Translations under genes and position numbers: made by a program
The notes under the pieces: model-generated
What the model was told of the DNA's origin: nothing
Database searches by the model: none
What the model saw: the letters and a program-made list of their open reading frames with translations, nothing else
From: a virus
Length of the DNA stretch: 64,000 nucleotides
Direction: 5' to 3' (one strand)
IMG/VR virus record: IMGVR_UViG_3300047311_000749
Coordinates: 1 to 64,000 of that record
Shown: one piece after another, positions 1-64,000 of the stretch
Layout of the letters: each line of letters begins with the position of its first letter
Numbering within the stretch: the stretch's first letter is position 1

Positions 1-70
1 TCTCTTCGAACGACTGAACCGCATCCTTTTTCTTACCCTTCGCTACCGGGCGAACCTTGCTGGGGGGCAT
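1..70 (-). CDS. 5' fragment of an unknown gene running off the left edge
   Basis: An open minus-strand frame begins with ATG at 70 and reads MPPSKVRPVAKGKKKDAVQS before leaving the window. It is rich in Lys and overlaps the end of the nuclease gene by 28 nt, in keeping with the tight packing here. No good Shine-Dalgarno sequence precedes the ATG, so this start is a guess. Too little is visible to propose a function. Confidence 0.4.
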   Translation of the reverse strand, partial: MPPSKVRPVAKGKKKDAVQSFEE

Positions 71-579
71 GTCAGGAGCTGAATGGCGCCGAACCAAACA
101 GGAACTCGCTTGCCGTAATCGACGCCACGCCGACGAAGCAGGCGTGGGTTCCACCGACTCGGTTCTAACCCTTCCCCACCGATCGTTACGAACCCACCTC
201 CCGCGTAATCGCTCGGAACCATTACGCGCCAAGCTTCGCGATTCCTTCGAAACCACAACATCGGAACTCGCCCCATCTCGTCGGCAGCCCTCTGGCACTG
301 GCGCCACCATCCCCAGACCGGACTGGGGCGGCCCGACCGAAACGTCGACTCAGCCCACCCTTCGCGGTGCTTTACCTCAACGCAGAACGGAAACCGCTTC
401 GCAGACGTCATGATGTCGCCGGACGCCTCGAATTCACCACGTGACTTCGCGTTCCCCCAGCCGCCGCTCCCGGGCGAGCGAACGAAGATACACCCGGGCT
501 CGACCTGCCCCCACCAATCTCCGAACGTGCGGCAGACATCGAGCTCCGCCTTCGCGCCTTTTGAACGGGAATCGATCAC
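43..579 (-). CDS. PD-(D/E)XK-like nuclease, possibly a Holliday-junction resolvase or VRR-NUC type
   Basis: The 178-residue product has the order expected of a PD-(D/E)XK endonuclease: an early Lys/Glu helix (SKGAKAELDVCRTF), then SPGSGG, then GDIM, then the core FPFCVEVKHREGW. In that core, E-V-K would be the metal and catalytic residues together with the preceding Asp. Proteins of this kind cut branched or recombination DNA. GTG at 579 is chosen because it overlaps the TGA of the SbcC-like gene (GTGA), so the two are probably translationally coupled. An upstream ATG at 849 would bury the gene in the SbcC frame. It is the last complete gene of a recombination/repair run (RecA, SbcD, SbcC, nuclease). 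The exact subfamily cannot be settled by eye. Confidence 0.6.
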   Translation of the reverse strand: MIDSRSKGAKAELDVCRTFGDWWGQVEPGCIFVRSPGSGGWGNAKSRGEFEASGDIMTSAKRFPFCVEVKHREGWAESTFRSGRPSPVWGWWRQCQRAADEMGRVPMLWFRRNREAWRVMVPSDYAGGGFVTIGGEGLEPSRWNPRLLRRRGVDYGKRVPVWFGAIQLLTCPPARFAR

Positions 580-2543
580 GCCACTACCCGAGCGGTTGAC
601 CCTCGGTCGGTCCCGACGATCTCGATCCTCCCAGGGAAAGCATCGTTCGTCTCGGGTCGGTGCGTGATGACGAACGCCTGCCGGAACCCGTACCGGCTCG
701 AAAGAAGAGACGCGACGTGTGCCGATAACGACCGCTGGTTCGCGCTGTCGAGCGACCCAAACGGTTCGTCGATGAAGCAGGTCGACCACGCCGCACTTCG
801 GTCCCGGCGGAGCCAACGGGCAGCCGATAGTTGGAACGCGATCCCGCAAAGATCATCCGCGCCCCCCGACTTGTCCGAAAGCTTTAGGTCGAGCCTGTGC
901 TCGACGTTGTGGCCGCGAGCGGTCCCGCAGCGCGCGCATTCCTTCACGCGGGCACTTCTGCCGAACGGAGTCCCGCAGGCCTCACACGAATCAGCTAGAC
1001 CCTTGCCCTCGTGCCCCCACCGGACCTCCATCCGGAGCCTCATGCCGCAGTCCGCCAGCATCCCGTTCGCCCCGTCCTGGATCGCACCGAGTACGCCCTC
1101 CGCGATCCTCCGCTGGGCTCCACCGCGACCAAAGATCGCAAGCGCCTCGCGCGCGGTCGCGAGTTCCTTTTCCCGGGCAGCGATTCGGCCAACCAGCTCG
1201 TCAGCGCGTCGCTTCCGCTCCGCAAACCCATCGAGTGCCTGTTTGGCCTGCCAGACCCGTTCGCGCGCTTCCGACTCAACGATCTTCACGCTCCCGAGCT
1301 CATCGTCGAGTGCCGTCAGATCGACAGCGCCTTCCCGTTCGGCCGCGGCTCTCGCTATCGGTTTGAGCCGTCGTGCCTCTACCCGATGGGCCTCGATTCG
1401 TCCCTTCAGGTCGTCGCGCTTCCGCAGCACGGCCTCTGTGCGAACCAACGTGGTTGCGTCGTCGCTCGCCTGTTTCTTCGCGACCCCGTACCGGGCCGAC
1501 GCGTCCTCGAGCAGCTTCAGATTCCCTGCCCTATCGGCATTGATCTGTTTCTCGATCGGACACGCACAGCCGGCAACCGGGCATACACCGTCGAACTTCC
1601 CGCGGGAAAGTTGGTCTTTCGACCTTACCTCCTGGTAAAGGGTTCGCTCGACCGCCAACGACGCGTCTCGCGCCTCCCGTGCCTTCGTGATGGCGGTAGT
1701 GACTTCGAGCTCGGACGGCATCGCGGCGAGCTCGGTCGCCATCGCGGTCCCTTGATCAACCACCTCTCGGAATCTCGCAAGGTCGCGCTGACCGGTCCGG
1801 GCCGCGACCGCTGCGTCGCGACGACCCGATACTTCCAGGACTACCCGGGCCGCGGCATCGAGCGAACGGGACGCATCCTCGAGTGCTTTTTGCCAAGAAG
1901 CCTGCACGACCTCGACCGGGTCGCTACCAGGGTCGCCTTTCAGTTCGGACCCCGTGAGCCGATTGAGCTCGGACCGGTCCGCGTCCTGAAGATCCGCGAG
2001 TCCTGCGGCCTTCGCCCTCAGGATCTTCTCGCCCTCCTGGACGGGTGCGAACCTGAGCCACTCACCCACGATCGCGATCCGGTCGGCTGGTTTCGCCGAA
2101 ACGAACCAAGACGTCTTTTTCTGCTCGACGTACGGGCCGCGGCAAAAGTCCCGTAGCGAAAGCCCAACGCGCTCGCATATGATCTGTTGGGCCTCATCCC
2201 CGGTCGCCTCGCCGATACCCGGAATCTGGACGACGAGCTTCGTCGGACTTCCGCGCCGGCGCGAACGCGTTACCGTCATGGGCTCGTCGCCATCTTTTAG
2301 CAGCAGACGGACCGAACCGGACCGTTCGCCGTCCGTGATCCAATCGTCCTCGTATTCCTTGCGGTGCTGTCCGTAGAGACCAAACAAGACCGACTCGACG
2401 AACGAACTTTTACCCTGCCAGTTCGAGCGGTCCGCTTCGTCCTGCCGACGCGCGACGATCGAGTACGCTTTCGGCTCCAGCGCCAGAACCTGCTGGCCCC
2501 GGTAGCAGAGCCAATTCTCAAGTCCGATCTCGGTGACGATCAC
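576..2543 (-). CDS. SbcC/Rad50/gp46-like ATPase subunit of a recombination nuclease
   Basis: This 655-residue SMC-family ATPase should pair with the SbcD-like phosphoesterase encoded two genes upstream to process DNA ends. The N-terminal lobe ends in a degenerate P-loop, NWQGKSSF (about residues 41-48). The middle is a long helical coiled coil containing a Cys-rich apex, CPVAGCACP, where Rad50 hooks carry CxxC. The C-terminal lobe has KSGGADD in place of the ABC signature and a clear Walker B and D-loop, TCFIDEPFGSLD. Unusually, a second zinc-ribbon-like segment (CEACG...CARCG) lies just before the signature. Start GTG 2543 overlaps the TGA of the upstream gene. ATP use is inferred from the Walker B despite the weak P-loop. 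Confidence 0.85.
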   Translation of the reverse strand: MIVTEIGLENWLCYRGQQVLALEPKAYSIVARRQDEADRSNWQGKSSFVESVLFGLYGQHRKEYEDDWITDGERSGSVRLLLKDGDEPMTVTRSRRRGSPTKLVVQIPGIGEATGDEAQQIICERVGLSLRDFCRGPYVEQKKTSWFVSAKPADRIAIVGEWLRFAPVQEGEKILRAKAAGLADLQDADRSELNRLTGSELKGDPGSDPVEVVQASWQKALEDASRSLDAAARVVLEVSGRRDAAVAARTGQRDLARFREVVDQGTAMATELAAMPSELEVTTAITKAREARDASLAVERTLYQEVRSKDQLSRGKFDGVCPVAGCACPIEKQINADRAGNLKLLEDASARYGVAKKQASDDATTLVRTEAVLRKRDDLKGRIEAHRVEARRLKPIARAAAEREGAVDLTALDDELGSVKIVESEARERVWQAKQALDGFAERKRRADELVGRIAAREKELATAREALAIFGRGGAQRRIAEGVLGAIQDGANGMLADCGMRLRMEVRWGHEGKGLADSCEACGTPFGRSARVKECARCGTARGHNVEHRLDLKLSDKSGGADDLCGIAFQLSAARWLRRDRSAAWSTCFIDEPFGSLDSANQRSLSAHVASLLSSRYGFRQAFVITHRPETNDAFPGRIEIVGTDRGSTARVVA

Positions 2544-2935
2544 AGCTTCACCTCGGTCATCACGGACTCGCAGAGCGCGACGAGCGCCGGTCGGTTTTGC
2601 GTCGGAACCTCGGCCGCCATCGCGACGATCACGGCGCGCGCACCAGGACATTCGGCCGCCGGTTCGGTTTGGCCGACCGGGACCGCGCCGCGCGGCGCGG
2701 CCGGCATCGGCCTTACGGCCTTCGCGATTCCCTCAAGGGCCTTCAGGGCAAGCTCGATCTCTTTCTCGCCGGTGCCGGCGGGAGGAAACAGGCGAACGAG
2801 GGACCCGACCGGAACGAGATCGCGATCGTGGGTATCCCAGAATGGGCTATCGGCCGAGATCGTTACGACCTCGCGCGCGTGCTTGTTCAGAACCTCCGTT
2901 ACCTTCACGGTCTGCTGCGGTTTCCGCCTCGCCAC
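2540..2935 (-). CDS. unknown 131-residue protein between the SbcD-like and SbcC-like genes
   Basis: No family is recognised. The N-terminal half has short beta-like stretches (VTEVLNKHAREVVTIS, VPVGSLVRLFPP). The C-terminal half is helical and includes the residues APRGAV, which are encoded by a copy of the 20-bp palindrome. GTG 2935 follows the SbcD stop at once, and its own TGA overlaps the SbcC start, so it is locked into the nuclease operon. It may be an accessory subunit of that complex, but this is inferred from position only. Confidence 0.6.
   Translation of the reverse strand: MARRKPQQTVKVTEVLNKHAREVVTISADSPFWDTHDRDLVPVGSLVRLFPPAGTGEKEIELALKALEGIAKAVRPMPAAPRGAVPVGQTEPAAECPGARAVIVAMAAEVPTQNRPALVALCESVMTEVKL
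2682..2701. repeat. 20-bp palindrome, copy 1 (one end mismatch, inside a gene)
   Basis: Eighteen central bases and the first base match ACCGCGCCGCGCGGCGCGGT; the last base is C. This copy lies inside the coding region of the 131-residue gene, where it is read as APRGAV. Confidence 0.8.
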
Positions 2936-3673
2936 CTAGACCTCCACGATCGCGCAGCCAGGTTGGTTCTGCTCTTCGCCGAACGAAAGACGCTCGAGAG
3001 ATCCCGGCATGAAAACTTCGCCGACCTGCTGTCGCTTGTGGTAGTGGCCGTTTAGGCAGAACCGGCGAGGCAGTAGCTTCACCGCTTCTACCGGGAACCG
3101 AACGTCGCGACCCCGCGGCATGTCGAGCGTCTCGGACCCCAGTAGAGCACCCTCGACCTGAAGGTGGCCGAGCACGACGTGGAACGTATCGGTCCCGCGG
3201 GAGCGTTCCCCGAATCCCTTTACGACCGCGTGCGGATCGTACGCGCGAGAACGTGCGACGAACGGAAGTGCACAAAAAAGAAACCCTCCTTCGACCCCAC
3301 CTCGGTTAGGGACCGTGAGCGCACCTGGTTCCTCGAACACGACCGTCTTGTCGAGCTTCGCCTCCGCGAGCGGCGTTAGAGTCGTGTTACCGGTACCGTC
3401 TTCGAGAACGTCGTGGTTACCCGAGATCCAAAAGTTCGGGATCCCGTTCTGTCCGAGGAACCGGGCGATCTTCAATGAGAGCGCGATCCCCCGGATGGTT
3501 CCGACGGCCGATAGATCGGGATCGCAAAGGTCACCGTTGAAGCAGTAGAGATCGACGCCTTCCCGGACCGCGAGCTCGGCTGTCGCCATCGCGGCTCGCT
3601 CAACATCACCGGCACGTCGATACCCAGCCGTCACGGCGTCGACGTGCCAGTCACCTGTGGTCAGGAATCTCAT
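2936..3673 (-). CDS. SbcD/Mre11/gp47-like metallophosphoesterase nuclease subunit
   Basis: The 245-residue protein carries the full calcineurin-like phosphoesterase motif set in order: GDWH, GDLCD, GNHD, a single His in LGHLQ, and GHYHKRQ. Together these make the two-metal site of Mre11/SbcD nucleases. It should act with the SbcC-like ATPase on DNA ends during phage recombination and replication. The start ATG 3673 overlaps the TGA of the RecA-like gene (ATGA). The length is shorter than cellular SbcD and close to the phage gp47 class. Confidence 0.9.
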   Translation of the reverse strand: MRFLTTGDWHVDAVTAGYRRAGDVERAAMATAELAVREGVDLYCFNGDLCDPDLSAVGTIRGIALSLKIARFLGQNGIPNFWISGNHDVLEDGTGNTTLTPLAEAKLDKTVVFEEPGALTVPNRGGVEGGFLFCALPFVARSRAYDPHAVVKGFGERSRGTDTFHVVLGHLQVEGALLGSETLDMPRGRDVRFPVEAVKLLPRRFCLNGHYHKRQQVGEVFMPGSLERLSFGEEQNQPGCAIVEV

Positions 3674-4887
3674 TCTGCCGCTTCCGGCTTGGCGCCGAAC
3701 TGTCCCCGGACCTCGCGCTCGAGGGCCCCCAGCATCTCGGGGTCGCCCGCGAGTGCCTTCAGGGCGGCCGCTTTGCCGTTCCAGCGCTTCCCCGGCGTCG
3801 ACCAACTGAGCCACGCACCGCCAGGCGACTTCACGACCGCAAGCTCCATCCCGAGCTCCAGGACGTCGCGGGCGCGGTCGAATCCCTCGGGTGTCTGAAC
3901 GCCGTTCGAGGTGTGGAAGTACGTGTCGGTATGCTTGTCGTCCTTGCCGCCGATCTTCGTCTTCCAGATCCGGACCTGATGCTGTTCCCCCACGACGGTC
4001 CCGCCGTCGGTCTTGGAGGCGCCGACCCGCGTCCACTCTTTCCGCGTCACCCGGATCCCGAGCGATGAATCGAACACGAGGGCCCCGCCGCCCGTGATCT
4101 TGAAGTCCTGCCCGTACTTCCGCTTGTTCGCGTCCGCGTTGACATCCTGCGACTCGCGCGCGATCACGACCATCGCGGTGTTGGTCTGCTGGAGCAGCAT
4201 CGTGACCTCGTCGAGCCACGCCGCGTTCATGGCCGCCTTTATCTGAGCGGCCCTGCCCCCCATGCCGTCGACGCTCCCCTTCTCGCCCTCGGCCCCGATG
4301 TCCTGAATCTTGTCCCAGATATTCTGGGGAACGAGCTTTCGAATCGAGTCGACAACGACGAGAGCCGTTGTGTCCTTCGGGATCTGACCCTTCTCGCGGG
4401 CCTCACCAATTCCGACGAGATACTCGCGTGTCGCGTCGACCGTTTCCTCGTACGAGGTCGGCCGAATCGCGCTGAACCCGGGGTGATCGGCGTTCGGCCC
4501 CATCAGCTTCTCGACCCAATCGATCGGTGTCGTGTTCTCGGCATCGATCAGACCAAAGAAGTGGTCGCGATTCAGGAACGAAAGTCCTAATCCAAGGACG
4601 AATGCCGTTTTGCCATGATTCGAGGGACCGTGGACGATCCCGAACCGAGCGAGCGGATGACCGCCGACTCGCGTCCCCATGTCGTACCAGGGGAAGATCG
4701 TCGGAACCGCCTCGACCTTGAGCAGAACGTCGCGAGCCGGGCGAAACGCTTTGAAGCGCTTCGACACGGCCGCGAGTGCCTTCAGTCGTTCGTTCCTGGC
4801 AGATGAGCCGCCGTTGCCCCCGTCGCCGGCAGTAAGCGTTGCCTCTACCGGCGTCTCATTCTCGGCCGTTTCTTTCTTTTTTCGCAT
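3670..4887 (-). CDS. RecA/UvsX-like recombinase
   Basis: A strand-exchange ATPase of about 405 residues. Walker A is GPSNHGKT (about 87-94) and Walker B is in TALVVVDSI. Downstream is a long L2-like region (MVVIARESQDVN) and a core ending in a KITGGGALVFDSSLG stretch typical of RecA folds. It should load on ssDNA coated by the neighbouring SSB-like protein. ATG 4887 is preferred because AAAAGG lies upstream, just past the TAA of the previous gene. In-frame ATG 4914 and GTG/TTG codons at 4920-4923 are alternatives that overlap that gene. The N-terminus is Lys/Glu-rich and low in complexity. Confidence 0.9.
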   Translation of the reverse strand: MRKKKETAENETPVEATLTAGDGGNGGSSARNERLKALAAVSKRFKAFRPARDVLLKVEAVPTIFPWYDMGTRVGGHPLARFGIVHGPSNHGKTAFVLGLGLSFLNRDHFFGLIDAENTTPIDWVEKLMGPNADHPGFSAIRPTSYEETVDATREYLVGIGEAREKGQIPKDTTALVVVDSIRKLVPQNIWDKIQDIGAEGEKGSVDGMGGRAAQIKAAMNAAWLDEVTMLLQQTNTAMVVIARESQDVNADANKRKYGQDFKITGGGALVFDSSLGIRVTRKEWTRVGASKTDGGTVVGEQHQVRIWKTKIGGKDDKHTDTYFHTSNGVQTPEGFDRARDVLELGMELAVVKSPGGAWLSWSTPGKRWNGKAAALKALAGDPEMLGALEREVRGQFGAKPEAAE

Positions 4888-4901
4888 GGGAATAAGGCCT
4901 T

Positions 4902-6293
4902 TTAGAATTCCCATCTCCACCAACGCTCACCGGTCATTCTGGCTACGTCGCAATAAATGAAGGGGATCTCGTCGTCACTGCCTTCGAACGCGGCCGCGAG
5001 CCCAGCCGATACCGGTGACGTTGCAGGAGCCGTTTGAGCGGATTGGGTCGGCGGTGGTGCGGGCGGTGGGGTCGGGATCGGAAACGTTTTCTGAGCGAGC
5101 TCACGCTTTGCCTCGCTTCGTTTTTTGAGCGGTGGGGGTGGCGGGGGTGGCGGAATCGCGGGAGCTGCCTGCTCGACCTCGTACACCTTCCCGCACGCGA
5201 GACACTTCGGGGCAGTTGCGGGCATCGGTGTCTCGCATCCGTCGCACGCGACCATGTCGTCCGGTTCCGACGCCGGCGGTGCCTCGGGCGCCGCTGCTTC
5301 CTCGGGCGAGTCGTCCTGCTCATCTTCCGCGAGATGACCGACTTCCGGAGCGTCCTTGTCCTTCGAGTCGCGCTCTGCTGCCTCATCGGGCAGGTAGGAG
5401 GTCCAGTCGATTCCGCTGAGGCAACAGTGCTCCTCGAGCATCGCCCGCACGGCCGTTCGGGACTTCCCACCGACGATGTGGTCGAGGTTCGGGGGTGGAC
5501 CGTCGATCAGCTTGGCGATCTCGGGCGTTAGCTTCTCCTCCACCATCGGGATAACCCCATAGGCTTCGTTGAACGATTCCGCCTTGTCGTCGTACTCCCA
5601 CAGGAACGGGTACGGATTCTGGTACGGGTCCCCCTTCTCACGCCGGCTCTTCAGCTGGTCGCGCAGAACCCGGCGCATCTTGTCGCCGAGCCCGGAGGTC
5701 TCGACCGCGATCTGGACGCCCGACTTTACGTCGGAGTCGTCGACGACGCTGAACACGTATTCGGCTTTCGGCTTCGAGACCTGCTTCCACGCCTCTTTGA
5801 CGAAGATGCCCTTGTCGCGAAGCTCGCCCTTCTCGTCGTCCGTGAGCTTCGGAGATCCGAAGAACCCCAGGAGACCACCCGCGTACATGATGCGCTCGGT
5901 TCGGCCGTCGGGAGTGCGGAACCGAAACACCGGCTCGGTCCACGACATCTTACCCCCGACGATCTCCTGGTAGAGATCCTCGAGGAATCGGCAGTAGCCG
6001 CAGGACGGCGGGTGCTTCCGCTGTTTCGTATCCTTGTCGCGAAAGTTCTGGTTTCGCAGGACGTCCTCGTCGGTCTCGAAACACCCGAACTTGTCACCCC
6101 AAATCTCGGCCGGCTTATCCTTCAGGTCCGCGACCCGCATGAACTGGTGACGCCAGAGGCAGTGGATGCGCGACTTCCGCGACAACCAGACGAGGATCTT
6201 CCCCTTGTCCTTCCAGCTCTTCAGAACCTGCCCTCGACCGCCCCTCGTGGAGTGGTTGAGAAACTCGTCCATCGTCATCCCGGTACCGGCCAT
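4902..6293 (-). CDS. probable phage single-stranded DNA-binding protein with zinc ribbon and acidic tail
   Basis: A 463-residue protein between the recombinase and the polymerase, the usual place for a gp32-like SSB. The N-terminal two thirds is a compact basic and aromatic domain with CxxC (CGYCRF). An acidic, proline-rich linker then carries a zinc ribbon (CDGCETPM...CLACG). Near the end sits DDEIPF, the peptide that recruits partners in bacterial SSB. Here it is followed by about 20 more residues (IYCDVARMTGERWWRWEF) and is not terminal. ATG 6293 overlaps the previous TAA by one base. The SSB call rests on context and the tail motif, since the core fold was not recognised from a signature. 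Confidence 0.6.
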   Translation of the reverse strand: MAGTGMTMDEFLNHSTRGGRGQVLKSWKDKGKILVWLSRKSRIHCLWRHQFMRVADLKDKPAEIWGDKFGCFETDEDVLRNQNFRDKDTKQRKHPPSCGYCRFLEDLYQEIVGGKMSWTEPVFRFRTPDGRTERIMYAGGLLGFFGSPKLTDDEKGELRDKGIFVKEAWKQVSKPKAEYVFSVVDDSDVKSGVQIAVETSGLGDKMRRVLRDQLKSRREKGDPYQNPYPFLWEYDDKAESFNEAYGVIPMVEEKLTPEIAKLIDGPPPNLDHIVGGKSRTAVRAMLEEHCCLSGIDWTSYLPDEAAERDSKDKDAPEVGHLAEDEQDDSPEEAAAPEAPPASEPDDMVACDGCETPMPATAPKCLACGKVYEVEQAAPAIPPPPPPPPLKKRSEAKRELAQKTFPIPTPPPAPPPTQSAQTAPATSPVSAGLAAAFEGSDDEIPFIYCDVARMTGERWWRWEF

Positions 6294-6901
6294 TACTTCC
6301 TCCTGTTCGCGATCATCGTCATGAGGCTCGCGCATCGGCTCGACCAGAGCGCCGCGAGCTTTTTGGTGTGTTGGACCATCGCGTCGAGCGTGGCCTCTCG
6401 GCGGGCGAAGTCCCGGTACTCGTCCGGGTAACGCTGCGCACACGCCGCCCTGACGTCAGCGTCCGTGATGTTCTTCGACTTCAGGACTCCCGAGTCCTTT
6501 TGCTCTTGCAGATAGAGCGAACACGCGCTCCAAATCGGAGCCTGAAAAACCTCGAATTCCTTCAGACACGCGTCGCGCTCGACCTGCGCGTTGACCGCGA
6601 TCTTATCCGCAACCCGCGCGTTGTCTTCCGCCTGATCGAGTGCCTCCATCAGGGTCCCGAGGTCGTTCCGCTGGGCCCCTACCCGTAGGGCCTTCTCGAG
6701 TCGGTCGTATTCAGCTTCCGCGTTCGGTAGGTCGAGCACCCGCGTCAGGATTCTCTCGAATTCATCCGACATCCGCGGCTTGCCGTCCGGCACTACCGTC
6801 ACGAAGGCTTCCGCGACCGTCTTGGGGGCTTCGGGCTCGTTCGACACTTCGGCCAACGGCGGGCCTACCCGGGCCGCCACGACCTCGCTGCGCTTACGCA
6901 T
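6293..6901 (-). CDS. helical protein between SSB-like and polymerase genes, possibly a UvsY-like recombination mediator
   Basis: A 202-residue, all-helical, charged protein. The last 150 residues run as: a helix with repeated Ala/Glu, then FQAPIWSACSLYLQE, then NITDADVRAACAQRYPDEYRDFARRE, then a C-terminal helix with LAALWSSRCASLM. The pattern and position loosely recall T4 UvsY, which loads UvsX on SSB-covered DNA, but no diagnostic motif confirms it. Its TAA shares a base with the ATG of the SSB-like gene. If it is not a mediator, it is simply an unknown replication-module protein. Confidence 0.55.
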   Translation of the reverse strand: MRKRSEVVAARVGPPLAEVSNEPEAPKTVAEAFVTVVPDGKPRMSDEFERILTRVLDLPNAEAEYDRLEKALRVGAQRNDLGTLMEALDQAEDNARVADKIAVNAQVERDACLKEFEVFQAPIWSACSLYLQEQKDSGVLKSKNITDADVRAACAQRYPDEYRDFARREATLDAMVQHTKKLAALWSSRCASLMTMIANRRK

Positions 6902-6907
6902 GCCGGC

Positions 6908-9322
6908 CTATGGCGCCGACTTCGGTCCGAACGTGAAGCGACCCTGGCCGGCTTTCTCGAGGAGCTGTTGGTTCTTCGGAGGGCGCGTCCGGTCCCACTG
7001 CGACCAATCCCGGAGCGGGAACGCGGCCGCGAGGAGTCGCTGAGTCGGCGGCCAGATCATCTTCTCCCAGAGGTAGTGACGATCGGCGTTCTGCCCGTCG
7101 TACTCGGACGCCGGGATCGCCTTCAGATTCCCTTCATCTTTCGACCCGTCCTGGATCACGTAGTCGATCTTCGACCCAATCACGATCTGCTCGCCCCGCT
7201 CCTCGAGTAAGCGCGCAATCGTGACGTGTGGCGGAACCGCCGCCGGCGTCTGGTCCTTCTTCAGTTTCTGCTCGTACTCGTCGGTCCGCTTCGAGAGCGC
7301 CCGGGATTGCTTCACGTCGTCGACCGTCAGGGGGTCCTCGAGAACGTGGCGCTTGTAGCACTCCACCACCTCGACGTACCGGGCCGGATCCATCGCGTCA
7401 GCTCGCGCGGGTGCGCATACGATCTTGATCGCCTCGTACTGGAGCGCGCGCGCGATCTTGTTCGCGTCACCGCGCTTCCACTCGAGGCCCTTCACTTCGG
7501 GCTTCGACTTGTCGGTCGCCCAGTTCCAATCGCCCCGCTTCGCGTCCCACCCGTAGTGACGAAGCCGGCCCACGTACTTCTTCGCCGACAGGATGACGAT
7601 CCGCTCGAACATCTTCTCGTACGCGAACGAGATCTTGTTCTCCTGACACCCGCACCCCCTCAGGAGATCCGGATAGAGGGACTCGTTGCACCATCGGGCG
7701 AACGCATCGAACTCGAGTTCGGTGCCGCCGACGATAAAGAGTGAATCGGTATCGCCGTACGTGGTCCGGAGGCCCTTACCGGTATGGGGACCGGGTCGCT
7801 CCGCGGCATCCGACGTGCGCTTGATCAACCAGACGCCGTTCTGCGTCACGCCCTCCGCGATATCGCGATCGAAAAACCTCGAGTAGATCGACCCTACGAC
7901 CCCGTAGAACGAATTGGCCGCGACCTTGTAGGCCATCGACTTCCGGTCAGCGTCACGCCACTCGTCCGTATTCGGAGGCAGCTCGCTCTTACGTTTCTTC
8001 CAGAAGTCGCGGAGCCGGATCAGCTCCTTGAGAGCGTCCGTCAGCATCCCGGCGATGTCGGTCCGGAACACGACCCCATTCGAGGGGGACCGGCAGAATC
8101 CCTCGGGCTGCTTCTCGGAACTCCGCTGACCGGGCGGTGTCGCGACCTTCGTGTCGGGCGACATGTTCCACGTGATCATGATGGACGGGTACAGGCTCTT
8201 GAAGTCCCCGACGTGAACGTTCTCGATGAACCCCTTGTCCTTCGGTTCCATTACCCAGGCGCCGGCGAACTGCTGCTCGGGTTCGCGGTCCCAGATCTTC
8301 GACGGGAAGTGGGTCCCGCGTTCGACCGCCACCCGGAGCATGAACCCATCGACGAACCGGGTTGGGTTCATCCCGTAGCTGTCCGGGAAGACCCCGCAGA
8401 CCTCCGAGATCGTCTGGTGAAGCGCCAGATAGCCGGTCTTCCGGTCGAGCTTCACGACGAGCGCGGAGTCCTGCCGCATGTACCGAACCATCTCGGCCCG
8501 CGACTTGTATCGGCCCTTGTCCTCCCAAGCCTCGAACGTCCGGCGAGGATCGAACTCTTCTTTCCCTTCCCCGATCATGGCCTCACAGACCACGTTCAGC
8601 TTCAGCGATACCTTCTCGTCACCCGACTCAGCGGCGTTCCGGTTCATCCGCTCGAACAACACCATGTAGTCGAGGAACAGCCACCGGCGCTTGTCCTTCA
8701 CGCGGGCCCGGACCTTCTGAACCCGAACCGGCATCAGCTGGAAGTCGAAGTCATCGCCATTCCAGGCGAGTACGAGATCGAACTCGTCGAGCGCGAGAAA
8801 AAACGCCTCCCAGAGATCCCGCTCCGCCTCGTCCGTATCGGCCTCCAGGACTCCCGTGATGTCGGTCAGGTCCGGGCGCGTGATGACCCACGAGAGCAGG
8901 CGGGCATTCCCAATAGCGGCCTCGCGCGGCGATACCCGCGAGTCGGTTTCGAAGTCGACCACGCACCAATTCGGCCGCGCGATCTTCGCACCCGAGTCAG
9001 CGAGAAACCGCTGAACCGGTGAAAGATCAGCCTCGAACGCGACAACGCCGGCGCGGCTTAGGGGGCTATCGGGCGAGCACGCTCGTTCCCGGACCCATCG
9101 GTCACTCCACCGGATCCGGACCCAATCGCCCTCGTCCGCGACCGAACGAACGAACCGCGAACTCGAGAGTTCCCGCAGATGGGGTTCGATCTCGGCCCTC
9201 CTGTAGAAGCTCGACCACTCCGCCGGGAGTCGACGCTGCATCAGGGCGTTTGCATCGTTCCGGTAGAGCAGGACCAACTGGTCCTGCTCTACGAACGCGG
9301 TCGTCAGCGCCGGAATCACCAC
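6908..9322 (-). CDS. family B DNA polymerase with 3'-5' exonuclease
   Basis: The 804-residue replicative polymerase has all exonuclease motifs: Exo I VVDFETD (121-127), Exo II AWNGDDFDFQL (186-196) and Exo III YMRQDSAL (281-288). The polymerase motifs are also intact: A GDFKSLYPSIM (372-382), B KVAANSFYGVVG (466-477) and C YGDTDS (522-527). Catalysis and proofreading should therefore both be active. There is no TPR2-type insertion between A and B that would suggest protein priming, so it probably uses the primase encoded upstream. Start GTG 9322 (or GTG 9319) is preceded by AGAGG. A clamp-like protein near 60 kb could be its processivity factor. Confidence 0.95.
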   Translation of the reverse strand: MVIPALTTAFVEQDQLVLLYRNDANALMQRRLPAEWSSFYRRAEIEPHLRELSSSRFVRSVADEGDWVRIRWSDRWVRERACSPDSPLSRAGVVAFEADLSPVQRFLADSGAKIARPNWCVVDFETDSRVSPREAAIGNARLLSWVITRPDLTDITGVLEADTDEAERDLWEAFFLALDEFDLVLAWNGDDFDFQLMPVRVQKVRARVKDKRRWLFLDYMVLFERMNRNAAESGDEKVSLKLNVVCEAMIGEGKEEFDPRRTFEAWEDKGRYKSRAEMVRYMRQDSALVVKLDRKTGYLALHQTISEVCGVFPDSYGMNPTRFVDGFMLRVAVERGTHFPSKIWDREPEQQFAGAWVMEPKDKGFIENVHVGDFKSLYPSIMITWNMSPDTKVATPPGQRSSEKQPEGFCRSPSNGVVFRTDIAGMLTDALKELIRLRDFWKKRKSELPPNTDEWRDADRKSMAYKVAANSFYGVVGSIYSRFFDRDIAEGVTQNGVWLIKRTSDAAERPGPHTGKGLRTTYGDTDSLFIVGGTELEFDAFARWCNESLYPDLLRGCGCQENKISFAYEKMFERIVILSAKKYVGRLRHYGWDAKRGDWNWATDKSKPEVKGLEWKRGDANKIARALQYEAIKIVCAPARADAMDPARYVEVVECYKRHVLEDPLTVDDVKQSRALSKRTDEYEQKLKKDQTPAAVPPHVTIARLLEERGEQIVIGSKIDYVIQDGSKDEGNLKAIPASEYDGQNADRHYLWEKMIWPPTQRLLAAAFPLRDWSQWDRTRPPKNQQLLEKAGQGRFTFGPKSAP

Positions 9323-9327
9323 GGCGA

Positions 9328-10404
9328 CTAAACCTCTGAGAGCGGATCTTCTTTCTTCACGTCGACCTTCAAAACAAGACCGGCGCTTCCTTCGAGAATC
9401 GTGAACTCCATCACGACACCGTTGTCGAGATCGAGTCGGCAGGTCGGAAGGTCCACGATCGCCTTCGCCTTCTGGGTTGGGTCGTCGCGCTTCATCAACC
9501 CGAGGTTCTTCACCCCGAGCGTTAGGGCCGCCGCGATCGCGCCAGCCGGGAGCGCGCGGCGCCCGGGGGCTCCGTCGGGCATCTCGCGCCGACCAGTCTC
9601 GCGCCGCGGAAGGTTCAGCCGCTTTACCTCAGCCTGAACTTCGCGCGACGATAGCCCTTCGCGCTCGATCTTCTCGATCAGCTTCTTTTGTTCTGCTTCG
9701 TCCGAAACCCGTAGGAGCGCGACGACCTTGTGGGTTCCGAGCTTCTTGGCCTGTTCTTCCGTGAACCGCTTCGAGATGTCCATGTACCGGTACGCGGTCG
9801 ATGGGTCGATCCCGATCTCGGTGACGACGAATTGATTGAACCCGCGGTACGACTGCTCGCCTTCTTGGTCACGGCGGAGCCTCCAGCCCTCGCTGTGAAA
9901 GACTTCCGCGATCTTCTTACCGAGGAGCCACTTCGACGCCTCGACACCCGCATTCAGCGCCAGAATATCGCGAACCGCCTCGTCGAGTTGGCGAAGCAGA
10001 TTCCCCTCGTCGACCGTCAGGTCGGCCTTCTGGGCCGGTTCGGTTTTCGGCTCGGGTTTCTTCACGATCTCGGTCGAAGGTTTCGACTGCTTCGGGCGCT
10101 TTACCTGCGTGAGCTTCTGGGGCTCCTTCGGTTTCTCCGGAACGCCCGCCTCATCGTCGCCTCGGCCGCAAAACGGACACCCCGGGAGGTCAACGTCGGA
10201 ACCCGCAAGACAGAGATCGCACTCGACGAAGTTATCCGGGTTCGTGATGTTCCGGAGGTGGATCTGGAGTAGACCGGCTCGGTTCGCGAACTTCGCGCCG
10301 CGCGGGATTCCCTTCACGCCGAACTTCTTGATTGCCTCGTCGACGAGGGCCTCGTTCATGTGTTCGACCCGGAACGCCGGCGTCGCGATCGCTTCGCTAC
10401 TCAT
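9328..10404 (-). CDS. ParB/HTH-like DNA-binding protein with N-terminal zinc ribbon
   Basis: The 358-residue product has an N-terminal segment with CDLC...CPFCG, a Lys/Pro/Glu linker, then a central helical domain. That domain contains HSEGWRLRRDQEGEQSYRG and a helix-turn-helix-like stretch (EIGIDPSTAYRYMDISKRF) followed by EEQAKKLGTHKVVALL and GLSSREVQAEVKRL. This resembles the KorB/ParB-type DNA-binding half. No N-terminal ParB nuclease/CTPase motif was seen. It sits between the polymerase and the sigma-like gene. It may bind specific sites, and the dispersed 20-bp palindrome is a candidate target, but that is inference. Confidence 0.6.
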   Translation of the reverse strand: MSSEAIATPAFRVEHMNEALVDEAIKKFGVKGIPRGAKFANRAGLLQIHLRNITNPDNFVECDLCLAGSDVDLPGCPFCGRGDDEAGVPEKPKEPQKLTQVKRPKQSKPSTEIVKKPEPKTEPAQKADLTVDEGNLLRQLDEAVRDILALNAGVEASKWLLGKKIAEVFHSEGWRLRRDQEGEQSYRGFNQFVVTEIGIDPSTAYRYMDISKRFTEEQAKKLGTHKVVALLRVSDEAEQKKLIEKIEREGLSSREVQAEVKRLNLPRRETGRREMPDGAPGRRALPAGAIAAALTLGVKNLGLMKRDDPTQKAKAIVDLPTCRLDLDNGVVMEFTILEGSAGLVLKVDVKKEDPLSEV

Positions 10405-10429
10405 CTGTCTGCCAAACCTTCCCGGCCCG

Positions 10430-11116
10430 TCAGGCCGCCATCCGTTCGATGTCCGAAACCGTGCAGCCGATATTGATCAGCGCTTGGTTGATCATTCTGG
10501 TCGCGATCGGTCCGTCGATTCCGGCGAACAGCTTCCCCGCGACCTCCCGCACCGATCCACCCGTCGCTACAAGGGCCTCGAGGATCGAGCGATCGAACGT
10601 CGTTCTGCACCGGGCCAGTATGGCGCGAACCTCCGCAACCCGTTCTTGGATCGGTTCCGCGACGACCATGTCGGCGGGATCGAATCCCCCTTCATCGACA
10701 CCCCGCATCGACGAAAACGGGACCGCGTACCGCGATGGGTTCTTGTCGCGCGTGCCGTGCTTGTTGCACTGGCGGGCGCGGTGGGCTTCCGCTTTGCCGA
10801 CAACTCCCGCCCCATAAAGTAAAAACCGCCCGATCGAAACACCACGCGAAGGATCGAATTCGGCGAACTTCTGCCAGACCGCCACCGCCATCTCTTGCTC
10901 GACGTCCTCGGCACCCGTGGGGGCCTTCCAGCGCCGTAGAATCCAGGCCGCTTTTGCCGCCAACACGGGACGCGTTTGCTTGTAAAAACACTCGAACGTA
11001 ATTCGGCCGTCTAGACAAGCTTGAGCTAATTCCTCGAACGAACCGCCGACCGGCGTGATGGTTTTGAGAGCTCGGTCGAGCGCTACCCGCGCCCCGGGTT
11101 CGTACCGTCTCCTCAT
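10430..11116 (-). CDS. sigma-70-like transcription factor (divergent)
   Basis: A 228-residue protein with a region 2-like block: GAEDVEQEMAVAVWQKF, then FDPSRGVSIGRFLLYG and a basic helix. This parallels the DxxQE...FDPxRG pattern of sigma factors. The C-terminal part (DRSILEALVATGGSVREVAGKL and a further helix) fits a region 4-like HTH. It could redirect host RNA polymerase to phage promoters. ATG 11116 is preferred over ATG 11161. A 174-nt gap upstream holds inverted repeats, so this gene probably begins its own transcript. Confidence 0.6.
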   Translation of the reverse strand: MRRRYEPGARVALDRALKTITPVGGSFEELAQACLDGRITFECFYKQTRPVLAAKAAWILRRWKAPTGAEDVEQEMAVAVWQKFAEFDPSRGVSIGRFLLYGAGVVGKAEAHRARQCNKHGTRDKNPSRYAVPFSSMRGVDEGGFDPADMVVAEPIQERVAEVRAILARCRTTFDRSILEALVATGGSVREVAGKLFAGIDGPIATRMINQALINIGCTVSDIERMAA

Positions 11117-11117
11117 G

Positions 11118-11135
11118 ACAATGCGCCTACATTGT
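11118..11135. promoter_or_regulatory. inverted repeat just upstream of the sigma-like gene
   Basis: ACAATG-CGCCTA-CATTGT is a perfect 6-bp dyad with a 6-nt centre. It ends 2 nt before the ATG of the sigma-like gene, a position suited to an operator or to a hairpin that covers the ribosome-binding region. Confidence 0.45.
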
Positions 11136-11163
11136 TCACGTGATCCTCTTTCTCCGGACAATC

Positions 11164-11187
11164 GTCCTAGGTAAAAAACTCTAGGAC
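11164..11187. promoter_or_regulatory. hairpin/dyad in the sigma-like gene leader
   Basis: GTCCTAG and CTAGGAC form a perfect 7-bp inverted repeat around an A-rich 10-nt centre. The 11117-11290 gap also holds AAGTC-TCGC-GACTT (11233-11246) and A+T-rich patches. I see no confident -35/-10 pair on either strand. The dyad could be an operator or an attenuator between the small HTH genes and the sigma-like gene. Confidence 0.35.
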
Positions 11188-11290
11188 CAAAAGTCCCAGT
11201 GCGCCAAGCATGACGCGCCCTGTACCTATGTAAGTCTCGCGACTTTCCCCTAAACTAATCGAACGCTTAACACCTCTGCAAGTTTCTTTT

Positions 11291-11503
11291 TCAACCGACG
11301 AGCTTCGCTCGTGCGATCGCGATCGCGCGGGCAAGCCCGAGCTCGTTCGCGATCCTGATCATCTGCCGCCTGCTCACGCCAAAGTGCGTTGCCACATCGG
11401 ACGTAATCCAACCGAGGAGCCTGTACTGTTCAAGAACGTCGTTCCGGGCCTGCCGTCGGTCGTACCGAACGAGCGTGCCGATGGGGGTCGGGCGGTACGA
11501 CAT
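11291..11503 (-). CDS. small HTH DNA-binding protein
   Basis: Seventy residues, with a Fis/Xre-like helix-turn-helix: LGWITSDVATHFGVSRRQMIRIANELG. It is too short for any effector domain. Its ATG overlaps the TGA of the preceding 75-residue HTH gene (ATGA). The two proteins share layout (about 30 residues, HTH, basic C-terminus), so they may be diverged duplicates or a heterodimer. A role as a regulator of the adjacent promoter region is likely but not proven. Confidence 0.65.
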   Translation of the reverse strand: MSYRPTPIGTLVRYDRRQARNDVLEQYRLLGWITSDVATHFGVSRRQMIRIANELGLARAIAIARAKLVG

Positions 11504-11730
11504 CAGGTGTCTCGCGGCGGAGCCAGCATGGCGGTCACGATCGCCTTTTGGCGCGCGAGCTCGGCCCGGAGTCCTTTACGAGTCACGAGCTCATGGAGGT
11601 ACTTCTCATGAAGTCCGAGCAGGCGTGCCGCGCCGCTGTATGTGCAGCCTGCTTTTACGTACTGGGCGACCACGTATCGGCGAGCGGCTTCGGGATCAAC
11701 ATCGAACAAGTTGCCTAGGTAGGACCACAC
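11503..11730 (-). CDS. small HTH DNA-binding protein
   Basis: Seventy-five residues. An HTH-like stretch, AGCTYSGAARLLGLHEKYLHELVTRKG, is followed by an Ala/Arg-rich tail. GTG 11730 overlaps the end of the primase gene by 16 nt, and the stop overlaps the next HTH gene, so it is co-translated with both. It resembles short phage regulators that recognise one operator family. The target is unknown. Confidence 0.6.
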   Translation of the reverse strand: MWSYLGNLFDVDPEAARRYVVAQYVKAGCTYSGAARLLGLHEKYLHELVTRKGLRAELARQKAIVTAMLAPPRDT

Positions 11731-12677
11731 GATCGGATCAGTTCTCCTAGATAGGATGGCGCGACCGTTGCGGGATCGGAACCTTTCGGGAGTTCGACGC
11801 GTCCGAATTCGACATGTCGGATCAGCGCAGCCCTCATTCGGTCGGCGGCCGCCTCGCCGGCGAGATCCGGATCCGTAAGGGCCAGGACTCGTCCGAACTG
11901 CGCAAGCTTGAGGATCTGGCCGAGATTAACCTTCGAACCCGAGAGGGCCGCCACCGGGAGACCCGTCGCCCTACGGGCCGCCATCGCGTTAAGGGCTCCT
12001 TCGGTCGCGACGACCGTCTGACCGCGCCGCGCGGCGCGGTCGGGCCAGAGATGCTCGCCGAACATACAGGAGTGGTCGGGACCTTCTTCCTCCGAAGCCG
12101 ACAGATACCGGACCATCGCGCCGACGAACGTGCGGGCTGTGTAGTTTCCAATCCGACCCCGTTCGTCACGAGCCGGGAATACGATCCGGCCCTGAAGTCG
12201 CCCCTCGACCGCGTAGCCAAGCCCCCACTGTTCGACGTCGCGTTCATCGAACCCGCGCTGCTCGACCAGGTATCGACGCGGCGTTGGGGCCCACGACGCG
12301 AGCGGGAGAACCAATACGGTCGCGGGTAGCCGGAACCGCGGCGCGACTGCCGGCTGAACGTTCACGATGAGACGCTCGACCCGTTGGCCGGCCCCCATCG
12401 CGTTCTGCTCGATCCACGAAACCGCCTCACCGGGACCCGAGAACCCATAGATCCGGACGACGAGATCGATCGCGGTCCCGCCCCACTTACAACTGTGGCA
12501 GTAGTGAACCCCGTGTTTCTCCTGGCCCGGTACGTCTTTGATTCGCCAGGACGGTCGACGGTCTGCGTGACGGCCCCCGGGGCAGGTCGCGAGCCAGGTG
12601 TCGCCGTCGTGGGTCGCCTCGACCCCGAGCTCCGCGAGGAGCTTCGGAACGTCGACCGCGAGGGGGTCGTAACTCAA
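11715..12677 (-). CDS. DnaG-type primase (zinc finger plus TOPRIM)
   Basis: A 320-residue primase. The N-terminus carries a CHC2-like zinc finger: C32-x4-H37 then C60-x2-C63 (HYCHSCKWGGTAIDLV). The TOPRIM domain has the conserved Glu in VVATEGALNAMA and the metal-binding DPD in LALTDPDLAGEAA. It is shorter than bacterial DnaG and has no helicase-binding C-terminal domain, as in many phage primases. TTG 12677 is chosen because GGAGG lies 6 nt upstream and its TGA overlap with the DnaB-like gene (TTGA) couples the two. One palindrome copy lies inside, read as RAARRG. Confidence 0.85.
   Translation of the reverse strand: MSYDPLAVDVPKLLAELGVEATHDGDTWLATCPGGRHADRRPSWRIKDVPGQEKHGVHYCHSCKWGGTAIDLVVRIYGFSGPGEAVSWIEQNAMGAGQRVERLIVNVQPAVAPRFRLPATVLVLPLASWAPTPRRYLVEQRGFDERDVEQWGLGYAVEGRLQGRIVFPARDERGRIGNYTARTFVGAMVRYLSASEEEGPDHSCMFGEHLWPDRAARRGQTVVATEGALNAMAARRATGLPVAALSGSKVNLGQILKLAQFGRVLALTDPDLAGEAAADRMRAALIRHVEFGRVELPKGSDPATVAPSYLGELIRSCGPT
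12021..12040. repeat. 20-bp palindrome, copy 2 (inside the primase gene)
   Basis: A perfect copy of ACCGCGCCGCGCGGCGCGGT. It is read in a different frame (RAARRG) from the copies that encode APRGAV, so selection on the DNA is more likely than selection on the peptide. Confidence 0.85.
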
Positions 12678-14110
12678 TCTCGCCTCCAGGACTTCTTCTC
12701 GCGCTTCGGTCCCGCGATGAAGTCCTCCATCTGCCCCCCTGCCGACTCCGCCGATGATCCAAACGGAACCTCGCGACCGCTCCAGATCTGGGCGGTGTCG
12801 GGGTCGAAGTCGAACTCGAGCGCGATCGGCCATCGCCCGTCACGTTGCTTCAACACCAAGAGCTCAAACTTGTTGTCCGGGACCGACTTGAAGAGCGCCG
12901 GGCGGTGCGTCCCGAACAGGTTGTCCGCGACCTCCACGTAGGCGCTCGATCCCTTCATGGTCGAACGATTCGGACGCTTGTCCTCTCGTTCTTCGACGTC
13001 CTTCAACTTCTGTTGATGATTGAAGATCCCGTGACATCGGCTCCTCTCCATCATCTCCTGCTGCCGATACAGGGCCCGCTTCTCGTCGCTCGGTGAATCT
13101 TCCTCGAGCGCTCGCTCCCAGAGGTCGGCGTAAAAGACGTCGCAGCCGGTGTCGCTCAGGTAGCCCTCGATCATGTCGAGGTTTCGCTCGTTCGACGCGC
13201 GCGAAGTCGAACGTCGAAAGGGATTCGGGAGAAACCTCACCCACTTCGAGATGAATTCCTCACGCTCCCGGAGTTGTTCAAATTGCTCGTCCGTGACGCG
13301 ACCGAGCTTCACGTCGGAGCGGCTCCACTTCAGCGAGACGCACGCAAGGAACTCGAGGAGCTCTCCTGATTGGGGTTCCCACGCGCCGACCAGAACACGA
13401 CGTCGTTGTCGGACCGACCCGAGGATAAAGTGAGCCCCCATCAGGGACTTCCCGGAACCCGAGACGCCCGTGATGAACGTGATCTTGCCGGGGGCGGCGC
13501 CCGGGATCAGGAGCGGTTTGCCGGTTTTTTGATCGACGAGATCGTCGAGCGACCGGATCCCAAACGGATAGATGGCGGCGCCGGCGCGACGCTTCCGGAG
13601 ATCCTCCATCTGGTCGCGCACGAGCTGCTGGGGGTCGAGCAGAAGACCGCGATCACCGAATCCGTCGAACGATCTCGCGACCTGGAGCGCGAGCGCCCTT
13701 ACCTTATCGGGCTCCGTCCGGGGATCCCGCATCGCGGTCACGAGTCCCTGAAGGGGTCCGATCCAAACATTTACTCGTGCGCGGTCCCACTCGAGCGTCC
13801 GGACGTGATGCTCGATGTTCGGGGGAGGGGCCGGCCGGAGCTCGATCAGCTGCGCCAGATAAGTCGAATCGACGCCGGCCGAAAGCGTCGCGAGCGTCGC
13901 GACGTCGAACCCGAGGTGCCGGCGTTCGAGCTCCCGAATGGCCGACCAGATCGCAGCGTTCTTCGGATCGTGAAAGTAGTCAGACGGGACTCGCGAGACG
14001 AGAACCCGGCGGAGCTCGGGGGACGCGCACGCGGCCGCGACAATCACGACCTCGTTCAGCGAGTCTACTTCAAGAGTCGCTTCGCCAGCCTTCGGAGCTT
14101 CACGGGGCAT
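12674..14110 (-). CDS. DnaB-like replicative helicase
   Basis: The 478-residue protein has a DnaB-type N-terminal helical domain (SLNEVVIVAAACASPELRRV...YFHDPKNAAIWSAI). A RecA-fold ATPase follows, with Walker A GVSGSGKS (215-222). A Walker B-like strand (CDVFYADLWER), a sensor-like IFNHQQK and a late EVADNLFGTHR are also present. It should unwind the fork ahead of the family B polymerase. Its start ATG 14110 follows a stop by one base, and its TGA overlaps the primase start, giving a linked helicase-primase pair. Confidence 0.9.
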   Translation of the reverse strand: MPREAPKAGEATLEVDSLNEVVIVAAACASPELRRVLVSRVPSDYFHDPKNAAIWSAIRELERRHLGFDVATLATLSAGVDSTYLAQLIELRPAPPPNIEHHVRTLEWDRARVNVWIGPLQGLVTAMRDPRTEPDKVRALALQVARSFDGFGDRGLLLDPQQLVRDQMEDLRKRRAGAAIYPFGIRSLDDLVDQKTGKPLLIPGAAPGKITFITGVSGSGKSLMGAHFILGSVRQRRRVLVGAWEPQSGELLEFLACVSLKWSRSDVKLGRVTDEQFEQLREREEFISKWVRFLPNPFRRSTSRASNERNLDMIEGYLSDTGCDVFYADLWERALEEDSPSDEKRALYRQQEMMERSRCHGIFNHQQKLKDVEEREDKRPNRSTMKGSSAYVEVADNLFGTHRPALFKSVPDNKFELLVLKQRDGRWPIALEFDFDPDTAQIWSGREVPFGSSAESAGGQMEDFIAGPKREKKSWRRD

Positions 14111-14113
14111 CCG

Positions 14114-14419
14114 CTACGGATGACGCCGGATCTGGAGTTTGGAAGCGAGATCTTCGAGCACCTGATTCTCGGCCGACGCGATCCCGGGTAACGACATTTT
14201 GGCCGCTACCGCGCGTAGCTTCCGAACTCGCCCGCCCAAATCGACATCGACGGTTCCCTTCCGAAGATTCCCAAAAAACCACTCGCTCCACCGGCGGACC
14301 TCCCACCATCGAGGGCGGAAGATCCGCCAGAGGTTTCCTTCCCGATCCCCCATCAGGGTACCGTCCGGCACTTCGATCAGAAGCGGGCGTGGTGGTTTCG
14401 GAGGCAAGATCTTACTCAT
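14114..14419 (-). CDS. unknown 101-residue protein
   Basis: The protein begins MSKILPPKPPRPLLIEVPDG and contains a Trp/Arg-rich centre (WRIFRPRWWEVRRWSEWFFG), then a basic stretch and an amphipathic helix. ATG 14419 overlaps the TGA of the upstream gene. The Trp/Arg block could contact DNA or a partner protein. No family is recognised. Its place directly before the helicase gene suggests a replication accessory. Confidence 0.55.
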   Translation of the reverse strand: MSKILPPKPPRPLLIEVPDGTLMGDREGNLWRIFRPRWWEVRRWSEWFFGNLRKGTVDVDLGGRVRKLRAVAAKMSLPGIASAENQVLEDLASKLQIRRHP

Positions 14420-14946
14420 CGTGCAGCGTCTCGTGCGTTCGCGACCCGGTAGTCGGTCGCCATGCTGGCCGAGAAGAACCATCGCCAACCGAGCCGCACT
14501 CCACCGGTTCCCTGTTGGACTCGTTTCGCCTCGCGGCCCTGTTCACGATGCCAGGCCCACTGCATGTACCGGACTACATCCTCGAGGCTTCCGCCGAACT
14601 GATCACGAGCGAACCTCGTCGCCGCGATCGTCGCGAGTGCGTATTCCTTCCCGTCATCGAGCTCCAGCGGCGGTACCCGGTAGACCTGCGCGTGGCAGCG
14701 CAAGTAAAGCGCGACGAGATGGCCGGGTCTGGTGCGCGACCAATCGCGTTCTTGGACGAAGTTCGCAACCTCGGACTCGTAGCGGGCGCGGTCTTTCTCG
14801 GAAGTTGGTCGAATGCCTTTTTGCTTCCGCGGTGGGGCCGACGACGCGAACTCCTCGGCCGTCATGCCGGCTTTCTTCTTTCCGGATGCCGACTCAGCCT
14901 GAATCATCAATACGTCGAGACGCTCGTCCGTGAATCGTCGCCGCAT
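14416..14946 (-). CDS. unknown 176-residue protein upstream of the helicase genes
   Basis: The N-terminal half is basic and disordered (RKQKGIRPTSEKDRARY). The second half is helical, with HLVALYLRCHAQVYRVPP and GSLEDVVRYMQWAWHREQG. ATG 14946 shares a base with the upstream TAA, and its TGA overlaps the next ATG. A helicase-loader role fits the position, but no motif supports it. Confidence 0.5.
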   Translation of the reverse strand: MRRRFTDERLDVLMIQAESASGKKKAGMTAEEFASSAPPRKQKGIRPTSEKDRARYESEVANFVQERDWSRTRPGHLVALYLRCHAQVYRVPPLELDDGKEYALATIAATRFARDQFGGSLEDVVRYMQWAWHREQGREAKRVQQGTGGVRLGWRWFFSASMATDYRVANARDAAR

Positions 14947-15341
14947 TACTTCCTCGAGTTGTCGCCGACGAGCAGACCGAGCTTCCGGAGGTTCGCCAGG
15001 TACGCTTGCTCCTTGCCTGGGTAGGCGCCCTTCGCAAGTTCGATCGCGGCGTTCCAGGCGCGCGCACCAGCGTCCTGGATCGTCTCGCCCGGCCGAACCT
15101 TTACCTTCACGAAGAATGGGCCGTGCTTGAAAGCGTTGAACTGGACCGGGCTGTAGGTTTCTTCGCCGTACGAGATCGTTACCTCGGTTCCCTCGTCGCC
15201 CACTAGTGGCGGTGACGTTGTGTTGTGAACGTTCGTCACAACGGTTCTGACGTCCTGTTCCGAAACCTTCTGCGGCGGCGCCTCAGCCGTCGGTTCTTTC
15301 TTCGCTTCGATCGCGGCTTTCGCCTCTGAACGCTTCAGCAT
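14946..15341 (-). CDS. unknown 131-residue protein
   Basis: An acidic and lysine-rich N-terminus leads into a small alpha/beta domain: VTISYGEETYSPVQFN, then HGPFFVKVKVRPGETIQDAGARAW and two helices. The predicted strand-rich core and the gene's place between two helicase genes are all that can be said. The ATG at 15341 is near the stop of the SF2 helicase, so it is operonic. Confidence 0.55.
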   Translation of the reverse strand: MLKRSEAKAAIEAKKEPTAEAPPQKVSEQDVRTVVTNVHNTTSPPLVGDEGTEVTISYGEETYSPVQFNAFKHGPFFVKVKVRPGETIQDAGARAWNAAIELAKGAYPGKEQAYLANLRKLGLLVGDNSRK

Positions 15342-15342
15342 C

Positions 15343-16845
15343 TCAAGTCCTCCTGATTCCGCCCCGGTAAGCCTTCTCGCGCTTCAGATACTCGTCCGCC
15401 GGCACCCAGACCTGTCGGTCGAGCACGACAACGTCGTCGTTCCAGCGCGCGAGATTCTCGACCGCCTTCAGGCCCGTGATGGCGCGATCCCAGAGGTAAT
15501 AGAGCCTCGCGCCTTCCTTGCCGGCCGAGGTCCGGCAGAACCGACCCCGGACCTGCCCGAGGAGCTGTTCGTTCCCGATATGACTACACAGGACGGCGCG
15601 GTCGAGCGTCGGAACGTCGATCCCGGTCCCGACCGCCTTGATGGTCCCGACGACCGTTCGGATCTTCCCCGACGCCGCGTTCCGGACCGCTTCATCGAAC
15701 TCGCGTTCGTTCTCCGGTCCCCCCACCATCACGCCAGGCGGGAACCCTCGCGCCACCAGCCCCGCCGCGAGCCTCTCGCAGGCGGCACGTCGGTCAGCCA
15801 GGAGGGCGACGACGTGGCCCGCACGGGCCTCCTGGGCCGCAAGGTCGGCCGCTATCGTGATCCTACCGGGGTCGGTCGCGAGTTCACCCTGGAGCTTCGT
15901 GTGGGCCCACCGGATCCGGAAGGGGTTCCCGGACGCCTTCGCCTGCCGGTACCAGCCGGGGGGCTCGTAGCCGGTCGGGACGAGCGCGACCTGTACGTCG
16001 TGCACGATTCCCTTCTGAACGACCTCCTGCCGCGGTACCTCCGCGACGACATCACCGAAGAGGTCCCGGATCATGTACTCGCGCCCGTCGCGCCGGCGTT
16101 CGTCCTTCGAGATCCCAATCCGGTACTGGGCCGGGAACGGATCGATCGCCGCGAAGAAAGTGTCGGCGGCCGCCGTCTGGACCTCGTCAAACACAACGGT
16201 CCCGAACATCGCCATCTGGTCCTCCACGAGCGGCCGGATCGCGAGGGTCTTCTGCATCGCGACCGTCAGGGGGGCGAGCCTGCGGGTCGGGCCCTGCACG
16301 ATCCCGATGTCGATCTCCCGAAGCCCACATTCTTCCCGGATGCGCTCGACCCACTGCTTCAGGAGTCCCTTCGTGTGAACGATGACGAGCATCCAGCGCC
16401 CGACCCGACACGCGAGCGCGAGCGCGGCTGACGTTTTGCCCCCACCGGTTTCGGCCCGCAGCAGACAGTTCTGCCGGGCCATCGCGGCCACGACCATCCG
16501 TTCTTGGTGGTCCCACGGTACGCCCCCCTTCGGGTACCGGTGCCGGACCGTCATCGGGCAACCGGACGCGCGCGCGTCGACGACCCTGTACGGGACTCCG
16601 GTCGCGCTGAGGATCCGGCGGACGCGCCCCATCCCGCCCCGCGGGACCGAGATCCCGGAGGGGATCGGGCGCCACGTTACGTCGATCTCGCCGGTCGGAC
16701 CGGGCTGTCCCGGGAGCGCCGGGATTGGGTGTTCGAACTCCCGCTTGAGCGTCGGGAGGGCGGCCGTGAGCTCGTGCGGCGGCACCGGACTCGATTCCGG
16801 GACCTCCTCGACCTCGACACGGTTCGTGACCGTCACGACCACCAT
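15343..16845 (-). CDS. SF2 DNA helicase, UvsW/XPB/RAD25-like
   Basis: A 500-residue superfamily 2 helicase. Motif I is AETGGGKT (131-138), motif II VVFDEVQTA (DEVQ in place of DEAH), motif III region RIGISKDE, motif V GTIKAVGTGIDVP and motif VI QVRGRFCR. UvsW-type enzymes remodel forks and D-loops in phage recombination-dependent replication, consistent with the UvsX, SSB and SbcCD genes in the same run. It begins just after a palindrome and the noncoding 16.85-17.22 kb region, so it is probably the first gene of the leftward replication operon. Confidence 0.85.
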   Translation of the reverse strand: MVVVTVTNRVEVEEVPESSPVPPHELTAALPTLKREFEHPIPALPGQPGPTGEIDVTWRPIPSGISVPRGGMGRVRRILSATGVPYRVVDARASGCPMTVRHRYPKGGVPWDHQERMVVAAMARQNCLLRAETGGGKTSAALALACRVGRWMLVIVHTKGLLKQWVERIREECGLREIDIGIVQGPTRRLAPLTVAMQKTLAIRPLVEDQMAMFGTVVFDEVQTAAADTFFAAIDPFPAQYRIGISKDERRRDGREYMIRDLFGDVVAEVPRQEVVQKGIVHDVQVALVPTGYEPPGWYRQAKASGNPFRIRWAHTKLQGELATDPGRITIAADLAAQEARAGHVVALLADRRAACERLAAGLVARGFPPGVMVGGPENEREFDEAVRNAASGKIRTVVGTIKAVGTGIDVPTLDRAVLCSHIGNEQLLGQVRGRFCRTSAGKEGARLYYLWDRAITGLKAVENLARWNDDVVVLDRQVWVPADEYLKREKAYRGGIRRT

Positions 16846-16862
16846 TGCGGCCGAGATGGCTC

Positions 16863-16882
16863 ACCGCGCCGCGCGGCGCGGT
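16863..16882. repeat. 20-bp palindrome, copy 3 (18 nt before the SF2 helicase ATG)
   Basis: A perfect copy. On the minus strand its end continues GGTGAGCC, as in the copy at 28304, and the helicase ATG follows. Confidence 0.9.
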
Positions 16883-16902
16883 CTTCGGGATCGCGATCGG
16901 CG

Positions 16903-16946
16903 GGATCGTCCGCGGATCGTCCGTATACCGTTTTCCGGATCGTCCG
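16903..16946. repeat. three iteron-like GGATCGTCCG direct repeats
   Basis: The decamer GGATCGTCCG recurs at 16903, 16914 and 16937, followed by TACGGATCC and TGATCCGGATCA relatives. The spacing of the first two is 11 bp, one helical turn, as expected of binding sites for one protein on one face of the DNA. Confidence 0.6.
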
Positions 16947-17031
16947 TACGGATCCGCCTACTGATCCGGATCACGTTCCCGCCGATCGATCACGCGCCCA
17001 TGTGGAGTTTGCGACAAGCAAACCCACATAC

Positions 17032-17052
17032 GTGCTTCGCGCAGCGAAGCAC
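17032..17052. repeat. perfect 9-bp hairpin with 3-nt loop
   Basis: GTGCTTCGC-GCA-GCGAAGCAC. No T-tract follows on either strand, so it is not a standard terminator. It is part of the origin-like region. Confidence 0.6.
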
Positions 17053-17126
17053 CCTCACCCTTTACTGATCTAAGAGATCTGGGAGATCTAAGAATCAAAG
17101 AAACATATAAAAGAACAAGCAAATGA

Positions 17127-17149
17127 GGTTGGATACTGCGTATCCAACC
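17127..17149 (-). terminator. 10-bp hairpin, possible terminator of the lysis operon
   Basis: GGTTGGATAC-TGC-GTATCCAACC is perfect. On the minus strand it is followed by TCATTTGCTTGTTCTTTTATATG, a T-rich but interrupted tract. It lies about 70 nt beyond the last lysis-region gene and could end that transcript. A structural role in an origin is the alternative. Confidence 0.45.
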
Positions 17150-17216
17150 ACTCTTATCCCATCCCCCCTACCCCCCTTCCCAGGATGGCGCCCAACAGGG
17201 TCTGGCGCCACCCACC

Positions 17217-17453
17217 CTACTGCTTCGTCGGTTCGTCGGGCCAGGTGTCGGCGATCTTCTGGGCCTCGGCCGACGCGTTCTTCTGAACCTCGTCGAGCGC
17301 TTCTCGGATCCCGGCTTCGTTGAACGCGGCCTTCAGCCCATCGAGCAGCGCCGCAAGCGCGGCCCCGCGGGGCCCCGGGATCATGTGCGCGACCTCGTCG
17401 AGCAAGAACAGAGCGTGGTCGGCTTCTTCGACGATTCTTCCTAAGTCGATCAT
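17217..17453 (-). CDS. unknown small helical protein after the spanin genes
   Basis: Seventy-eight residues, almost wholly helical and acidic at the start (MIDLGRIVEEADHALFLLDE), with no membrane segment. ATG 17453 overlaps the TGA of the lipoprotein gene (ATGA). No family is recognised. It is the last gene of the lysis module before the noncoding region. Confidence 0.55.
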   Translation of the reverse strand: MIDLGRIVEEADHALFLLDEVAHMIPGPRGAALAALLDGLKAAFNEAGIREALDEVQKNASAEAQKIADTWPDEPTKQ

Positions 17454-17710
17454 TCGGTCCCCCCATCGAGGTCGCGGTGACGGCCGCACTCGAACGTTAG
17501 GTTACAGGTCGGGTTCTCGGCGGCAGCACGGGCCTTCGCGGCAGTACACGAAAGACCTTCGGCGGCACCGGCGCGGAGCCGCGCGAGGTAGCGCTGGCAC
17601 GAGATCTCCTCGCCCGCGCGAGCTGCTTCGGCCTGCCCGGTCTGGCCGGGGTCGGACGAGAGGGCCGCACAGGCCCCGAGGAGGAACAGGAACGGGTAGG
17701 CTTTTTTCAC
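17450..17710 (-). CDS. probable o-spanin lipoprotein
   Basis: An 86-residue product starting VKKAYPFLFLLGACAALSS. A Lys-charged N-terminus and short hydrophobic run lead to an LGAC lipobox, so Cys14 should be lipidated and the protein anchored in the outer membrane. Four further Cys residues and a charged region follow. Together with the membrane/coiled-coil protein encoded two genes upstream and a holin-like protein between, this fits a two-component spanin set that fuses the two membranes in lysis. GTG 17710 is the only start that places the signal correctly. Confidence 0.65.
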   Translation of the reverse strand: MKKAYPFLFLLGACAALSSDPGQTGQAEAARAGEEISCQRYLARLRAGAAEGLSCTAAKARAAAENPTCNLTFECGRHRDLDGGTE

Positions 17711-17711
17711 A

Positions 17712-17996
17712 TTACCTCTTCGCGAATGCGGTTTTGAAGGTCGAGACGTTCTGCGCGATCTCCATGAACCCCGAGCCCGCGAGCCCATAGAGGGCACCGG
17801 CCTTTAGGGTCTGTCGGACTGTATCGGATGCGTCGCCGAATAGATACGAAACCGCGAAACCGGCCGCGAGCGCGACCGCCAGTACCCAGACGCCGTCGAT
17901 CTTCGGAAAGGTCGTGCGGGCAGCCTTTACGGCCGAGATGACGGCCGGGACCGCGAGGGTCGCGCTACTGACTCCCGTGACGATGTCGGCGTCCAT
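17712..17996 (-). CDS. holin-like membrane protein
   Basis: Ninety-four residues with two or three hydrophobic segments: ATLAVPAVISAV (short), WVLAVALAAGFAVSYLFG, and LKAGALYGLAGSGFMEIA, ending in a basic tail (FKTAFAKR). Size, hydropathy and lysis-gene neighbours fit a class II/III holin that times inner-membrane permeabilisation. No holin subfamily was recognised, and the endolysin candidate is far away at 61 kb. Confidence 0.6.
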   Translation of the reverse strand: MDADIVTGVSSATLAVPAVISAVKAARTTFPKIDGVWVLAVALAAGFAVSYLFGDASDTVRQTLKAGALYGLAGSGFMEIAQNVSTFKTAFAKR

Positions 17997-18033
17997 GCCG
18001 AGAATTCTGCGTGGTCCCGGGGGACCGTTCAAC

Positions 18034-18357
18034 TCACCGCGCCGCGCGGCGCGGTGCCGGCGATGGGTTCTGGGCCCGGTATTGGTCGAAGTCCTTCCGC
18101 AGCTGGGCGAGGTCGGCCTCCAGGGTCGCGATCGTCAGTTCCCTCGATTCCCGCTGAACCTCGAGGAGCGCGATCCGGTCACGGTCGACAGTGGCTCCCG
18201 CTTGGGTCTGGTAGCGGGTATCGAACTGGGTCATGAGGCCCCCGAGCCACGCGTGGCCGCCCCATCCGGCCGCCACGGATGCCCCCACGACCCCCCAGAG
18301 CTTCCAGACCCAACCGACGCGGTCAGAAAGATTCCGAATGTACGAGTCGCGGGCCAA
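18034..18357 (-). CDS. membrane-anchored coiled-coil protein, probable i-spanin
   Basis: One N-terminal transmembrane helix (about 18-42, WKLWGVVGASVAAGWGG...) is followed by a periplasmic heptad-rich stretch: RIALLEVQRESRELTIATLE and LAQLRKDFDQYRAQ. This is the i-spanin (Rz) layout. TTG 18357 directly follows the TGA of the previous gene, and no ATG fits better. Its last codons run through the 20-bp palindrome, whose final T begins the TGA stop. Confidence 0.55.
   Translation of the reverse strand: MARDSYIRNLSDRVGWVWKLWGVVGASVAAGWGGHAWLGGLMTQFDTRYQTQAGATVDRDRIALLEVQRESRELTIATLEADLAQLRKDFDQYRAQNPSPAPRRAAR
18036..18055. repeat. 20-bp palindrome, copy 4 (at the i-spanin stop, before the holin gene)
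   Basis: A perfect copy. On the minus strand it continues GAGTTGAACG, a tail shared (GTTGAACG) with the copies at 51640 and 54709. The holin ATG is 39 nt on. Confidence 0.9.
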
Positions 18358-19959
18358 TCAAAGGTCCCACCCAATAACCTGGGACCCGTTGCCACCGTTC
18401 GGCGCCACCACGTATCCGGCGAAGCCACCGCCGTGGTTGACCGTGATTTTGACAGCACTGTTCGCGACCGCCGGGTATGGGGTAGCGATCGGAATCTTCA
18501 CGACTTGGTTCGTGAAGTAGGCCTGGCCGACGATGGAGGTGACGACACCGTCGGCCGCGATCCCGATCACGTTCCCAGACCCATCGTCGAACGTCACGTT
18601 ATAGCCGCAGAGCGCCGCTGATGTGGCGTTCGTCGAGTAGGTCGTGGTCAGGTGAAGCAGAATCGCTTTCGCATTCGCCGGGTAATGAGTACCGCCGGCG
18701 AGGTCGTATACGGTCGAGGCGCTCGTGGAGCTCGTCGGGACAAGCGCTGACGTACCGCTGGACCCTTCGTCCGATTCCTGGTTGAACGTCTTGCCGTCGC
18801 TGACGCCCCGGAGGATCGGAGCTCCCGCCGAGTTAACCATTCCGCCAAACACGCACGCCGCGGTTCCGGCGGCGGAGCCGGCCGGAAACCCAAATGCCGT
18901 CGGGAGCGGGATCGCGATTGTGTTTTGGTTGTGGGTCGGAACCGGCCCATTCGTATGAGGGGCCAGAACCGGGATCCCGCGGAGCGGGCCGGGTTGGCGA
19001 CTTCCGCTCGCGACGCTCGTGTACCGGCACCACCGCGGAAGTCCAAACGGTTCCGCCAGCCAAAGGTAATAGGGGCGGTTTGCCGTTACGGCGTAGCCGG
19101 CCGGCTGAAGCTCGCTACTCGTAAAGTCGAGCGATGTTGCGATCGAAACCGCGTCCGTCGTCATGGTTCCGCCGAGGATACGGCCACCGGGGCCGACCGT
19201 TTCGGCCCACCCCTGAAGGCCCGGGGTCGCGACCATTCGGTAGTGATGATCGACGCGTGAACGGTCCCGCGTGAACTTCCCCGCCACCTCGGCCCGATCG
19301 GCCGCAAGCGGTCTGACGTCCCACATGTACGGGACGGCGTTCCAGGTCGCGGCCCCGTTCGGGACTAGCGCGACGAGGAGCGGTACCCACCCCGCGACGG
19401 TCGTGACGCCCGACGCGATCGCCCCAACACGAATCCGGTAACCGAACCGCGATGCCGCGACCTTGTTGACGAGCGCGGGCGAAAAGAGCTGGGAAGCTGG
19501 GTTGTAGATGTCGCGATTGTCGGCTTCGAGAACCGTATCGATCCGCTGGCACTCGACCACGTAGATTTGGGTCCCGCCCGACGAGTTCGTCGGCATCGCG
19601 AGCGACGAACCGGTCTGGACTCCCGGATCGTTGACGAGCTTGTAGGGGCTATCGTCCGGCGACGGCGTGCTGTCGGGATCGACAACGATCGCGACCCCTG
19701 GGTCGACGAGCGTGTTGGCGGATGCCATCTGGGGGCGGACCAACAGACCGTTCAGGATCGCGGCCCTCATCGGACTCGTACTGGCGGCCCCGACGGAACC
19801 AGCCCCGTTCGAGTTCGAAAAGTCCCCCTGGTAGTCGAGCAGGTACGCGAGGATCGACGAAAGGTCCATCCCCTGGAAGGCCTGCATCCGGTTCAGGTCA
19901 GACGACAGTGCGCGTTCGCGCGGGTTATAGATCTCAGTCTTCCGTCCGCTCGCGCTCAT
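18358..19959 (-). CDS. tail/baseplate-associated structural protein
   Basis: A 533-residue protein. The N-terminal 50 residues are helical (NPRERALSSDLNRMQAFQGM). The remainder is beta-rich, Gly/Ser/Thr/Ala-rich and low in Lys, as in phage fibre or baseplate periphery proteins. The last 100 residues (about 430-533) look like a compact beta domain. It is the distal gene of the baseplate run, after the gpI-position protein, where fibre or baseplate-decoration genes often lie. The precise role is not determined. Confidence 0.6.
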   Translation of the reverse strand: MSASGRKTEIYNPRERALSSDLNRMQAFQGMDLSSILAYLLDYQGDFSNSNGAGSVGAASTSPMRAAILNGLLVRPQMASANTLVDPGVAIVVDPDSTPSPDDSPYKLVNDPGVQTGSSLAMPTNSSGGTQIYVVECQRIDTVLEADNRDIYNPASQLFSPALVNKVAASRFGYRIRVGAIASGVTTVAGWVPLLVALVPNGAATWNAVPYMWDVRPLAADRAEVAGKFTRDRSRVDHHYRMVATPGLQGWAETVGPGGRILGGTMTTDAVSIATSLDFTSSELQPAGYAVTANRPYYLWLAEPFGLPRWCRYTSVASGSRQPGPLRGIPVLAPHTNGPVPTHNQNTIAIPLPTAFGFPAGSAAGTAACVFGGMVNSAGAPILRGVSDGKTFNQESDEGSSGTSALVPTSSTSASTVYDLAGGTHYPANAKAILLHLTTTYSTNATSAALCGYNVTFDDGSGNVIGIAADGVVTSIVGQAYFTNQVVKIPIATPYPAVANSAVKITVNHGGGFAGYVVAPNGGNGSQVIGWDL

Positions 19960-19984
19960 GCGGGAGGGTACCGCGGTAGGATCG

Positions 19985-21811
19985 TTACGGGCAACCTAGG
20001 TCGTCACGAACAAGATCGAACCCGACCCCACCGGCCCGCACGGTGTCGATTACCTGCCAGACCGTTTGGTAAAAGTTACCCGCGGAGGCCGGATAGCCGT
20101 CGTAGAACGTGACGGCTGGCGACGAGTCGTATGCGTTGCTGGTCCCCGAGTCGTACGCGAACCCAAATTCGCCGTAATTGACCCCCTGGACCGTAACGAG
20201 GAAAAAAGCCCGCATCTCCAAGAAACTGAACAGATACCGGTACCGGAGGGTATGGTCGGGCCCACCCGAAAGCGTCGAAGGAGGCGTGTAGACTTGGCCG
20301 CTGACGGTTCCGTGAAGCGGCAGTGTATTGACGAACGTTCCCTGAACGACCGCGATCGATTCGAGGAACCGAGGCGTAACGGGACCGACTCCCGATACCT
20401 GAAACGCAAGAATCGCCTTCCCGACCGCCGTGATCCCGGTCGTAGGATCCCGCTGTTCGATTCGTTCGCCTTCGAAGAAGTTGAAGTTTGGAGCCGCAAC
20501 GGCTCCGTCGATCAGCACGGCCTCCATGTCGTACCAGTCCCCGAGGTCCGGGCGGTCGTAATAAAACCCCGGGAGCGACGCGAGCCCCGCTTCGCGCAGG
20601 CATCCCTGGATCCCGACAGGCGCCAGTACGCGGTTGAATGCTCTAATGACCGCGCCTGGCGAGACGACATCCGACGGAACCGCGATCTTGCGGCGATACG
20701 AAAAGTCACCTTCTGCTGGTCCGCGGTGAATGTTACGCTCGCGCCCGAGGGCATCAAGGAACCCGAGGCGACCACCAGTTGGTTGTTCCTGATTGGTCGT
20801 CTCGATTCCCCAGCCCCCGGCTCCCCAGGGAACGAACTCCCAAGCGGCCGTGCCGGATTCCGGCGTGAGGGTGGAGTCGTACGAAATCGTGCTCGGCGCG
20901 GCTGTCGCGAGTGATGTCGCGCCCGTGATGACACCGGCTCCCGTGAAGGTTCCGGATGTCCACTGGACGACGAACGACGTCGCGGTCGCGCCGAGAAACG
21001 TGCCGGTCGCGCCGGAACCAAATTGGGTTACGGGTTCGCCTTCGATGAAGTTCCCAATCCCGGACGCATCGAACGCGATATCGCGCGCGACCGACAGAAC
21101 ACCCCCGTCCGTCGGACCCGGCCTCGCGTACCCGACGACTCTTGCGACGCGGCCGACGTTCGACCCGGCCGTGAACCGAAGGTACTGGCCGACGTGATCC
21201 GGCACGAATGTGTCGGGTTTTTGGGCGCAGCGTACGAGGGGGGGCGTGACCGTCGCGTCGTTATTCGCGAAGTTCGCCGCGATCTGTCGGATCGCCCGAA
21301 GCGTGTCGGGTAGCGGGTTGTTGTATCCCCACCCAACGAGTTCGGCTTCTGCCGTGAGGTCGACTTCGGCGGTATCGCCGGGCGCGAAGCAATACGCGCT
21401 CGTTAGGTGATAGAGGCGCCCCGACTCGAAGGCTTCGCCTTCTGCTCCCGGGGTCGCGCCCCAATCGGTCGTGGTTTCGCCGACCAAAAACGGACCCGCC
21501 ATCAGGACCAGCGGGATATTGGGGAGCCCGCTCCGCGAGACCGAGAGCGTGACGGTCGCGCGCTTCTCGCCGGCGGCCGGATCTGATGTCTGGCCGCTCC
21601 ACGGCAGGATGTACATGGCCTGCGTCGTGACGTCGACGGCCCTCGAGAGACGCTCCAGCATCGCCCAAGTCTGCGCGTATGCCTCGATCCCGGACCCGTC
21701 CCCCTTCTCGAAGAGCGAAGCGGAAAACTGGTTATCGACCGACGATTCCCAGACCGCCTGAAGGTCCGCGATCGTCAGGGGACCCTGTGCGGCGACGATC
21801 GGAACCGTCAT
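19985..21811 (-). CDS. large baseplate/tail protein downstream of baseplate J-like
   Basis: A 608-residue beta-rich protein. In P2-like order the gene after gpJ encodes gpI, and the N-terminus (LTIADLQAVWESSVDNQFSA...) is helical, as expected there. This one is far longer than gpI and carries several beta domains, including a possible binding domain around 200-330. ATG 21811 overlaps the TGA of the J-like gene. It may combine a gpI role with receptor or baseplate-arm functions, but this is inferred from position. Confidence 0.6.
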   Translation of the reverse strand: MTVPIVAAQGPLTIADLQAVWESSVDNQFSASLFEKGDGSGIEAYAQTWAMLERLSRAVDVTTQAMYILPWSGQTSDPAAGEKRATVTLSVSRSGLPNIPLVLMAGPFLVGETTTDWGATPGAEGEAFESGRLYHLTSAYCFAPGDTAEVDLTAEAELVGWGYNNPLPDTLRAIRQIAANFANNDATVTPPLVRCAQKPDTFVPDHVGQYLRFTAGSNVGRVARVVGYARPGPTDGGVLSVARDIAFDASGIGNFIEGEPVTQFGSGATGTFLGATATSFVVQWTSGTFTGAGVITGATSLATAAPSTISYDSTLTPESGTAAWEFVPWGAGGWGIETTNQEQPTGGRLGFLDALGRERNIHRGPAEGDFSYRRKIAVPSDVVSPGAVIRAFNRVLAPVGIQGCLREAGLASLPGFYYDRPDLGDWYDMEAVLIDGAVAAPNFNFFEGERIEQRDPTTGITAVGKAILAFQVSGVGPVTPRFLESIAVVQGTFVNTLPLHGTVSGQVYTPPSTLSGGPDHTLRYRYLFSFLEMRAFFLVTVQGVNYGEFGFAYDSGTSNAYDSSPAVTFYDGYPASAGNFYQTVWQVIDTVRAGGVGFDLVRDDLGCP

Positions 21812-22947
21812 GCCGCTAGCGTCACGTTCTGCGAAGTCGTCCGGATCGTCTTACCGGCGTCCGGTATTACGTCGCCGACAGGCGCGACGATCGTGCTGTT
21901 GGCGGGCGTTGTCGGATCGGTCGTGACGACGAGCCCATCACTTCGGAAGCGGGCCAAAACCGCCTGAAGGTCCGCGATTCTGAGCGGGTTGTTGACCGGA
22001 ATCGAATTGATGAACCCAACGACCGCCGACAAGACGGCCTGGGTCAGCGAAACCGTGTCGACGTTCGCCTCGAACGCGAGCCTCAGGACGACGTCGACGA
22101 TCTCGGGCTGGCTCGTCACGACGATGACGGCAATCCCGGCCGCCCGATACTCACCGAGGGATGTCGAGACGCGGTTCGCGAGCGCTTGATTCGAAACACC
22201 TGAACCGTCCGCCACGTACAGGATCACGACCCGAGCGGGCGTCGACCCGACCGTCGTGACCTCCGACGCCTGAGCCGATACGACTCCCGGAACCTGGCGG
22301 GCCCCGAGCTCGATCGCCTTGAGGGTCCCGCGGCGAGCCGTCAGCCAGAAGTCACGAACACGGTTTCGGAAGTCCTCGTCTTGTTCGCGGTCCGCGCCTC
22401 CCGCGGTCGCGACCGGATTGTTCACCGTCAGGGTCGGGTCGAACGGAACGTTCGCCGGCGCCTGCGGTGGGATTCTCCGGATCTGGTTCGCCCCGACCTG
22501 AAAGTCGCGCCCGGCCTGAACCGCCTGAACGTCAGCGCTCGACGTCAGGTCAGTACCCGAGAACGCAGCCGTTGAGGTCGTGACGTACTCGATCCCGTCG
22601 TTCGTCGTGACTTTCGTGCCGACCAGGATCGACCCGGCCCCCACGGTGGCCGATACTCGCGAAAACTGAACGGTCCCGACGGCAGGAGACGCGCCGAACC
22701 GCGCCGTCTGGTACCGGTCCCAGGCGAAGCGGTCGAGGTCCTCGTCCTCGGCCCCATCGAGCAGGAGGCGATTGACCGAGTACGCGAGCTGTTTGACGAT
22801 CTCGAACGCGACGACGCTCGTCGAGCCGACGAAAACGTTGACGTCGCTCCCCTGGACGTCGATCTGTTTCGGGTCGATCTTGTTCGCCCGTTCGACGACG
22901 TACTGGCGCCCTACCGCAAAGAGGTCGAGCCGGGAGGGCAGATCCAT
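21808..22947 (-). CDS. baseplate J-like wedge protein
   Basis: A 379-residue P2 gpJ/T4 gp6-type wedge protein. The visible block order is typical: an early helix with VVAFEIVKQLAYSVNRLLLDGAEDEDLDRFAWDR, then a beta sandwich (VGTVQFSRVSATVGAGSILVGT...). The usual DFRNRVRDFWLTARRGTLKAIELGARQ-type helix follows, then VPGVVSAQASEV and an ILYVADGSG strand. Wedges polymerise round the hub to form the baseplate rim. The TGA overlaps the next ATG. Confidence 0.85.
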   Translation of the reverse strand: MDLPSRLDLFAVGRQYVVERANKIDPKQIDVQGSDVNVFVGSTSVVAFEIVKQLAYSVNRLLLDGAEDEDLDRFAWDRYQTARFGASPAVGTVQFSRVSATVGAGSILVGTKVTTNDGIEYVTTSTAAFSGTDLTSSADVQAVQAGRDFQVGANQIRRIPPQAPANVPFDPTLTVNNPVATAGGADREQDEDFRNRVRDFWLTARRGTLKAIELGARQVPGVVSAQASEVTTVGSTPARVVILYVADGSGVSNQALANRVSTSLGEYRAAGIAVIVVTSQPEIVDVVLRLAFEANVDTVSLTQAVLSAVVGFINSIPVNNPLRIADLQAVLARFRSDGLVVTTDPTTPANSTIVAPVGDVIPDAGKTIRTTSQNVTLAA

Positions 22948-22987
22948 GGTCGGATCGTGACCCCTGGGGGCCGTGCCGGCAAAACCC

Positions 22988-23890
22988 CTACCCGGCTACA
23001 ATCACGACCGGAACGTCGAACCGCTTCGCGGCCCCTACGACCGGTTTGACCAACACGACGTATCGGGCGAGCTGCGGGGTCGCGGGGTCGTACTGAATCT
23101 TGACCTTGACCCTCGAAACGTCCGGCTCCTGCCGGATCTGAGCTTCCGCGGCTGTCGCGATCTTTTGACGGTTTGCTGGGCTGGCGAGGAGCTTCAGAAA
23201 GCTGGCGGTCCCGACCCCGTAGGCGTTCCCGAGATGAAGGAAACTACCCGGGATCGAGAGCATCCGGCGGAAGACCCGTTTGCGGAGGGACGCGATGCCC
23301 TCGTCGAACGCGTAGTCGCCCGACGAATCGACCGGGATCGTTCCGAGAACGAGCGGATCGGTTCCATTCGGAAGCGGGTCGAGTGCGCTCGAGAGCGTAT
23401 CGGGGTGTGCGATATCGCGCGACGGAAGGAGTCCGTCAGGGGTTGGGTCCCGGAACGGCTGCCGGACCCCGTAGAAAGTCGCGTGCGCGTTCGCCGGCGA
23501 AAGCCCAACGAGGTCGTGAACCGTTACGTCGTAAAGGGCCGGGTAGGGGCTCAGGGGGCGGTCGAGAATCAGATTCAGAATCGTACCGGCGAGCCCTTGA
23601 TCATCGACGAGATCGACCCGGATGACCCCGACGGTTCGGGCCGGGAGCCCATCGTACCCGATCGTCGACGTATCGGGCGTGACCACGTAGTGGAGTGGGT
23701 CGCCGGCGTCGTTCGAGTCGAGGAGTCCCGTCACGACAAGGTCTAGCGAAAAGAAGAGCTGCACGACGTTTTCGCGGATCGCGAACGCGTTCGAGAGGGC
23801 CGGACTGACCGGTACGTCGGTCGGGCCGAGCCCCGCCCACGGGAAAACGCCCCACGGTCCACTACCCCAGCCGGTATCGACGGTCGTCAC
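22988..23890 (-). CDS. baseplate wedge protein with gp25/W-like C-terminus
   Basis: A 300-residue protein. The N-terminal 170 residues are beta-rich and not recognised. The C-terminal part has FDEGIASLRKRVFRRMLSI...NAYGVG and a terminal strand with LARYVVLVKPV, resembling the lysozyme-like gp25/gpW domain that docks wedges to the sheath. GTG 23890 follows the TGA of the previous gene by 13 nt; the ribosome site is weak, so the start could differ slightly. Fusion of an extra N-terminal domain to the small W fold is unusual in length. Confidence 0.6.
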   Translation of the reverse strand: MTTVDTGWGSGPWGVFPWAGLGPTDVPVSPALSNAFAIRENVVQLFFSLDLVVTGLLDSNDAGDPLHYVVTPDTSTIGYDGLPARTVGVIRVDLVDDQGLAGTILNLILDRPLSPYPALYDVTVHDLVGLSPANAHATFYGVRQPFRDPTPDGLLPSRDIAHPDTLSSALDPLPNGTDPLVLGTIPVDSSGDYAFDEGIASLRKRVFRRMLSIPGSFLHLGNAYGVGTASFLKLLASPANRQKIATAAEAQIRQEPDVSRVKVKIQYDPATPQLARYVVLVKPVVGAAKRFDVPVVIVAG

Positions 23891-23903
23891 GCCCCAGATG
23901 GTA

Positions 23904-24281
23904 TCAGCTGTCGGCTTCCGCGTCCGGGTCGGGGTCTGCGCGCGAGATCCGACCCCCACCCCACGCGACCCCCGCGGCGAAGTTGAGGGGGTGCTCGTTC
24001 AAAACACCGTCGCACGAGATCCCGACCGCGAGCGCGAACTTCGGGAGAGGGATCGCGAACGGGGGGATCGAGAAACTGAGCCCAAACGGGAGTGGTCCCG
24101 GAAGCTTGAACCCACAGATCGAGAACGGAAGCGTCGGGACCCGTATTCCTGCGCCCCCAGCGGCGCCTGGGAATGCCGGGATCGGAGGGAGCTTCAGCGA
24201 TAACGAGAACGCCGCGGCCTCGTCCGCCAGATCTTGGACGGCCGGCGGCGGAGCGTTCGGGGGCGGTTGGAATCCCGACAT
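23904..24281 (-). CDS. proline-rich protein in the spike-wedge interval
   Basis: A 125-residue, strikingly Pro/Phe/Gly-rich protein with hydrophobic blocks (LPGPLPFGLSFSIPPFAIPL) and an acidic tail (RADPDPDAEADS). It has few charged residues in the centre. Its place between spike and W-like genes is where PAAR-like tip proteins can lie, but the conserved PAAR pattern is absent. It starts 4 nt past the spike stop. Function unknown. Confidence 0.55.
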   Translation of the reverse strand: MSGFQPPPNAPPPAVQDLADEAAAFSLSLKLPPIPAFPGAAGGAGIRVPTLPFSICGFKLPGPLPFGLSFSIPPFAIPLPKFALAVGISCDGVLNEHPLNFAAGVAWGGGRISRADPDPDAEADS

Positions 24282-24284
24282 CCG

Positions 24285-25286
24285 TTAGCCTGCCAGAAAC
24301 CCCGGGCACGTGACGCCCGGATTGTTTCCCGTTGGGTTTGGAAGTTTTCCCGCCATTGCGCCCGCGAGGGCCGACATGACGGCCGGCGATACGGTTCCGG
24401 TACCCGGTACGCCGGCGGCCGACAATACGCTCGCGAGGAACGCATCACGCGCCGGCGGAGCCGATAGCGCCGCGAGTGCCCCCGGGGCCGAGAACCCCGA
24501 GAGTAGGAGCAGAAAGTTGTTCAGAATGTTGAGGACCTGTTCGGTTGTCGCGACGTGTTCGCTCGCGGTGGCTCCCTGGGTCGAGACCTGGAGCGCCCCG
24601 GTCGTTCCGACGACGCTCCCCTGTTCGCCGAGCAGCATGATGGCTTTGCCCGTTACTTCTGCCCTGACCTGCTTGTTCTTCTTGTCGAGCTGAAGGACCA
24701 TCACGGTCGACCCGGGGGTCGTGACGGGGGACGTCTTGTCGGTATCGTCGGTCGTCTGAAGACCAGCGAAGTCGGGCCCGAGATGAAGGAAGTCACCGAA
24801 CCCATCCCGGGCCGTCGTTGAGCCGGCGGCCTCCATCATCAGGAGCGCTCCCGTGACGGCGTTCCGGACCCCCCAGGCCTGCGCGGTTTCGACCATCCAG
24901 GGCGCCTTCATGCGCCGGAACCCGAAGTTGTTTTGAGTCGGATCGTTCGCCGCGACCGTATCGGGCCACGCGTCGAGCTCGTTGTTCATCCGCGCGACGA
25001 TCACGGGATGGGCGCGTTCGTCCCCTTCCGGGATCAGGACCAAGACTTCGTCGTTCGCCGCGAACGGATAGTACTCGCCTTCGCCGGCGCCCGCGACACC
25101 CCCCGCGACCCGGCACCGGCACGGGATCCCGGACGGCTGAAGCGTCACGTCGACGATCGGGCCGAGCCCTTTCTCGAACGTAACGGATCGGGAATCGGGT
25201 CCGTCCGGATCGACGGTACCGTACGAGACCCACTGGCGCGTATCGGCGCCAGGAAAACTCGTCATATCGCTGAGCTCGCGCTCCAT
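24285..25286 (-). CDS. baseplate spike/assembly protein V-like (OB-fold)
   Basis: A 333-residue protein. The first 110 residues fit the OB-fold of gpV/gp5-type spikes (GPIVDVTLQPSG..., AANDEVLVLIPEGDERAHPVIVARM). A middle beta region follows (VMVLQLDKKNKQVRAEV, GKAIMLLGEQG), plausibly a trimeric beta-helix stem. The C-terminus is helical and Ala-rich. The spike closes the tail tube and pierces the outer membrane. ATG 25286 shares a base with the hub stop (TGATG). Confidence 0.75.
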   Translation of the reverse strand: MERELSDMTSFPGADTRQWVSYGTVDPDGPDSRSVTFEKGLGPIVDVTLQPSGIPCRCRVAGGVAGAGEGEYYPFAANDEVLVLIPEGDERAHPVIVARMNNELDAWPDTVAANDPTQNNFGFRRMKAPWMVETAQAWGVRNAVTGALLMMEAAGSTTARDGFGDFLHLGPDFAGLQTTDDTDKTSPVTTPGSTVMVLQLDKKNKQVRAEVTGKAIMLLGEQGSVVGTTGALQVSTQGATASEHVATTEQVLNILNNFLLLLSGFSAPGALAALSAPPARDAFLASVLSAAGVPGTGTVSPAVMSALAGAMAGKLPNPTGNNPGVTCPGFLAG

Positions 25287-27046
25287 CAGGACACCTTCGG
25301 CTGACGCTTCGTCGGGCCGGCCCCTTTCGGACTCTTCTGCTCTTCACCCTGCGGAAGCTCTTGGTCCATCCTGACCTCGACGTAGTTCACGCCGCCGATC
25401 GTGAACGAGACCCCATCGTCGATCGACCATTCGCCGGAGTACTCGCGAAGTCGGAACGTCGATTGAAACCCCGCGTTCGCGTACGCGGCCGCATAGGCGT
25501 TCGCGAGGTCGGCCGAGTAACCGGCTGCCTCGAGGAATCGGCGGGCCCCGTCCGCGACCAACATCTCCTGCTCGATCCCCGTAAGGGTCGAGTAGTCCGC
25601 ATCGCGATTGACCAGGATCTCGAACGCATCCCCCGGCTTCATGTCGAAGATATCGGGATCTTCGTTCCCACCGCCGAACGAAGCGAGGTTCCGGGTCTTG
25701 AGCGTCACGGCGAGCTCGTTCCGACCGACCGTTTCGTAGATCGACTGCGCGATGACCCGCATCGTTTTCTCGTCCTCGATTCCCGAGACTCGCCAGACGA
25801 GATACTTCTGCTCGCTGTGACCGTCCCCGGGGTTCGCGCTCGTCACGATCGCGCTCGCCGGAAACCGAACGACCAACACCTTCTTTCGCTTCGCGATGTA
25901 GGACCGAACCTCGACATTCGTTGGGGCCGTCTTCGCGTACCGGCGCGCGACCTTGTAGCCCAGGACGTTTCGCCCGTAGATGAAGTGACGGCGCTCCATC
26001 TGGAGGCCCGACGGGAGCGTGCGGGTCGTGAACGGATCCTCGGGTCGCTGCGATACCGTGCTCGATAGCATCGAACGGGCCCGCTGAATCACCACGACGG
26101 TCCCCTCGACCATCACGACGTGTCCGAGCGCCCCGCAGGCATCCGTCAGGTAGTCCCAGACCGACATCTTGTTCGGCGACCCACCGGCTTTCGTTGGGGC
26201 CGGCCCGAGCTTGGGCTTGTAGGACGTCTTGGAAAGCGCTCCGTCGAGCGACGGAACCTGCTCGCCGGCGGGCCGGTACTCGACCGCCATACCGGCGAAC
26301 TGGGGGAAGTTCGACAGGTACGTCGCGATCGCTTCATCGATTGGCTTGTTGGCCGCCAAGACGAGTCTCGGGGGCGCATCCTGGTCGATCAGAACCTTCG
26401 TATTGTCCCGGCACGTTAGGGTCGCGATCGGTTCGTTGTCCTCGTCCCAGTCGACCTCCCACTCGTCGACCCAGCCCTGAAACCGAAGATTCGACCGCGG
26501 TCGACCGGTCGCGTCGACCCAACCGTCCGGGAGTAGGAACGCGCCGGCGGCGCCCGGCGTTCGGTCGGCGGCCGAGTGTTCGTCCCCCTGCATCGCGGCC
26601 TCGTAGTCGGACGCCTTGATGGTTCCGACGTAAAGCTCGACCGCGCAGGTCCGGATCGCCCTCGGGTCGAACGGTGCGTCGACGAACTTCAGGACCAACT
26701 TCAGTTCGTTCGCACTCCGGATCCCGTTCTCCTTCCACGACGCCTGTTTCGGCACGACCCCACCGATCGACCACGATAGGCCATCGGCGCTCTTGTCTTC
26801 CTGCTGGGGGCTGTCGGCGGAACCCGACTTCGGCGATAGGACGAGCCGCTTCGTTCCGGCGGGCGCATCCGGATCCTGCCGGACCTCGAGCGCGTTCCGG
26901 GATGACTTCGTTCCCCGGAGCGTTTGGACGAGCTTCCGCGGCGCGTCTCCCTTTACGACCGGCGATCCGAACTCTTCGAACCGGACGATCAGCCGCGCCT
27001 TCGCAAGCGGGTAGTAGGACTGTTCAGGCTGTTCGGGATCCGGCAC
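25286..27046 (-). CDS. baseplate hub protein (gpD/gp27-like)
   Basis: A 586-residue protein just upstream of the spike gene, the hub position. It shows the expected mix of tube-like beta barrels: WVDEWEVDWDEDNEPIATLT, a linker helix with KPIDEAIATYLSNFPQ, and a late domain with FDMKPGDAFEILVNRD. The extreme C-terminus is Lys/Gly/Pro-rich. The hub would thread the tube onto the spike. Identification rests on size, order and the pattern of beta domains. The start is GTG 27046. Confidence 0.65.
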   Translation of the reverse strand: MPDPEQPEQSYYPLAKARLIVRFEEFGSPVVKGDAPRKLVQTLRGTKSSRNALEVRQDPDAPAGTKRLVLSPKSGSADSPQQEDKSADGLSWSIGGVVPKQASWKENGIRSANELKLVLKFVDAPFDPRAIRTCAVELYVGTIKASDYEAAMQGDEHSAADRTPGAAGAFLLPDGWVDATGRPRSNLRFQGWVDEWEVDWDEDNEPIATLTCRDNTKVLIDQDAPPRLVLAANKPIDEAIATYLSNFPQFAGMAVEYRPAGEQVPSLDGALSKTSYKPKLGPAPTKAGGSPNKMSVWDYLTDACGALGHVVMVEGTVVVIQRARSMLSSTVSQRPEDPFTTRTLPSGLQMERRHFIYGRNVLGYKVARRYAKTAPTNVEVRSYIAKRKKVLVVRFPASAIVTSANPGDGHSEQKYLVWRVSGIEDEKTMRVIAQSIYETVGRNELAVTLKTRNLASFGGGNEDPDIFDMKPGDAFEILVNRDADYSTLTGIEQEMLVADGARRFLEAAGYSADLANAYAAAYANAGFQSTFRLREYSGEWSIDDGVSFTIGGVNYVEVRMDQELPQGEEQKSPKGAGPTKRQPKVS

Positions 27047-27077
27047 CCCTAAGGGTCCCAGCGGGGGGCCGGAGCCG

Positions 27078-28298
27078 TCAAGCGGTCCGCTGCGGATCGA
27101 GGATCGGGATGACTAGGGTTCGGCCGGGCGTCAGGGTCCGCTGATGCCACGGAAGGTGGTTCGCGCGCGCGATATCGACGGCCCGGTCCGGGGTCCCGTA
27201 GTGCTTCTGCGAGACGCTCGCCATGGTGTCGCCATCCTTGCACACGTGAACCTCGACCGTTTTCCGAGGAACGAGCGCGCGGGGACCGGACGCGATGAGA
27301 CGATCCTCCATCTTGGACGCGTCCGTGCCGAGCTGATTCGCCGCGTCGTGGACGCGACCGAAGTACCGCATCGAGCGACCGATCGCGACGACGTCCTGAA
27401 TATGCGTCATGGTCTCGACCGGAGTTCGGTCGATCTGGTCCTTCCCCTGATTGACCGCGAGCCTCATGCTCGCCGCGAGGGTCTTGCCAGCGCTCGCGAT
27501 CTGGCTCGGGATCGTGGCGGCTTTCTGCGCGACCCCGATGATTCGGCCGACGTCGTTCGCGATCCGGGTCGTCTGATCGATCATCGTATCGACGATCGCG
27601 GCCGGCCCGAGCGCGATCGTTTCGAGTGACCCGAGCGTCAGGAATGTTGAGGTCGCGATCGGTGGCGCCGTGTTGTCGGCCGCTGCCTGGGCGGCCGCGC
27701 TTCGCTCGAGTTGTGCGGCCGACCGGGCCGCCACACCCGCGATCTCGTTCGCGGAGCTCGCGAGCCCCCGGGTCGCGCTCGCGAGGTCACCCTCGCGGGT
27801 CGAGACCGCCTTCTGTTGGGCACCACCGCGGCCAGACCAGTCGAAGCGGGCTTTCCACCGGACGTCGTACGCGGTGTCGGCGAGCCCCTCGAGCGACGTC
27901 AGGCGCCCCTCGCGTGAGCGCGTCGCGCGCGTCGACCCGTTCTCGTCCTGAACGATCCACTGGACCCGAAGCTTCGTGCCCTTGATTCGGAATTCGTCGA
28001 GCGCATCCCAGAGGTCGAACGGCGACACGACCTTCTGGTCCCCCTCGGGGGTCGAGATCACACACGGGGTCTTGGCCAGACGGGTGCGGTTCCACTCCCC
28101 CTCCCATTCGGAGGGTTCCTCCTGGGGACCCAGAACCTGCTGGGTCGCCTCGATCGAGTTCCCCGGGTACCAGGTCGTCTTGACGTTCTGGGTACCCTTC
28201 CAGCTCGCGCCCTTCAGCGGCAGGCCGGCCCCCCGGAGCTCAACACGCTCGCCGGACGGACCAAGGTCCTCGATCACAAGCGTGCTGAGGATCGCCAC
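27078..28298 (-). CDS. LysM-containing tail/baseplate protein
   Basis: A 406-residue protein. The C-terminus (about 345-400) is a LysM domain: VHVCKDGDTMASVSQKHYG...DIARANHLP...LTPGRTLVIP. The N-terminal 170 residues are beta-rich and resemble tail-tube-initiator proteins, and a long Ala-rich helical stretch joins them. LysM proteins at this place (after the tape measure, before the hub) connect tube and baseplate (gp53-like). The start is GTG 28298, and the palindrome lies only 5 nt upstream, so its end forms the GGTGAG ribosome site. Confidence 0.75.
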   Translation of the reverse strand: MAILSTLVIEDLGPSGERVELRGAGLPLKGASWKGTQNVKTTWYPGNSIEATQQVLGPQEEPSEWEGEWNRTRLAKTPCVISTPEGDQKVVSPFDLWDALDEFRIKGTKLRVQWIVQDENGSTRATRSREGRLTSLEGLADTAYDVRWKARFDWSGRGGAQQKAVSTREGDLASATRGLASSANEIAGVAARSAAQLERSAAAQAAADNTAPPIATSTFLTLGSLETIALGPAAIVDTMIDQTTRIANDVGRIIGVAQKAATIPSQIASAGKTLAASMRLAVNQGKDQIDRTPVETMTHIQDVVAIGRSMRYFGRVHDAANQLGTDASKMEDRLIASGPRALVPRKTVEVHVCKDGDTMASVSQKHYGTPDRAVDIARANHLPWHQRTLTPGRTLVIPILDPQRTA

Positions 28299-28303
28299 GG
28301 CTC

Positions 28304-28323
28304 ACCGCGCCGCGCGGCGCGGT
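28304..28323. repeat. 20-bp palindrome, copy 5 (5 nt before the LysM gene GTG)
   Basis: A perfect copy between a tiny Ser/Glu gene and the LysM gene. Its minus-strand end plus GAG makes the apparent ribosome-binding site of the LysM gene. Confidence 0.9.
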
Positions 28324-28327
28324 CCCC

Positions 28328-28504
28328 CTACTTCTTGCCGGCCCAGGCCGCGAGGCCCTTGCCGAACGATGCCTTTTTCTTGGGGGCGGGAGAAGCCGAG
28401 CTTTCGGACTCCGACTCGCTAGCCGAGCTTTCGGACTCGCTGGCGGAGCTTTCGGACTCGCTCGACGCATCGAGCTTTTTCTTGAGGAACGGGGGCATCG
28501 CCAT
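28328..28504 (-). CDS. tiny Ser/Glu-repeat protein after the tape measure
   Basis: Fifty-eight residues: MAMPPFLKKKLDASS, then a run of Ser-Glu-Ser-Glu repeats, then a basic tail (PKKKASFGKGLAAWAGKK). The repeats are encoded by near-identical tandem DNA units (see the repeat at 28396). Similar short basic-acidic-basic proteins occur in phage virion operons, but no family is recognised. The ATG at 28504 is followed by a second in-frame ATG two codons on. The portal C-terminal region also has a Ser/Glu run. Confidence 0.6.
   Translation of the reverse strand: MAMPPFLKKKLDASSESESSASESESSASESESESSASPAPKKKASFGKGLAAWAGKK
28396..28464. repeat. tandem repeats within the Ser/Glu gene
   Basis: The block GAGCTTTCGGACTC recurs three times within 21-27-bp units (28396, 28423, 28444), encoding the Ser/Glu run. 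Such repeats can change copy number by slippage. Confidence 0.65.
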
Positions 28505-28553
28505 GTTGGATTCTCCTGGCCAGAACCCTACCGCTGCTGAGGCGCCCGCACAA

Positions 28554-30488
28554 CTAGATGCCGAACGGAGTCCCGAGTCGGCTCTGGTTACGCGCGATCG
28601 CGTTCCGGACAAGGTCGCGGCGGAACGTCAGTAGAATCCGGTCCGGGTCCGAGTCTTTAAAGTCCTGCTTGATGTTGAAGGTGTTGCCGTTGAAGTTCAT
28701 CTGGACCTTGTCAGGCAGCTTCCCGTGCGCGGCGTCGGTCCCCATTCCCTTGAGGATCTTGGCGAATTCCTCCGACTTCCCGCCGACGAGTTCCGCGAGG
28801 TGATCGAACCCACCCTCGACGTTCGCCCCGCTCGCGAGGAACGCATTCTGGAGCATCTCGGATCCCGCGAGCGCGTTCGCCGCGTACCGCTGAACCGCTT
28901 CGTTCTGCTGAAGCACCGCGCCGTTGAAGATATCGACCCAACGTTTCGCGCTCTCGACTTCGTCGCCCTGACCGGCCCGCTGTGCGATCTCGTCGACCTC
29001 CTCGGCCGACTGCCGGAGGATCCGGTGATGCTCCCAGACCGCATCCGCGTATTCGCCGGCCGCGCGTTGCGACATCCCCATCGCGTCCGCCTGGTCGATG
29101 TAGGCGGCCCGAAGCTTGTCGAACTCCTTCGTGTCGATCTTCTCGGCTGAACCCCCCATGTCGCGGAGCCTGACGTTGCGAGCCTCTTCGTTCTGCTCAG
29201 CATCCGACTTTCCGTGCGTCATGTCGCGGAGCTTGTTCCACTGGTCGATCGCGAGCTTCCAGGCCCCAACGGCGGCCGCGAACGCCGCGACCGCGAGCCC
29301 GAACGACGCGAGCCCCCCGGCACTCATCAGGCTGCCGCCCTTCAGCCCCATGCCGCCCATGCCGGCGAGTGAGCTCGCGACCTCGATACCGCCCTTCGCG
29401 GCCCCGATCGCGCCCGGCAGAACCGCCTTCGCGCCGAACGCGATCGCGATCTCCTCCTTGTGGGCCAGGATCCACTGCACGACCGCCTTCGCGGCGTCGA
29501 ACCCCTCCTGAATCGCTTTTTTGATCTCCTCGGCGTGGTTCTGAAGGTACTGGAATCCCTCCCGGATCTTCTCGGCCGCTTCCTTGATCCAAACCCCGAC
29601 CTTTACCCCCACCTCGTGAGCCCACTTCGAGATCGCCTCGCGATTCTGAACGAAGTACTCCTTCAGCTTCACGAGCGGGCCCGTCATGGCCTTCAGGATC
29701 GGGGCCCCCATCTGCTCGAACACTTCTTCCCGCATCGACTTGAGCGACTCGACCGCCTGCCCGAACGTCACGGGTGCTTTCTTCATTTTTTCCGACATCC
29801 GCTCGACGGCCTGCTCGGCGAGCTTCATCACCTTTTCCTGCCCGCCCTCGCCGGACTGAAACATCGCCGATAGGCCCTTCGAGACCTTCTTCGCGTTCCC
29901 TTCGACGGTGCCGGTCATGATCATCAGCTGAACGAGCGCGTTGCGGGGCCGGACGATCCCGGTTTCGAGATCGCGGAACGCGTTCGCCATTCCCTCCATC
30001 CCGCCCGGGACCGCGCGACTCGCGTAGACCATGTTCTCGGTCAGCTCTTTCGTCTGTTCGATCGACCGCTGACTTCTCGCCTGGATCGTCGAGAACGCAT
30101 CGATGATCGATTCCGTCGACGCTCCCGCCGCGATCCCGAGCCCCTCGAGCTCCTCGTGAAGCTCACCCGCTTGGGCTTTGATCTCCTCGTACGAACGCCC
30201 GCTCTTGTCGCCGATCGCGATCGATCCCGCGAGCTGCTTCTGTTCTTCCCCGAGGTTCTTCGCGGCGTTGAAGACCTCGTGCCCGAACTCCTTGATCGAC
30301 TCGATCCCATGGTCGATCTGAAAGCCAGCCGCCATCGCGAGAGAGGTCTTGAAGAGCCCCGCCATCTCGTGTTGGGCCTCGTGGACCCGCTCCGACATGT
30401 GCTCGAACCCGCCCTTTACCTTCTCGACGACGTGACTCGATTGGTCGTCGAGTTTGAGTATTGACCTGATCTCGACCGACTCAGCCAT
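28554..30488 (-). CDS. tail tape measure protein
   Basis: A 644-residue, largely helical protein. It starts MAESVEIRSILKLDDQSSHV and runs through long charged helices to a hydrophobic Gly/Ala segment (about 365-420, SAGGLASFGLAVAAFAAAVGA), then more helix. The gene directly follows the frameshifted tail chaperones, as tape measures do. Its length sets the tail length; at about 1.5 Angstrom per residue this predicts a tail near 100 nm. Start ATG 30488 overlaps the chaperone stop by 8 nt. No lytic or peptidase domain was seen. Confidence 0.9.
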   Translation of the reverse strand: MAESVEIRSILKLDDQSSHVVEKVKGGFEHMSERVHEAQHEMAGLFKTSLAMAAGFQIDHGIESIKEFGHEVFNAAKNLGEEQKQLAGSIAIGDKSGRSYEEIKAQAGELHEELEGLGIAAGASTESIIDAFSTIQARSQRSIEQTKELTENMVYASRAVPGGMEGMANAFRDLETGIVRPRNALVQLMIMTGTVEGNAKKVSKGLSAMFQSGEGGQEKVMKLAEQAVERMSEKMKKAPVTFGQAVESLKSMREEVFEQMGAPILKAMTGPLVKLKEYFVQNREAISKWAHEVGVKVGVWIKEAAEKIREGFQYLQNHAEEIKKAIQEGFDAAKAVVQWILAHKEEIAIAFGAKAVLPGAIGAAKGGIEVASSLAGMGGMGLKGGSLMSAGGLASFGLAVAAFAAAVGAWKLAIDQWNKLRDMTHGKSDAEQNEEARNVRLRDMGGSAEKIDTKEFDKLRAAYIDQADAMGMSQRAAGEYADAVWEHHRILRQSAEEVDEIAQRAGQGDEVESAKRWVDIFNGAVLQQNEAVQRYAANALAGSEMLQNAFLASGANVEGGFDHLAELVGGKSEEFAKILKGMGTDAAHGKLPDKVQMNFNGNTFNIKQDFKDSDPDRILLTFRRDLVRNAIARNQSRLGTPFGI

Positions 30489-31427
30489 GGTCTTCTTCTT
30501 TCCTTCCGACCTGGCTTTCGAGCCGGATCACCTCCGCCAGATCGTGGTACTTGGCCTTGAACTCCTCAAGGTCTTCGTCCTGCCAGTCGCGGTCGAGCAG
30601 ACTCTGGCGACCGTACCGGGCCATGTAGGAGAACATTCGCCGGCGATCCTGCTCCTGTTCCTCCGGATCGATGCTGACGTGGAGCGGCCAAAGGCAGCAG
30701 AAGACGCGCCGGGACCGCGCCGTATGGCGGTGCCGGTCCGACGCGAACGACTGGTCGTGTGCCCCCGGAACGAAGATCGCGTCCAGGATATCGTCGAGCG
30801 TGTCGGGGTCTAGCGGCCACGCCCCCGAGGGGTCTGCTGCCTCGGCGAAGGACCGACCGTCCTGACAGCGAGGCAATTCCCTAAAAAATGCAGCTTCTCG
30901 TCCTGCCCGAGCGTGTGGACCTTCATGTAGTGGTTCAGGATCAAGAGCCGGCACTTCTTGCCGATCTCGTCCCAGAAACGGTTCGGGCTATTGGGGGCCG
31001 TATCGAGTCCCCAGTTCACGACCTGGCCGTCGATCGCCCGGATCATCTGTTTGGCCTGCTCGTCCATCACGCCGTCCGGATCCCCCTTCGCGCGCCGGCG
31101 CGAGAACTTCTCGTCCCCAACCGAAAGGTTCCAGACGATGCACTGCCGCTCCCCGAGCGCGGGCCGGTCGGTCCACTCGGGTTCGAACCGCATTGCCGTC
31201 ATCGTGACACCAGCGGGCGGAATCGGGAGGTCAGCCGGGATCCTGACCCAGTCCGGCATCCCGACCGCTTCCGAGCTCTGGAGCCGCCCTGGCAGCACCT
31301 GCGGGGTATCGTCGTCCCCATCGAGCTCCTGAAGCTCCTGCTCTTCTTCCGGCGTTGCCGGCCGTTCCCTCACCTTGTCGGCGAGGTCCTTCATCGTGCC
31401 CGGTCCGGGCTTCTTATGTTCTCTCAC
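30481..31427 (-). CDS. tail assembly chaperone GT, -1 frameshift fusion product
   Basis: If ribosomes slip -1 on T_TTT_TTA (30888-30882), the first 182 residues of the chaperone G continue into the overlapping frame with FRELPRCQDG and run 133 residues further to the TGA at 30481. The extension has a Pro/Asp-rich part (WPLDPDTLDDILDAIFVPG) and a helical acidic end (DLEEFKAKYHDLAEVIRLE). In lambda the GT fusion recruits the tube subunit to the tape measure, and the position here (tube, G/GT, tape measure) is the same. The efficiency of slippage cannot be judged from sequence. Confidence 0.75.
30810..31427 (-). CDS. tail assembly chaperone G
   Basis: A 205-residue zero-frame product. An acidic helical N-terminus (TPEEEQELQELDGDDD) leads to a central domain (WVRIPADLPIPPAGVTMTAMRF...). 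The helical end contains the slippery site (EKLHFLGNC). GTG 31427 is preferred over GTG 31439 because GGAGG lies 5 nt before it. It should coat the tape measure during tail assembly. After the slip site the frame runs only about 23 residues to its own stop, as expected of a G protein. Confidence 0.75.
   Translation of the reverse strand: MREHKKPGPGTMKDLADKVRERPATPEEEQELQELDGDDDTPQVLPGRLQSSEAVGMPDWVRIPADLPIPPAGVTMTAMRFEPEWTDRPALGERQCIVWNLSVGDEKFSRRRAKGDPDGVMDEQAKQMIRAIDGQVVNWGLDTAPNSPNRFWDEIGKKCRLLILNHYMKVHTLGQDEKLHFLGNCLAVRTVGPSPRQQTPRGRGR
30882..30888 (-). promoter_or_regulatory. -1 programmed frameshift slippery heptamer T_TTT_TTA
   Basis: On the minus strand the zero frame reads CAT TTT TTA, so TTTTTTA is in the X_XXY_YYZ register. 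The zero frame stops at 30810, while the -1 frame stays open to 30481. The site lies near the end of G, as in many phage G/GT pairs. Confidence 0.8.
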
Positions 31428-31439
31428 GGCGGCCTCCAC

Positions 31440-31553
31440 TTGGCCGGGCCCCCAGTTCCCGGTGGAGGTACTCCCGAAGGGGTACGGGAACCAGAGGCCC
31501 GTCGCGCGTTGCGTCCTCCACTACCGGAGCCCGTCGGGCTCCGGCCCCCGGGA
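31440..31553 (-). terminator. gap after the tail tube gene with a strong hairpin
   Basis: The 114-nt gap has no gene. CCGGAGCCC-GTC-GGGCTCCGG at 31524-31544 is a perfect 9-bp stem just past the tube stop. There is no T-tract, so it may be an attenuator or an mRNA-stabilising 3' structure for the abundant tube message, and is not a classical terminator. Confidence 0.4.
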
Positions 31554-31994
31554 TCAAACGAGGTTCTCGTCAACCGAGCTGACGAAACCCTCCATCTTGG
31601 CCTTCACGTAGTCGCCGCGGCTCGCGACGTTCTTCGGGATCGGGCCCCACGATACGTCCGCGTACGTGACGGTCGGGGTATCGCCGTTCGGAAAAAAGTA
31701 CGTGACGGTGACGTTGAAGACGAGGTCCGGAAGCGTTCGCTGAGCCTTCGCGATCACCTTTTGCTTGAACCGGAACCACTCCTGGCTCTGAAGGTGAAGC
31801 GAGAGGTCGAACTTCGTCCCGTTGTAGATCGAGTCGCCGCGGTTGCTGACCTCGCCCAGGTACCCGAGTTGTTTGATCTCGAGCATGTCCTCGTCGTTGA
31901 ACTCACTGATCGAGTTCAACGTGTCCTCGAGGACCCCATCCGAAACGATGTTGATCACGACCTCTTGGCCCTTGATCCTCTGCGGGGTCGGCAT
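31554..31994 (-). CDS. tail tube protein
   Basis: A 146-residue protein immediately downstream of the sheath gene. It has the alternating beta pattern of myovirus tubes: QEVVINIVSDGVLEDTLN at the start, FDLSLHLQSQEWFRFKQKV and LVFNVTVTYFFPNG. Tube subunits stack as hexameric rings inside the sheath and should be highly expressed. The start ATG 31994 has a clean upstream gap. The call rests on size, position and strand pattern. Confidence 0.8.
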   Translation of the reverse strand: MPTPQRIKGQEVVINIVSDGVLEDTLNSISEFNDEDMLEIKQLGYLGEVSNRGDSIYNGTKFDLSLHLQSQEWFRFKQKVIAKAQRTLPDLVFNVTVTYFFPNGDTPTVTYADVSWGPIPKNVASRGDYVKAKMEGFVSSVDENLV

Positions 31995-32028
31995 TGTCCG
32001 GTTCCTTCCTTCTTCGCTTCCCTGTCGC

Positions 32029-34230
32029 TTACGCGGCTTCCGTTACGTCGACGGTTTCGCCGATCGTCGTATCGAGCACGATCGAATCGAGTGACGAGAT
32101 CGTCGTGACCGCGACCTTGACCCGATAGAGGCCCTGGCCGAGCGTCGTCGGCGTGTTGCCCTGCTTGTCGGAAGCCGAGAACGCCGCGATCCGCTGACTC
32201 GCGAGATCGTCCGGCGACAAGAGCCCCTTCAGGAATCCGCGAACCTCGGCCAAAAGAGCCTTGCGGCGACGGATCGTCGAGAGCTTTTTCCCGAAGCCCG
32301 TGATGCGGTTCGCGAGCGTATCTTGGATGAAGTCCGCCATCCGGCGACGCGCGATGTTCTTCAGGTTCGGGTACGCGAGCGGATCGACCGACGTCACGCC
32401 CGACTGAAAGCTCGCGGTGCCGGCGTCCATCCGGAGCGCGCAGATACCGGCGGCCTTGAACGCGATGTAGTCCGACATCGTTAGGGATTGAGACGAGAGC
32501 CCCGACTCGATCCCGATGATGTTCCCGAGGAGCCCCGCGTCCTGGCCGGGGTTTTCCTCCGGCGGGAGCTGGCTCAGAACGCTCGCGAGGAACCCGTCGG
32601 CCCCCACGTCGACGTTGCCATCGACCGTGAAGCCAGTGCCGCCCGAGAGTCCGAGGCGTGCGATCCCGGGTACGTTCGTGCGAGCGTTCGGGTAGCAGTA
32701 GACGACCCGCTGATCCCGGTACGGGCCAACGCCCGGTTCAGAGGTGCCCTTCGCGATTGCCTTCGCGAGTGCCATCGGGGACCGCGCGAGGAACATGCGG
32801 CCGAAACAGCCGTTTGCACTCGCGCTGAGTGCGTTGTCCTTGCCCTTGCGGCGCACCGAGTTCGACTGACGAGCCGACCACGCAACGTTGATGACCTTCG
32901 CGACCGTGTTGATGTCGAGGGTCGCGTCGAACGCAGCCGAGTACGCGGCGTCGATCTGGGATTCCGTCAGGGCCGCGACGGTCGGCGTGAGGTTGATAAC
33001 GGAGAACGCCGCGAGGTCGATCGGCGAAACCGAGTCGACGAGCGTGATGGAGCCGGCGATCGATGCCGTACCGGTCCCGTCGTCGGTCGCGTGCCGCACC
33101 TTGACCGTGTAGGGTCCGGCCGATGCCGCCGTCACGGCGACGTCCTGCATCGTGACGTATTTGACCGGACCGCTCGTTTTGACGACCGTCCCGGCCGGGA
33201 TCTTCCCAGCGTCACCCGTTACGGCGGTGCCGACGCCGGCCGAAAACCCGAAGTCGGTCGCGGTCGTCGGCGTACTGAGTTCGACGGTCCCCGTGAGGGC
33301 CGTGTTGCTCGAGAGGCGCGGTGCGCCGCTCGAAGTCTGGTCCATCGTCGTACCCGTTAGGGCGGTTTCGACGATCAGCTTCAGCTCCGCGAACGTCACG
33401 GCGTTCGAGTTCGCTACGTTCCCGGACCCACTGACCGTGCCGGCCGTCAGGCCGAGCTTCGCCGCGGTCGCACCGGTGTCGAACCCGACGACGACGTTCT
33501 TTGCGCCGCTGCCCTTTTGGCGGGACGTCAGCCGAACTTCGGTGGTTGAGGTCGACGCGTACGTGAAACCCGCGTACTGGTTAATCCGCGCGATCACGGC
33601 GGCCTGGGTCGTGTCGGTCGAGAGGAACGTGACGGTGAAGGCCGGCGCTGAGTCGTACTGGAGCGTGACGGTCTCGCCCCCGACGATCGCGTAGGTGGCC
33701 GATGCTCCGGTCGTGACGGCCGCGACGGCCGTGAAAGTCGCGGTTACGGCGCCGGCGCCGTTGATCTTGAACGAGAGCGTGTCGGCCGTCGTGATCTGGT
33801 AGCTCGGCTTCGCGACTCCTGTGGACGAGCCGAGCCGCGAAAAGCTGACGCTCCCAACGCTCGTGTCGACCCGAACGAGCACGAGTCGGCTGAATCGCTT
33901 CCCCGAGAGCTGAACGGCTCCGTTGCCGTTCCAGTATTCGGGTGCGACGGCCGAGTCGGCATTGCGGGTGCGGGCCGACGGATTCTGGCCGGTCGTTCCC
34001 CCGTACGTGTAGCCGAGTGATCCGAACGTCTGCTGCATGTCCTCGGCGCCCGTGATCTCGGTCGCGAGATTGAAGGGTCCGTTTTCGAACTCCCCCACCA
34101 GCATCGCGGTGCCGGTCCCGACCCCCGTGATGGCGGCCGGCGGATCCCGGTCGATCACGTTGACCGACTCGATGTTCAGCAGGATATCGTTGCCGGGATC
34201 GGTCGTAAAACGCCTGATGAAGTTCGCCAT
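32029..34230 (-). CDS. contractile tail sheath protein
   Basis: The 733-residue protein begins MANFIRRFTTDPGNDILLNI and shows sheath blocks GVGTGTAMLVGEFENGPF, EITGAEDMQQTFGSLG and, at the C-terminal half, FGRMFLARSPMALAKAI..., NLKNIARRRMADFIQDTLA, RRRKALLAEVRGFLKGLL. Between about 150 and 400 lies a long Thr/Ala/Gly-rich beta insertion, probably extra domains on the sheath surface. This makes it longer than P2-type sheaths (about 400 residues). ATG 34230 follows GAGGG. It contracts to drive the tube through the envelope. Confidence 0.9.
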   Translation of the reverse strand: MANFIRRFTTDPGNDILLNIESVNVIDRDPPAAITGVGTGTAMLVGEFENGPFNLATEITGAEDMQQTFGSLGYTYGGTTGQNPSARTRNADSAVAPEYWNGNGAVQLSGKRFSRLVLVRVDTSVGSVSFSRLGSSTGVAKPSYQITTADTLSFKINGAGAVTATFTAVAAVTTGASATYAIVGGETVTLQYDSAPAFTVTFLSTDTTQAAVIARINQYAGFTYASTSTTEVRLTSRQKGSGAKNVVVGFDTGATAAKLGLTAGTVSGSGNVANSNAVTFAELKLIVETALTGTTMDQTSSGAPRLSSNTALTGTVELSTPTTATDFGFSAGVGTAVTGDAGKIPAGTVVKTSGPVKYVTMQDVAVTAASAGPYTVKVRHATDDGTGTASIAGSITLVDSVSPIDLAAFSVINLTPTVAALTESQIDAAYSAAFDATLDINTVAKVINVAWSARQSNSVRRKGKDNALSASANGCFGRMFLARSPMALAKAIAKGTSEPGVGPYRDQRVVYCYPNARTNVPGIARLGLSGGTGFTVDGNVDVGADGFLASVLSQLPPEENPGQDAGLLGNIIGIESGLSSQSLTMSDYIAFKAAGICALRMDAGTASFQSGVTSVDPLAYPNLKNIARRRMADFIQDTLANRITGFGKKLSTIRRRKALLAEVRGFLKGLLSPDDLASQRIAAFSASDKQGNTPTTLGQGLYRVKVAVTTISSLDSIVLDTTIGETVDVTEAA

Positions 34231-34282
34231 GGTTCGGTTTCCCTCGCGCGCGATCGAATCGTGGCACGCACGCTCCCAGGCT

Positions 34283-34990
34283 TCAAACGTCCGAGTCGGG
34301 ACCCCCGAGGCCAAACTCGAATGTCCCGACCTCGACTTCGGGTCGGAACCCCTCGACCGGAACCAGTTTGACGACCTCGAACCTCATCTCGAGCCCCAGG
34401 TGGGCCCAGCGCCGGTTCCGGACCGCATCCGGGTCGTCGGGCCGCATTGAGGTCGCGAGCGTGAAACAGACCGTTTGGTCGTGGTAGTCGGGCATCCGGA
34501 ACCGGAGCCCGTAGATCGCTTCCGACGGGACGAACGCGTCCTCGAGTGCCGCGACGAGTGACCGCCGGAGCGGCATCGAGTCGGCCCAGCACTCGACCGT
34601 AAAGGCCTCGAAGTACTCCCCCATCACCTGGAGCGCACAGTCCTTCCGTTCCTCGTCTCGCGTCGACTCAACCACGTAGGGGGTCAGACCGACCGGCTGG
34701 TATTCACCCGCACCCGGCAAGAATACGATCGACGGGAACCGGAGCTTGTCGACGTTGTCGGGCTGCTCGATGTGGACGTCCTCCGGTTTGATCCGGTACG
34801 GGATCGTGACGGGCGATCCCTTGTCACCCGGGAGCTGAAAGATGAGCTCCGAGATGTAGCGGGCCAGGATCCTGAGCGCGACCGTACGGCCGTCGACCGC
34901 CTGAAGCGCTACCTCGGGGCGGGCCGGCCACGGCGCCGTGTTGGGCGTCGCGCCGTTCATCAGGTCGTGGGCTCGTTCGCGGGTACTCAT
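34283..34990 (-). CDS. probable tail terminator/neck protein
   Basis: A 235-residue protein upstream of the sheath gene, the site of tail completion proteins. After a basic start it shows LRILARYISELIFQLPG, a beta stretch around FPSIVFLPGAGEYQPVG, then MPLRRSLVAALEDAFV, and ends in a strand-rich segment (LGLEMRFEVVKLVPV). ATG 34990 shares a base with the upstream TGA (TGATG). No named family can be assigned with confidence. Confidence 0.55.
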   Translation of the reverse strand: MSTRERAHDLMNGATPNTAPWPARPEVALQAVDGRTVALRILARYISELIFQLPGDKGSPVTIPYRIKPEDVHIEQPDNVDKLRFPSIVFLPGAGEYQPVGLTPYVVESTRDEERKDCALQVMGEYFEAFTVECWADSMPLRRSLVAALEDAFVPSEAIYGLRFRMPDYHDQTVCFTLATSMRPDDPDAVRNRRWAHLGLEMRFEVVKLVPVEGFRPEVEVGTFEFGLGGPDSDV

Positions 34991-35565
34991 CAGGTTGCCC
35001 CGAAGGCCCGGCGGAGCTCGCGCGCGACCTCTTCGCGAATGTACTGGGGACCGAGTCGACGAGTCGTTTTGGCGAGCGGCTGGAGGCCCCCCTTCTCGGG
35101 GTGGAAGATGCCGGTCCGCTTCATCTTGGTCGCGATCGCCCACGCGACCGACCGGTACAGTTCATCAGCAGGCCGGCCCTTCGTGACCCTGCCGGACGCG
35201 GTCTGGTTTCGCTGAGACCCAATGCCCTTTCGGCGGGCCCACTCCGCGAGGGCATCGATCATCTTCCGACCGATCTTGATGTTTTGGGGCCTGACCCCAC
35301 CTTCCATCAGGACCGCCTCCAGGACCGTATTGAAGATCGCGGCTCCCGCCGGAACCTGTTCGGCTCGCCACCCGGCTCGCGCGGTTCCGCGGTCGAGCGG
35401 GAGGTCGAGGGTTTTGATCGCCCCTACGATTCGGTAAGCGGCCGCCAAGAGTCCCCGCCGGGCCGCATCCGGCATCGCGCGCCCGATCCCGGCCGCCCAG
35501 GCGCCGGCCTCTTCGATCGGGATAACGGTCGAGGGCATGCCGGAAGCTTGGCGGCCCCGCGCCAT
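34990..35565 (-). CDS. head-tail joining/tail completion protein
   Basis: A 191-residue basic protein with helices (AARRGLLAAAYRIVGAIKTL) and the sequence RGTARAGWRAEQVPAGAAIFN, as in HK97 gp10/neck-type proteins where this RAGW strand is common. The C-terminal HPEKGGLQPLAKTTRRLGPQYI also fits that group. Two starts are possible: ATG 35565 and ATG 35538, and neither has a strong ribosome site. The latter leaves room for the plus-strand gene that begins at 35576. Confidence 0.6.
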   Translation of the reverse strand: MARGRQASGMPSTVIPIEEAGAWAAGIGRAMPDAARRGLLAAAYRIVGAIKTLDLPLDRGTARAGWRAEQVPAGAAIFNTVLEAVLMEGGVRPQNIKIGRKMIDALAEWARRKGIGSQRNQTASGRVTKGRPADELYRSVAWAIATKMKRTGIFHPEKGGLQPLAKTTRRLGPQYIREEVARELRRAFGAT

Positions 35566-35575
35566 CGGTTCAACG

Positions 35576-35785
35576 ATGGTTACGCTAATCGTTTACGTCG
35601 CGGCCGCGTTTGGGTTCTACCAACACTGGGATGCTGACCTCGTGGAGCACGGGCGGTGGGACCGACCGCTCCTGGTCCTTCAGGCGTCGGTCTGGTTCGG
35701 GATCGTGCTCGTGATGGTCTTGTTCGCGGCTATCTCGGGCGCGGCGCGCGCCGGCGGTGCCGTCCAGCGCTGGCTCACCAGCTAA
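35576..35785 (+). CDS. two-helix membrane protein on the opposite strand within the neck genes
   Basis: A 69-residue plus-strand product with two clear transmembrane helices: VTLIVYVAAAFGFYQHW (2-20) and VLQASVWFGIVLVMVLFAAI (about 36-56), joined by a charged loop (DADLVEHGRWDRP), ending in a basic tail. No minus-strand gene fills 35566-35781, so this is not a shadow. Its TAA overlaps the stop of the next neck gene tail to tail. Orientation and composition differ from all neighbours, as in an inserted moron gene or antiholin/exclusion protein. No promoter is obvious. Confidence 0.6.
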   Translation: MVTLIVYVAAAFGFYQHWDADLVEHGRWDRPLLVLQASVWFGIVLVMVLFAAISGAARAGGAVQRWLTS

Positions 35786-36315
35786 GGCAGCTGACGCGCC
35801 GGTGGGTCGTCCGAGATTCTCTCGAGTGCGACCGCCCAAAAGACCTGCTCGGCATTCCGGAACGGCTGCCCCAGGATCCGGTACTTCTGCGGTCGAACCG
35901 GCCCCCCAGAGCGACCGTCCTCGACGAGCTCGTACCAGAAGTCGAACCGCTCCGGAACTTCGTCCGCGCCCGTGCGCGGGTATCCGAGCCCATTGAGCTG
36001 GTCCTCCGTGTACCGCATCGAGATCTCGTCGACCCGGATGGATCCGACCGGGTACGCGCCGGCGTGGAACGGTACCCGCGAGACCGCGTCGAGCGGGCTG
36101 ACGCGCGGGGTCGGGAGCAGCTCTACCCGGCTGAGCTCGCGCTCGCGTCCTTCGCCGCGTTCCTCCCCCGTCCACCCCGAGTGAACCAAGAATACCCGGT
36201 ATGGCCGGATCCCGAGCTTGGTCGCGAGCTGACGAATCTTGTCGGCCTTCCCGACGAGCTTGTCGATGAGGGTTCGGCCGACCTTACCCGGCGGGAGCGG
36301 TCCGACCTTCGGCAT
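35782..36315 (-). CDS. unknown neck/head-tail connector-region protein
   Basis: A 177-residue protein. The first 35 residues are basic (LIDKLVGKADKIRQLATKLG). A beta-rich body follows, with YRVFLVHSGWTGEERGEG, RFDFWYELVEDG and KYRILGQPF. Its ATG lies 4 nt past the stop of the upstream gene. By position it belongs to the head-tail joining set. No family is recognised. Confidence 0.55.
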   Translation of the reverse strand: MPKVGPLPPGKVGRTLIDKLVGKADKIRQLATKLGIRPYRVFLVHSGWTGEERGEGRERELSRVELLPTPRVSPLDAVSRVPFHAGAYPVGSIRVDEISMRYTEDQLNGLGYPRTGADEVPERFDFWYELVEDGRSGGPVRPQKYRILGQPFRNAEQVFWAVALERISDDPPARQLP

Positions 36316-36318
36316 CCG

Positions 36319-36729
36319 TCAGTGAACGATCGGCACGTTGATGCCGACCGCTCCCCCACCGGATTGCCAAAATCGCTTGTCGTACGGGTTCGGGATCACA
36401 CCCAAGATGTTGGCGAGCCCGTTCCGGATGAAGTCGTACCGCTGGATGACCTTCTCGAACTCGTCCGGGTTCAGGTCGATCGACCCGACCTTGCTTGCGA
36501 CGAGCGTCTCGGTGTCGTCGAACAGTTGGAACTCGACCGCGTCGAGTTGATCGAGGAGCTGTCGCGCCTTCGCCTCGGCCGGCAACAGGATCTTGTCCAT
36601 CGCGGGCTCGATCATGAACTGGGTCTGGACCGACGCCGGGACACCTAACACGAACGTCGCGACCTCCGCGACGTTGAGGTAGCCGAGGTGATGCCGAATC
36701 CGGACCCGTTCGTCCTCCGAAAGCGCCAC
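36319..36729 (-). CDS. unknown head-tail connector-region protein
   Basis: A 136-residue, helical protein: LSEDERVRIRHHLGYLNVAE, PAEAKARQLLDQLDAVE, then NPDEFEKVIQRYDFIRNGLANILG and the tail FWQSGGGAVGINVPIVH. Adaptor (gp6/gp15-like) proteins of similar size and helicity often occur here. The start is GTG 36729, 1 nt past the previous stop. The adaptor role is inferred. Confidence 0.55.
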   Translation of the reverse strand: MALSEDERVRIRHHLGYLNVAEVATFVLGVPASVQTQFMIEPAMDKILLPAEAKARQLLDQLDAVEFQLFDDTETLVASKVGSIDLNPDEFEKVIQRYDFIRNGLANILGVIPNPYDKRFWQSGGGAVGINVPIVH

Positions 36730-36730
36730 C

Positions 36731-37054
36731 CTACTCCTCCAGCTTCTGGAGCTGAACTCCCTGACCGATGAGGTCCTCGATCCGGTAGTTCGACTCGTCG
36801 ACGATCTTGCCGGGCTTCAGCATCGTCAGGGAACCGCGGTGCATGATCCGACGTTCTTGAAGGACCCGGTAGCGGGCGACCGGTACGACGGGCTCATCGG
36901 GCTCGCGTTCCTCGCGCGCGGCCCTGACGAGGTCGGGGGGCGCGAGCGGGATCGTTGCCGAGTCGTGTTCGACGAACGGTGCCCCCGAACTTCCCCCGGG
37001 GATCTGGGATTCTGCCTGCTGGGCCTGCTGCGGCTTCGGTGCTGATCTGGCCAT
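36731..37054 (-). CDS. unknown 107-residue protein after the capsid gene
   Basis: A Gln/Pro-rich, disordered N-terminus (PKPQQAQQAESQIPGGSS) leads to a short folded C-terminus (VARYRVLQERRIMHRGSLTM, YRIEDLIGQGVQLQKLEE). This C-terminal pattern (a strand pair, then G-K-I-V-D-E) recalls small head fibre or capsid-decoration ORFs, but no family is assigned. It is the first gene after the capsid terminator. Confidence 0.5.
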   Translation of the reverse strand: MARSAPKPQQAQQAESQIPGGSSGAPFVEHDSATIPLAPPDLVRAAREEREPDEPVVPVARYRVLQERRIMHRGSLTMLKPGKIVDESNYRIEDLIGQGVQLQKLEE

Positions 37055-37106
37055 CTCGTCTGTACCTCCGCGGTTCCTTTACCGCCCCCGCGAAGGGCGG
37101 ACAAGC

Positions 37107-37136
37107 AAAAGGCCACCCGGCGTAAACCAGGTGGCC
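37107..37136 (-). terminator. intrinsic terminator after the major capsid gene
   Basis: On the minus strand GGCCACC (37136-37130), an 11-nt loop region and GGTGGCC (37117-37111) are followed by TTTTGCTTG. A 7-8 bp G+C stem with a T-tract directly after the capsid stop (37166) is a standard partial terminator. Confidence 0.8.
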
Positions 37137-37165
37137 CTTCGCGGCTTACGGGAAGCGACTAAGCG

Positions 37166-38575
37166 CTAGCCCAATGCGTGCTCAATCACGACAGCGCGCT
37201 TGTAGAGCTCGCTGCCACCCTGCGCGGTGAAGTCGGTCGGGGCCGACCAGCCGGCCGTGATGGACCAGCTCGAACTGACGAGGTCCTGCATGCGGTTCAC
37301 GGGAGCCCGGATGATCAGCCGGATACGGTCGGTCGAGATCTGGACGCCGTTGTTCACGATGTCGAACTCGCCGATCTTCCCGTTGACGCCCGCTTCGCTC
37401 ACGTAGGCGGACTCGTCGAGCCCGTGCTCGTAGAGGGCGCCGCGGCCACATACGATCACGCGTCCGACCTTTACGCCGCCGTTGTTGACGACTTCGGCGC
37501 CGATGTCGGCCGCGTAGAACGCATTCGCCGAAGTTCCGGTCAGGGTCCCGGAGTTCCCCGAGTCAGGCGACTCGGTGTTCATGTAGAACGAGACGCCCGC
37601 GACGGTCCCGATGTACGCCTGCTTGTAGGGGGCGTTCTCGGGCAGCGATTGCTGAAGGCGCTGGTAGACCGGGTCCTGGAACACTTGAGCGTTCGTCAGG
37701 CTCGACAGGTGAGCGTGATAGAACCCGTCCTCGTGGGGCGGCACGTTGCGCTGGCGGAGTTCCGCGCAGGCATTGATGACGTCCTGAAGCGCGATCGTGT
37801 CCGAGCTTGAAAGCGCGTCGACCGAGTCACCACCGCCGCTGCGGAGGATCTTCGGGCGGAGCGCCGAAAGCACGGGCGAGCGGGTCGCGACGACCGACCC
37901 GACGGTCGCGGAGAGCGTCAAGGTACCGGGCCCGAACGGGTCCGTGGGGTCGTCGGGAGCGAAACCGATCGCGTTGCGGACGATCGGGGTCGCGCCGTTC
38001 ATGATCGTGATCGAGAGCGGCGAGGAGGGACCGATCGGAACCGGGCGAACCTGAGCGTTCGTCGAACCGATGACGGTCGTGAACCCGTTGAGGGCCGCGA
38101 CCCGGATCGTGGTGTCGCCGGTACCGGTTGCGGCGATCAGGTTCGTCGAGCCTCCCAAGTAGGGCTTGAAGAACGCGTTGCGGGCCATTCGGTTGACCGA
38201 CATACCGGCCTGGATGCCGAGTTGGTGAACGTTCCGGCCGAACTGGTCGCCGATCGAAACGGCGCTGGTCGGCATGTGGGTGTCGATCGAATCGCCGTAT
38301 TGGTCGATGCGCGCGTACCACTGCTCGTACGTCAGGGCCTGGGGATTGGGGTCGACGCCCGCGACGAGCGGGGTTGTCTTGGGGCGCAGAAGGCCCGGGC
38401 GGGTCTCCAGCTTCTCGGTGCCGAGGTTACCCTCGAAGCGCTGAAACATACCCTCGGCGCGGTACTGGAGCGCCGGCACAAGACCGTCGTGGAATGCCCT
38501 CTCGAGCATCCCCTCTTGGATGAGCGACTGAATGCCCTCCGGGAGGGCAGAGACGATAGAGCCTTGGATGGCCAT
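37166..38575 (-). CDS. major capsid protein
   Basis: A 469-residue protein. Features include an acidic/aromatic N-arm (GIQSLIQEGMLERAFHDGLVPAL), YEQWYARIDQYGDSIDTHMP, a long helix (DTIALQDVINACAELRQRN), PPHEDGFYHAHLSSL and KQAYIGTVAGVSFYMN. It ends with EFDIVNNGVQISTDRIRLIIR and a C-terminal SELYKRAVVIEHALG. Position between scaffold and neck genes and its own terminator fit the HK97-fold capsid subunit. Whether the N-terminal arm is cleaved cannot be seen. The sequence pattern is near the N4-gp56-type families. Confidence 0.8.
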   Translation of the reverse strand: MAIQGSIVSALPEGIQSLIQEGMLERAFHDGLVPALQYRAEGMFQRFEGNLGTEKLETRPGLLRPKTTPLVAGVDPNPQALTYEQWYARIDQYGDSIDTHMPTSAVSIGDQFGRNVHQLGIQAGMSVNRMARNAFFKPYLGGSTNLIAATGTGDTTIRVAALNGFTTVIGSTNAQVRPVPIGPSSPLSITIMNGATPIVRNAIGFAPDDPTDPFGPGTLTLSATVGSVVATRSPVLSALRPKILRSGGGDSVDALSSSDTIALQDVINACAELRQRNVPPHEDGFYHAHLSSLTNAQVFQDPVYQRLQQSLPENAPYKQAYIGTVAGVSFYMNTESPDSGNSGTLTGTSANAFYAADIGAEVVNNGGVKVGRVIVCGRGALYEHGLDESAYVSEAGVNGKIGEFDIVNNGVQISTDRIRLIIRAPVNRMQDLVSSSWSITAGWSAPTDFTAQGGSELYKRAVVIEHALG

Positions 38576-38811
38576 TGGGATGGATCTTTCGGGTGGGGGT
38601 TCTGGTAGCCTTCGCTACTGGGCCTCTGCCACTCCTCCCGGGACCGACCGTTAACCGCCGTCGTGCGCGTATTGGGGGACTGGGTCTGCCTGTTCGCGTC
38701 TGGACACCGGAACCGTGGCATTCGTCCCGAGCCCGCGCAAGCCGCCCCCAAAAGCAGAAGGGGCAAACGACCTCTCGATCGCTTGCCCCTCCGGGGATCA
38801 GGACGTCCTCG
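38576..38811 (-). other. 236-nt noncoding interval between scaffold and capsid genes
   Basis: No gene is supported on either strand. The scaffold-side 50 nt is a terminator (38750-38790). Near the capsid start a GTAGC-GAAG-GCTAC stem (38605-38618) sits about 30 nt before the ATG. A late promoter for the capsid gene is expected here, but I see no convincing -35/-10 pair. Confidence 0.5.
38750..38790 (-). terminator. intrinsic terminator after the scaffold gene
   Basis: On the minus strand AGGGGCAA (38790-38783), a 16-nt loop and TTGCCCCT (38766-38759) form an 8-bp stem followed by TCTGCTTTTGGG. This lies 20 nt past the scaffold stop and may set the scaffold-to-capsid ratio. Confidence 0.7.
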
Positions 38812-39666
38812 TTACCAGGACATACCGCGCGCCCGCTTGTACTCGGCGAGCTCGGTGCTGTTCATCGAGTTCGGCTGACCGGGCCGCGGGGTCTTACCGC
38901 CGAACTTCCCCATGTCGAGAGAAGACGTTGCGGTCTTGCGGTCCTTCGGTTTCGTATCGAGCGGCACCTTCGGTTTCTTGGCCGCCTCGGCCGTCTCGCG
39001 CTTCTTCTTGTCGTCGTCGGTCTCGGTCGAATCGGCCCCGCGCGCAATCTTCGGGTGCTTCTCCGCGTACTGCCGGAACCAGGTCGAAACATCTTCTTCG
39101 TCCATCGCCCTGACCTTCGAGCTTGAGAGCCCCCGGACGTGGCGACGGAATCGGTCGAGCGCGACATCGACGTAGTCTTCCTCGAACAGCTTCGCGGCGA
39201 TCTTCGTCAGGACCTGCTCCTGGCGATCGGCCAACATCCCCTCTTCCTTCTCGGAATTGAGGCGCTCGAGTTCCGCGATCCGGTCCTCCTTCTTCTTGAG
39301 GTCCTCCTTGAGTCGCGTCTCCTCGTCGAGCTTCGCCCGGCGCTCTTCATCCGCCTTTGCGTCGGCGGCTTCTTTCGCCTTCTTGAGCGACTGGGCTTCC
39401 TTGCGCTCTTCGGCGATCTTGTCGAGATCGCTCGTTCCGAAGATCCGGCGGAGTTCCTTCGCCGACATCTGGGCGACCCGCTTGAGGAACTGGGCCTGCG
39501 GGATCTTGTAGACGCCGTCGTCATCCGGGACGAGATCGTCGTCGTCACCCTTCGCGGCTTTCGGCGGATCTTTCGGCTTCTCTTCGGAAGCCTTCGGGGG
39601 ATCCTTCGGTTTCTCTTCGAGCGTCTTCTCGACCGGTTTCTCAACCGGCTTTTCTTCTTCAGCCAT
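38812..39666 (-). CDS. capsid scaffolding protein
   Basis: A 284-residue, highly charged helical protein. The N-terminus repeats KPxEK/EEKPKDPPKA, then GDDDDLVPDDD. A long coiled coil follows (KIAEERKEAQSLKKAKEAAD...EETRLKEDLKKKEDRIAELE). The C-terminus is basic (RPGQPNSMNSTELAEYKRAR), the typical capsid-binding tail. Being directly upstream of the capsid gene makes this assignment secure. ATG 39666 with GGAGGAATCA before it is better than ATG 39678. Confidence 0.85.
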   Translation of the reverse strand: MAEEEKPVEKPVEKTLEEKPKDPPKASEEKPKDPPKAAKGDDDDLVPDDDGVYKIPQAQFLKRVAQMSAKELRRIFGTSDLDKIAEERKEAQSLKKAKEAADAKADEERRAKLDEETRLKEDLKKKEDRIAELERLNSEKEEGMLADRQEQVLTKIAAKLFEEDYVDVALDRFRRHVRGLSSSKVRAMDEEDVSTWFRQYAEKHPKIARGADSTETDDDKKKRETAEAAKKPKVPLDTKPKDRKTATSSLDMGKFGGKTPRPGQPNSMNSTELAEYKRARGMSW

Positions 39667-39685
39667 TGATTCCTCCACGGGGTCA

Positions 39686-39708
39686 GGGGTCGTTTATCCC
39701 CCGACCCC
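39686..39708 (-). promoter_or_regulatory. hairpin in the leader of the scaffold gene
   Basis: GGGGTCG...CGACCCC (7-bp stem, about 9-nt loop) lies between the stop of the upstream head gene and the scaffold ribosome site. It lacks a T-tract. It may attenuate or protect the message. Confidence 0.35.
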
Positions 39709-39732
39709 GCGGGGCGAACACGCGAGACCCTC

Positions 39733-40413
39733 TCAGGTCAGGACGCCTTCGGAAGCCTTCAGGAGCGTATCGAGGTTCGTACCGGGCACGAGACCGAGCG
39801 TGATGGTCGCTTGCGTGACGGCATCGGCGGAAACGAACTGAACCGTGTCCTTCGCGAGGTTGAGGTTGCACTGAAGGGTCGTGCTGGAGCGCGAACCCGG
39901 CGCAATCACTTTGCCCTCACCCGTCACGGTCCCGACCGTCAGAACGGCCCGGAGCAACATCACGGCGCCGATCGCGGTCACGGATGTCGGGAGTGCAATA
40001 TCACTCGTCACGACCGGGAGCGTGAGCGTTACGGTATCCATGACGGCCGGCAAGTAGTCGACGTCGACGCGAGTCCAGGCGTCAGCGGACGCGAACGTCA
40101 GGTCGCCGGCGGCCGAGATGTTGATGTGACCGGCGGCGGTGGCGCTCGTCATCGGGGGAGTGTCGATCACCAACTCGGCAGGAGTGCCGGAACCCGCGAC
40201 CGCGACCGCTCGATGAATCCGACACGCCTTCGCGTCGTTCGGGAGCTTGAGCGTGTGGGTCGAGGCAATCTGGTCGAGCGGCACGGGCGCGCTGGGGGCC
40301 TGCTTGTAGAGGTGAACCGAGAGGGACCGCAGGACGTCGCCGAGTTTTGCGGTGCGGAACTCGTCAGCGAGATGGTTCGGGTTGGCTCGGTTGAAAGCGT
40401 CCTTCAGGCTCAT
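39733..40413 (-). CDS. unknown head-region structural protein
   Basis: A 226-residue protein, mostly beta, Thr/Val/Ala-rich: HINISAAGDLTFASADAWTR, MDTVTLTLPVVTSDIALPT, ATITLGLVPGT. The helical N-terminus (MSLKDAFNRANPNHLADEFR) is charged. In the order portal, MuF, small genes, this protein, scaffold, capsid, it could be a decoration or head-completion protein. No family is recognised. Confidence 0.55.
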   Translation of the reverse strand: MSLKDAFNRANPNHLADEFRTAKLGDVLRSLSVHLYKQAPSAPVPLDQIASTHTLKLPNDAKACRIHRAVAVAGSGTPAELVIDTPPMTSATAAGHINISAAGDLTFASADAWTRVDVDYLPAVMDTVTLTLPVVTSDIALPTSVTAIGAVMLLRAVLTVGTVTGEGKVIAPGSRSSTTLQCNLNLAKDTVQFVSADAVTQATITLGLVPGTNLDTLLKASEGVLT

Positions 40414-40450
40414 TGGGCATTCTCCTCGGGGTGGGCCCCCAGAACGTGAT

Positions 40451-40870
40451 TCACTGCGGTCCGGCGATCAAGTAAACGATCTTGCCGTTCCCCTTGGCCT
40501 CGAGGCCCTTCAGGTAGCCGTTCGAGGGGAATTCGAACATCTGCGTGCCGTCGATCGGAAGGATCGACACGATATCGGATCCGCCCCCCGGGTCCTGTAG
40601 CGTGAGCCGGATCTGAAACCCCGACCCGCCCGCGACCCTCACGTACAGGAGCGTCCCCTGCTGAACCGTATCGGTCGGGCCGACCCCCGAGAGGGTTGCG
40701 AACGATCCGGCGCTCGCGAGGTTCCGCTCGAGGGTTCCGGTTGAGGCGTTGACGAGCTTCTTTTGCGGGGCGAGCGAAAGCGGTTCCGTATGGGTCCCGG
40801 ACGGGAACGACGAGTCAGAGACCACGTCGGGTCCGACCGAGAGACTGCCGTCCAGGACCGCGATCGACAC
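40451..40870 (-). CDS. unknown head-region beta protein
   Basis: A 139-residue beta-rich protein (SFATLSGVGPTDTVQQGTLLY, GFQIRLTLQDPGGGSDIVSI, KGNGKIVYLIAGPQ). The start is GTG 40870, 3 nt past the previous stop. Size and fold suggest a decoration or stabilising protein, but nothing specific is seen. Confidence 0.55.
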   Translation of the reverse strand: MSIAVLDGSLSVGPDVVSDSSFPSGTHTEPLSLAPQKKLVNASTGTLERNLASAGSFATLSGVGPTDTVQQGTLLYVRVAGGSGFQIRLTLQDPGGGSDIVSILPIDGTQMFEFPSNGYLKGLEAKGNGKIVYLIAGPQ

Positions 40871-40873
40871 GGG

Positions 40874-41233
40874 TTACTTCCCGAGCCTGTACGATTTGCG
40901 GGGATTCCCCATCGAGCCAGCACCGCGCTCGGGGGACGCCGGCGCGTCGAGTTTTTTCAGGAGCTCGCCGGAGGGTGACGTTTCGGTATTGAGGTCGGAC
41001 GACTCACCCTGGGGTTGCTTCTTCTGCTCACCCTTCGTGAAGTCGCGGCCCTCGCCGGTCTTCATACCGCCCGGATTGCGGGTGAAGTCGTTGCCGGCGC
41101 CGGTCTTGACGCCGCCCGGGTTTTTGACGAAGTCGTTTCCACCGGTCGTCGGGCCGGTCGCGGTCGAGGCTCCCTTGCCGTTTCCGAAGGGGCTCTCTTT
41201 ACCGGTACCGGGATATTTGCCGTCAGCGTTCAT
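40874..41233 (-). CDS. Gly/Thr-rich repeat protein ending in KSYRLGK
   Basis: A 119-residue, predicted disordered protein. It has 15-residue tandem repeats beginning GNDFVKNPGGVKTGA, GNDFTRNPGGMKTGE and GRDFTKGE, encoded by 45-bp DNA repeats (41037-41135). The C-terminus RKSYRLGK is nearly the same as that of the next gene (KKSYRLRG). It is in the head gene block, so it may be a virion internal or tethered protein. Family unknown. Confidence 0.55.
   Translation of the reverse strand: MNADGKYPGTGKESPFGNGKGASTATGPTTGGNDFVKNPGGVKTGAGNDFTRNPGGMKTGEGRDFTKGEQKKQPQGESSDLNTETSPSGELLKKLDAPASPERGAGSMGNPRKSYRLGK
41037..41135. repeat. 45-bp tandem repeats in a head-region gene
   Basis: GAAGTCG recurs at 45-bp intervals (41039, 41084, 41129) within similar units, giving the 15-residue repeats. 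Confidence 0.65.
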
Positions 41234-41276
41234 CTGTCACCTCGCAGGCCAATCATGGATGGGGGCGCGGAGTGGT

Positions 41277-41522
41277 TCAACCACGCAACCGATAAGACTT
41301 CTTGGGGGCTTCTTTCGCGGGAGGCTTGAGCGGGGTCTCGCCGTCGGGGCCGGGGTCACGTTTCACCTCGCCGGGCGGATACCCCGGGTAGACCTTGGTT
41401 GGAGCAACGGCGGCCGGTGGGTCGGGCATCTTGCCGGGTGCCGGTTTCCCGCTGAGCGAGTACTGCCCCGTGTGGTCCCGTAGTCCGGTTGCGTCTCTCA
41501 GCTTGTAAGGTTTCGTCGCCAT
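41277..41522 (-). CDS. proline-rich small protein ending in KSYRLRG
   Basis: An 81-residue, Pro/Gly/Lys-rich disordered protein. It starts MATKPYKLRDATGLRDHTGQ and ends EAPKKSYRLRG. Its opening KPYKLRDA and closing KSYRLRG echo one another and the end of the next gene. ATG 41522 has GGTGGAGG upstream, where the first GGT is the end of a palindrome copy. The function is unknown; a scaffold- or capsid-binding peptide is one possibility. Confidence 0.55.
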   Translation of the reverse strand: MATKPYKLRDATGLRDHTGQYSLSGKPAPGKMPDPPAAVAPTKVYPGYPPGEVKRDPGPDGETPLKPPAKEAPKKSYRLRG

Positions 41523-41532
41523 CCTGGCCTCC

Positions 41533-41552
41533 ACCGCGCCGCGCGGCGCGGT
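41533..41552. repeat. 20-bp palindrome, copy 6 (10 nt before a head gene ATG)
   Basis: A perfect copy. On the minus strand it runs straight into GGAGGCCAGG-ATG, so it abuts the ribosome-binding site. Confidence 0.9.
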
Positions 41553-41592
41553 CCCGTAGCTTCGCGCCCCCAGGGGAGCGGTGCAAGGGGCG

Positions 41593-42612
41593 CTACTTTC
41601 CGAACTTCTCGAGCGGGATCGTCGTCATCTTGGGCCGCGGCGGTACGGGGCCCTTCCGGCCCTCCGCGCGCCAGCGCGCGCTTACCTGCTCGGCCGGACG
41701 CCACGCGAGCGTCGCGGGGATCGGCCACGAAACCCGGTGCGGGATGACGGTCTCGCGATCGTTCGGTCGATTCGGTGGGTGTTGGTAAAGCCCGAGGTAC
41801 CAACCGAACGGTTCCTGCATTCGACGGATCTGGCCATGAACCTGGTAGGAGTCCCACGAGGTGCGGTCGTCGAACACCGCGCACAGGATCTTCGTCATAT
41901 CGCCAAGCTGCTTGTCCGCCTCCTGCATCCCCTCGTGCGCGGCAGCGTTGTACGCGTACATCGACTCAGTGCGAACGATCCGTTCCGCCCAGTGTTTCGG
42001 AGCCCCCTGGAGGAAAGGCGAGTTTTCGACGAGGTCCTGCCGGACTTCCGCCCATGACTTGCGGGCCACGAGCCCGACCTGAAGCGACTCCTCGAACTGC
42101 CCCACCACCTCTTCGCCGTACCGGTCCAGGATCCCCTTCTTGGCCGGATGCTCAGGCGTCTCATCGCCGGTCGACATCAGCCGGCGCAGCATCGACGAAT
42201 CGGTCCCGGAATAGGCACGGTCGAGGATCGCGGCTTCCTTCAGCGCGAGCGGTCGCGCCCCAACCCCCCTGAATGCCTTCTCGGCGCGTCCGAGGTAGTC
42301 GACGAGGTTACCGACGGACCGGTCGACCGCGTCGTGCCCTTGGTCGACCACGAGCCGCCCCAGGCCCTTCTGGAGTCCCTTCGAGACATCCCGGACCTGC
42401 CGGAGCGTCGCCTGAAGTTGCTCGTGTGTGAACGACCCCTGACCGGGCCCTCCACCGGCACGCGTCGACGCTGCGATCCGTTTCGTCAGGTCGGCCGCGG
42501 CCCGGTCGAGGAGCTTCTGAAGTCGTTTCTGCCCGACCCGGCTCGAAAGGTCGATCGCCTCGGCGCGGTTGCGCTTAACGACGTCGAGTAGGGCCTCGTC
42601 CCGCTTGGCCAT
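41593..42612 (-). CDS. MuF-like minor head protein
   Basis: A 339-residue protein next to the portal gene. The C-terminal region has the MuF/SPP1 gp7 pattern: WAERIVRTESMYAYNAAAHEG..., AVFDDRTSWDSYQVHGQI, then PFGWYLGLYQHPPNRPNDRETVIPHRV. The N-terminal 150 residues are helical. Such proteins join portal and capsid or are ejected with the DNA. No toxin or nuclease domain is fused at the C-terminus. Confidence 0.8.
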   Translation of the reverse strand: MAKRDEALLDVVKRNRAEAIDLSSRVGQKRLQKLLDRAAADLTKRIAASTRAGGGPGQGSFTHEQLQATLRQVRDVSKGLQKGLGRLVVDQGHDAVDRSVGNLVDYLGRAEKAFRGVGARPLALKEAAILDRAYSGTDSSMLRRLMSTGDETPEHPAKKGILDRYGEEVVGQFEESLQVGLVARKSWAEVRQDLVENSPFLQGAPKHWAERIVRTESMYAYNAAAHEGMQEADKQLGDMTKILCAVFDDRTSWDSYQVHGQIRRMQEPFGWYLGLYQHPPNRPNDRETVIPHRVSWPIPATLAWRPAEQVSARWRAEGRKGPVPPRPKMTTIPLEKFGK

Positions 42613-42775
42613 TACGGATCCTCTCGAGTCGGCGGGTCGCGGCCCAGCAGAGGTCGCACAGACAGGTCTTCAGGACCCCGCTCTGGCACCGGCGTGCCGC
42701 GTGGTCGGAGATTAACCGGATGAGCCTGTCGATCTCGATCTGCTCGGGAGCAGGCGGTTGAACGCGGCGACGCAT
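42575..42775 (-). CDS. small Cys-containing protein between portal and MuF-like genes
   Basis: A 66-residue basic protein with CQSGVLKTCLCDLC, which could bind zinc. It overlaps the start of the MuF-like gene by 38 nt and begins 25 nt past the portal stop. Codon choice resembles neighbours, but overlap and size leave room for doubt. Confidence 0.45.
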   Translation of the reverse strand: MRRRVQPPAPEQIEIDRLIRLISDHAARRCQSGVLKTCLCDLCWAATRRLERIRNGQAGRGPTRRR

Positions 42776-42788
42776 TCACGATCGTGAA
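42775..42788. repeat. 14-bp perfect palindrome after the portal gene
   Basis: TTCACGATCGTGAA spans the start region of the small Cys gene, in the 25-nt gap after the portal stop. It appears to be a single copy. Confidence 0.4.
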
Positions 42789-42800
42789 CACGCGGCGCCT

Positions 42801-44627
42801 CTACTTCAAACCGGGTGGCTTCGGAGCTTTCGGTGCGAACGGATTCGGCGGCCTTTTGGGCATCCCGGGTTTCGGCTCGGGTTCGCTCTCGTCGTCCTCG
42901 TCGTCATCTTCCCCGGGAGCGTCGTCTTTCCCAACCGGGCCACCCGCGGGCGGGAACATCGTGGCCTGCCGGACCTGGTCTTCTTGGTTCGACTTCTGAA
43001 CCTTCCCCCACTCCTCGGCGGGGTCGCGGTTGAAGATCGTCGCGGCTTCCTCGACCGCCGTTTGCTGCGACAGAACCGCTTTGCCGCCCGACGCGAGCTG
43101 GACTGCCTGTACGGCCTGGTTCTTGTCCTGGGCCGTCAGCGGGAACCATTCGCCCCACCCGAGGTCGATCCGCTCGCCTTTGCCCGGAACCCGTTCGACT
43201 TCTTCGAACATCGGGATATCGGGTTCGGGTTCTTCTGACTTCGGTTCCGGGATCCCGTCTGGTCCGATCTTCGGGGGGTCCGGGGGAGGCTTCGGAACCG
43301 GCACCATCTTGGGCGGCAGATCGATCGATTCGACTGCTTCGACCGAATTGGATTCAGCCTCAGAAGATTCGCTTTCTGATTCCGACTTCGGGTCGGCCGG
43401 AACCTGAATCGTGACGGGTCGGCCGTTACGCTCGCGCGCGACCCGGAGCTGCTGCTCGATGAGCAGCTTGATCCCGGCCCCATAGAGCTCTCGGTGAACG
43501 GCTGCCTTCCCGAGCATCGGAGCGTAGATCGCTTTGATCGCGACCGAGCTCGTACCGGCCGCCGCGACCTGATCGGGGTCCGGGATCACGCACTGGCAGG
43601 CCTCGAGGATCGACGCGCGCGCGTCCGCCTTCGCGGCGAGTCCGGCCGTGACGCCCGAGCCAGCAATCTCGAGGTAGTGGGCATCGCCGTTCTCGCCGAC
43701 CGTCAGGGCGTTGTCCGACCCCTTCTTGATCCCGGTCCGGCCCGCGACGATCGCGTTCATCTTCAGGACCACGGTTGGGTCGAGGTTGAGGATCGTGCCG
43801 CGCGAGATGACGGAGTTCAGGAGGTCGAGCGAGTCCATCGCGTCGTACTGCCCGTGGTAGTCCGGAACCCCCTCGGGGTCGCTCGACGGCTGATTTTGAA
43901 TCCAAACAAACGGGCAGAACCCGAACCCGTGTTGGACTTTACCTTGGGGATCCTCGATCCACATCGGCTCGACGCCCGGTTTGAAAGGCGCCGGCAAGAA
44001 CGACACCGTCGCGTCCGGGGTCCAGTCCTGACGCTGCCAGTAGTAGTTCCGAACGATACGCTTCTTCAGAGCGTCGTACTCGTCTTCGTGCGTGATGGTG
44101 AACTCCGAGACGTGCGCGACGATCTGCTTCTTCCGGTCTTCCCACTCGTGCACGTAAAGGTTCCGGACGTTGTGGACCTCGACCCGCGGCTTACCGCGGT
44201 CGAACGCCCACGAGATTCCGACGGACCCGGTGGCGCCCCCGAGGTTTCGGGCCTGCACCATCGCGACCCTCAGGCCCTCTTCTTTCGCGAGCGCTTCCGC
44301 GTAATCTTGCGTGTCGGGGTCGCCCGAGCAGAGAAGTCGGGGCCAGCGGTCTTCCCCGAACAGCATGTTGGTGAAGGCTTCGACGATCGTTTTGCCGATC
44401 CGGATCGGCGCCGACGGCCGACGCTGACGAAGCGGGATGTAGAAGCTCGCGACCTCGGCCGTGATGAGCGGCTGCATGGCCTCCGAGCCGCGGCGCTGAA
44501 TTCGGCCGTCGAAGTCGTACTGCTTGTAATCGTGTTGGGTGCAGTCGAAGTACTGGAGCATCCTGGTGAGCTCGAAGTACCGCTCGCTCTTGATGATCGC
44601 GGATGCTTTAAAGTCGTCGTCCGCCAT
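42801..44627 (-). CDS. portal protein
   Basis: A 608-residue portal. It shows MLQYFDCTQHDYKQYDFDGRI, the wing helices around RIGKTIVEAFTNMLFGEDRW, and the crown/stem pattern ISWAFDRGKPRVEVHNVRNLY, YYWQRQDWTPD and YHGQYDAMDSLDLLNSVIS. The last 180 residues are low-complexity, with a Ser/Glu run (KSESESESSEAESNS), Pro-rich stretches and an acidic DDDEDDESEPEPKP, which is unusual for a portal. It shares a TGATG junction with the upstream gene. No terminase gene lies in the expected place upstream. Confidence 0.8.
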   Translation of the reverse strand: MADDDFKASAIIKSERYFELTRMLQYFDCTQHDYKQYDFDGRIQRRGSEAMQPLITAEVASFYIPLRQRRPSAPIRIGKTIVEAFTNMLFGEDRWPRLLCSGDPDTQDYAEALAKEEGLRVAMVQARNLGGATGSVGISWAFDRGKPRVEVHNVRNLYVHEWEDRKKQIVAHVSEFTITHEDEYDALKKRIVRNYYWQRQDWTPDATVSFLPAPFKPGVEPMWIEDPQGKVQHGFGFCPFVWIQNQPSSDPEGVPDYHGQYDAMDSLDLLNSVISRGTILNLDPTVVLKMNAIVAGRTGIKKGSDNALTVGENGDAHYLEIAGSGVTAGLAAKADARASILEACQCVIPDPDQVAAAGTSSVAIKAIYAPMLGKAAVHRELYGAGIKLLIEQQLRVARERNGRPVTIQVPADPKSESESESSEAESNSVEAVESIDLPPKMVPVPKPPPDPPKIGPDGIPEPKSEEPEPDIPMFEEVERVPGKGERIDLGWGEWFPLTAQDKNQAVQAVQLASGGKAVLSQQTAVEEAATIFNRDPAEEWGKVQKSNQEDQVRQATMFPPAGGPVGKDDAPGEDDDEDDESEPEPKPGMPKRPPNPFAPKAPKPPGLK

Positions 44628-44905
44628 CACCGGGCCCTCGCGCGGGCGGCCGCGGAGCCCGCGAGCGGCGCGGCAGCGGCCGGCATCGGACGCGCGCGTT
44701 CGGCTCGTCCTTCTTCGATCATTCGCTCGGCTTCTGCCGAGAGCGATACGCCGAGGATCTCGTCCGGCTCCTCGACCGCGCCGCGCGGCGCGGTACCGGC
44801 CCGGTCGAGCGCCGGCGACAACCGGCACCCAACCTCGAGGAGCGCGAGACCGGCCCCGTACAGGGCGAGTCCCGCGACGTCGCCGACGAGCGTCCTGAAC
44901 CTCAT
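44627..44905 (-). CDS. small membrane-associated protein upstream of portal
   Basis: A 92-residue protein. One hydrophobic segment (VGDVAGLALYGAGLALLEVG, about 7-26) is followed by a region containing APRGAV, which is encoded by a palindrome copy. A charged helix (SLSAEAERMIEEGRAERARP) and an Ala/Arg tail end it. ATG 44905 lies in a short gap. The TGA overlaps the portal ATG. Role unknown. Confidence 0.55.
   Translation of the reverse strand: MRFRTLVGDVAGLALYGAGLALLEVGCRLSPALDRAGTAPRGAVEEPDEILGVSLSAEAERMIEEGRAERARPMPAAAAPLAGSAAARARAR
44775..44794. repeat. 20-bp palindrome, copy 7 (inside the gene before portal)
   Basis: A perfect copy, read as TAPRGAV in the small membrane protein gene. Confidence 0.85.
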
Positions 44906-44946
44906 CTGTTCCCTTCTAGCCCCCGGGGACCGGGGACTCAAACGGC

Positions 44947-45708
44947 TCAGGCGAGGACCGAGAACCAAACCGTGATCGTGACGCTACCGGCCGTGAGAGC
45001 CGCGAGCGTGTGGCCTCCATCGGGCGTGAAGGTCGCGTTGAGTTGCTGGGCCGAGAACTTCCCTTGCGCGTGAGCACCGGTGCGGGGCGATAGGGAACCG
45101 GTCGCGGCGCCCGTGAAGACGTCCATCTGGCTCACGATCGCGGCCGCGACGGTGCCGCCGATGTCGAGCTTCACGGCCGAGACCGAGCCGCCCGAGAACA
45201 GGGTCGTGACGAGTACTTCGTGCGCGAGCACGATCGCGTTCGCCGGCAGGGCAGCGCCGATCGCGACTACTTGGGCTTCGCCCGCGACCGCGTCCGTCAG
45301 GGTCGCGTCCGTCACCGTCACGGTGCGCTTCTGGAGCGCAATCGCGGCGTCTGCCGATGCTTTCACTTCCGCGAGTGCGGTCTCAACGTTCTGCGCCGTG
45401 AAGAGCGAACCGGCATCTTCGATTCCGACGGCTGAGGCGCCCGAACCAGTCGCGGTCGACGCGAGGCTGGCGTTGAGCCCGACCATCATGATCTCTTCGA
45501 GTTCGACTTCGTTCGCCCCTTTTGCGTGCGCCGCAACCGCTTTGGCGGCTGCTGCCGCGACCGTCGGGTCCGTTGTCGGCACCAGCAAGGCGCCAGCCCC
45601 GGTGGCCTGACTGTAGGAGAACGCGTCGACGACGCTATCGAGCGTGACACCAGGAAGCAGTTTGCCGCCCGCGAACGTGACGGTGTTGATCAAAAAGTAG
45701 GTCGCCAT
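44947..45708 (-). CDS. unknown Ala-rich virion-type protein
   Basis: A 253-residue, Ala/Val/Thr-rich protein. MATYFLINTVTFAGGKLLPG opens a beta strand pair. A helix follows (AAKAVAAHAKGANEVELEEI), then QNVETALAEVKASADAAIAL, and the C-terminal half is beta-rich (NATFTPDGGHTLAALTAGSVTITVWF). The composition fits a structural protein on the head or fibre side. It lies between the tailspike and head genes. No family is recognised. Confidence 0.55.
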   Translation of the reverse strand: MATYFLINTVTFAGGKLLPGVTLDSVVDAFSYSQATGAGALLVPTTDPTVAAAAAKAVAAHAKGANEVELEEIMMVGLNASLASTATGSGASAVGIEDAGSLFTAQNVETALAEVKASADAAIALQKRTVTVTDATLTDAVAGEAQVVAIGAALPANAIVLAHEVLVTTLFSGGSVSAVKLDIGGTVAAAIVSQMDVFTGAATGSLSPRTGAHAQGKFSAQQLNATFTPDGGHTLAALTAGSVTITVWFSVLA

Positions 45709-45766
45709 CTTGGGTTCTCCTCGGGAGTACCCAATGATGTCAGAGCCCGGCAGACGCCGCAACGAA

Positions 45767-48700
45767 TCAGGTCGAGCAGTTTCCCGGATTCATCAGGACC
45801 CAGTTGGCGGCACCGCCTCCGAGGGTTGCGTTGATCGTATAGACGATCTCGGCGTACCCGGGTCCAAACGTAGGAGCCCCCGGAACGTGACAGAGCGTAA
45901 CGGCCCCCGCGTTTTTGATCGTCAGGTCGAAGAGTCCGGAGAAGTTGAAGATCTTGACGATCGCCCCCGGTTTAACCGGAACGTCGTTGTAGAAGGTAAC
46001 GATGTGCCCCTCGCCATCAGGTGAAAGCGCGAGCTCGGTGATCGATGCCGTCAGGCGAATGTCGTGTGTGGTTCCATAGCCGGCGGATGTATCGCCCGAG
46101 ATGATCTGTACCTGAAGTTCCGGCGGAACTTGGGAACCGTCAAACTGCTGATACTCCTTAACGACCCACACACCCGACCCGATATGGATCCAGGTGATGA
46201 ACGACGATTTGCCCGATACCGAACCGGCATCGGTCCAGGGGTTCGTGATGAAGTTCCCATTCCAGGTAATTTCGGTTCCCCCGGCTTGAGGGCGGAAGTA
46301 AAGTGTGAGCGTCCACCAAAGTGGAGGATTCACACCGTTGAACTTCGGCTGGTTGACCTTGAGGCTGCTGGAATAGATGACGTGTTGCTCGAACCCATTC
46401 AGTAGATCGGGCGAGATCTCATCAGGCGTCGGCCCGGTGTTGATCGGGCACAGGTAGTAGTTTCCGAACGTCCCGTCGGGGGTTGCGCTTCCCCCCTTGG
46501 AGAGAAGCTGCATCGTTGTGTCCGTCATGTTCGACAGATCGACGAGAGACCACGACCCACCGTTCGTCCAGACAGACCAACGCGGTTTAACGGTACCGGC
46601 GAACTGCGACCCGATCGTCGTGATGTGTACGATCGTGCCAGTACCGGCCTGCGTAGGTTCGAACGTATAGAGGTCCCCCGAGTGACACATGTCGAACTCG
46701 ATCGCCGCGATGGTCGTATTGTTCGCCGCATGCATGCGGATAAAGTTGCCTAGGTGCAGGCTGTCCGCGTTGTTCTCCCAATGGCACGTTTGAAACTTGA
46801 GCTGGTTACAGGCGTTGTTGTTATCGGCCGGTCGAAAGAACGTGCTGGCCTGCCCGATGTTCGCCTGAAACAGCGCACCAGTAAAAGACGACTCACCTAG
46901 TCCCTCCAGATCGAGACCGACCCCACATGCTTGGGCCGATAGGCCGATCGACTTGTGTGTATTCGAGCCGATGTAGTGAAGCCCTCGCCCGCACCCTACG
47001 ACCGCAAGATCGTCTTGCGTACAGGCGAACGTTGTGTCGAAGTCGATACCAATTTTGAAGTTCGCGAATATGACATCGGTCAACTTGCAATTGACCCAAT
47101 CGTGAGCGAGTCCTGTATTCCGTCCAAGTCCGGTACCCGTACCATAACCCGGTCCAACAACGGCGAAGTGCGCGAGCGTCGGTCCCACGTACGGTTGGCC
47201 GTCCACTTCTAAGAAACCACCCGAAAACACGCGTACGGTCGAGCCGTATTGCAGATCGGTTCTTAGCCAGTCGTCTGAACCAAATACCGACTGGGCGAGT
47301 GTAGCGGCGCCATGTCCGCTGATCTTAAGCCCGGGAATCGTAATCTGATCAAGCGGACCCGACAGCGCGTACGCGCGCGCACTACCCGGTATCAGAACCT
47401 CTTTACCTCGAGCCTGTGCGAAGGCGATCGCGTCGTTGAACGACGCGAGATTGTCGGTGCCGTAGCAGAATCGCAGGGAGCTCCCGGCGACAGTTGCACC
47501 TGGGGAGATCGTGACGTTGTGCGAGTTGACGAGCGCAGAGATCGTCGCCGCGTGTTGAACACTCCGGTAGAACGTCTGCCCCGAAAGACTCGGCGGCGCC
47601 GGGTAGATGTATGCGCTGGTGTTGCTCGCGACCGAGACGACGTTGTATTCGGCAGACGCAATCTTGATCCGCTGGCCCGTAAAAAACTCCGTCGTGAACA
47701 GAGTACCGGACCCTGTGAGCAAATAGCCTTCATTCGCGACGAACGAAGTACTAGTCGTGACGGTTCCGGTCCCGACAGTTTTCGGCGTGTGAATCAGGAC
47801 GATCTTGCCGACGTCGGCCGCCGTGAAGGTCGTCGCGGTCGACTGGAGGTTGTTGACGCTTCCGCCCGACAACACACCGTCAGCGGCCCCCGCGACATCG
47901 GAGATAGCTCCGAAACTCAGAACGTCCACGGGACCACTGACGACCAGTTGACCTGTTGTGTCGGTGATCAACGATCCCGCGCCGTATCGACCAAGCCGCT
48001 GCGCCCGCATATCGATATCGGGCATCGCGGTCGAGTTACCAGAAGACGCGATACTGGCGCCGATACAAGACTTCAACGCGACCCGGACGTCGTGGGCTTG
48101 TGCGTAAACAGACCCAAACAGATCGTTCCCTTGCGTGTCGTACACCGACGGGTGGTCCTGCGAGATCCAGAACTGGCACCCGGTCGCGCGGAATGCCGAA
48201 TTGGTCGGGAGCTCCTGCGAACCGATCTGGGTTTTGGCTTCGACGTACACGAAACCAGACCCGGAATAAGTACCGTTGCCGACAGACCCAACGAGTGTGA
48301 AGGTGTTGGCATCGGACACCGTCACGGTCCAGAAACCGTTGGCGCTGGTGTTGCCTAGCGCTCCGAAGACTTCGATCCGATCGCCTGTTTTGAGAAGGTG
48401 CGCCGCCGCCGTGCATACGATAGGGGCTGTGTTCGTCGCAGCCGTAATGGCAAAGTTACGTTGGTTCCAGATCAAACCACCTTCGATATCGACGGCACCA
48501 CCGAGAAAGTCGATCGCGACGTCCCAGTCGCCCGTATACGCGCTGGCGTTGACGGGTGACATGTACCACTCGCAATTCTTCATCAGAATCGAGCCAGCGC
48601 CCGACCCGACTCCGCCTCCACTATTCACGATTGCGTTGTTGCCCTCGGCTTCGACATCGTACAGGGCAAGGCGCGCGTTACCGCCCGCCAGAACCGCCGC

Positions 48701-50056
48701 CCCCACGCATCCGTTGATTACGCCACCGAACATGGATGTCGGGCCCGACGACAACGCCATGTTAAGCCCATAGCGAAAGTAGTTGAGTGCGCTTCCAAAC
48801 AGCGCAACGTTTTTCGTATTGTTCCCGGCTAGGTTCACGATGCCGTCGGCAAGTTGCCCGACCAAGTAGGTCGTCTGGATCGTGCATCCGTAAAAACGGA
48901 TGTTGTCTGTTTGGGTGATACCTCCGGTGTTGGGACCGAGGGCTACGGCGGCGCCGCCTGCCACGTTCCTGGGGCTTGTGATCTGGCAGTCGTGAATGTC
49001 GACACCTGATGCGCCGATCGCGTTCACTTGGTCGGGACGGATCCAAAGGACGCGCTTAGCAACGCCCGCACCGTCTAACCATAGGTTTTGAATCCGTAGA
49101 CCATTCACTCCCGGACAATCCAATAACGTGCCATCGGTCGCGCCTGTCCAACGGAGCCGCACGCCCATGTTACCCGCACCCGACGCGGTCTCACCTATGA
49201 GTCGAATTGTTTGATTCGGATGACCCTGAATCGTAAGCGTCTGGTTGATGCCGTAAAACCCCGAACCCGCGACAGGAAACGGAATCCGGATCTCGAGACT
49301 TTTCGTACTCGTCAGAGTCGCGGCGAGATTGATCGCAGCTTGAATTCCCGCTGTATCGGCAGCGTCGATTCCACGACCTGCCCCGAACCAAGCGGTGCTG
49401 ATAGCTCCCGAATACTGCCGCTCCCAGCGCCCCGTCGTAAGAGCCGCTGCGGTTCCGAACCCTGGTTGGATTACGACTCCGCCGTCGTGAAGTGCGGTCG
49501 AGGTCGCGTTCCATCGGAACGTCCCACCCCCGTTATCGCCCGCTGCTGCGAAGTTCGCGACCTCGACGGTTTTGGCTCTGTTGGATCGAGCCCCCACAAG
49601 AGCCGCGATCGTCGCGAACGTCGGCGTGAGGGCAGTGCGATCCCCTTCCGTCGCTTGAGCCCACCCACGAGCGTTTGAGGAGGAATTGTCCTCACCCAAA
49701 ACTTCTCGAAATGCCGGCTCGCGCCCACCATCATCCCACAATAGACCGTTCGGATCGCGCGTTACCGCGAAGATGAAACTTTTGAGGTTTGCCCCAAGCC
49801 CATCTCCGACCGTCAACTGCGCTCGATAGGTCCCGGGCGTTGTCGCCAAATAGGTAGCGTGAAACGAGTTCGGACTCGACGGTTGTGTCTGGGCGGCTCC
49901 CGCAGGCCACGCCGTGAAGGTCCAGATCGGATTCGTCTGCCCGCTCGACGATTGCGCAACGAAGTCGATCGTAGTCCCGGACCGAAGATCGACGCGTGCG
50001 ATATCCTGTGTACCGGGACTGTCTTCCTGGCTTACCGTGAAATGAGCGCCGCTCAT
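45767..50056 (-). CDS. tailspike with two pectate-lyase-like beta-helix regions
   Basis: A 1429-residue adsorption protein. An N-terminal 100-residue Ig-like domain (GTYRAQLTVGDGLGANLKSF) precedes a first right-handed beta-helix (about 200-560, opening FGAGRGIDAADTAGIQAAIN and then repeated VRLRW/IQNLWLDG-type coils). A second follows (about 710-1150, opening DVLSFGAISDVAGAADGV, then HDVTISPG-like coils), and the tail is a C-terminal beta domain. Such spikes bind or cut surface polysaccharide. The catalytic acids cannot be placed by eye. The region is visibly more A+T-rich than the virion genes around it, so it was probably acquired. Confidence 0.75.
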   Translation of the reverse strand: MSGAHFTVSQEDSPGTQDIARVDLRSGTTIDFVAQSSSGQTNPIWTFTAWPAGAAQTQPSSPNSFHATYLATTPGTYRAQLTVGDGLGANLKSFIFAVTRDPNGLLWDDGGREPAFREVLGEDNSSSNARGWAQATEGDRTALTPTFATIAALVGARSNRAKTVEVANFAAAGDNGGGTFRWNATSTALHDGGVVIQPGFGTAAALTTGRWERQYSGAISTAWFGAGRGIDAADTAGIQAAINLAATLTSTKSLEIRIPFPVAGSGFYGINQTLTIQGHPNQTIRLIGETASGAGNMGVRLRWTGATDGTLLDCPGVNGLRIQNLWLDGAGVAKRVLWIRPDQVNAIGASGVDIHDCQITSPRNVAGGAAVALGPNTGGITQTDNIRFYGCTIQTTYLVGQLADGIVNLAGNNTKNVALFGSALNYFRYGLNMALSSGPTSMFGGVINGCVGAAVLAGGNARLALYDVEAEGNNAIVNSGGGVGSGAGSILMKNCEWYMSPVNASAYTGDWDVAIDFLGGAVDIEGGLIWNQRNFAITAATNTAPIVCTAAAHLLKTGDRIEVFGALGNTSANGFWTVTVSDANTFTLVGSVGNGTYSGSGFVYVEAKTQIGSQELPTNSAFRATGCQFWISQDHPSVYDTQGNDLFGSVYAQAHDVRVALKSCIGASIASSGNSTAMPDIDMRAQRLGRYGAGSLITDTTGQLVVSGPVDVLSFGAISDVAGAADGVLSGGSVNNLQSTATTFTAADVGKIVLIHTPKTVGTGTVTTSTSFVANEGYLLTGSGTLFTTEFFTGQRIKIASAEYNVVSVASNTSAYIYPAPPSLSGQTFYRSVQHAATISALVNSHNVTISPGATVAGSSLRFCYGTDNLASFNDAIAFAQARGKEVLIPGSARAYALSGPLDQITIPGLKISGHGAATLAQSVFGSDDWLRTDLQYGSTVRVFSGGFLEVDGQPYVGPTLAHFAVVGPGYGTGTGLGRNTGLAHDWVNCKLTDVIFANFKIGIDFDTTFACTQDDLAVVGCGRGLHYIGSNTHKSIGLSAQACGVGLDLEGLGESSFTGALFQANIGQASTFFRPADNNNACNQLKFQTCHWENNADSLHLGNFIRMHAANNTTIAAIEFDMCHSGDLYTFEPTQAGTGTIVHITTIGSQFAGTVKPRWSVWTNGGSWSLVDLSNMTDTTMQLLSKGGSATPDGTFGNYYLCPINTGPTPDEISPDLLNGFEQHVIYSSSLKVNQPKFNGVNPPLWWTLTLYFRPQAGGTEITWNGNFITNPWTDAGSVSGKSSFITWIHIGSGVWVVKEYQQFDGSQVPPELQVQIISGDTSAGYGTTHDIRLTASITELALSPDGEGHIVTFYNDVPVKPGAIVKIFNFSGLFDLTIKNAGAVTLCHVPGAPTFGPGYAEIVYTINATLGGGAANWVLMNPGNCST

Positions 50057-50772
50057 AGGGGTGTCAATCCGTTCGCTGTAGAGAAGAATGTTCGAAGTTT
50101 TGCGCGGTCCGATGCAGAAGGGATTCCAGACGCGATGTAGATATCGGCGACGTCACCCCCCCACGGCTGACCGGCGTAGCTCTCGCCGATCTTAAACCCA
50201 GACGTGCCAATATCCGACGACACATTTGACGACGTCAATACGCGCGTTACGCCGTTCACGCGCACGACTACTGGAGCGCCTACTGTCAATTCCCATTCGA
50301 TCAAGAATGGTTGAGTGATGTCTGGTGCGGTCGCCGTGAGTTCGGAAGCAAGTCCTCCGACACCGTCGTTCCAATAGTAACAAGCACCGCCTATGTTGGT
50401 AGGGTATAGGATCGATACTGCACCCGTCGTTCTGAATTGAAAGATCGTGCCGCCTACCGAGGTGCTGGCTTTCGCGACTGCTAGCGCGTAGCGAGGGGCT
50501 CCTGCCGCTAGGATGTCGGTGGTGTCGGCTAAGAGCTGATTACTGCCGATAGTGAAAGCGATCGTGGGTCGGCCATTAATACCGTTCGCGATTGCGGGGC
50601 GCAAGCTAGCGTTGCTCTGTGTGCCCGTGAAAGCAGCGGGTGGTGCCGTTGTAGCCCATGCGCTTGCGGCGCCCGAAACATTCGTAACGCGTTCACGTGC
50701 CCCGAACCACGCGACTGTTTCGGGGACATCAAACGGAGACCAACCCCGCCAGTCTTGCCAGTCTTGCGGCAT
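50053..50772 (-). CDS. LamG/concanavalin-like fibre protein
   Basis: A 239-residue beta protein. RPTIAFTIGSNQLLADTTDI, ALAVAKASTSVGGTIFQFR, FLIEWELTVGAPVVVRVNG and GFKIGESYAGQPWGGDVADI are the strands of a LamG-type jelly roll, and the end DRAKLRTFFSTANGLTPL is typical. Such domains bind glycans. Its TGA overlaps the tailspike ATG. With the spike it probably forms an adsorption set of shared, A+T-richer origin. Confidence 0.65.
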   Translation of the reverse strand: MPQDWQDWRGWSPFDVPETVAWFGARERVTNVSGAASAWATTAPPAAFTGTQSNASLRPAIANGINGRPTIAFTIGSNQLLADTTDILAAGAPRYALAVAKASTSVGGTIFQFRTTGAVSILYPTNIGGACYYWNDGVGGLASELTATAPDITQPFLIEWELTVGAPVVVRVNGVTRVLTSSNVSSDIGTSGFKIGESYAGQPWGGDVADIYIASGIPSASDRAKLRTFFSTANGLTPL

Positions 50773-51603
50773 TCAGGGCCCCGATAGACCAAATACCGTC
50801 GCGGTCGTTGCTGCATTGACCTTGCTGAGGGCGATCCGGATCCGCGTGCCGGCAACCTGGGTACCGAGCGATTGAGCAGTTCCGCCAACGCCCGTGACGT
50901 TGACGTTGCCCGTCACGGCTACGAACAGCCCCTTGGTACAAGTAGCGGTGACGTCCGTAGAATCGCTCGGCGTGATCGCCGTAAGGGTGTTGGGGTCCTT
51001 CAGCGCGAGTATGTCGGTGTGAAGGGTATCGAGTTTTCCCGCGAGCGTCGTCGCGAGATCCGTGTGAAGGGTTGTCCCGAGGTCGGCATGGAGGGTATCG
51101 AGCTTCGTGTTCGCGCTCGTCTGAAGCGCGCTCGTCGCGAGTCCCGCCGTCGAAACAGTCGCCGTGACGTTGACGGTTCCGGCCCCGAGGTCTCCCCCCA
51201 TCGTGAACGTATAGGTGCCGGTGGCGTCTCCCCCGGGAGGCGTCACGAGCAGGAACGCGCTGATCGATCCGGCCGAATTCTCGGCCCTGTTCGTCAGCGC
51301 CGGCACCGTGAAGTACGAGAGCTTCCCGGGGTCGACCGTTTGGGTCGCGCTCAGGTACCAGGCCTGCGTGATGTCGTCGTACACGTAAAGCGCGACCGAC
51401 ATCGAGTTCGGACTTCCCGACCCAACGTACTGGTACCCGACCACGATGTTTTGGATCGGGAACCCGTTGATGTTGCTGATTACGCAGTCGAACTCGGGGT
51501 TGTTCGACGTGTTCTGAGGGGCGTCGGTCGGGGCCGAGTCGGTCCCGAGCGTCGGAAACGTAGCGGCGCCGACGGAGCGGCTGAAGGCCTTGCCGAATCG
51601 CAT
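50773..51603 (-). CDS. phage tail/spike accessory protein
   Basis: A 276-residue protein. The N-terminal half is a beta domain (FDCVISNINGFPIQNIVVGYQ, SMSVALYVYDDITQAWYLS). A helical stretch has repeated LHADLGTTLHTDLATTL heptads, likely a trimeric coiled coil. The C-terminal beta domain (TKGLFVAVTGNVNVTGVG...VNAATTATVFGL) resembles small virion-surface domains. ATG 51603 lies 36 nt past a palindrome copy. It may link fibres to the baseplate. Confidence 0.55.
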   Translation of the reverse strand: MRFGKAFSRSVGAATFPTLGTDSAPTDAPQNTSNNPEFDCVISNINGFPIQNIVVGYQYVGSGSPNSMSVALYVYDDITQAWYLSATQTVDPGKLSYFTVPALTNRAENSAGSISAFLLVTPPGGDATGTYTFTMGGDLGAGTVNVTATVSTAGLATSALQTSANTKLDTLHADLGTTLHTDLATTLAGKLDTLHTDILALKDPNTLTAITPSDSTDVTATCTKGLFVAVTGNVNVTGVGGTAQSLGTQVAGTRIRIALSKVNAATTATVFGLSGP

Positions 51604-51639
51604 CCCCTACCGTGGCAGCCGCCCCGCGGGCGTTCAACC

Positions 51640-51659
51640 ACCGCGCCGCGCGGCGCGGT
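51640..51659. repeat. 20-bp palindrome, copy 8 (at a stop codon, 36 nt before the next ATG)
   Basis: A perfect copy. The TGA of the upstream gene uses its first base. The tail GGTTGAACG on the minus strand matches the copy at 54709. Confidence 0.9.
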
Positions 51660-52042
51660 CAGGAGGTAGCGCGCGTGACGTCCGGTACGACCGAACAGAT
51701 CCCGGTCTGGACGGTCGTGACGTTCCCGGTCGAGTCCATCACCTGGACGTCGTACCGGAGGTTCACGGGGTTATCGGGCAACGCGAGCGTCGGGGCCGGC
51801 GGGATCGTGACCCGAACCCGGCCCCCGAGAGCATCGACGATCGCGACTCCCGAGGTCGTGGTCGAGAGCGCGATCGTCGCGGATGCGTCCTGGTCCGATA
51901 CGGTCCGCTTGGCCGTGAACCACGCCTTGCCGGCCGTCAGGTCGATTACCTGTAGGAACCCGGTCGCGGGATCCGGCCGCTTCGCGACGACCTCGAACGC
52001 GTACGTGTCGCCGCGCGGGAACGAGATGTCCTTCTGCTCCAT
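51659..52042 (-). CDS. Ig/BppU-N-like beta protein
   Basis: A 127-residue beta sandwich. MEQKDISFPRGDTYAFEVVA leads to DLTAGKAWFTAKRTVSDQDA and LRYDVQVMDSTGNVTTVQTG. This is the pattern of the BppU N-terminal (DUF2479-like) domain that attaches baseplate or fibre proteins. It sits between the fibre genes and a structural unknown. The TGA shares its A with the palindrome. Confidence 0.55.
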   Translation of the reverse strand: MEQKDISFPRGDTYAFEVVAKRPDPATGFLQVIDLTAGKAWFTAKRTVSDQDASATIALSTTTSGVAIVDALGGRVRVTIPPAPTLALPDNPVNLRYDVQVMDSTGNVTTVQTGICSVVPDVTRATS

Positions 52043-52051
52043 CCCGGGATG

Positions 52052-52612
52052 TTACGCCGTCTGGGAGACGGCTGCCCATTCGACCGAGAGGCCCTTGCCG
52101 TGGCCGAAGAGCGCGAACCCCGCGTACCCGATCGTCCGGACCGCCATCGCGACCTCTCCCCCGACGATCCAAGAATCATCGCTCGGGTGAATCGTGACGG
52201 CGTCCGAGATTCGGGCGAGCGCCCCCTGCTCCCCACCGGCCTGAACCCCAACCAGCATCGACATATGCTGGGCGCCGTCGGGCGCGAACCTAACGGACGC
52301 GTCCTGCGTGACGTCCTCGATCTTCACGCCGGCGTTGAGCCGCACACGGGCTCGCCAGTGAAACCGCGGGAACGCCGGGTCGCAGAACATCAAAAGCTTC
52401 GCGACCGCCGACGGATGTTGCGAGAGTGGCCACCCGGCTCCCCAGGACCGCACCACGTAACCACCAGCGCCGTTCCGGAGCATCATCTCGGGCACGACCG
52501 GGATCGTCGTCGCCCCCATCGCCTCGAGCGCGGTCGCCTTCTCGCGCGAGACGAACGCGCCGTTCCAGAAGTTCCCCGTCGGATCGCTAAGTACAACGTG
52601 TTGGTTGCTCAT
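52052..52612 (-). CDS. unknown structural-type protein
   Basis: A 186-residue protein, beta-rich and aromatic (NGAGGYVVRSWGAGWPLSQH, AFPRFHWRARVRLNAGVKIE, TIGYAGFALFGHGKGLSVEW). The start ATG 52612 overlaps the stop of the upstream tiny membrane gene. It could be a host-binding domain, as the neighbours are fibre genes. No family is recognised. Confidence 0.5.
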   Translation of the reverse strand: MSNQHVVLSDPTGNFWNGAFVSREKATALEAMGATTIPVVPEMMLRNGAGGYVVRSWGAGWPLSQHPSAVAKLLMFCDPAFPRFHWRARVRLNAGVKIEDVTQDASVRFAPDGAQHMSMLVGVQAGGEQGALARISDAVTIHPSDDSWIVGGEVAMAVRTIGYAGFALFGHGKGLSVEWAAVSQTA

Positions 52613-52752
52613 GTTCGTCCCTTTGCCTTTTCCTCGACCCAGGACGCGAGCGCCAAGCCCGTCAGGGCCGTCACGGCGCCCGCGTACGCGACCACGACGA
52701 AGACGGCCAAGAGGATCCAGGCTGCGTCGTCGGCGGCTCGGTCGAGCTTCAT
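52609..52752 (-). CDS. 47-residue single-pass membrane protein
   Basis: MKLDRAADDAAWILLAVFVV opens a long hydrophobic helix (about 11-38), followed by WVEEKAKGRT. The N-terminus has acidic and basic residues and no signal-peptidase site. Its TGA overlaps the next ATG (ATGA), which supports translation. A holin accessory or superinfection role is possible but not shown. Confidence 0.5.
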   Translation of the reverse strand: MKLDRAADDAAWILLAVFVVVAYAGAVTALTGLALASWVEEKAKGRT

Positions 52753-52756
52753 CAGG

Positions 52757-53464
52757 TCAGGGATGGCGCCGGCGAGCCGTACGGGAACCGGCGAATTGCT
52801 TCGCGCCGTGCTTCCAGGCCGGGAACGCGGCCCCAAAGACGCTCCGGACCTGGCCGCCGTCCATCAGGATCTGGTAACCACCCGCGTCCATCGAGTAGGG
52901 AGCCGCGAGTTTTCCGAGTTGGTCGAATCTTCGGCTCGTTGGTTTTCCGTCGAAGTACTCGGGGAACACGAAGTTCGACACGCTCACCGGTGAGGTCCCG
53001 GTCGAGAGCTTCATCGGATAGCTGTCGCCTTCGACGGGGTCGCAAAGCTCGAGCGCGATCAGGGTTCCGTTCGGCATCTGGGCCCAGCGGTTCGCGATCG
53101 GGTCCCCGTAGATCTCGAGCGCCTCGTGCGAGAGCGTCACGGACACGGAATTCGGACCATCAATCTCGGTCCCGCCGTTCTGGAGAATCAGATCGACGAA
53201 AACCTTCCCGTACGGATACCCGTGCGGATCTTGGTCGTGATACCCGAGGGCGCCCGCGACATCCGGATTGTCGAGCAACCAGAGCCGCGATGCCGACTTC
53301 GGGACCGCGGTGACGTCGCGGAAGTACTGGACCGCCCAGGCGGCTCGTCCCCACGCGACGCTCGCGTGGCGCTGAATCTGTTGCTGGACCGCTTCCGCCA
53401 TCGCTTCGACGAGGTTCGGTAGTCCGGTAAAGTGCGCCGACTTGTTCAGGATCGCGATCAGCAT
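52757..53464 (-). CDS. zincin-like protein with an HEALE motif
   Basis: A 235-residue protein. SVTLSHEALEIYGDPIANRW (about 107-126) has a His-Glu-x-x-Glu core like the active helix of some zinc peptidases. Flanking blocks ALELCDPVEGDSYPM and VSNFVFPEYFDGKPTSRRFD are strongly patterned. A second His two turns from HE is missing, so the ligand set is incomplete and activity is uncertain. It lies after the fibre genes. It may trim or modify a surface or virion target. Confidence 0.5.
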   Translation of the reverse strand: MLIAILNKSAHFTGLPNLVEAMAEAVQQQIQRHASVAWGRAAWAVQYFRDVTAVPKSASRLWLLDNPDVAGALGYHDQDPHGYPYGKVFVDLILQNGGTEIDGPNSVSVTLSHEALEIYGDPIANRWAQMPNGTLIALELCDPVEGDSYPMKLSTGTSPVSVSNFVFPEYFDGKPTSRRFDQLGKLAAPYSMDAGGYQILMDGGQVRSVFGAAFPAWKHGAKQFAGSRTARRRHP

Positions 53465-53466
53465 CG

Positions 53467-53742
53467 TTACCTCCGGGTGAGAAAGTCGGCTGCTTCCTCG
53501 CAGAGCGAGGGGGGGAAGTCCTTCGACCGTTGAGCGGCCGTGACCATCCGGGTCAGGATCTGCTTCGTGGCTTGGAAGTCATCCCAGGCCTGCTTTCGGT
53601 GCGACTCGAGTCGGGCGCATTCGTCCGCGAGTCTCGTGTCGGTCGCGATCGCTTCGTCGACCTTCTGATTCAGGATCTTGAGCTCCGCGAGAGCGCTCTG
53701 TTCCTGGGGCGCCTGATGTACTTCTTCGAATCGTTTCGCCAT
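53467..53742 (-). CDS. small coiled-coil protein
   Basis: A 91-residue, charged helical protein (LAELKILNQKVDEAIATDTR, ADECARLESHRKQAWDDFQA). It probably forms a coiled coil. It starts opposite the plus-strand Cys-rich gene at 53777, so its promoter may lie in the 34-nt gap. Function unknown. Confidence 0.55.
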   Translation of the reverse strand: MAKRFEEVHQAPQEQSALAELKILNQKVDEAIATDTRLADECARLESHRKQAWDDFQATKQILTRMVTAAQRSKDFPPSLCEEAADFLTRR

Positions 53743-53776
53743 CGCCCGACCATGCCGCGGGCGCCATCCGGGGTCA

Positions 53777-54118
53777 ATGGCAACGCAAGAGCTTCACCGT
53801 TCCGCGCAGTTACCCCTTCATCCCGAAGTCCACAAGGGGGACTGCCGCGGATGCCTCGAATTCCTCTGCGGGGGGTGCGAGCGCTGGCGCGGCTTCTGCC
53901 AGGGCTGCGGCGACGATATGCCGGAGCTCTGCGACCTCTGCTACCAGGACGTCATCGAGTGGCGATCCTGGGCCCTTCTGCGCGAGCTCCCGCTTGATGA
54001 TCAGATCGTAATCACTCCGATATCGGTCGGGAAAGAAAAAGCGATCGCCCCCGTCGTTATTCGCGTTCCGCCCAGGCCTGGAGTCCCGGCCGTGGGACCC
54101 GGACGACGCGAGCCCTGA
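53777..54118 (+). CDS. Cys-rich zinc-binding protein on the plus strand
   Basis: A 113-residue protein with CRGC, CGGC, CQGC and CDLC pairs between 23 and 55, likely two zinc sites, and then a helical and beta tail. It is one of only a few plus-strand genes and its end overlaps the next minus gene by 62 nt. No family is recognised. A nucleic-acid or protein adaptor is plausible. Confidence 0.55.
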   Translation: MATQELHRSAQLPLHPEVHKGDCRGCLEFLCGGCERWRGFCQGCGDDMPELCDLCYQDVIEWRSWALLRELPLDDQIVITPISVGKEKAIAPVVIRVPPRPGVPAVGPGRREP

Positions 54119-54437
54119 CGGTTCGGTTCCCGAGAATCCGGTTGGCCTCGACCCGGTGATGACCGTTGTGCAGGTACAGGACGCCCCCGCTCGCGACCAC
54201 GATCGGTAGGTCCTGCGCGAAACCGTTCTTCGAGACGTCGTCCGGTTCGCCTTTCCCGCCCCGCTCGACGTAGTGCTGGACGCGCGACTTTCGAACCGTG
54301 TGCTGGACCGCGTGAAGATCCCGGATCGGCACGTCGCGAATATCCGCGGCGTCGAACTGGGAACGCGTGATCTTCCCCCCGTACCCCTTCTTCCCGTCCC
54401 GGTACGGGAGCGTCACGTCCTCGAAGTCGGAAGCCAC
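54057..54437 (-). CDS. ParB-N/Srx-like domain protein
   Basis: A 126-residue stand-alone ParB-N-type fold. It shows DVPIRDLHAVQHTVRKSRVQ, DLPIVVASGGVLYLHNGHHR and VEANRILGNRTVRARVV. The NGHHRVEA block matches the GxHRxxA nucleotide-binding motif of this superfamily. Stand-alone members include sulfiredoxins and phage DNA-modifying or regulatory proteins. No HTH is attached, so a DNA-partition role is unlikely. The start is GTG 54437. Confidence 0.65.
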   Translation of the reverse strand: MASDFEDVTLPYRDGKKGYGGKITRSQFDAADIRDVPIRDLHAVQHTVRKSRVQHYVERGGKGEPDDVSKNGFAQDLPIVVASGGVLYLHNGHHRVEANRILGNRTVRARVVRVPRPGLQAWAERE

Positions 54438-54440
54438 GGC

Positions 54441-54671
54441 TCAGTTGGGGCGCTGGGGCGGATCCCGGCGGAGCGCTTCTGTCGCGTCTTGAACGAGCTC
54501 CTCGAGAGACTCGCGATCGAGCTGGATCCAGAATCCCTTCCGCTCGTCCGGTCCCGGGTCCTCGTTGAGCGTGACGACGAGCCCGAACTCGTCGTCAGTG
54601 ATCTTCCGAATCTCGAGGTCGTGAACTTCCCCGCCGTCGGCCGGGTCGAGGTCGTCGCGGGGATCTGCCAT
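54441..54671 (-). CDS. unknown acidic 76-residue protein
   Basis: MADPRDDLDPADGGEVHDLE opens an acidic segment. A small beta-alpha part follows (DDEFGLVVTLNEDPG, GFWIQLDRESLEELVQDATE). It begins 37 nt past a palindrome copy. Its TGA is 3 nt before the next GTG. Function unknown. Confidence 0.5.
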   Translation of the reverse strand: MADPRDDLDPADGGEVHDLEIRKITDDEFGLVVTLNEDPGPDERKGFWIQLDRESLEELVQDATEALRRDPPQRPN

Positions 54672-54708
54672 CTCGGGAGCCTCGCACCCCCCGGGGGGCC
54701 GTTCAACC

Positions 54709-54728
54709 ACCGCGCCGCGCGGCGCGGT
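54709..54728. repeat. 20-bp palindrome, copy 9 (at a stop codon, 37 nt before the next ATG)
   Basis: A perfect copy with the same stop-codon overlap and the same GGTTGAACG tail as the copy at 51640. Confidence 0.9.
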
Positions 54729-54967
54729 CAGACCTGCCGGACCGTAATCTCGGCCTGCCCGACCCCGAAGTGAATGAGCGCAGCCTTACGGGCCTCGAAC
54801 CACGTCTGGGCCATCACGCGGAACGGAGCCGACCCTTCGACGGGTTGGCCGCACGACGTCCGGGTCGCCTCCCACGGAATAGGGCGATCCGGCGGGACCG
54901 CGCACTCGTGCTCCTTCGGCCCCCGGGACTTCGGAGCGCTGCCTCTAGCGTGCCTTCTTTGCGCCAC
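54728..54967 (-). CDS. unknown 79-residue protein
   Basis: A basic N-terminus (AQRRHARGSAPKSRGPK) leads to a small fold with CGQPVEGSAPFRVMAQTWFE and ARKAALIHFGVGQAEITVRQ. GTG 54967 overlaps the end of the 52-residue gene by 23 nt. The TGA shares its last base with the palindrome. Function unknown. Confidence 0.5.
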   Translation of the reverse strand: MAQRRHARGSAPKSRGPKEHECAVPPDRPIPWEATRTSCGQPVEGSAPFRVMAQTWFEARKAALIHFGVGQAEITVRQV

Positions 54968-55103
54968 GGCCCGCTCCCTTTCGCTTGAAGTGTTCGACTT
55001 CGGCCAACCGTTCCTTCGCCTCGCTCATCGTCAGGTCCGGGCGGCTGAGCGGCTTCCCCGCTTCGCTCGTGACCTGGTGCCCCTGTTTCGTTTTCTTGAT
55101 CAT
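54945..55103 (-). CDS. 52-residue basic protein, too short for usual gene calling
   Basis: The frame reads MIKKTKQGHQVTSEAGKPLS, then SRPDLTMSEAKERLAEVEHF and a Lys/Arg tail. The pattern V-x-S-E-x-G-K-P-L-S with a later A-x-x-R-L-x-x-V-E-x-F-K is common to small phage ORFs. ATG 55103 overlaps the TGA of the phosphoesterase gene (ATGA), strong support that it is translated. Function unknown. Confidence 0.65.
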   Translation of the reverse strand: MIKKTKQGHQVTSEAGKPLSRPDLTMSEAKERLAEVEHFKRKGAGRGAKKAR

Positions 55104-56614
55104 CGCTTTCGTTCCTTCGCGCCCTTCAGGCGCTGCTCGATGTAGGCGTCAACGCGCCGCGCGTCGACCGTCGCCCTATGGCATTCGCCGTACTCGCGGT
55201 CGAAGCTGATCACCTGGAGGTACTGGCTCGACCGGTACGCGGCTCCGTTATGCCAAGCGTCGCGTGGGGCTAACGTGTTGAAGTACTCCATCTTTACGTC
55301 CGGGTATTCCTCGACCTTCACGACCTTCTTGTGATGGATGTGCCCGAGGATCCAGACCTTGTAGTTCGCCTTACCCCAGTAGCTCCGGCAACCCGGGATC
55401 CCGTTCGGACCGCAGTCGGTCGCCATCACGCCCGGGAGTTGTTCGGGCCGCGTCTCGTCGCCGTGGCAGGTCCCGATCAGATTCTTCCCGAACAGCTTGT
55501 AGGCGAACGGATTCAGGTTCTCCTCGATCACGACCCGGTCGTCGTTCCGGTACATCTCGAGCAGCAACATCTGGAGGACCGTCGAGAGCTTCGGGTCGTG
55601 GTTGCCCCGCCGGATATCGACCGTCACGAGCTCGTGCTTCTGCTTGCAGAGGTCGATGAGGCGACGAAACAGGTCGAGCCCGACCCGGATCACCTTCCCC
55701 TGGCGGGAGTCGACGTCGACCTTGTTATGACCGCGGGGCGTCAGTTGGTTGTCGTCATCGGCGTGAAAGAAGTCTCCGACATCGACGATGAAGGCTTCCT
55801 TCGCCGGCGGGGCCATCTCGACCAGCATCTCGACGCACCGGTAAAGCTGCTCCTGCGCGATCTTCAAGTCGAAGTCGCGGCCGCCGGTCTCGCGCCCCCA
55901 CGCCAGCATCCCGATGTGGGGATCGCCGAGCACGTACGTGCTCAGGAGGTCGAGACGCTTCATCGGCATCGGCTTCGAAGGCTTCGAGAGCCCCCGGTAC
56001 TGCTTCGCGTGCTGCTTCGCCTGTCGCCAGAACTCCTCCAGGTTCTTCTGGTTCTTGTCCGCGACCGCGCGCTGGTGCTGGATCAGGACCTCGCCCTGAC
56101 GCCCATACATGGTCGAGACACGCTCGAGCGAGAAGTTCGGCGGGAGCGGATCGACCTTTGGTTTCCCCGAGGGGCCGCGCTCGCTCTTCACCCACTGCTT
56201 CGTCAGCTTTCCCTTCTCGTAATGGTCCGAGTTCCCCTTCAGCCGCATCGGTTCCGGAACCGGCTTCTGCCATCCGTACGCGGGCGCGAGCCCCTGCGAG
56301 GCTGCGAACTTCCGGACGACTCCGAGCGCGTGCAGGATGCTCGACGGCGATATCCCCATGCGGCGCGCTGCTTCGTGCGCGTTCCCACCGCACTCAATCG
56401 TAAGGTCGATCTTCGCAAGCTGCGTTGGAGTCGTGACGAACTGCTTGAGCTGTTCGAGCTCGCCGACGCTCGCGCTCGGCACTCCGCCTCGCCGAACCCC
56501 TAGGAACGGGGTCGCGGAGACTTCCGCCTCCGGAGCGTGAACGCTGCCCGCGGAGGACTTGGGAACCGGAACCCGACGGACCTTAGGATCGGTAGCTGAT
56601 GAACGGCGTGACAT
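55100..56614 (-). CDS. metallophosphoesterase with N-terminal HTH
   Basis: A 504-residue protein. Residues about 45-105 hold an HTH-like stretch (ECGGNAHEAARRMGISPSSI), followed by a charged linker. The C-terminal phosphoesterase has all motifs: GDPHIG, VGDFFHADDD, RRGNHDP, GTCHGDE and GHIHHKK. It may act on DNA or a nucleotide, guided by the HTH. It differs from the SbcD-like protein and has no SbcC partner nearby. ATG 56614 has AGGAG upstream and lies within the zincin gene. Confidence 0.75.
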   Translation of the reverse strand: MSRRSSATDPKVRRVPVPKSSAGSVHAPEAEVSATPFLGVRRGGVPSASVGELEQLKQFVTTPTQLAKIDLTIECGGNAHEAARRMGISPSSILHALGVVRKFAASQGLAPAYGWQKPVPEPMRLKGNSDHYEKGKLTKQWVKSERGPSGKPKVDPLPPNFSLERVSTMYGRQGEVLIQHQRAVADKNQKNLEEFWRQAKQHAKQYRGLSKPSKPMPMKRLDLLSTYVLGDPHIGMLAWGRETGGRDFDLKIAQEQLYRCVEMLVEMAPPAKEAFIVDVGDFFHADDDNQLTPRGHNKVDVDSRQGKVIRVGLDLFRRLIDLCKQKHELVTVDIRRGNHDPKLSTVLQMLLLEMYRNDDRVVIEENLNPFAYKLFGKNLIGTCHGDETRPEQLPGVMATDCGPNGIPGCRSYWGKANYKVWILGHIHHKKVVKVEEYPDVKMEYFNTLAPRDAWHNGAAYRSSQYLQVISFDREYGECHRATVDARRVDAYIEQRLKGAKERKR

Positions 56615-56883
56615 TCGATGAACTGCTCCTTGTATTCGAACCCGGTGTCCTCGAGCGCAACGTGCCCGAGTTCGTGGAGGAGCGTCGTTTCCCAGGTCCC
56701 ACGGGGAGCCCGGGGATTCAGGTAGATCCGCCGGGCGGTGAACTCGACGAACGCGTGGTCGTCGATCCCGTCAGCGTTACGACCGAAGCCGGCGACTATC
56801 TCGGGGGTCGCGAAGTAGACCCGCCACGCGCGGTGGCGGTCGTCGCGGAACCCGAACCAGAAGACCGGCTTCAGCTTCGCCAC
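56500..56883 (-). CDS. HELGH zinc-metalloprotease-like protein
   Basis: A 127-residue protein with TTLLHELGHVALEDTGFEYK (H70, E71, H74), the HExxH zinc motif. A likely third ligand is Glu at about 87 or 90 (EQFIECHAVHQLPI), the gluzincin/ImmA-IrrE type of spacing. The C-terminus is basic. Its 3' part overlaps the phosphoesterase gene by 115 nt, so both reading frames are used. It may cut a host regulator. There is no signal peptide, so it acts in the cytoplasm. Confidence 0.55.
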   Translation of the reverse strand: MAKLKPVFWFGFRDDRHRAWRVYFATPEIVAGFGRNADGIDDHAFVEFTARRIYLNPRAPRGTWETTLLHELGHVALEDTGFEYKEQFIECHAVHQLPILRSVGFRFPSPPRAAFTLRRRKSPRPRS

Positions 56884-56930
56884 GAGGGGTCTATGACGCC
56901 CCCACCGGACCCCTACAAGTTATCCCCAGG

Positions 56931-57518
56931 TTAGCGAGCCGTTCGGGGGAAGGCCGGTGACGCTACGTCCCACGCGTCGAGCTCGGGGGTCCCGAGGTGA
57001 AGCGAGCAGTTCGGGCCGTCCCGGAGCCCGCTATACATCACGCTCGGGAGCGGGCCCTCGTAGTGAAGGTCGCCACCGGCGAACCGGAGCCCGAGCGCGT
57101 GGCCGAACTCGTGAAGCATCGCCCGGCGGAGCTCGTCCTCCGTGAACCCGAACCCCGCCACGATCGCGGGGTCGATCCCGATGTGGGCCGTCAGGGGCTC
57201 CGGGTTCTCGGCTCGCCAGCCCGTGCCGGCCAAGTGGGGCGCTACCGCTTCCGACTCGACCCGCCAGGTCCCGTCGTGCCACTCCGACCCCGCCGGAACC
57301 GAGACGACGAGGAACGACATCCCGGTCGCGGCCGACCACTCGGTCGCGGCTTCCTGGACCGGTTGAAAAAAGGTCTCGTCCGCCTCCACGATGACGTCCG
57401 CGGCCCTCGCGACTACCTGCCCGGCCTGGGGCGCCGGGTCGACCGTCGGGACCGGGCCGGCCCCGTAGGCGCACGCGTTCGCCAGCATCATCGTCGCCAC
57501 CAGAATCATCTTCTTCAT
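56931..57518 (-). CDS. metzincin-like metalloprotease with lipoprotein-type signal
   Basis: A 195-residue protein starting MKKMILVATMMLANACAYGA, a signal with a possible lipobox (ANAC, Cys at 16). The catalytic helix is HEFGHALGL (H136, E137, H140, G143). The third ligand appears to be H152, after FAGGDL, six residues later than in HExxHxxGxxH. The Met-turn is SVMYSG (M161), nine residues past H152, as in matrixins. It should act outside the cytoplasm, either as a host-envelope modifier or in lysis. Its promoter is one of the TGTCTAGACA set. Confidence 0.65.
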   Translation of the reverse strand: MKKMILVATMMLANACAYGAGPVPTVDPAPQAGQVVARAADVIVEADETFFQPVQEAATEWSAATGMSFLVVSVPAGSEWHDGTWRVESEAVAPHLAGTGWRAENPEPLTAHIGIDPAIVAGFGFTEDELRRAMLHEFGHALGLRFAGGDLHYEGPLPSVMYSGLRDGPNCSLHLGTPELDAWDVASPAFPRTAR

Positions 57519-57525
57519 GTCTCTC

Positions 57526-57557
57526 ATCATACTTGTCTAGACGACGTTGTCTAGACA
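57526..57557 (-). promoter_or_regulatory. operator-promoter of the metzincin gene (tandem TGTCTAGAC dyads)
   Basis: On the minus strand TAGACA (57553-57548), a 16-nt spacer and TATGAT (57531-57526) lie 7 nt before ATG 57518. Two dyads, TGTCTAGACA (57548-57557) and TGTCTAGACg (57534-57543), have centres 14 bp apart and cover the -35 and the spacer. Confidence 0.65.
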
Positions 57558-57604
57558 ATCTTAAGCGCCGTAAGCGCTTTCTTTTTTGACGAGAGTGGGC
57601 GCGG

Positions 57605-57790
57605 TTAAGAAGAAAGGTAGGACGACATCGCCTTCCGGATCAGATCCGTGATCCCGATGCCTTCCTGAAGGGCCCGGACCCGCCAGGTCTCATACTCGGA
57701 ATGCCGGAACCGGAACCCTCTCATCTTCGAGCTCTCGGGAGTCGGCGGAGTCGGGTCCGGCGGAACGGACTTCTGTTTTTTGGTTCTCAT
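57605..57790 (-). CDS. ribbon-helix-helix-like small regulator
   Basis: Sixty-one residues. After a Pro/Lys-rich start (TKKQKSVPPDPTPPTPESS), the C-terminal 36 residues read MRGFRFRHSEYETWRVRALQ, then EGIGITDLIRKAMSSYLSS. A strand and two helices with this pattern fit the CopG/Arc/MetJ fold. The gene abuts the dyads of the metzincin promoter. As RHH proteins bind tandem short dyads, it is a candidate regulator of the TGTCTAGACA sites. Confidence 0.55.
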   Translation of the reverse strand: MRTKKQKSVPPDPTPPTPESSKMRGFRFRHSEYETWRVRALQEGIGITDLIRKAMSSYLSS

Positions 57791-57809
57791 GGGATGTCTA
57801 TACGGGCTT

Positions 57810-58289
57810 TCAACCCTCCCGTACACCCCTCCAGTACCAGAGGGCGCGGGGTACTAACGAAGGACGGACGCGAGAGCTAGGCGGGTCGTCGTACGAGCCG
57901 CCCGGACTTTCGCCGACGATCTTCGGATCTCCCAGATCCGAGCCGCGATCCGGCCCGCGTCCTCGGCTCGCCCCGCCCGCATCGCGAGCTTCCACTCCTC
58001 CTGCAACCCCGCGATCAACTCCGTTTCCATCTTCCGTCCCTCCTGCGTTCGTTCCATGCCCCTTAGGAACGGCGCTGTCTAGACAACCTTTAACGCTTTC
58101 TTGCGGCATCGCGGGAGGGGGAAAGGACGACATTGCGCCCGCTGGCCTCACGAGGATCCGGCGGTAGCCGATCCGGCGGAGCTGTGAGACCGCGAGGTCA
58201 ACGAACCCACCCTGTCGGGTCAGCGTCACGTTCCGGCTTCCCTCTCGGTGGTGCGTCCCGATAACCCGGTAGGATTCGTCTTCACACAT
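57810..58289 (-). CDS. unknown small protein with doubtful C-terminus
   Basis: The first 65 residues (MCEDESYRVIGTHHREGSRN, then VTLTRQGGFVDLAVSQLRRI and GYRRILVRPAG) look like a real small fold, and ATG 58289 overlaps the previous stop (ATGTGTGA). The rest of the 159-residue frame is low-complexity Gly/Arg, overlaps another gene and contains an operator dyad, so it may be non-functional read-through or the trace of a frameshift. The true 3' end is unsure. Confidence 0.4.
   Translation of the reverse strand: MCEDESYRVIGTHHREGSRNVTLTRQGGFVDLAVSQLRRIGYRRILVRPAGAMSSFPPPAMPQESVKGCLDSAVPKGHGTNAGGTEDGNGVDRGVAGGVEARDAGGASRGRGPDRGSDLGDPKIVGESPGGSYDDPPSSRVRPSLVPRALWYWRGVREG
57854..58030 (-). CDS. small helical protein
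   Basis: Fifty-eight residues: METELIAGLQEEWKLAMRAG, then RAEDAGRIAARIWEIRRSSA, and a basic end. ATG 58030 has GGAGGG upstream. It is fully inside the doubtful frame of the previous entry, which weakens one of the two. It may be one of a set of small early proteins. Confidence 0.5.
   Translation of the reverse strand: METELIAGLQEEWKLAMRAGRAEDAGRIAARIWEIRRSSAKVRAARTTTRLALASVLR
58076..58085. promoter_or_regulatory. single TGTCTAGACA dyad
   Basis: A perfect 10-bp dyad 46 nt before the ATG at 58030. Unlike the other three sites it has no partner dyad and no -10 at the same spacing, so it may be an auxiliary or decayed operator. Confidence 0.5.
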
Positions 58290-58608
58290 CGAGTTCCTCT
58301 TTCGCGATCTCACACAGCAGTTTTGACGCAACCGGGTCGAGCGCGTGAAGGCGTCCGAATGCGGTCCTACGAGTCAGCGGGTACTCGAGCTCGGCCGCCG
58401 CGTGAAGTCCCCCGGATGACCCCGGGAACAACTCGAGCGCGAGGTCCGACCAAGGTGCCTTCCGGGCCGAGCTCGACTTCCGGACGACTCCGTCGGTCCC
58501 CCGGACGAGCGCGAAGATCCGGTAGAACCCACGCTGGTCCCAGAACGCGCGGCCCGCGCGCCAGTCCCGCAACATGCACCGGTACAGGTGGGCGCGTCGT
58601 TCGATCAC
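58282..58608 (-). CDS. unknown 108-residue protein
   Basis: A basic, aromatic start (IERRAHLYRCMLRDWRAGRA) leads to a beta stretch (FYRIFALVRGTDGVVRKSSS) and a helical end (HALDPVASKLLCEIAKEELD). GTG 58608 overlaps the upstream TGA (GTGA). Family unknown. It belongs to the early operon led by the gene at 59592. Confidence 0.5.
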   Translation of the reverse strand: MIERRAHLYRCMLRDWRAGRAFWDQRGFYRIFALVRGTDGVVRKSSSARKAPWSDLALELFPGSSGGLHAAAELEYPLTRRTAFGRLHALDPVASKLLCEIAKEELDV

Positions 58609-59093
58609 GCCGGATCCCTTTCGCTCGACAGCTTCCGCCGCATATCCTGCTCGAGTTCGTCGAGCGCTCCCGGGAACGACTCCCGAATGGTCTCGCCGGC
58701 GATGGAGCGCCCCAGTACCTGCTGAAACAACCGGTACGCGAGGTTCGTCGGGTCGGCCCGGAGCGGGGCCACTAGGCTCGTTTTCGACAGGCTAGCGAGG
58801 CACTCGGCGGTCGTCCCAGGCTTGAGATCTTCATCGCGCGCTACGCGGTCGAGGAGCTCTTGAACGTGGTGCCGGTACAGGCGCTCGTTCCGGAACTCAG
58901 ACAGCATTCCCGGGTAGAGGATCCGGAACGCCCCGTGGATCGCATCGGCTCGTTTCGGGTGCGCCCGCTTCGCGCGCGCGATCTCTTTTTCCGCGACCCC
59001 CATGCAGTCGAACGCCCACGAGATAGACGACGCGATGCCGGTCTCGACCCCGAGGAGGTGAGCGATGTCCTTCCCGGTAGGGAACGCGCTCAC
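58605..59093 (-). CDS. unknown 162-residue protein
   Basis: A helical protein (SAFPTGKDIAHLLGVETGIA, EKEIARAKRAHPKRADAIHG, RHHVQELLDRVARDEDLKPG). GTG 59093 overlaps the upstream TGA (GTGA), and its stop overlaps the next GTG. The pattern suggests a small DNA- or protein-binding helical bundle. Function unknown. Confidence 0.5.
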   Translation of the reverse strand: MSAFPTGKDIAHLLGVETGIASSISWAFDCMGVAEKEIARAKRAHPKRADAIHGAFRILYPGMLSEFRNERLYRHHVQELLDRVARDEDLKPGTTAECLASLSKTSLVAPLRADPTNLAYRLFQQVLGRSIAGETIRESFPGALDELEQDMRRKLSSERDPA

Positions 59094-59362
59094 GACTGCG
59101 CCTCGATCCGGATCATATCGGTGACGGCGCCCGCGATACGGGTAGGGGAGCACCCTTCGTGCCGGGACCAGATGACCCGGTCGCTCTCGTAGTCCCAGCA
59201 GCCGACCGCGAACCCAACCCACTCGCCCGCAACATTCTGATCGACCTCTACCCGGCCGGAGCCGGCCCACCAGCGAACTTCGAGCTCGATGCCGCCCGGG
59301 AGCTCGCCCCCCATCGTTCGGGTCGGCTCGGAAGCCCTACGGGGCGGGAACGCGGCCCTCAT
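59090..59362 (-). CDS. unknown 90-residue protein
   Basis: A beta-rich small protein (GGIELEVRWWAGSGRVEVDQ, WVGFAVGCWDYESDRVIWSR). ATG 59362 overlaps the TGA of the gene before (ATGA). It forms part of a four-gene coupled run. Function unknown. Confidence 0.5.
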   Translation of the reverse strand: MRAAFPPRRASEPTRTMGGELPGGIELEVRWWAGSGRVEVDQNVAGEWVGFAVGCWDYESDRVIWSRHEGCSPTRIAGAVTDMIRIEAQS

Positions 59363-59592
59363 CGGGCGAGCTCGCGCGAGTACGTGTGGGTCCCGTAGAG
59401 CGGGCTCCAGGTCGCGACGAGCGTCCCAGCGCGGTCGATCCGAGCCTCGAACCCGCGACCGCGAGCAGCCGTCAGGGCCTCCTCGTAGGAAGCGGTTTCG
59501 ATCGGCTCGTGCCACGAGAAGTTACAGGAGCGGACCACGTAGAGGTTGGGATTCTGAACCGTCGTTTTGGCTGCCGTCGTCATCGTCTTCAT
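59359..59592 (-). CDS. unknown 77-residue protein, first gene of an operator-controlled run
   Basis: MKTMTTAAKTTVQNPNLYVV is followed by a small alpha/beta fold (HEPIETASYEEALTAARGRG, EARIDRAGTLVATWSPLYG). The ATG lies only 6 nt after the predicted -10 of the operator-promoter, so the transcript may be leaderless. It is likely an early gene. Function unknown. Confidence 0.55.
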   Translation of the reverse strand: MKTMTTAAKTTVQNPNLYVVRSCNFSWHEPIETASYEEALTAARGRGFEARIDRAGTLVATWSPLYGTHTYSRELAR

Positions 59593-59598
59593 GATCCA

Positions 59599-59630
59599 AC
59601 ACTAGCGTGTCTAGACACCGTGTCTAGACA
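59599..59630 (-). promoter_or_regulatory. operator-promoter of the gene at 59592
   Basis: TAGACA (59626-59621), a 16-nt spacer, TAGTGT (59604-59599). Dyads TGTCTAGACA lie at 59621-59630 and 59608-59617, with centres 13 bp apart. The 35-nt block from 59601 is identical to that at 60971 except at one base. Confidence 0.65.
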
Positions 59631-59644
59631 ATTCGCATCTCCCC

Positions 59645-59896
59645 CTAACGAATCTTGAATTGGACCGTGTTCAGCTCAAGATGACTGCCCCACCGGATCG
59701 CAGTCCCGCCGAGGTGGACGGTGTCGGTTACGTCGATCCGGGCGCCCGGTTGGGACTCCTGGATCGTCGGAAGGAGCTCCCGCCAGACATCATGCATCAC
59801 GAGATGGCCGACCAAGAGCGCTTCGGGCTTCCGACCCGTTTCGAGCTCGATTAGGCGTGCGAGTGCAATCAACAACCCTACCGTCGGTTTAGGCAT
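59645..59896 (-). CDS. unknown 83-residue protein
   Basis: MPKPTVGLLIALARLIELET starts a helix, and a beta half follows (GARIDVTDTVHLGGTAIRWG, ELNTVQFKIR). GGAGAG lies before the ATG. It is the gene after the clamp-like protein and may share its transcript. Function unknown. Confidence 0.5.
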   Translation of the reverse strand: MPKPTVGLLIALARLIELETGRKPEALLVGHLVMHDVWRELLPTIQESQPGARIDVTDTVHLGGTAIRWGSHLELNTVQFKIR

Positions 59897-59954
59897 TGTT
59901 CTCTCTCCTTTTTTGGTTCACAGCAACCGTACTTTTCTTCCGCAAAACTTGCGC

Positions 59955-60641
59955 CTACATCCGCATCGGCATGACGACGATCGACCATTCGGACCCATTC
60001 GCGGGACACCGGACCGTCCCGAGGAGCGGATCCAGATCGCTCGCGGGCGGTTGGATCTCGACTCCCGGGTAGAGTTTATCGGTCCCCCGGTCGGAACGTT
60101 TAATGATCGTCGGCGGGCACGCCTTCGTCACAAGCGCGAGGTCCGCCAGGTACGGACCGTTGAAGCAGGCCGTCGCGCCCCCCTTGTGCTTCGGGTCGCG
60201 CCGTTCCGGTACGACCGCGTCGAGATGGTTCGGCGCTTCGTCCGACAGGAACGCCTCGTAGGAGGCGCGGCAGAAGTTCGATCCGGGCGAGATGGGCTCC
60301 ATCACCTCGACGCGGCACTTCGCGATCTCGGACGCGGAACCGGGCCCCGTGATCCGGATCTCGTCCTTCGGAGCCGCATGCTTGATCGCGCTCTCGACGG
60401 TCTCGCGCTTAACGCCCTCGACGGGGCGCTCGATCGCGCGGTCGTGGTCGACCCGCTCCCCCTTCAGGATCGCGCCGCGGTGCCCGTCCGTAGCCCAGCA
60501 GCGACCCGTCTTCTGGTCGAGCACCAGGATCGATATCCCGGGGCGCGTAACATCCGTCGACATGAACGCGAGGAGCGCGACGAGCTCCTGCTTCGAGAAG
60601 TGCCAGGTCGTTCGCCCCGATTCGTCTACCGTCGTTTTCAC
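59955..60641 (-). CDS. two-domain DnaN-like sliding clamp
   Basis: A 228-residue protein that matches domains II and III of the bacterial beta clamp without domain I. The first half has HFSKQELVALLAFMSTDVTR and CWATDGHRGAIL (50-58), where beta clamps have the ATDGHRLA block. The second has ACFNGPYLADLALVTKACPP, and the end WSIVVMPMRM matches the terminal VVMPMRL. The length equals that of trimeric clamps such as T4 gp45. It may tether the family B polymerase. A regulatory decoy that binds clamp partners is the alternative. Confidence 0.7.
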   Translation of the reverse strand: MKTTVDESGRTTWHFSKQELVALLAFMSTDVTRPGISILVLDQKTGRCWATDGHRGAILKGERVDHDRAIERPVEGVKRETVESAIKHAAPKDEIRITGPGSASEIAKCRVEVMEPISPGSNFCRASYEAFLSDEAPNHLDAVVPERRDPKHKGGATACFNGPYLADLALVTKACPPTIIKRSDRGTDKLYPGVEIQPPASDLDPLLGTVRCPANGSEWSIVVMPMRM

Positions 60642-60961
60642 GAGACCACCGCCGGTGCATAGGCACGAACGAGCCGCGGTAGGTCGGATAGGCGCGTGCG
60701 ATGGGGCTCTCGGACGTGCTTATCGAGAGCTTTCCGAGCTCCCTTAACTAGGGAGCGGAGTTCCGACTTCTCATATAGTCCGATCTCGTCGGCGAGAATC
60801 CAAAGTAGATTCGTGGGCAACGAGCGGGCAACGACCTGGCCGATAATCGTGGTCGTCAGGTACCCGTCCGACCAGCCCTGGACGAGCACGTTATCAGCCG
60901 TTCGGCGAGAAAAGATGATATGGGGAGCCGAACATCCACACGAACAATTCGTCGTCTTCAT
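60638..60961 (-). CDS. unknown protein with N-terminal Cys cluster
   Basis: A 107-residue protein: MKTTNCSCGCSAPHIIFSRR opens with CSCGC, then LWILADEIGLYEKSELRSLV and a helical basic end. ATG 60961 is chosen over 60970 because the latter lies inside the predicted -10. Its TGA overlaps the clamp ATG (ATGA), so the clamp is expressed from this operator-promoter. Function unknown. Confidence 0.55.
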   Translation of the reverse strand: MKTTNCSCGCSAPHIIFSRRTADNVLVQGWSDGYLTTTIIGQVVARSLPTNLLWILADEIGLYEKSELRSLVKGARKALDKHVREPHRTRLSDLPRLVRAYAPAVVS

Positions 60962-60968
60962 GAACCTC

Positions 60969-61000
60969 ATACTAGCGTGTCTAGACACGGTGTCTAGACA
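60969..61000 (-). promoter_or_regulatory. operator-promoter of the clamp operon
   Basis: TAGACA (60996-60991), a 16-nt spacer, TAGTAT (60974-60969), 7 nt before ATG 60961. Dyads TGTCTAGACA lie at 60991-61000 and 60978-60987. It is in the gap shared with the divergent transglycosylase gene. Confidence 0.65.
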
Positions 61001-61050
61001 ATTCGACAGCCTCCGTTGACCTACCTGGGGGACCGGGGGAGGATCCGGTC

Positions 61051-61782
61051 ATGCGAACTATCTGCGGGGCCCCCGGGATCGAGCACCTAACGCCGGACGA
61101 ACTACGGGGGTTCTGCGGGACCGCCGACCAACTCTCGATACAGCCGGATTGGCTCGCATGCGTCGTCTCGTTCGAAACCGCCGGGACCTTCAGCCCGAGT
61201 CAGCGGAACCGGTGGGCCGTCATCGACGCGCAGAAGCGCGGCGTTCCGTATCAGGGGGCCGTCGGGCTGATCCAGTTCATGCCCTCGACCGCGAAGCTGC
61301 TCGGCACGTCCCCCTACGGGCTCGCCCAGATGACGGTCCTGGAGCAGCTCCCGTTCGTCGAGCGATACCTCGGCTCGTACCGCGGCCGGATGGACTCGCT
61401 CGAGAACACGTACCTGGGGGTCTTCTACCCGGCCGCGATCGGACAGGAAGATTCGTGGGTCGTGGCGGCCCGCGATGGGTCGAAGCTGAACAACCACGAC
61501 ACCGTTACGCCGGCGGAGCGGGATCGCTCAAAGGCCATCTACCGGCAGAACGCCGGGTTCGACTCCGGCGATACCGGGTTCGTCACCCGAGGCGACGTCT
61601 GCCGAACGATCCGAGAAGTTCAGTCGCGGGCGGCGCAGAATCCTCGCGTCGATGTTCCGGATGCGCCCGTCGACGTCAGCGCGGCCGAGGCACAGGCACG
61701 CGGGGCAGAGGCAATCGCGGAAGCGCTTCGGGACGACCCTTCGATCCTCGACGGCGACGGGAATCCTTCGGATCCCGCATGA
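61051..61782 (+). CDS. lytic transglycosylase (SLT-like), probable endolysin
   Basis: A 243-residue plus-strand protein. SFETAG (catalytic Glu about 42) and GAVGLIQFMPSTAKLLG (69-85) are the E-S/T and GLxQ-x-MPST signatures of soluble lytic transglycosylases. The C-terminus is acidic and disordered. There is no signal peptide, so export would depend on the holin. It is placed well away from the holin and spanin genes and transcribed divergently from the clamp operon. Confidence 0.8.
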   Translation: MRTICGAPGIEHLTPDELRGFCGTADQLSIQPDWLACVVSFETAGTFSPSQRNRWAVIDAQKRGVPYQGAVGLIQFMPSTAKLLGTSPYGLAQMTVLEQLPFVERYLGSYRGRMDSLENTYLGVFYPAAIGQEDSWVVAARDGSKLNNHDTVTPAERDRSKAIYRQNAGFDSGDTGFVTRGDVCRTIREVQSRAAQNPRVDVPDAPVDVSAAEAQARGAEAIAEALRDDPSILDGDGNPSDPA

Positions 61783-62062
61783 GCCACCGGTAGTTGAGCG
61801 TCTGGGTCGTCTCGCGGATCGACTCGGCGGACGCTTCGCGCGCAGCCGCCCGATAGTCGGGAATGGTTTGGGTCCCCTTCAGCGGCAGAAGCTTCGCGAG
61901 AATCTTGGCCTGGACGATCAACATCATGAGGCGCTTCCGGGCCCCATACGGCATCGTGTCGGGACCGGGTTCGAGCCACGTGTTCCGGAAGGGCCCCGTG
62001 TACGTAAGGCCACAATACTCAACCTGCTTCGCGATGCGTCTCCTACGTGCTTGTCGGCTCAT
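61676..62062 (-). CDS. unknown basic 128-residue protein
   Basis: MSRQARRRRIAKQVEYCGLT opens a basic protein with RKRLMMLIVQAKILAKLLPL and a second helix (AAREASAESIRETTQTL). The last 35 residues are Arg/Pro-rich and overlap the 3' end of the opposite transglycosylase gene by 107 nt. ATG 62062 overlaps the upstream TGA. Function unknown. Confidence 0.5.
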   Translation of the reverse strand: MSRQARRRRIAKQVEYCGLTYTGPFRNTWLEPGPDTMPYGARKRLMMLIVQAKILAKLLPLKGTQTIPDYRAAAREASAESIRETTQTLNYRWLMRDPKDSRRRRGSKGRPEALPRLPLPRVPVPRPR

Positions 62063-62391
62063 CGGCGGGCCGGCAGAAGACGCTGAGGGTGGTTCGGGCA
62101 TCCGTACGCTCGCCCGTTCTCGTCCGTGTGTTCGAGCCACCCGATCGAGAACGCGACCTGCCGGGATTCCTCGGCCCCGCACCAGCAGCACCGGACGAGT
62201 TCCTTCGGCGACACGACGATCGTCTGGCGTTCCAGCGCCGGCGTTACCTTCATCTCCGTGATGTGCTCGTACCCCCCGTACACGTTGAGGCGAGCTTCCG
62301 CGTCGTCCTGCGCCTCCACGGTACAGGAAAAGGCGTGGAAGATTCCGATCGCCCCGACCCTACGGCCGATCCCGCTGACCGTGAACTTCAT
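62059..62391 (-). CDS. unknown 110-residue protein with a Cys pair
   Basis: MKFTVSGIGRRVGAIGIFHA begins a beta domain (CTVEAQDDAEARLNVYGGYE, KVTPALERQTIVVSPKELVR), followed by CCWCG...YGCPNHPQRLL, a possible zinc site. ATG 62391 overlaps the upstream TGA. Function unknown. Confidence 0.5.
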   Translation of the reverse strand: MKFTVSGIGRRVGAIGIFHAFSCTVEAQDDAEARLNVYGGYEHITEMKVTPALERQTIVVSPKELVRCCWCGAEESRQVAFSIGWLEHTDENGRAYGCPNHPQRLLPARR

Positions 62392-62714
62392 CCGAACGCC
62401 CTCGAGTTCGTATGAAGGCGACGCTGCTGCCTCCGAACCTTCCCGAGCGTTCGGTGCTGGAGCGCCGCCGCGCGCGAGCTCGCCCAGCTCGGGGGAGGGG
62501 GAGGCGAAAGAAGACTCACGAACGAGAGTGCGGTGCCGGGCGAAGAAGAATGTCGATGCCAGGCATCCCGCGGCACGAACGAGGGACGACTCACCGGATT
62601 GGTTCGATCTTTGATCGTCGTTCCGCACGTCGGACACGAGAGGTAGACGGCAGCGTGAAGATCTTCCGTCTTTAGAGTTCCGACGAACGCTCGGCAGCAC
62701 GGGTTCTGTTCCAT
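62388..62714 (-). CDS. unknown Cys-containing 108-residue protein
   Basis: The first 40 residues (MEQNPCCRAFVGTLKTEDLH, then YLSCPTCGTTIKDRTN) look like a small zinc ribbon. The rest is basic and Pro/Ser-rich and may be poorly folded. ATG 62714 lies 24 nt from the palindrome, and the gene is divergent from the zinc-ribbon gene at 62773. Confidence 0.5.
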   Translation of the reverse strand: MEQNPCCRAFVGTLKTEDLHAAVYLSCPTCGTTIKDRTNPVSRPSFVPRDAWHRHSSSPGTALSFVSLLSPPPPPSWASSRAAALQHRTLGKVRRQQRRLHTNSRAFG

Positions 62715-62738
62715 GCCCCCGGGATGGCGCCCCGGATG

Positions 62739-62758
62739 ACCGCGCCGCGCGGCGCGGT
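62739..62758. repeat. 20-bp palindrome, copy 10 (in a divergent gap)
   Basis: A perfect copy, 14 nt before the plus-strand ATG at 62773 and 24 nt before the minus-strand ATG at 62714. Confidence 0.9.
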
Positions 62759-62772
62759 GGTAGGGTTTCGGG

Positions 62773-63060
62773 ATGGGAATCGCGATCTGCCCGAAGTGCC
62801 TCGCGAGCGGCGAGGAGCACGACCCGCGGGGATACACGAAGCGCGCCTGCGGGCTCTGCGGGGGCGAATGCCTGGTCGACCAGGCGGTCCGGCACCGCTG
62901 GATGGTCGAGAACGGCCAAGCGCCCTTCGGGCTCGACGAAGAGGTGACGCGGGTCCCGTGTCCCAGCTGCAATCCCTGCCGGTACTGCGAGAACGAGCGG
63001 TTCGTCGACGCCGCGGAAGCGGAAGTGATCCGGGCGCTCCTGCTGGGAGCCAAGCCTTAA
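62773..63060 (+). CDS. zinc-ribbon protein (DnaJ-like Cys pattern)
   Basis: A 95-residue protein with CPKC, CGLCGGEC and CPSCNPCRYC, the CxxC repeats of DnaJ-type zinc clusters, then an acidic helix. It follows a palindrome by 14 nt and heads the rightward run of three genes. It may be a small chaperone-like adaptor or nucleic-acid binder. Function not known. Confidence 0.6.
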   Translation: MGIAICPKCLASGEEHDPRGYTKRACGLCGGECLVDQAVRHRWMVENGQAPFGLDEEVTRVPCPSCNPCRYCENERFVDAAEAEVIRALLLGAKP

Positions 63061-63062
63061 CG

Positions 63063-63254
63063 ATGCTGCCGTGCGGATGCACCAGTGAGGCCCCGTGCCC
63101 GGCGGCCGCTTGGCTGTTCCGACGCCAGAAGGTCCGGGGGTACGAGCTTCATCTCCGGTATGCGGTCGAGCGCCAGGAAGCGGACCTGCGGCGGGACGAG
63201 CGACGACGCGCGGCCGATGCCGCCCGGCTCGCCCGAATCGTTACGCGGTTTTGA
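63063..63254 (+). CDS. small basic protein with N-terminal Cys cluster
   Basis: Sixty-three residues: MLPCGCTSEAPCPAAAWLFR, then RQKVRGYELHLRYAVERQEA, and a charged Arg/Asp helix. It begins 3 nt after the stop of the previous gene. It has the layout of a helical DNA- or RNA-binding peptide. Function unknown. Confidence 0.5.
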   Translation: MLPCGCTSEAPCPAAAWLFRRQKVRGYELHLRYAVERQEADLRRDERRRAADAARLARIVTRF

Positions 63255-63299
63255 CCGACCTGGTTGCGGGGTCCGGGCGCGGCCCGCTACCCAGTAGGG

Positions 63300-63659
63300 A
63301 TGCAGACACGGCTCGTCGGTCCCGACCACGATATCCCGATGGCGATCCTGCCGAGCGAAGCCAAGGGGGATTTGCCGGCGCTCGACCCGGTCCAGTACGC
63401 GGTCGTCCTGACGGATCGAAAGCAGATCGTTGGGTTCCTCCGGTACGAGTTCGATGAACTCGGTCAGCTTTGTGACGCCGGGACGTGGGTCGCGAGTTCC
63501 CTACGGGGCAAGGGCATCGGGTCTCGACTGTGGAGGTACCTGCTCCGGAAGGCTCGCCCGCGGGCCGTCTGGGTCCGGGCCGTCACGCCGGGCGGGCGCG
63601 CCCTCATCACGGGGCTCGTCCGCGAGTTCCCCCGGATCCGCTGGACCGTCGCTGGGTAA
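63300..63659 (+). CDS. GNAT-type acetyltransferase-like protein
   Basis: A 119-residue protein. VGFLRYEFDELGQLCDAGTW then VASSLRGKGIGSRLWRYLLR is the strand-turn-helix of GNAT motif A, with RGKGIGS (69-75) as the acetyl-CoA pyrophosphate loop. The C-terminal strand is VWVRAVTPGGRALITG. It is short for the family but keeps the cofactor site. The substrate is unknown; phage GNATs may modify host proteins or toxins. Confidence 0.65.
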   Translation: MQTRLVGPDHDIPMAILPSEAKGDLPALDPVQYAVVLTDRKQIVGFLRYEFDELGQLCDAGTWVASSLRGKGIGSRLWRYLLRKARPRAVWVRAVTPGGRALITGLVREFPRIRWTVAG

Positions 63660-63800
63660 AACGGGGAACGGCTGTATTCCAACCTTCGGGATAGACGCGG
63701 TGGTGGGTGCCCCCGCGGCAGTCCTGGGCGCGTTCCCCGCCGCCCTGTTGTCTTATGGCGCCTAGTTACACACGACGCGCAACGACCCGTTCGAGACAAC

Positions 63801-64000
63801 TCAATTCGGTTTCCGAAGCTCGTGTTCGACTAGGTTCACACCCGCCTCCGCGGACCCTCGCGCGACGCTGAGGAACCCAAGCGCGTTCCGGAGCACGAAC
63901 CGGCACGCCATCGCTTCCCTCGACGAGAGCACTACCTCGCCGTCGTGGAGGAGCACGGTCTCGTCGCCGGCAGCGAACGACCCAGCGTAGCGACCGCCCT
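63801..64000 (-). CDS. 3' end of an unknown gene cut by the right edge
   Basis: An open minus-strand frame enters from the right and ends with TGA at 63803-63801. It reads YAGSFAAGDETVLLHDGEVV, LSSREAMACRFVLRNALGFL and a terminal NLVEHELRKPN. It has a good codon pattern and a strand-helix layout. The 141-nt gap to the GNAT gene holds only a distant inverted repeat (CGGGGAACG/CGTTCCCCG). Function unknown. Confidence 0.55.
   Translation of the reverse strand, partial: GGRYAGSFAAGDETVLLHDGEVVLSSREAMACRFVLRNALGFLSVARGSAEAGVNLVEHELRKPN

Follow-up and report, generated by a model that had tools for sequence, protein, structure and literature searches.

A 10-base palindrome, TGTCTAGACA, recurs in tandem over sigma70-type promoters of this phage, and we are fairly confident that the resulting sites form an operator-promoter set, in which operators of a repressor are built over the promoters; the repression itself is what we infer from this layout. 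The complete explanation, in which these repressor-controlled promoters answer to an Arc-like repressor, we regard as evenly balanced. In the window (the whole stretch of 64,000 nucleotides that was analysed), exact copies of the palindrome were found at 57548, 58076, 59608, 59621, 60978 and 60991, and one copy with a single mismatch, TGTCTAGACG, at 57534. These copies make up three tandem sites and one lone dyad, all of which had been described in the original prediction and were found again as follows:

57526–57557, minus strand: operator-promoter A, with -35 TAGACA (57553–57548), a 16-nt spacer and -10 TATGAT (57531–57526).
57548–57557 (exact) and 57534–57543 (one mismatch), minus strand: the two dyads of site A, 14 bp apart.
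58076–58085, minus strand: single dyad B, upstream of a unit of two genes, the second of which is the Arc-like gene.
59599–59630, minus strand: operator-promoter C, with -35 TAGACA (59626–59621), -10 TAGTGT (59604–59599) and two exact dyads, 13 bp apart.
60969–61000, minus strand: operator-promoter D, with -35 TAGACA (60996–60991), -10 TAGTAT (60974–60969) and two exact dyads, 13 bp apart.

Sites A, C and D, when read along the minus strand, consist of a dyad, a linker of 3 or 4 nt and a second dyad, followed by a TANNNT box, in the same direction as the genes downstream. The -35 hexamer sits inside the upstream dyad and the downstream dyad occupies the spacer, as had been predicted. Sites C and D (at 59.6 and 60.97 kb) differ by 1 base across 35 nt, also in agreement with the prediction, and at dyad B no recognisable -10 or clear promoter was seen.

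Beyond the window, two more tandem sites (E and F) were found in the 69,356-bp source record, at contig positions 65349–65371 and 69056–69078, and a sixth (Z) in a relative, IMGVR_UViG_3300046837_000396, at 27221–27243. This relative is near-identical to the source contig and carries a 127-bp terminal repeat, and was therefore treated as an apparently circular genome of 96,054 bp, in which genes were called by a simple in-house codon-usage script. All six tandem sites (A, C, D, E, F and Z) are present in it, as are two single dyads without mismatch, B and another at 16853, giving 13 exact copies of the palindrome against 0.0047 expected under a second-order Markov model. The copies are not scattered at random through structural genes: in the 69-kb contig, all exact and one-mismatch dyads lie within 57.5–69.1 kb, except for one single dyad with one mismatch at window position 11008, and the tandem sites of the relative fall at 95.3 kb and within 1.4–27.2 kb, none of them in the block of recognised structural and core replication genes.

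Regarding the promoters, the arrangement TAGACA-N16-TANNNT was found at all six tandem sites, and TAGACA and TANNNT were absent at any other spacing of 10–23 nt from both strands of the genome (TANNNT has a background frequency of 0.0026 per position). Site A has a linker of 4 nt, compared with 3 nt elsewhere, and a gap between its second dyad and the -10 of 2 nt (AG), compared with 3 nt (CGC or CGG) elsewhere; the longer linker is thus offset by the shorter gap, so that the spacer is still 16 nt. The spacer is within the 16–18 nt of sigma70-type promoters, the -35 matches the sigma70 consensus TTGACA at 5 of 6 positions and the -10 boxes match TATAAT partially, with site A scoring 10/12, site D 9/12, and weak -10 boxes at C, F and Z. 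A scan of 56.5–64 kb for sigma70-like promoters found only sites A and D.

Sites A, C, D, E and F, five of the six, have their ATG 6–7 nt past the -10, within the 5–8 nt of leaderless TANNNT promoters, and the mRNAs are therefore probably leaderless; site Z is the exception, with a 37-nt leader and a Shine-Dalgarno sequence. Such a layout, with TANNNT boxes directly before the start codon, has been described (PMC3160421, PMC12340547). As in the TANNNT leaderless promoters of Actinobacteria and Deinococcus-Thermus, the -10 stands 6–7 nt from the ATG and a Shine-Dalgarno sequence is not needed; unlike in those promoters, a -35 is present as well and lies within an operator. Neither the leaderless layout nor a regulator candidate had been part of the original prediction.

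The genes in the window that lie behind or between the sites, and one further element, are:

56931–57518, minus strand: metzincin-like protein, a putative secreted protease; first gene behind site A, with its ATG 7 nt past the -10.
57563–57579, plus strand: terminator-like hairpin with a T-run, separating the Arc-like gene from site A; the regional count of such elements was not above that in shuffles.
57605–57793, minus strand: Arc-like ribbon-helix-helix protein of 62 aa, between dyad B and site A, the best repressor candidate.
57854–58030, minus strand: 58-aa ORF with a Shine-Dalgarno start, between dyad B and the Arc-like gene.
58605–59093, minus strand: 162-aa ORF with no assigned function, in the unit behind site C.
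59359–59592, minus strand: 77-aa ORF, first behind site C, ATG 6 nt past the -10.
59955–60641, minus strand: 228-aa ORF, second gene behind site D.
60638–60961, minus strand: 107-aa ORF, first behind site D, ATG 7 nt past the -10.

For the 58-aa ORF, an upstream ATG at 58057 offers an alternative start that would give 67 aa. The sites had been proposed to define a regulon of small early genes, a clamp and a metzincin. Matched operator-promoters ahead of several operons, with exact geometry at all six, bear out the regulon, which is larger than was stated. The 'early' timing in that proposal is conjectural. The metzincin-like gene does stand behind site A; its Pfam match to Matrixin (E 0.012) is under the curated cut-off, and it carries the HExxH...H motif and Met-turn (HEFGHALGLRF...DLH and VMYS). 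As for the 'clamp', its place in the unit behind site D holds, but its identity was not confirmed: the 228-aa ORF had no match in Pfam, PDB or phage searches and a low-confidence structure model, and its sole PHROG match, PHROG 3007 (E 1.9e-5), is labelled RusA-like. The additional operons are that behind site F, where small genes and an ORF that we take to be DUF932-like are followed by an RpoH-like sigma factor as the last gene, and that behind site Z of the relative, with a UvrD/Rep-like helicase. Site E lies within the 3' end of the RpoH-like sigma gene, ahead of the next operon, and its dyads encode CLDTVSR.

Comparison with relatives showed which parts of the sites are held constant. Against G003, both dyads of site Z were kept while the linker changed from ACG to CGT, and against G002, both dyads of site E were kept while one linker base changed from C to T. 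Since the dyads are invariant and the linker bases change, the dyads are indicated to be the recognised parts. Sites C, D and E resemble duplicates of one another, which means that the six sites cannot be counted as wholly independent. No close relative was found among named phages, and searches for more distant relatives, made with the Arc-like protein, the sigma factor and a relaxed operator pattern, yielded nothing beyond this phage species and its close variants; all related contigs belong to these, and the Arc-like gene was 100% identical wherever seen. Other contigs with a second palindrome were mostly the same phage (99.99–100%) and added no diverged operators, one contig carrying it (L051) did not align to the 96,054-bp relative, and the late-promoter motif GTTGAAC showed no coding-strand enrichment near it. 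Rfam gave no match.

The Arc-like protein was assigned to PHROG 6506, 'Arc-like repressor' (E 2.7e-5). Its structure, modelled with medium confidence without an alignment, was strand-helix-helix (strand 27–30, helices 31–44 and 48–60), the fold expected of ribbon-helix-helix proteins of 40–60 aa, and Foldseek gave weak matches (E 0.46 or worse) that were mostly ribbon-helix-helix proteins, namely NikA, CopG, Arc, PutA, ParD and AmrZ. A weak NikA-like match (E 0.095) was also obtained, and there was no match to Pfam RHH_1. The family searches turned up neither an integrase nor a classical HTH repressor, no GntR, UTRA or HTH_3 match rose above cut-off in the phage proteins, and the small proteins of the region gave no match to any further family of DNA-binding repressors. 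Together with its position between dyad B and site A, this gives the Arc-like protein, in our estimate, an even chance of being the regulator of the dyads.

In the proposed mechanism, two dimers of one regulator would sit side by side on dyads 13–14 bp apart and keep RNA polymerase off the promoter, since the upstream dyad includes the -35 and the downstream one takes up the spacer. Without the repressor, or after its release, host polymerase, which at sigma70-type promoters starts about 7 nt past the -10, would initiate at or beside the ATG at five of the six sites, yielding leaderless mRNAs. At least six operons would thus be switched jointly, those of the metzincin, the small genes, the RpoH-like sigma factor and, in the relative, the UvrD/Rep-like helicase; through six near-identical sites, one DNA-binding repressor could probably switch a whole block of auxiliary genes, the sigma factor included. 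The Arc-like protein, as the likeliest repressor, may also limit its own expression through dyad B, although this autoregulation is speculative, as no clear promoter accompanies that dyad.

The identity of the repressor is where other readings have to be weighed. It is unlikely, but deserves attention, that a host repressor of the GntR/HutC family binds the operators and couples the gene block to a host metabolic signal. GTCTAGAC agrees with the HutC consensus NyGTMTAKACNy and its GTMTAKAC palindrome, and HutC regulons have been described as often containing double sites (PMC4494728). Among GntR/HutC operators (BguR, GmuR and the dre-sites of DasR/NagR), the BguR operator of S. pneumoniae, AAAAATGTCTAGACAAATTT, has the identical 10-bp core, TGTCTAGACA, and likewise overlaps a -35 (PMC3585215). 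On the other hand, the proteins that bind HutC sites carry a UTRA domain, and the complete relative encodes no UTRA domain and no above-cut-off GntR match, its sole weak GntR match lying in region 4 of the sigma factor. A spacing of 13 bp would also be close for two HutC dimers, each contacting about 15 bp. Moreover, the same tandem dyad adjoins XRE or TetR genes in unrelated genomes, or forms terminator hairpins there, so the 10-bp core alone cannot name the regulator family. The bacterial tandem dyads were rejected as homologues of the phage sites, since they sit at terminator-like hairpins of Streptococcus, beside TetR or XRE genes and in plasmid arrays. The broader version of this reading, which we rate as rather doubtful, is that at least six operons, one of them with a phage sigma factor, share a compact and mostly leaderless cassette in which the palindrome doubles as the -35 and of which one copy lies within the end of the sigma gene, while the controller is a host sugar-type GntR regulator and not a phage repressor.

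It is also improbable that a different phage protein, without a recognisable DNA-binding domain, regulates the operators: unannotated small proteins are numerous in the region, among them one of 115 aa with weak similarity to the Q-like antitermination family, but a ribbon-helix-helix protein is already encoded between two of the sites.

A reversal of sign, with the tandem dyads as sites of a MotA-like activator that would switch on, instead of off, promoters of a middle class, seems very unlikely. At T4 middle promoters, phage activators can substitute for the -35, and here the dyads do lie over the -35 and the -10 boxes agree with TATAAT only in part; however, with a -35 at 5/6 consensus and a strict 16-nt spacer no such substitute is needed, and one would expect polymerase to be blocked by a dimer within the spacer. 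We rejected the idea that the phage sigma factor reads the dyads, as the promoters look like ordinary sigma70 promoters and, to our knowledge, sigma factors do not read palindromes.

Least probable is that the pair works as RNA, in the form of a hairpin with a 10-bp stem and a 3-nt loop that would act as a processing or termination signal in read-through transcripts. The dyad pair does fold at -13 to -14 kcal/mol, and in streptococci a similar pair has runs of A and T on its two sides in terminator-like fashion. However, the stem is invariant at all six sites without compensatory change and site A lacks the end pair, which makes this role unlikely; in addition, one dyad stands alone, the phage pair is not followed by a T-run, and a hairpin leaves the strict 16-nt -35/-10 spacing unexplained.

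Returning to repressor operators over sigma70-type promoters, the arrangement can be compared with known systems. A short operator repeated phage-wide is found in the C1 operators of P1, the conserved inverted repeats of the phiC31 repressor and the Gp71 sites of L5. As in these, one operator stands here at many promoters of one phage, with several operons per repressor; unlike in these, the tandem sites are paired 10-bp palindromes lying in the -35 and spacer of mostly leaderless promoters. Repressors of the ribbon-helix-helix MetJ type place adjacent dimers on tandem palindromic boxes with a spacing of 8. The tandem boxes of the phage are MetJ-like and, as with Arc and Mnt, the candidate is a small phage-encoded ribbon-helix-helix protein, whereas the spacing is 13–14 bp instead of 8, and the candidate's ribbon-helix-helix similarity is weak in sequence and its DNA binding a prediction. 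We regard the operator-promoter set as real, tightly built and of a known type, and a phage-encoded repressor as plausible.

With these sites, an uncultured clade of 96-kb phages gains a defined, testable circuit, built from a single 10-bp word, promoters of fixed geometry and a leading repressor candidate. The circuit predicts operons that would be switched together, the sigma factor among them, and its promoters offer a compact example of leaderless promoters merged with operators.

Operator-promoter E, the tandem-dyad site beyond the window that precedes the next operon, was found embedded in the 3' end of a phage-encoded sigma factor gene, where it encodes the C-terminal residues CLDTVSR:

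Contig 65330-66151, outside the window, minus strand: RpoH-like sigma-70 family factor.

Away from the tandem sites, the sole 1-mismatch dyad outside the cluster at 57.5-69.1 kb, CGTCTAGACA, was located at window 11008-11017 (48823-48832 in G001, the near-identical 96-kb relative), within a 399-nt gap separating predicted genes. An exact single dyad at G001:16853-16862 overlaps the ATG of a 135-aa ORF (ATGTCTAGACAA = MSRQ). In other contigs, TGTCTAGACA dyads were observed in arrays of three or four, of which that near 7238 of L037, an unrelated plasmid-like contig, adjoins a replication-type gene, and that near 3413 of L038, a phage contig, adjoins a lysozyme-like gene.

A second perfect palindrome, longer than the operator dyad, was also observed: ACCGCGCCGCGCGGCGCGGT, 18 bp, with the core CCGCGCCGCGCGGCGCGG.

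Window 2683, 12022, 16864, 18037, 28305, 41534, 44776, 51641, 54710 and 62740: copies of ACCGCGCCGCGCGGCGCGGT, 18 bp each.

The 96-kb relative carries 16 copies and, except for shifted self-overlaps, no near-miss copies. Approximately half of the copies are intergenic and half lie within predicted genes, and their positions are the same across relatives. The palindrome was found in this phage clade and in one contig, L051, which shows no alignment to the clade.

The 31-48 kb region of G001 (window start to ~11 kb) encodes a family B DNA polymerase, a DnaB-like helicase and a RecA/UvsX-like protein, along with a TET-associated glycosyltransferase and an epimerase; this gene content hints at modified DNA.
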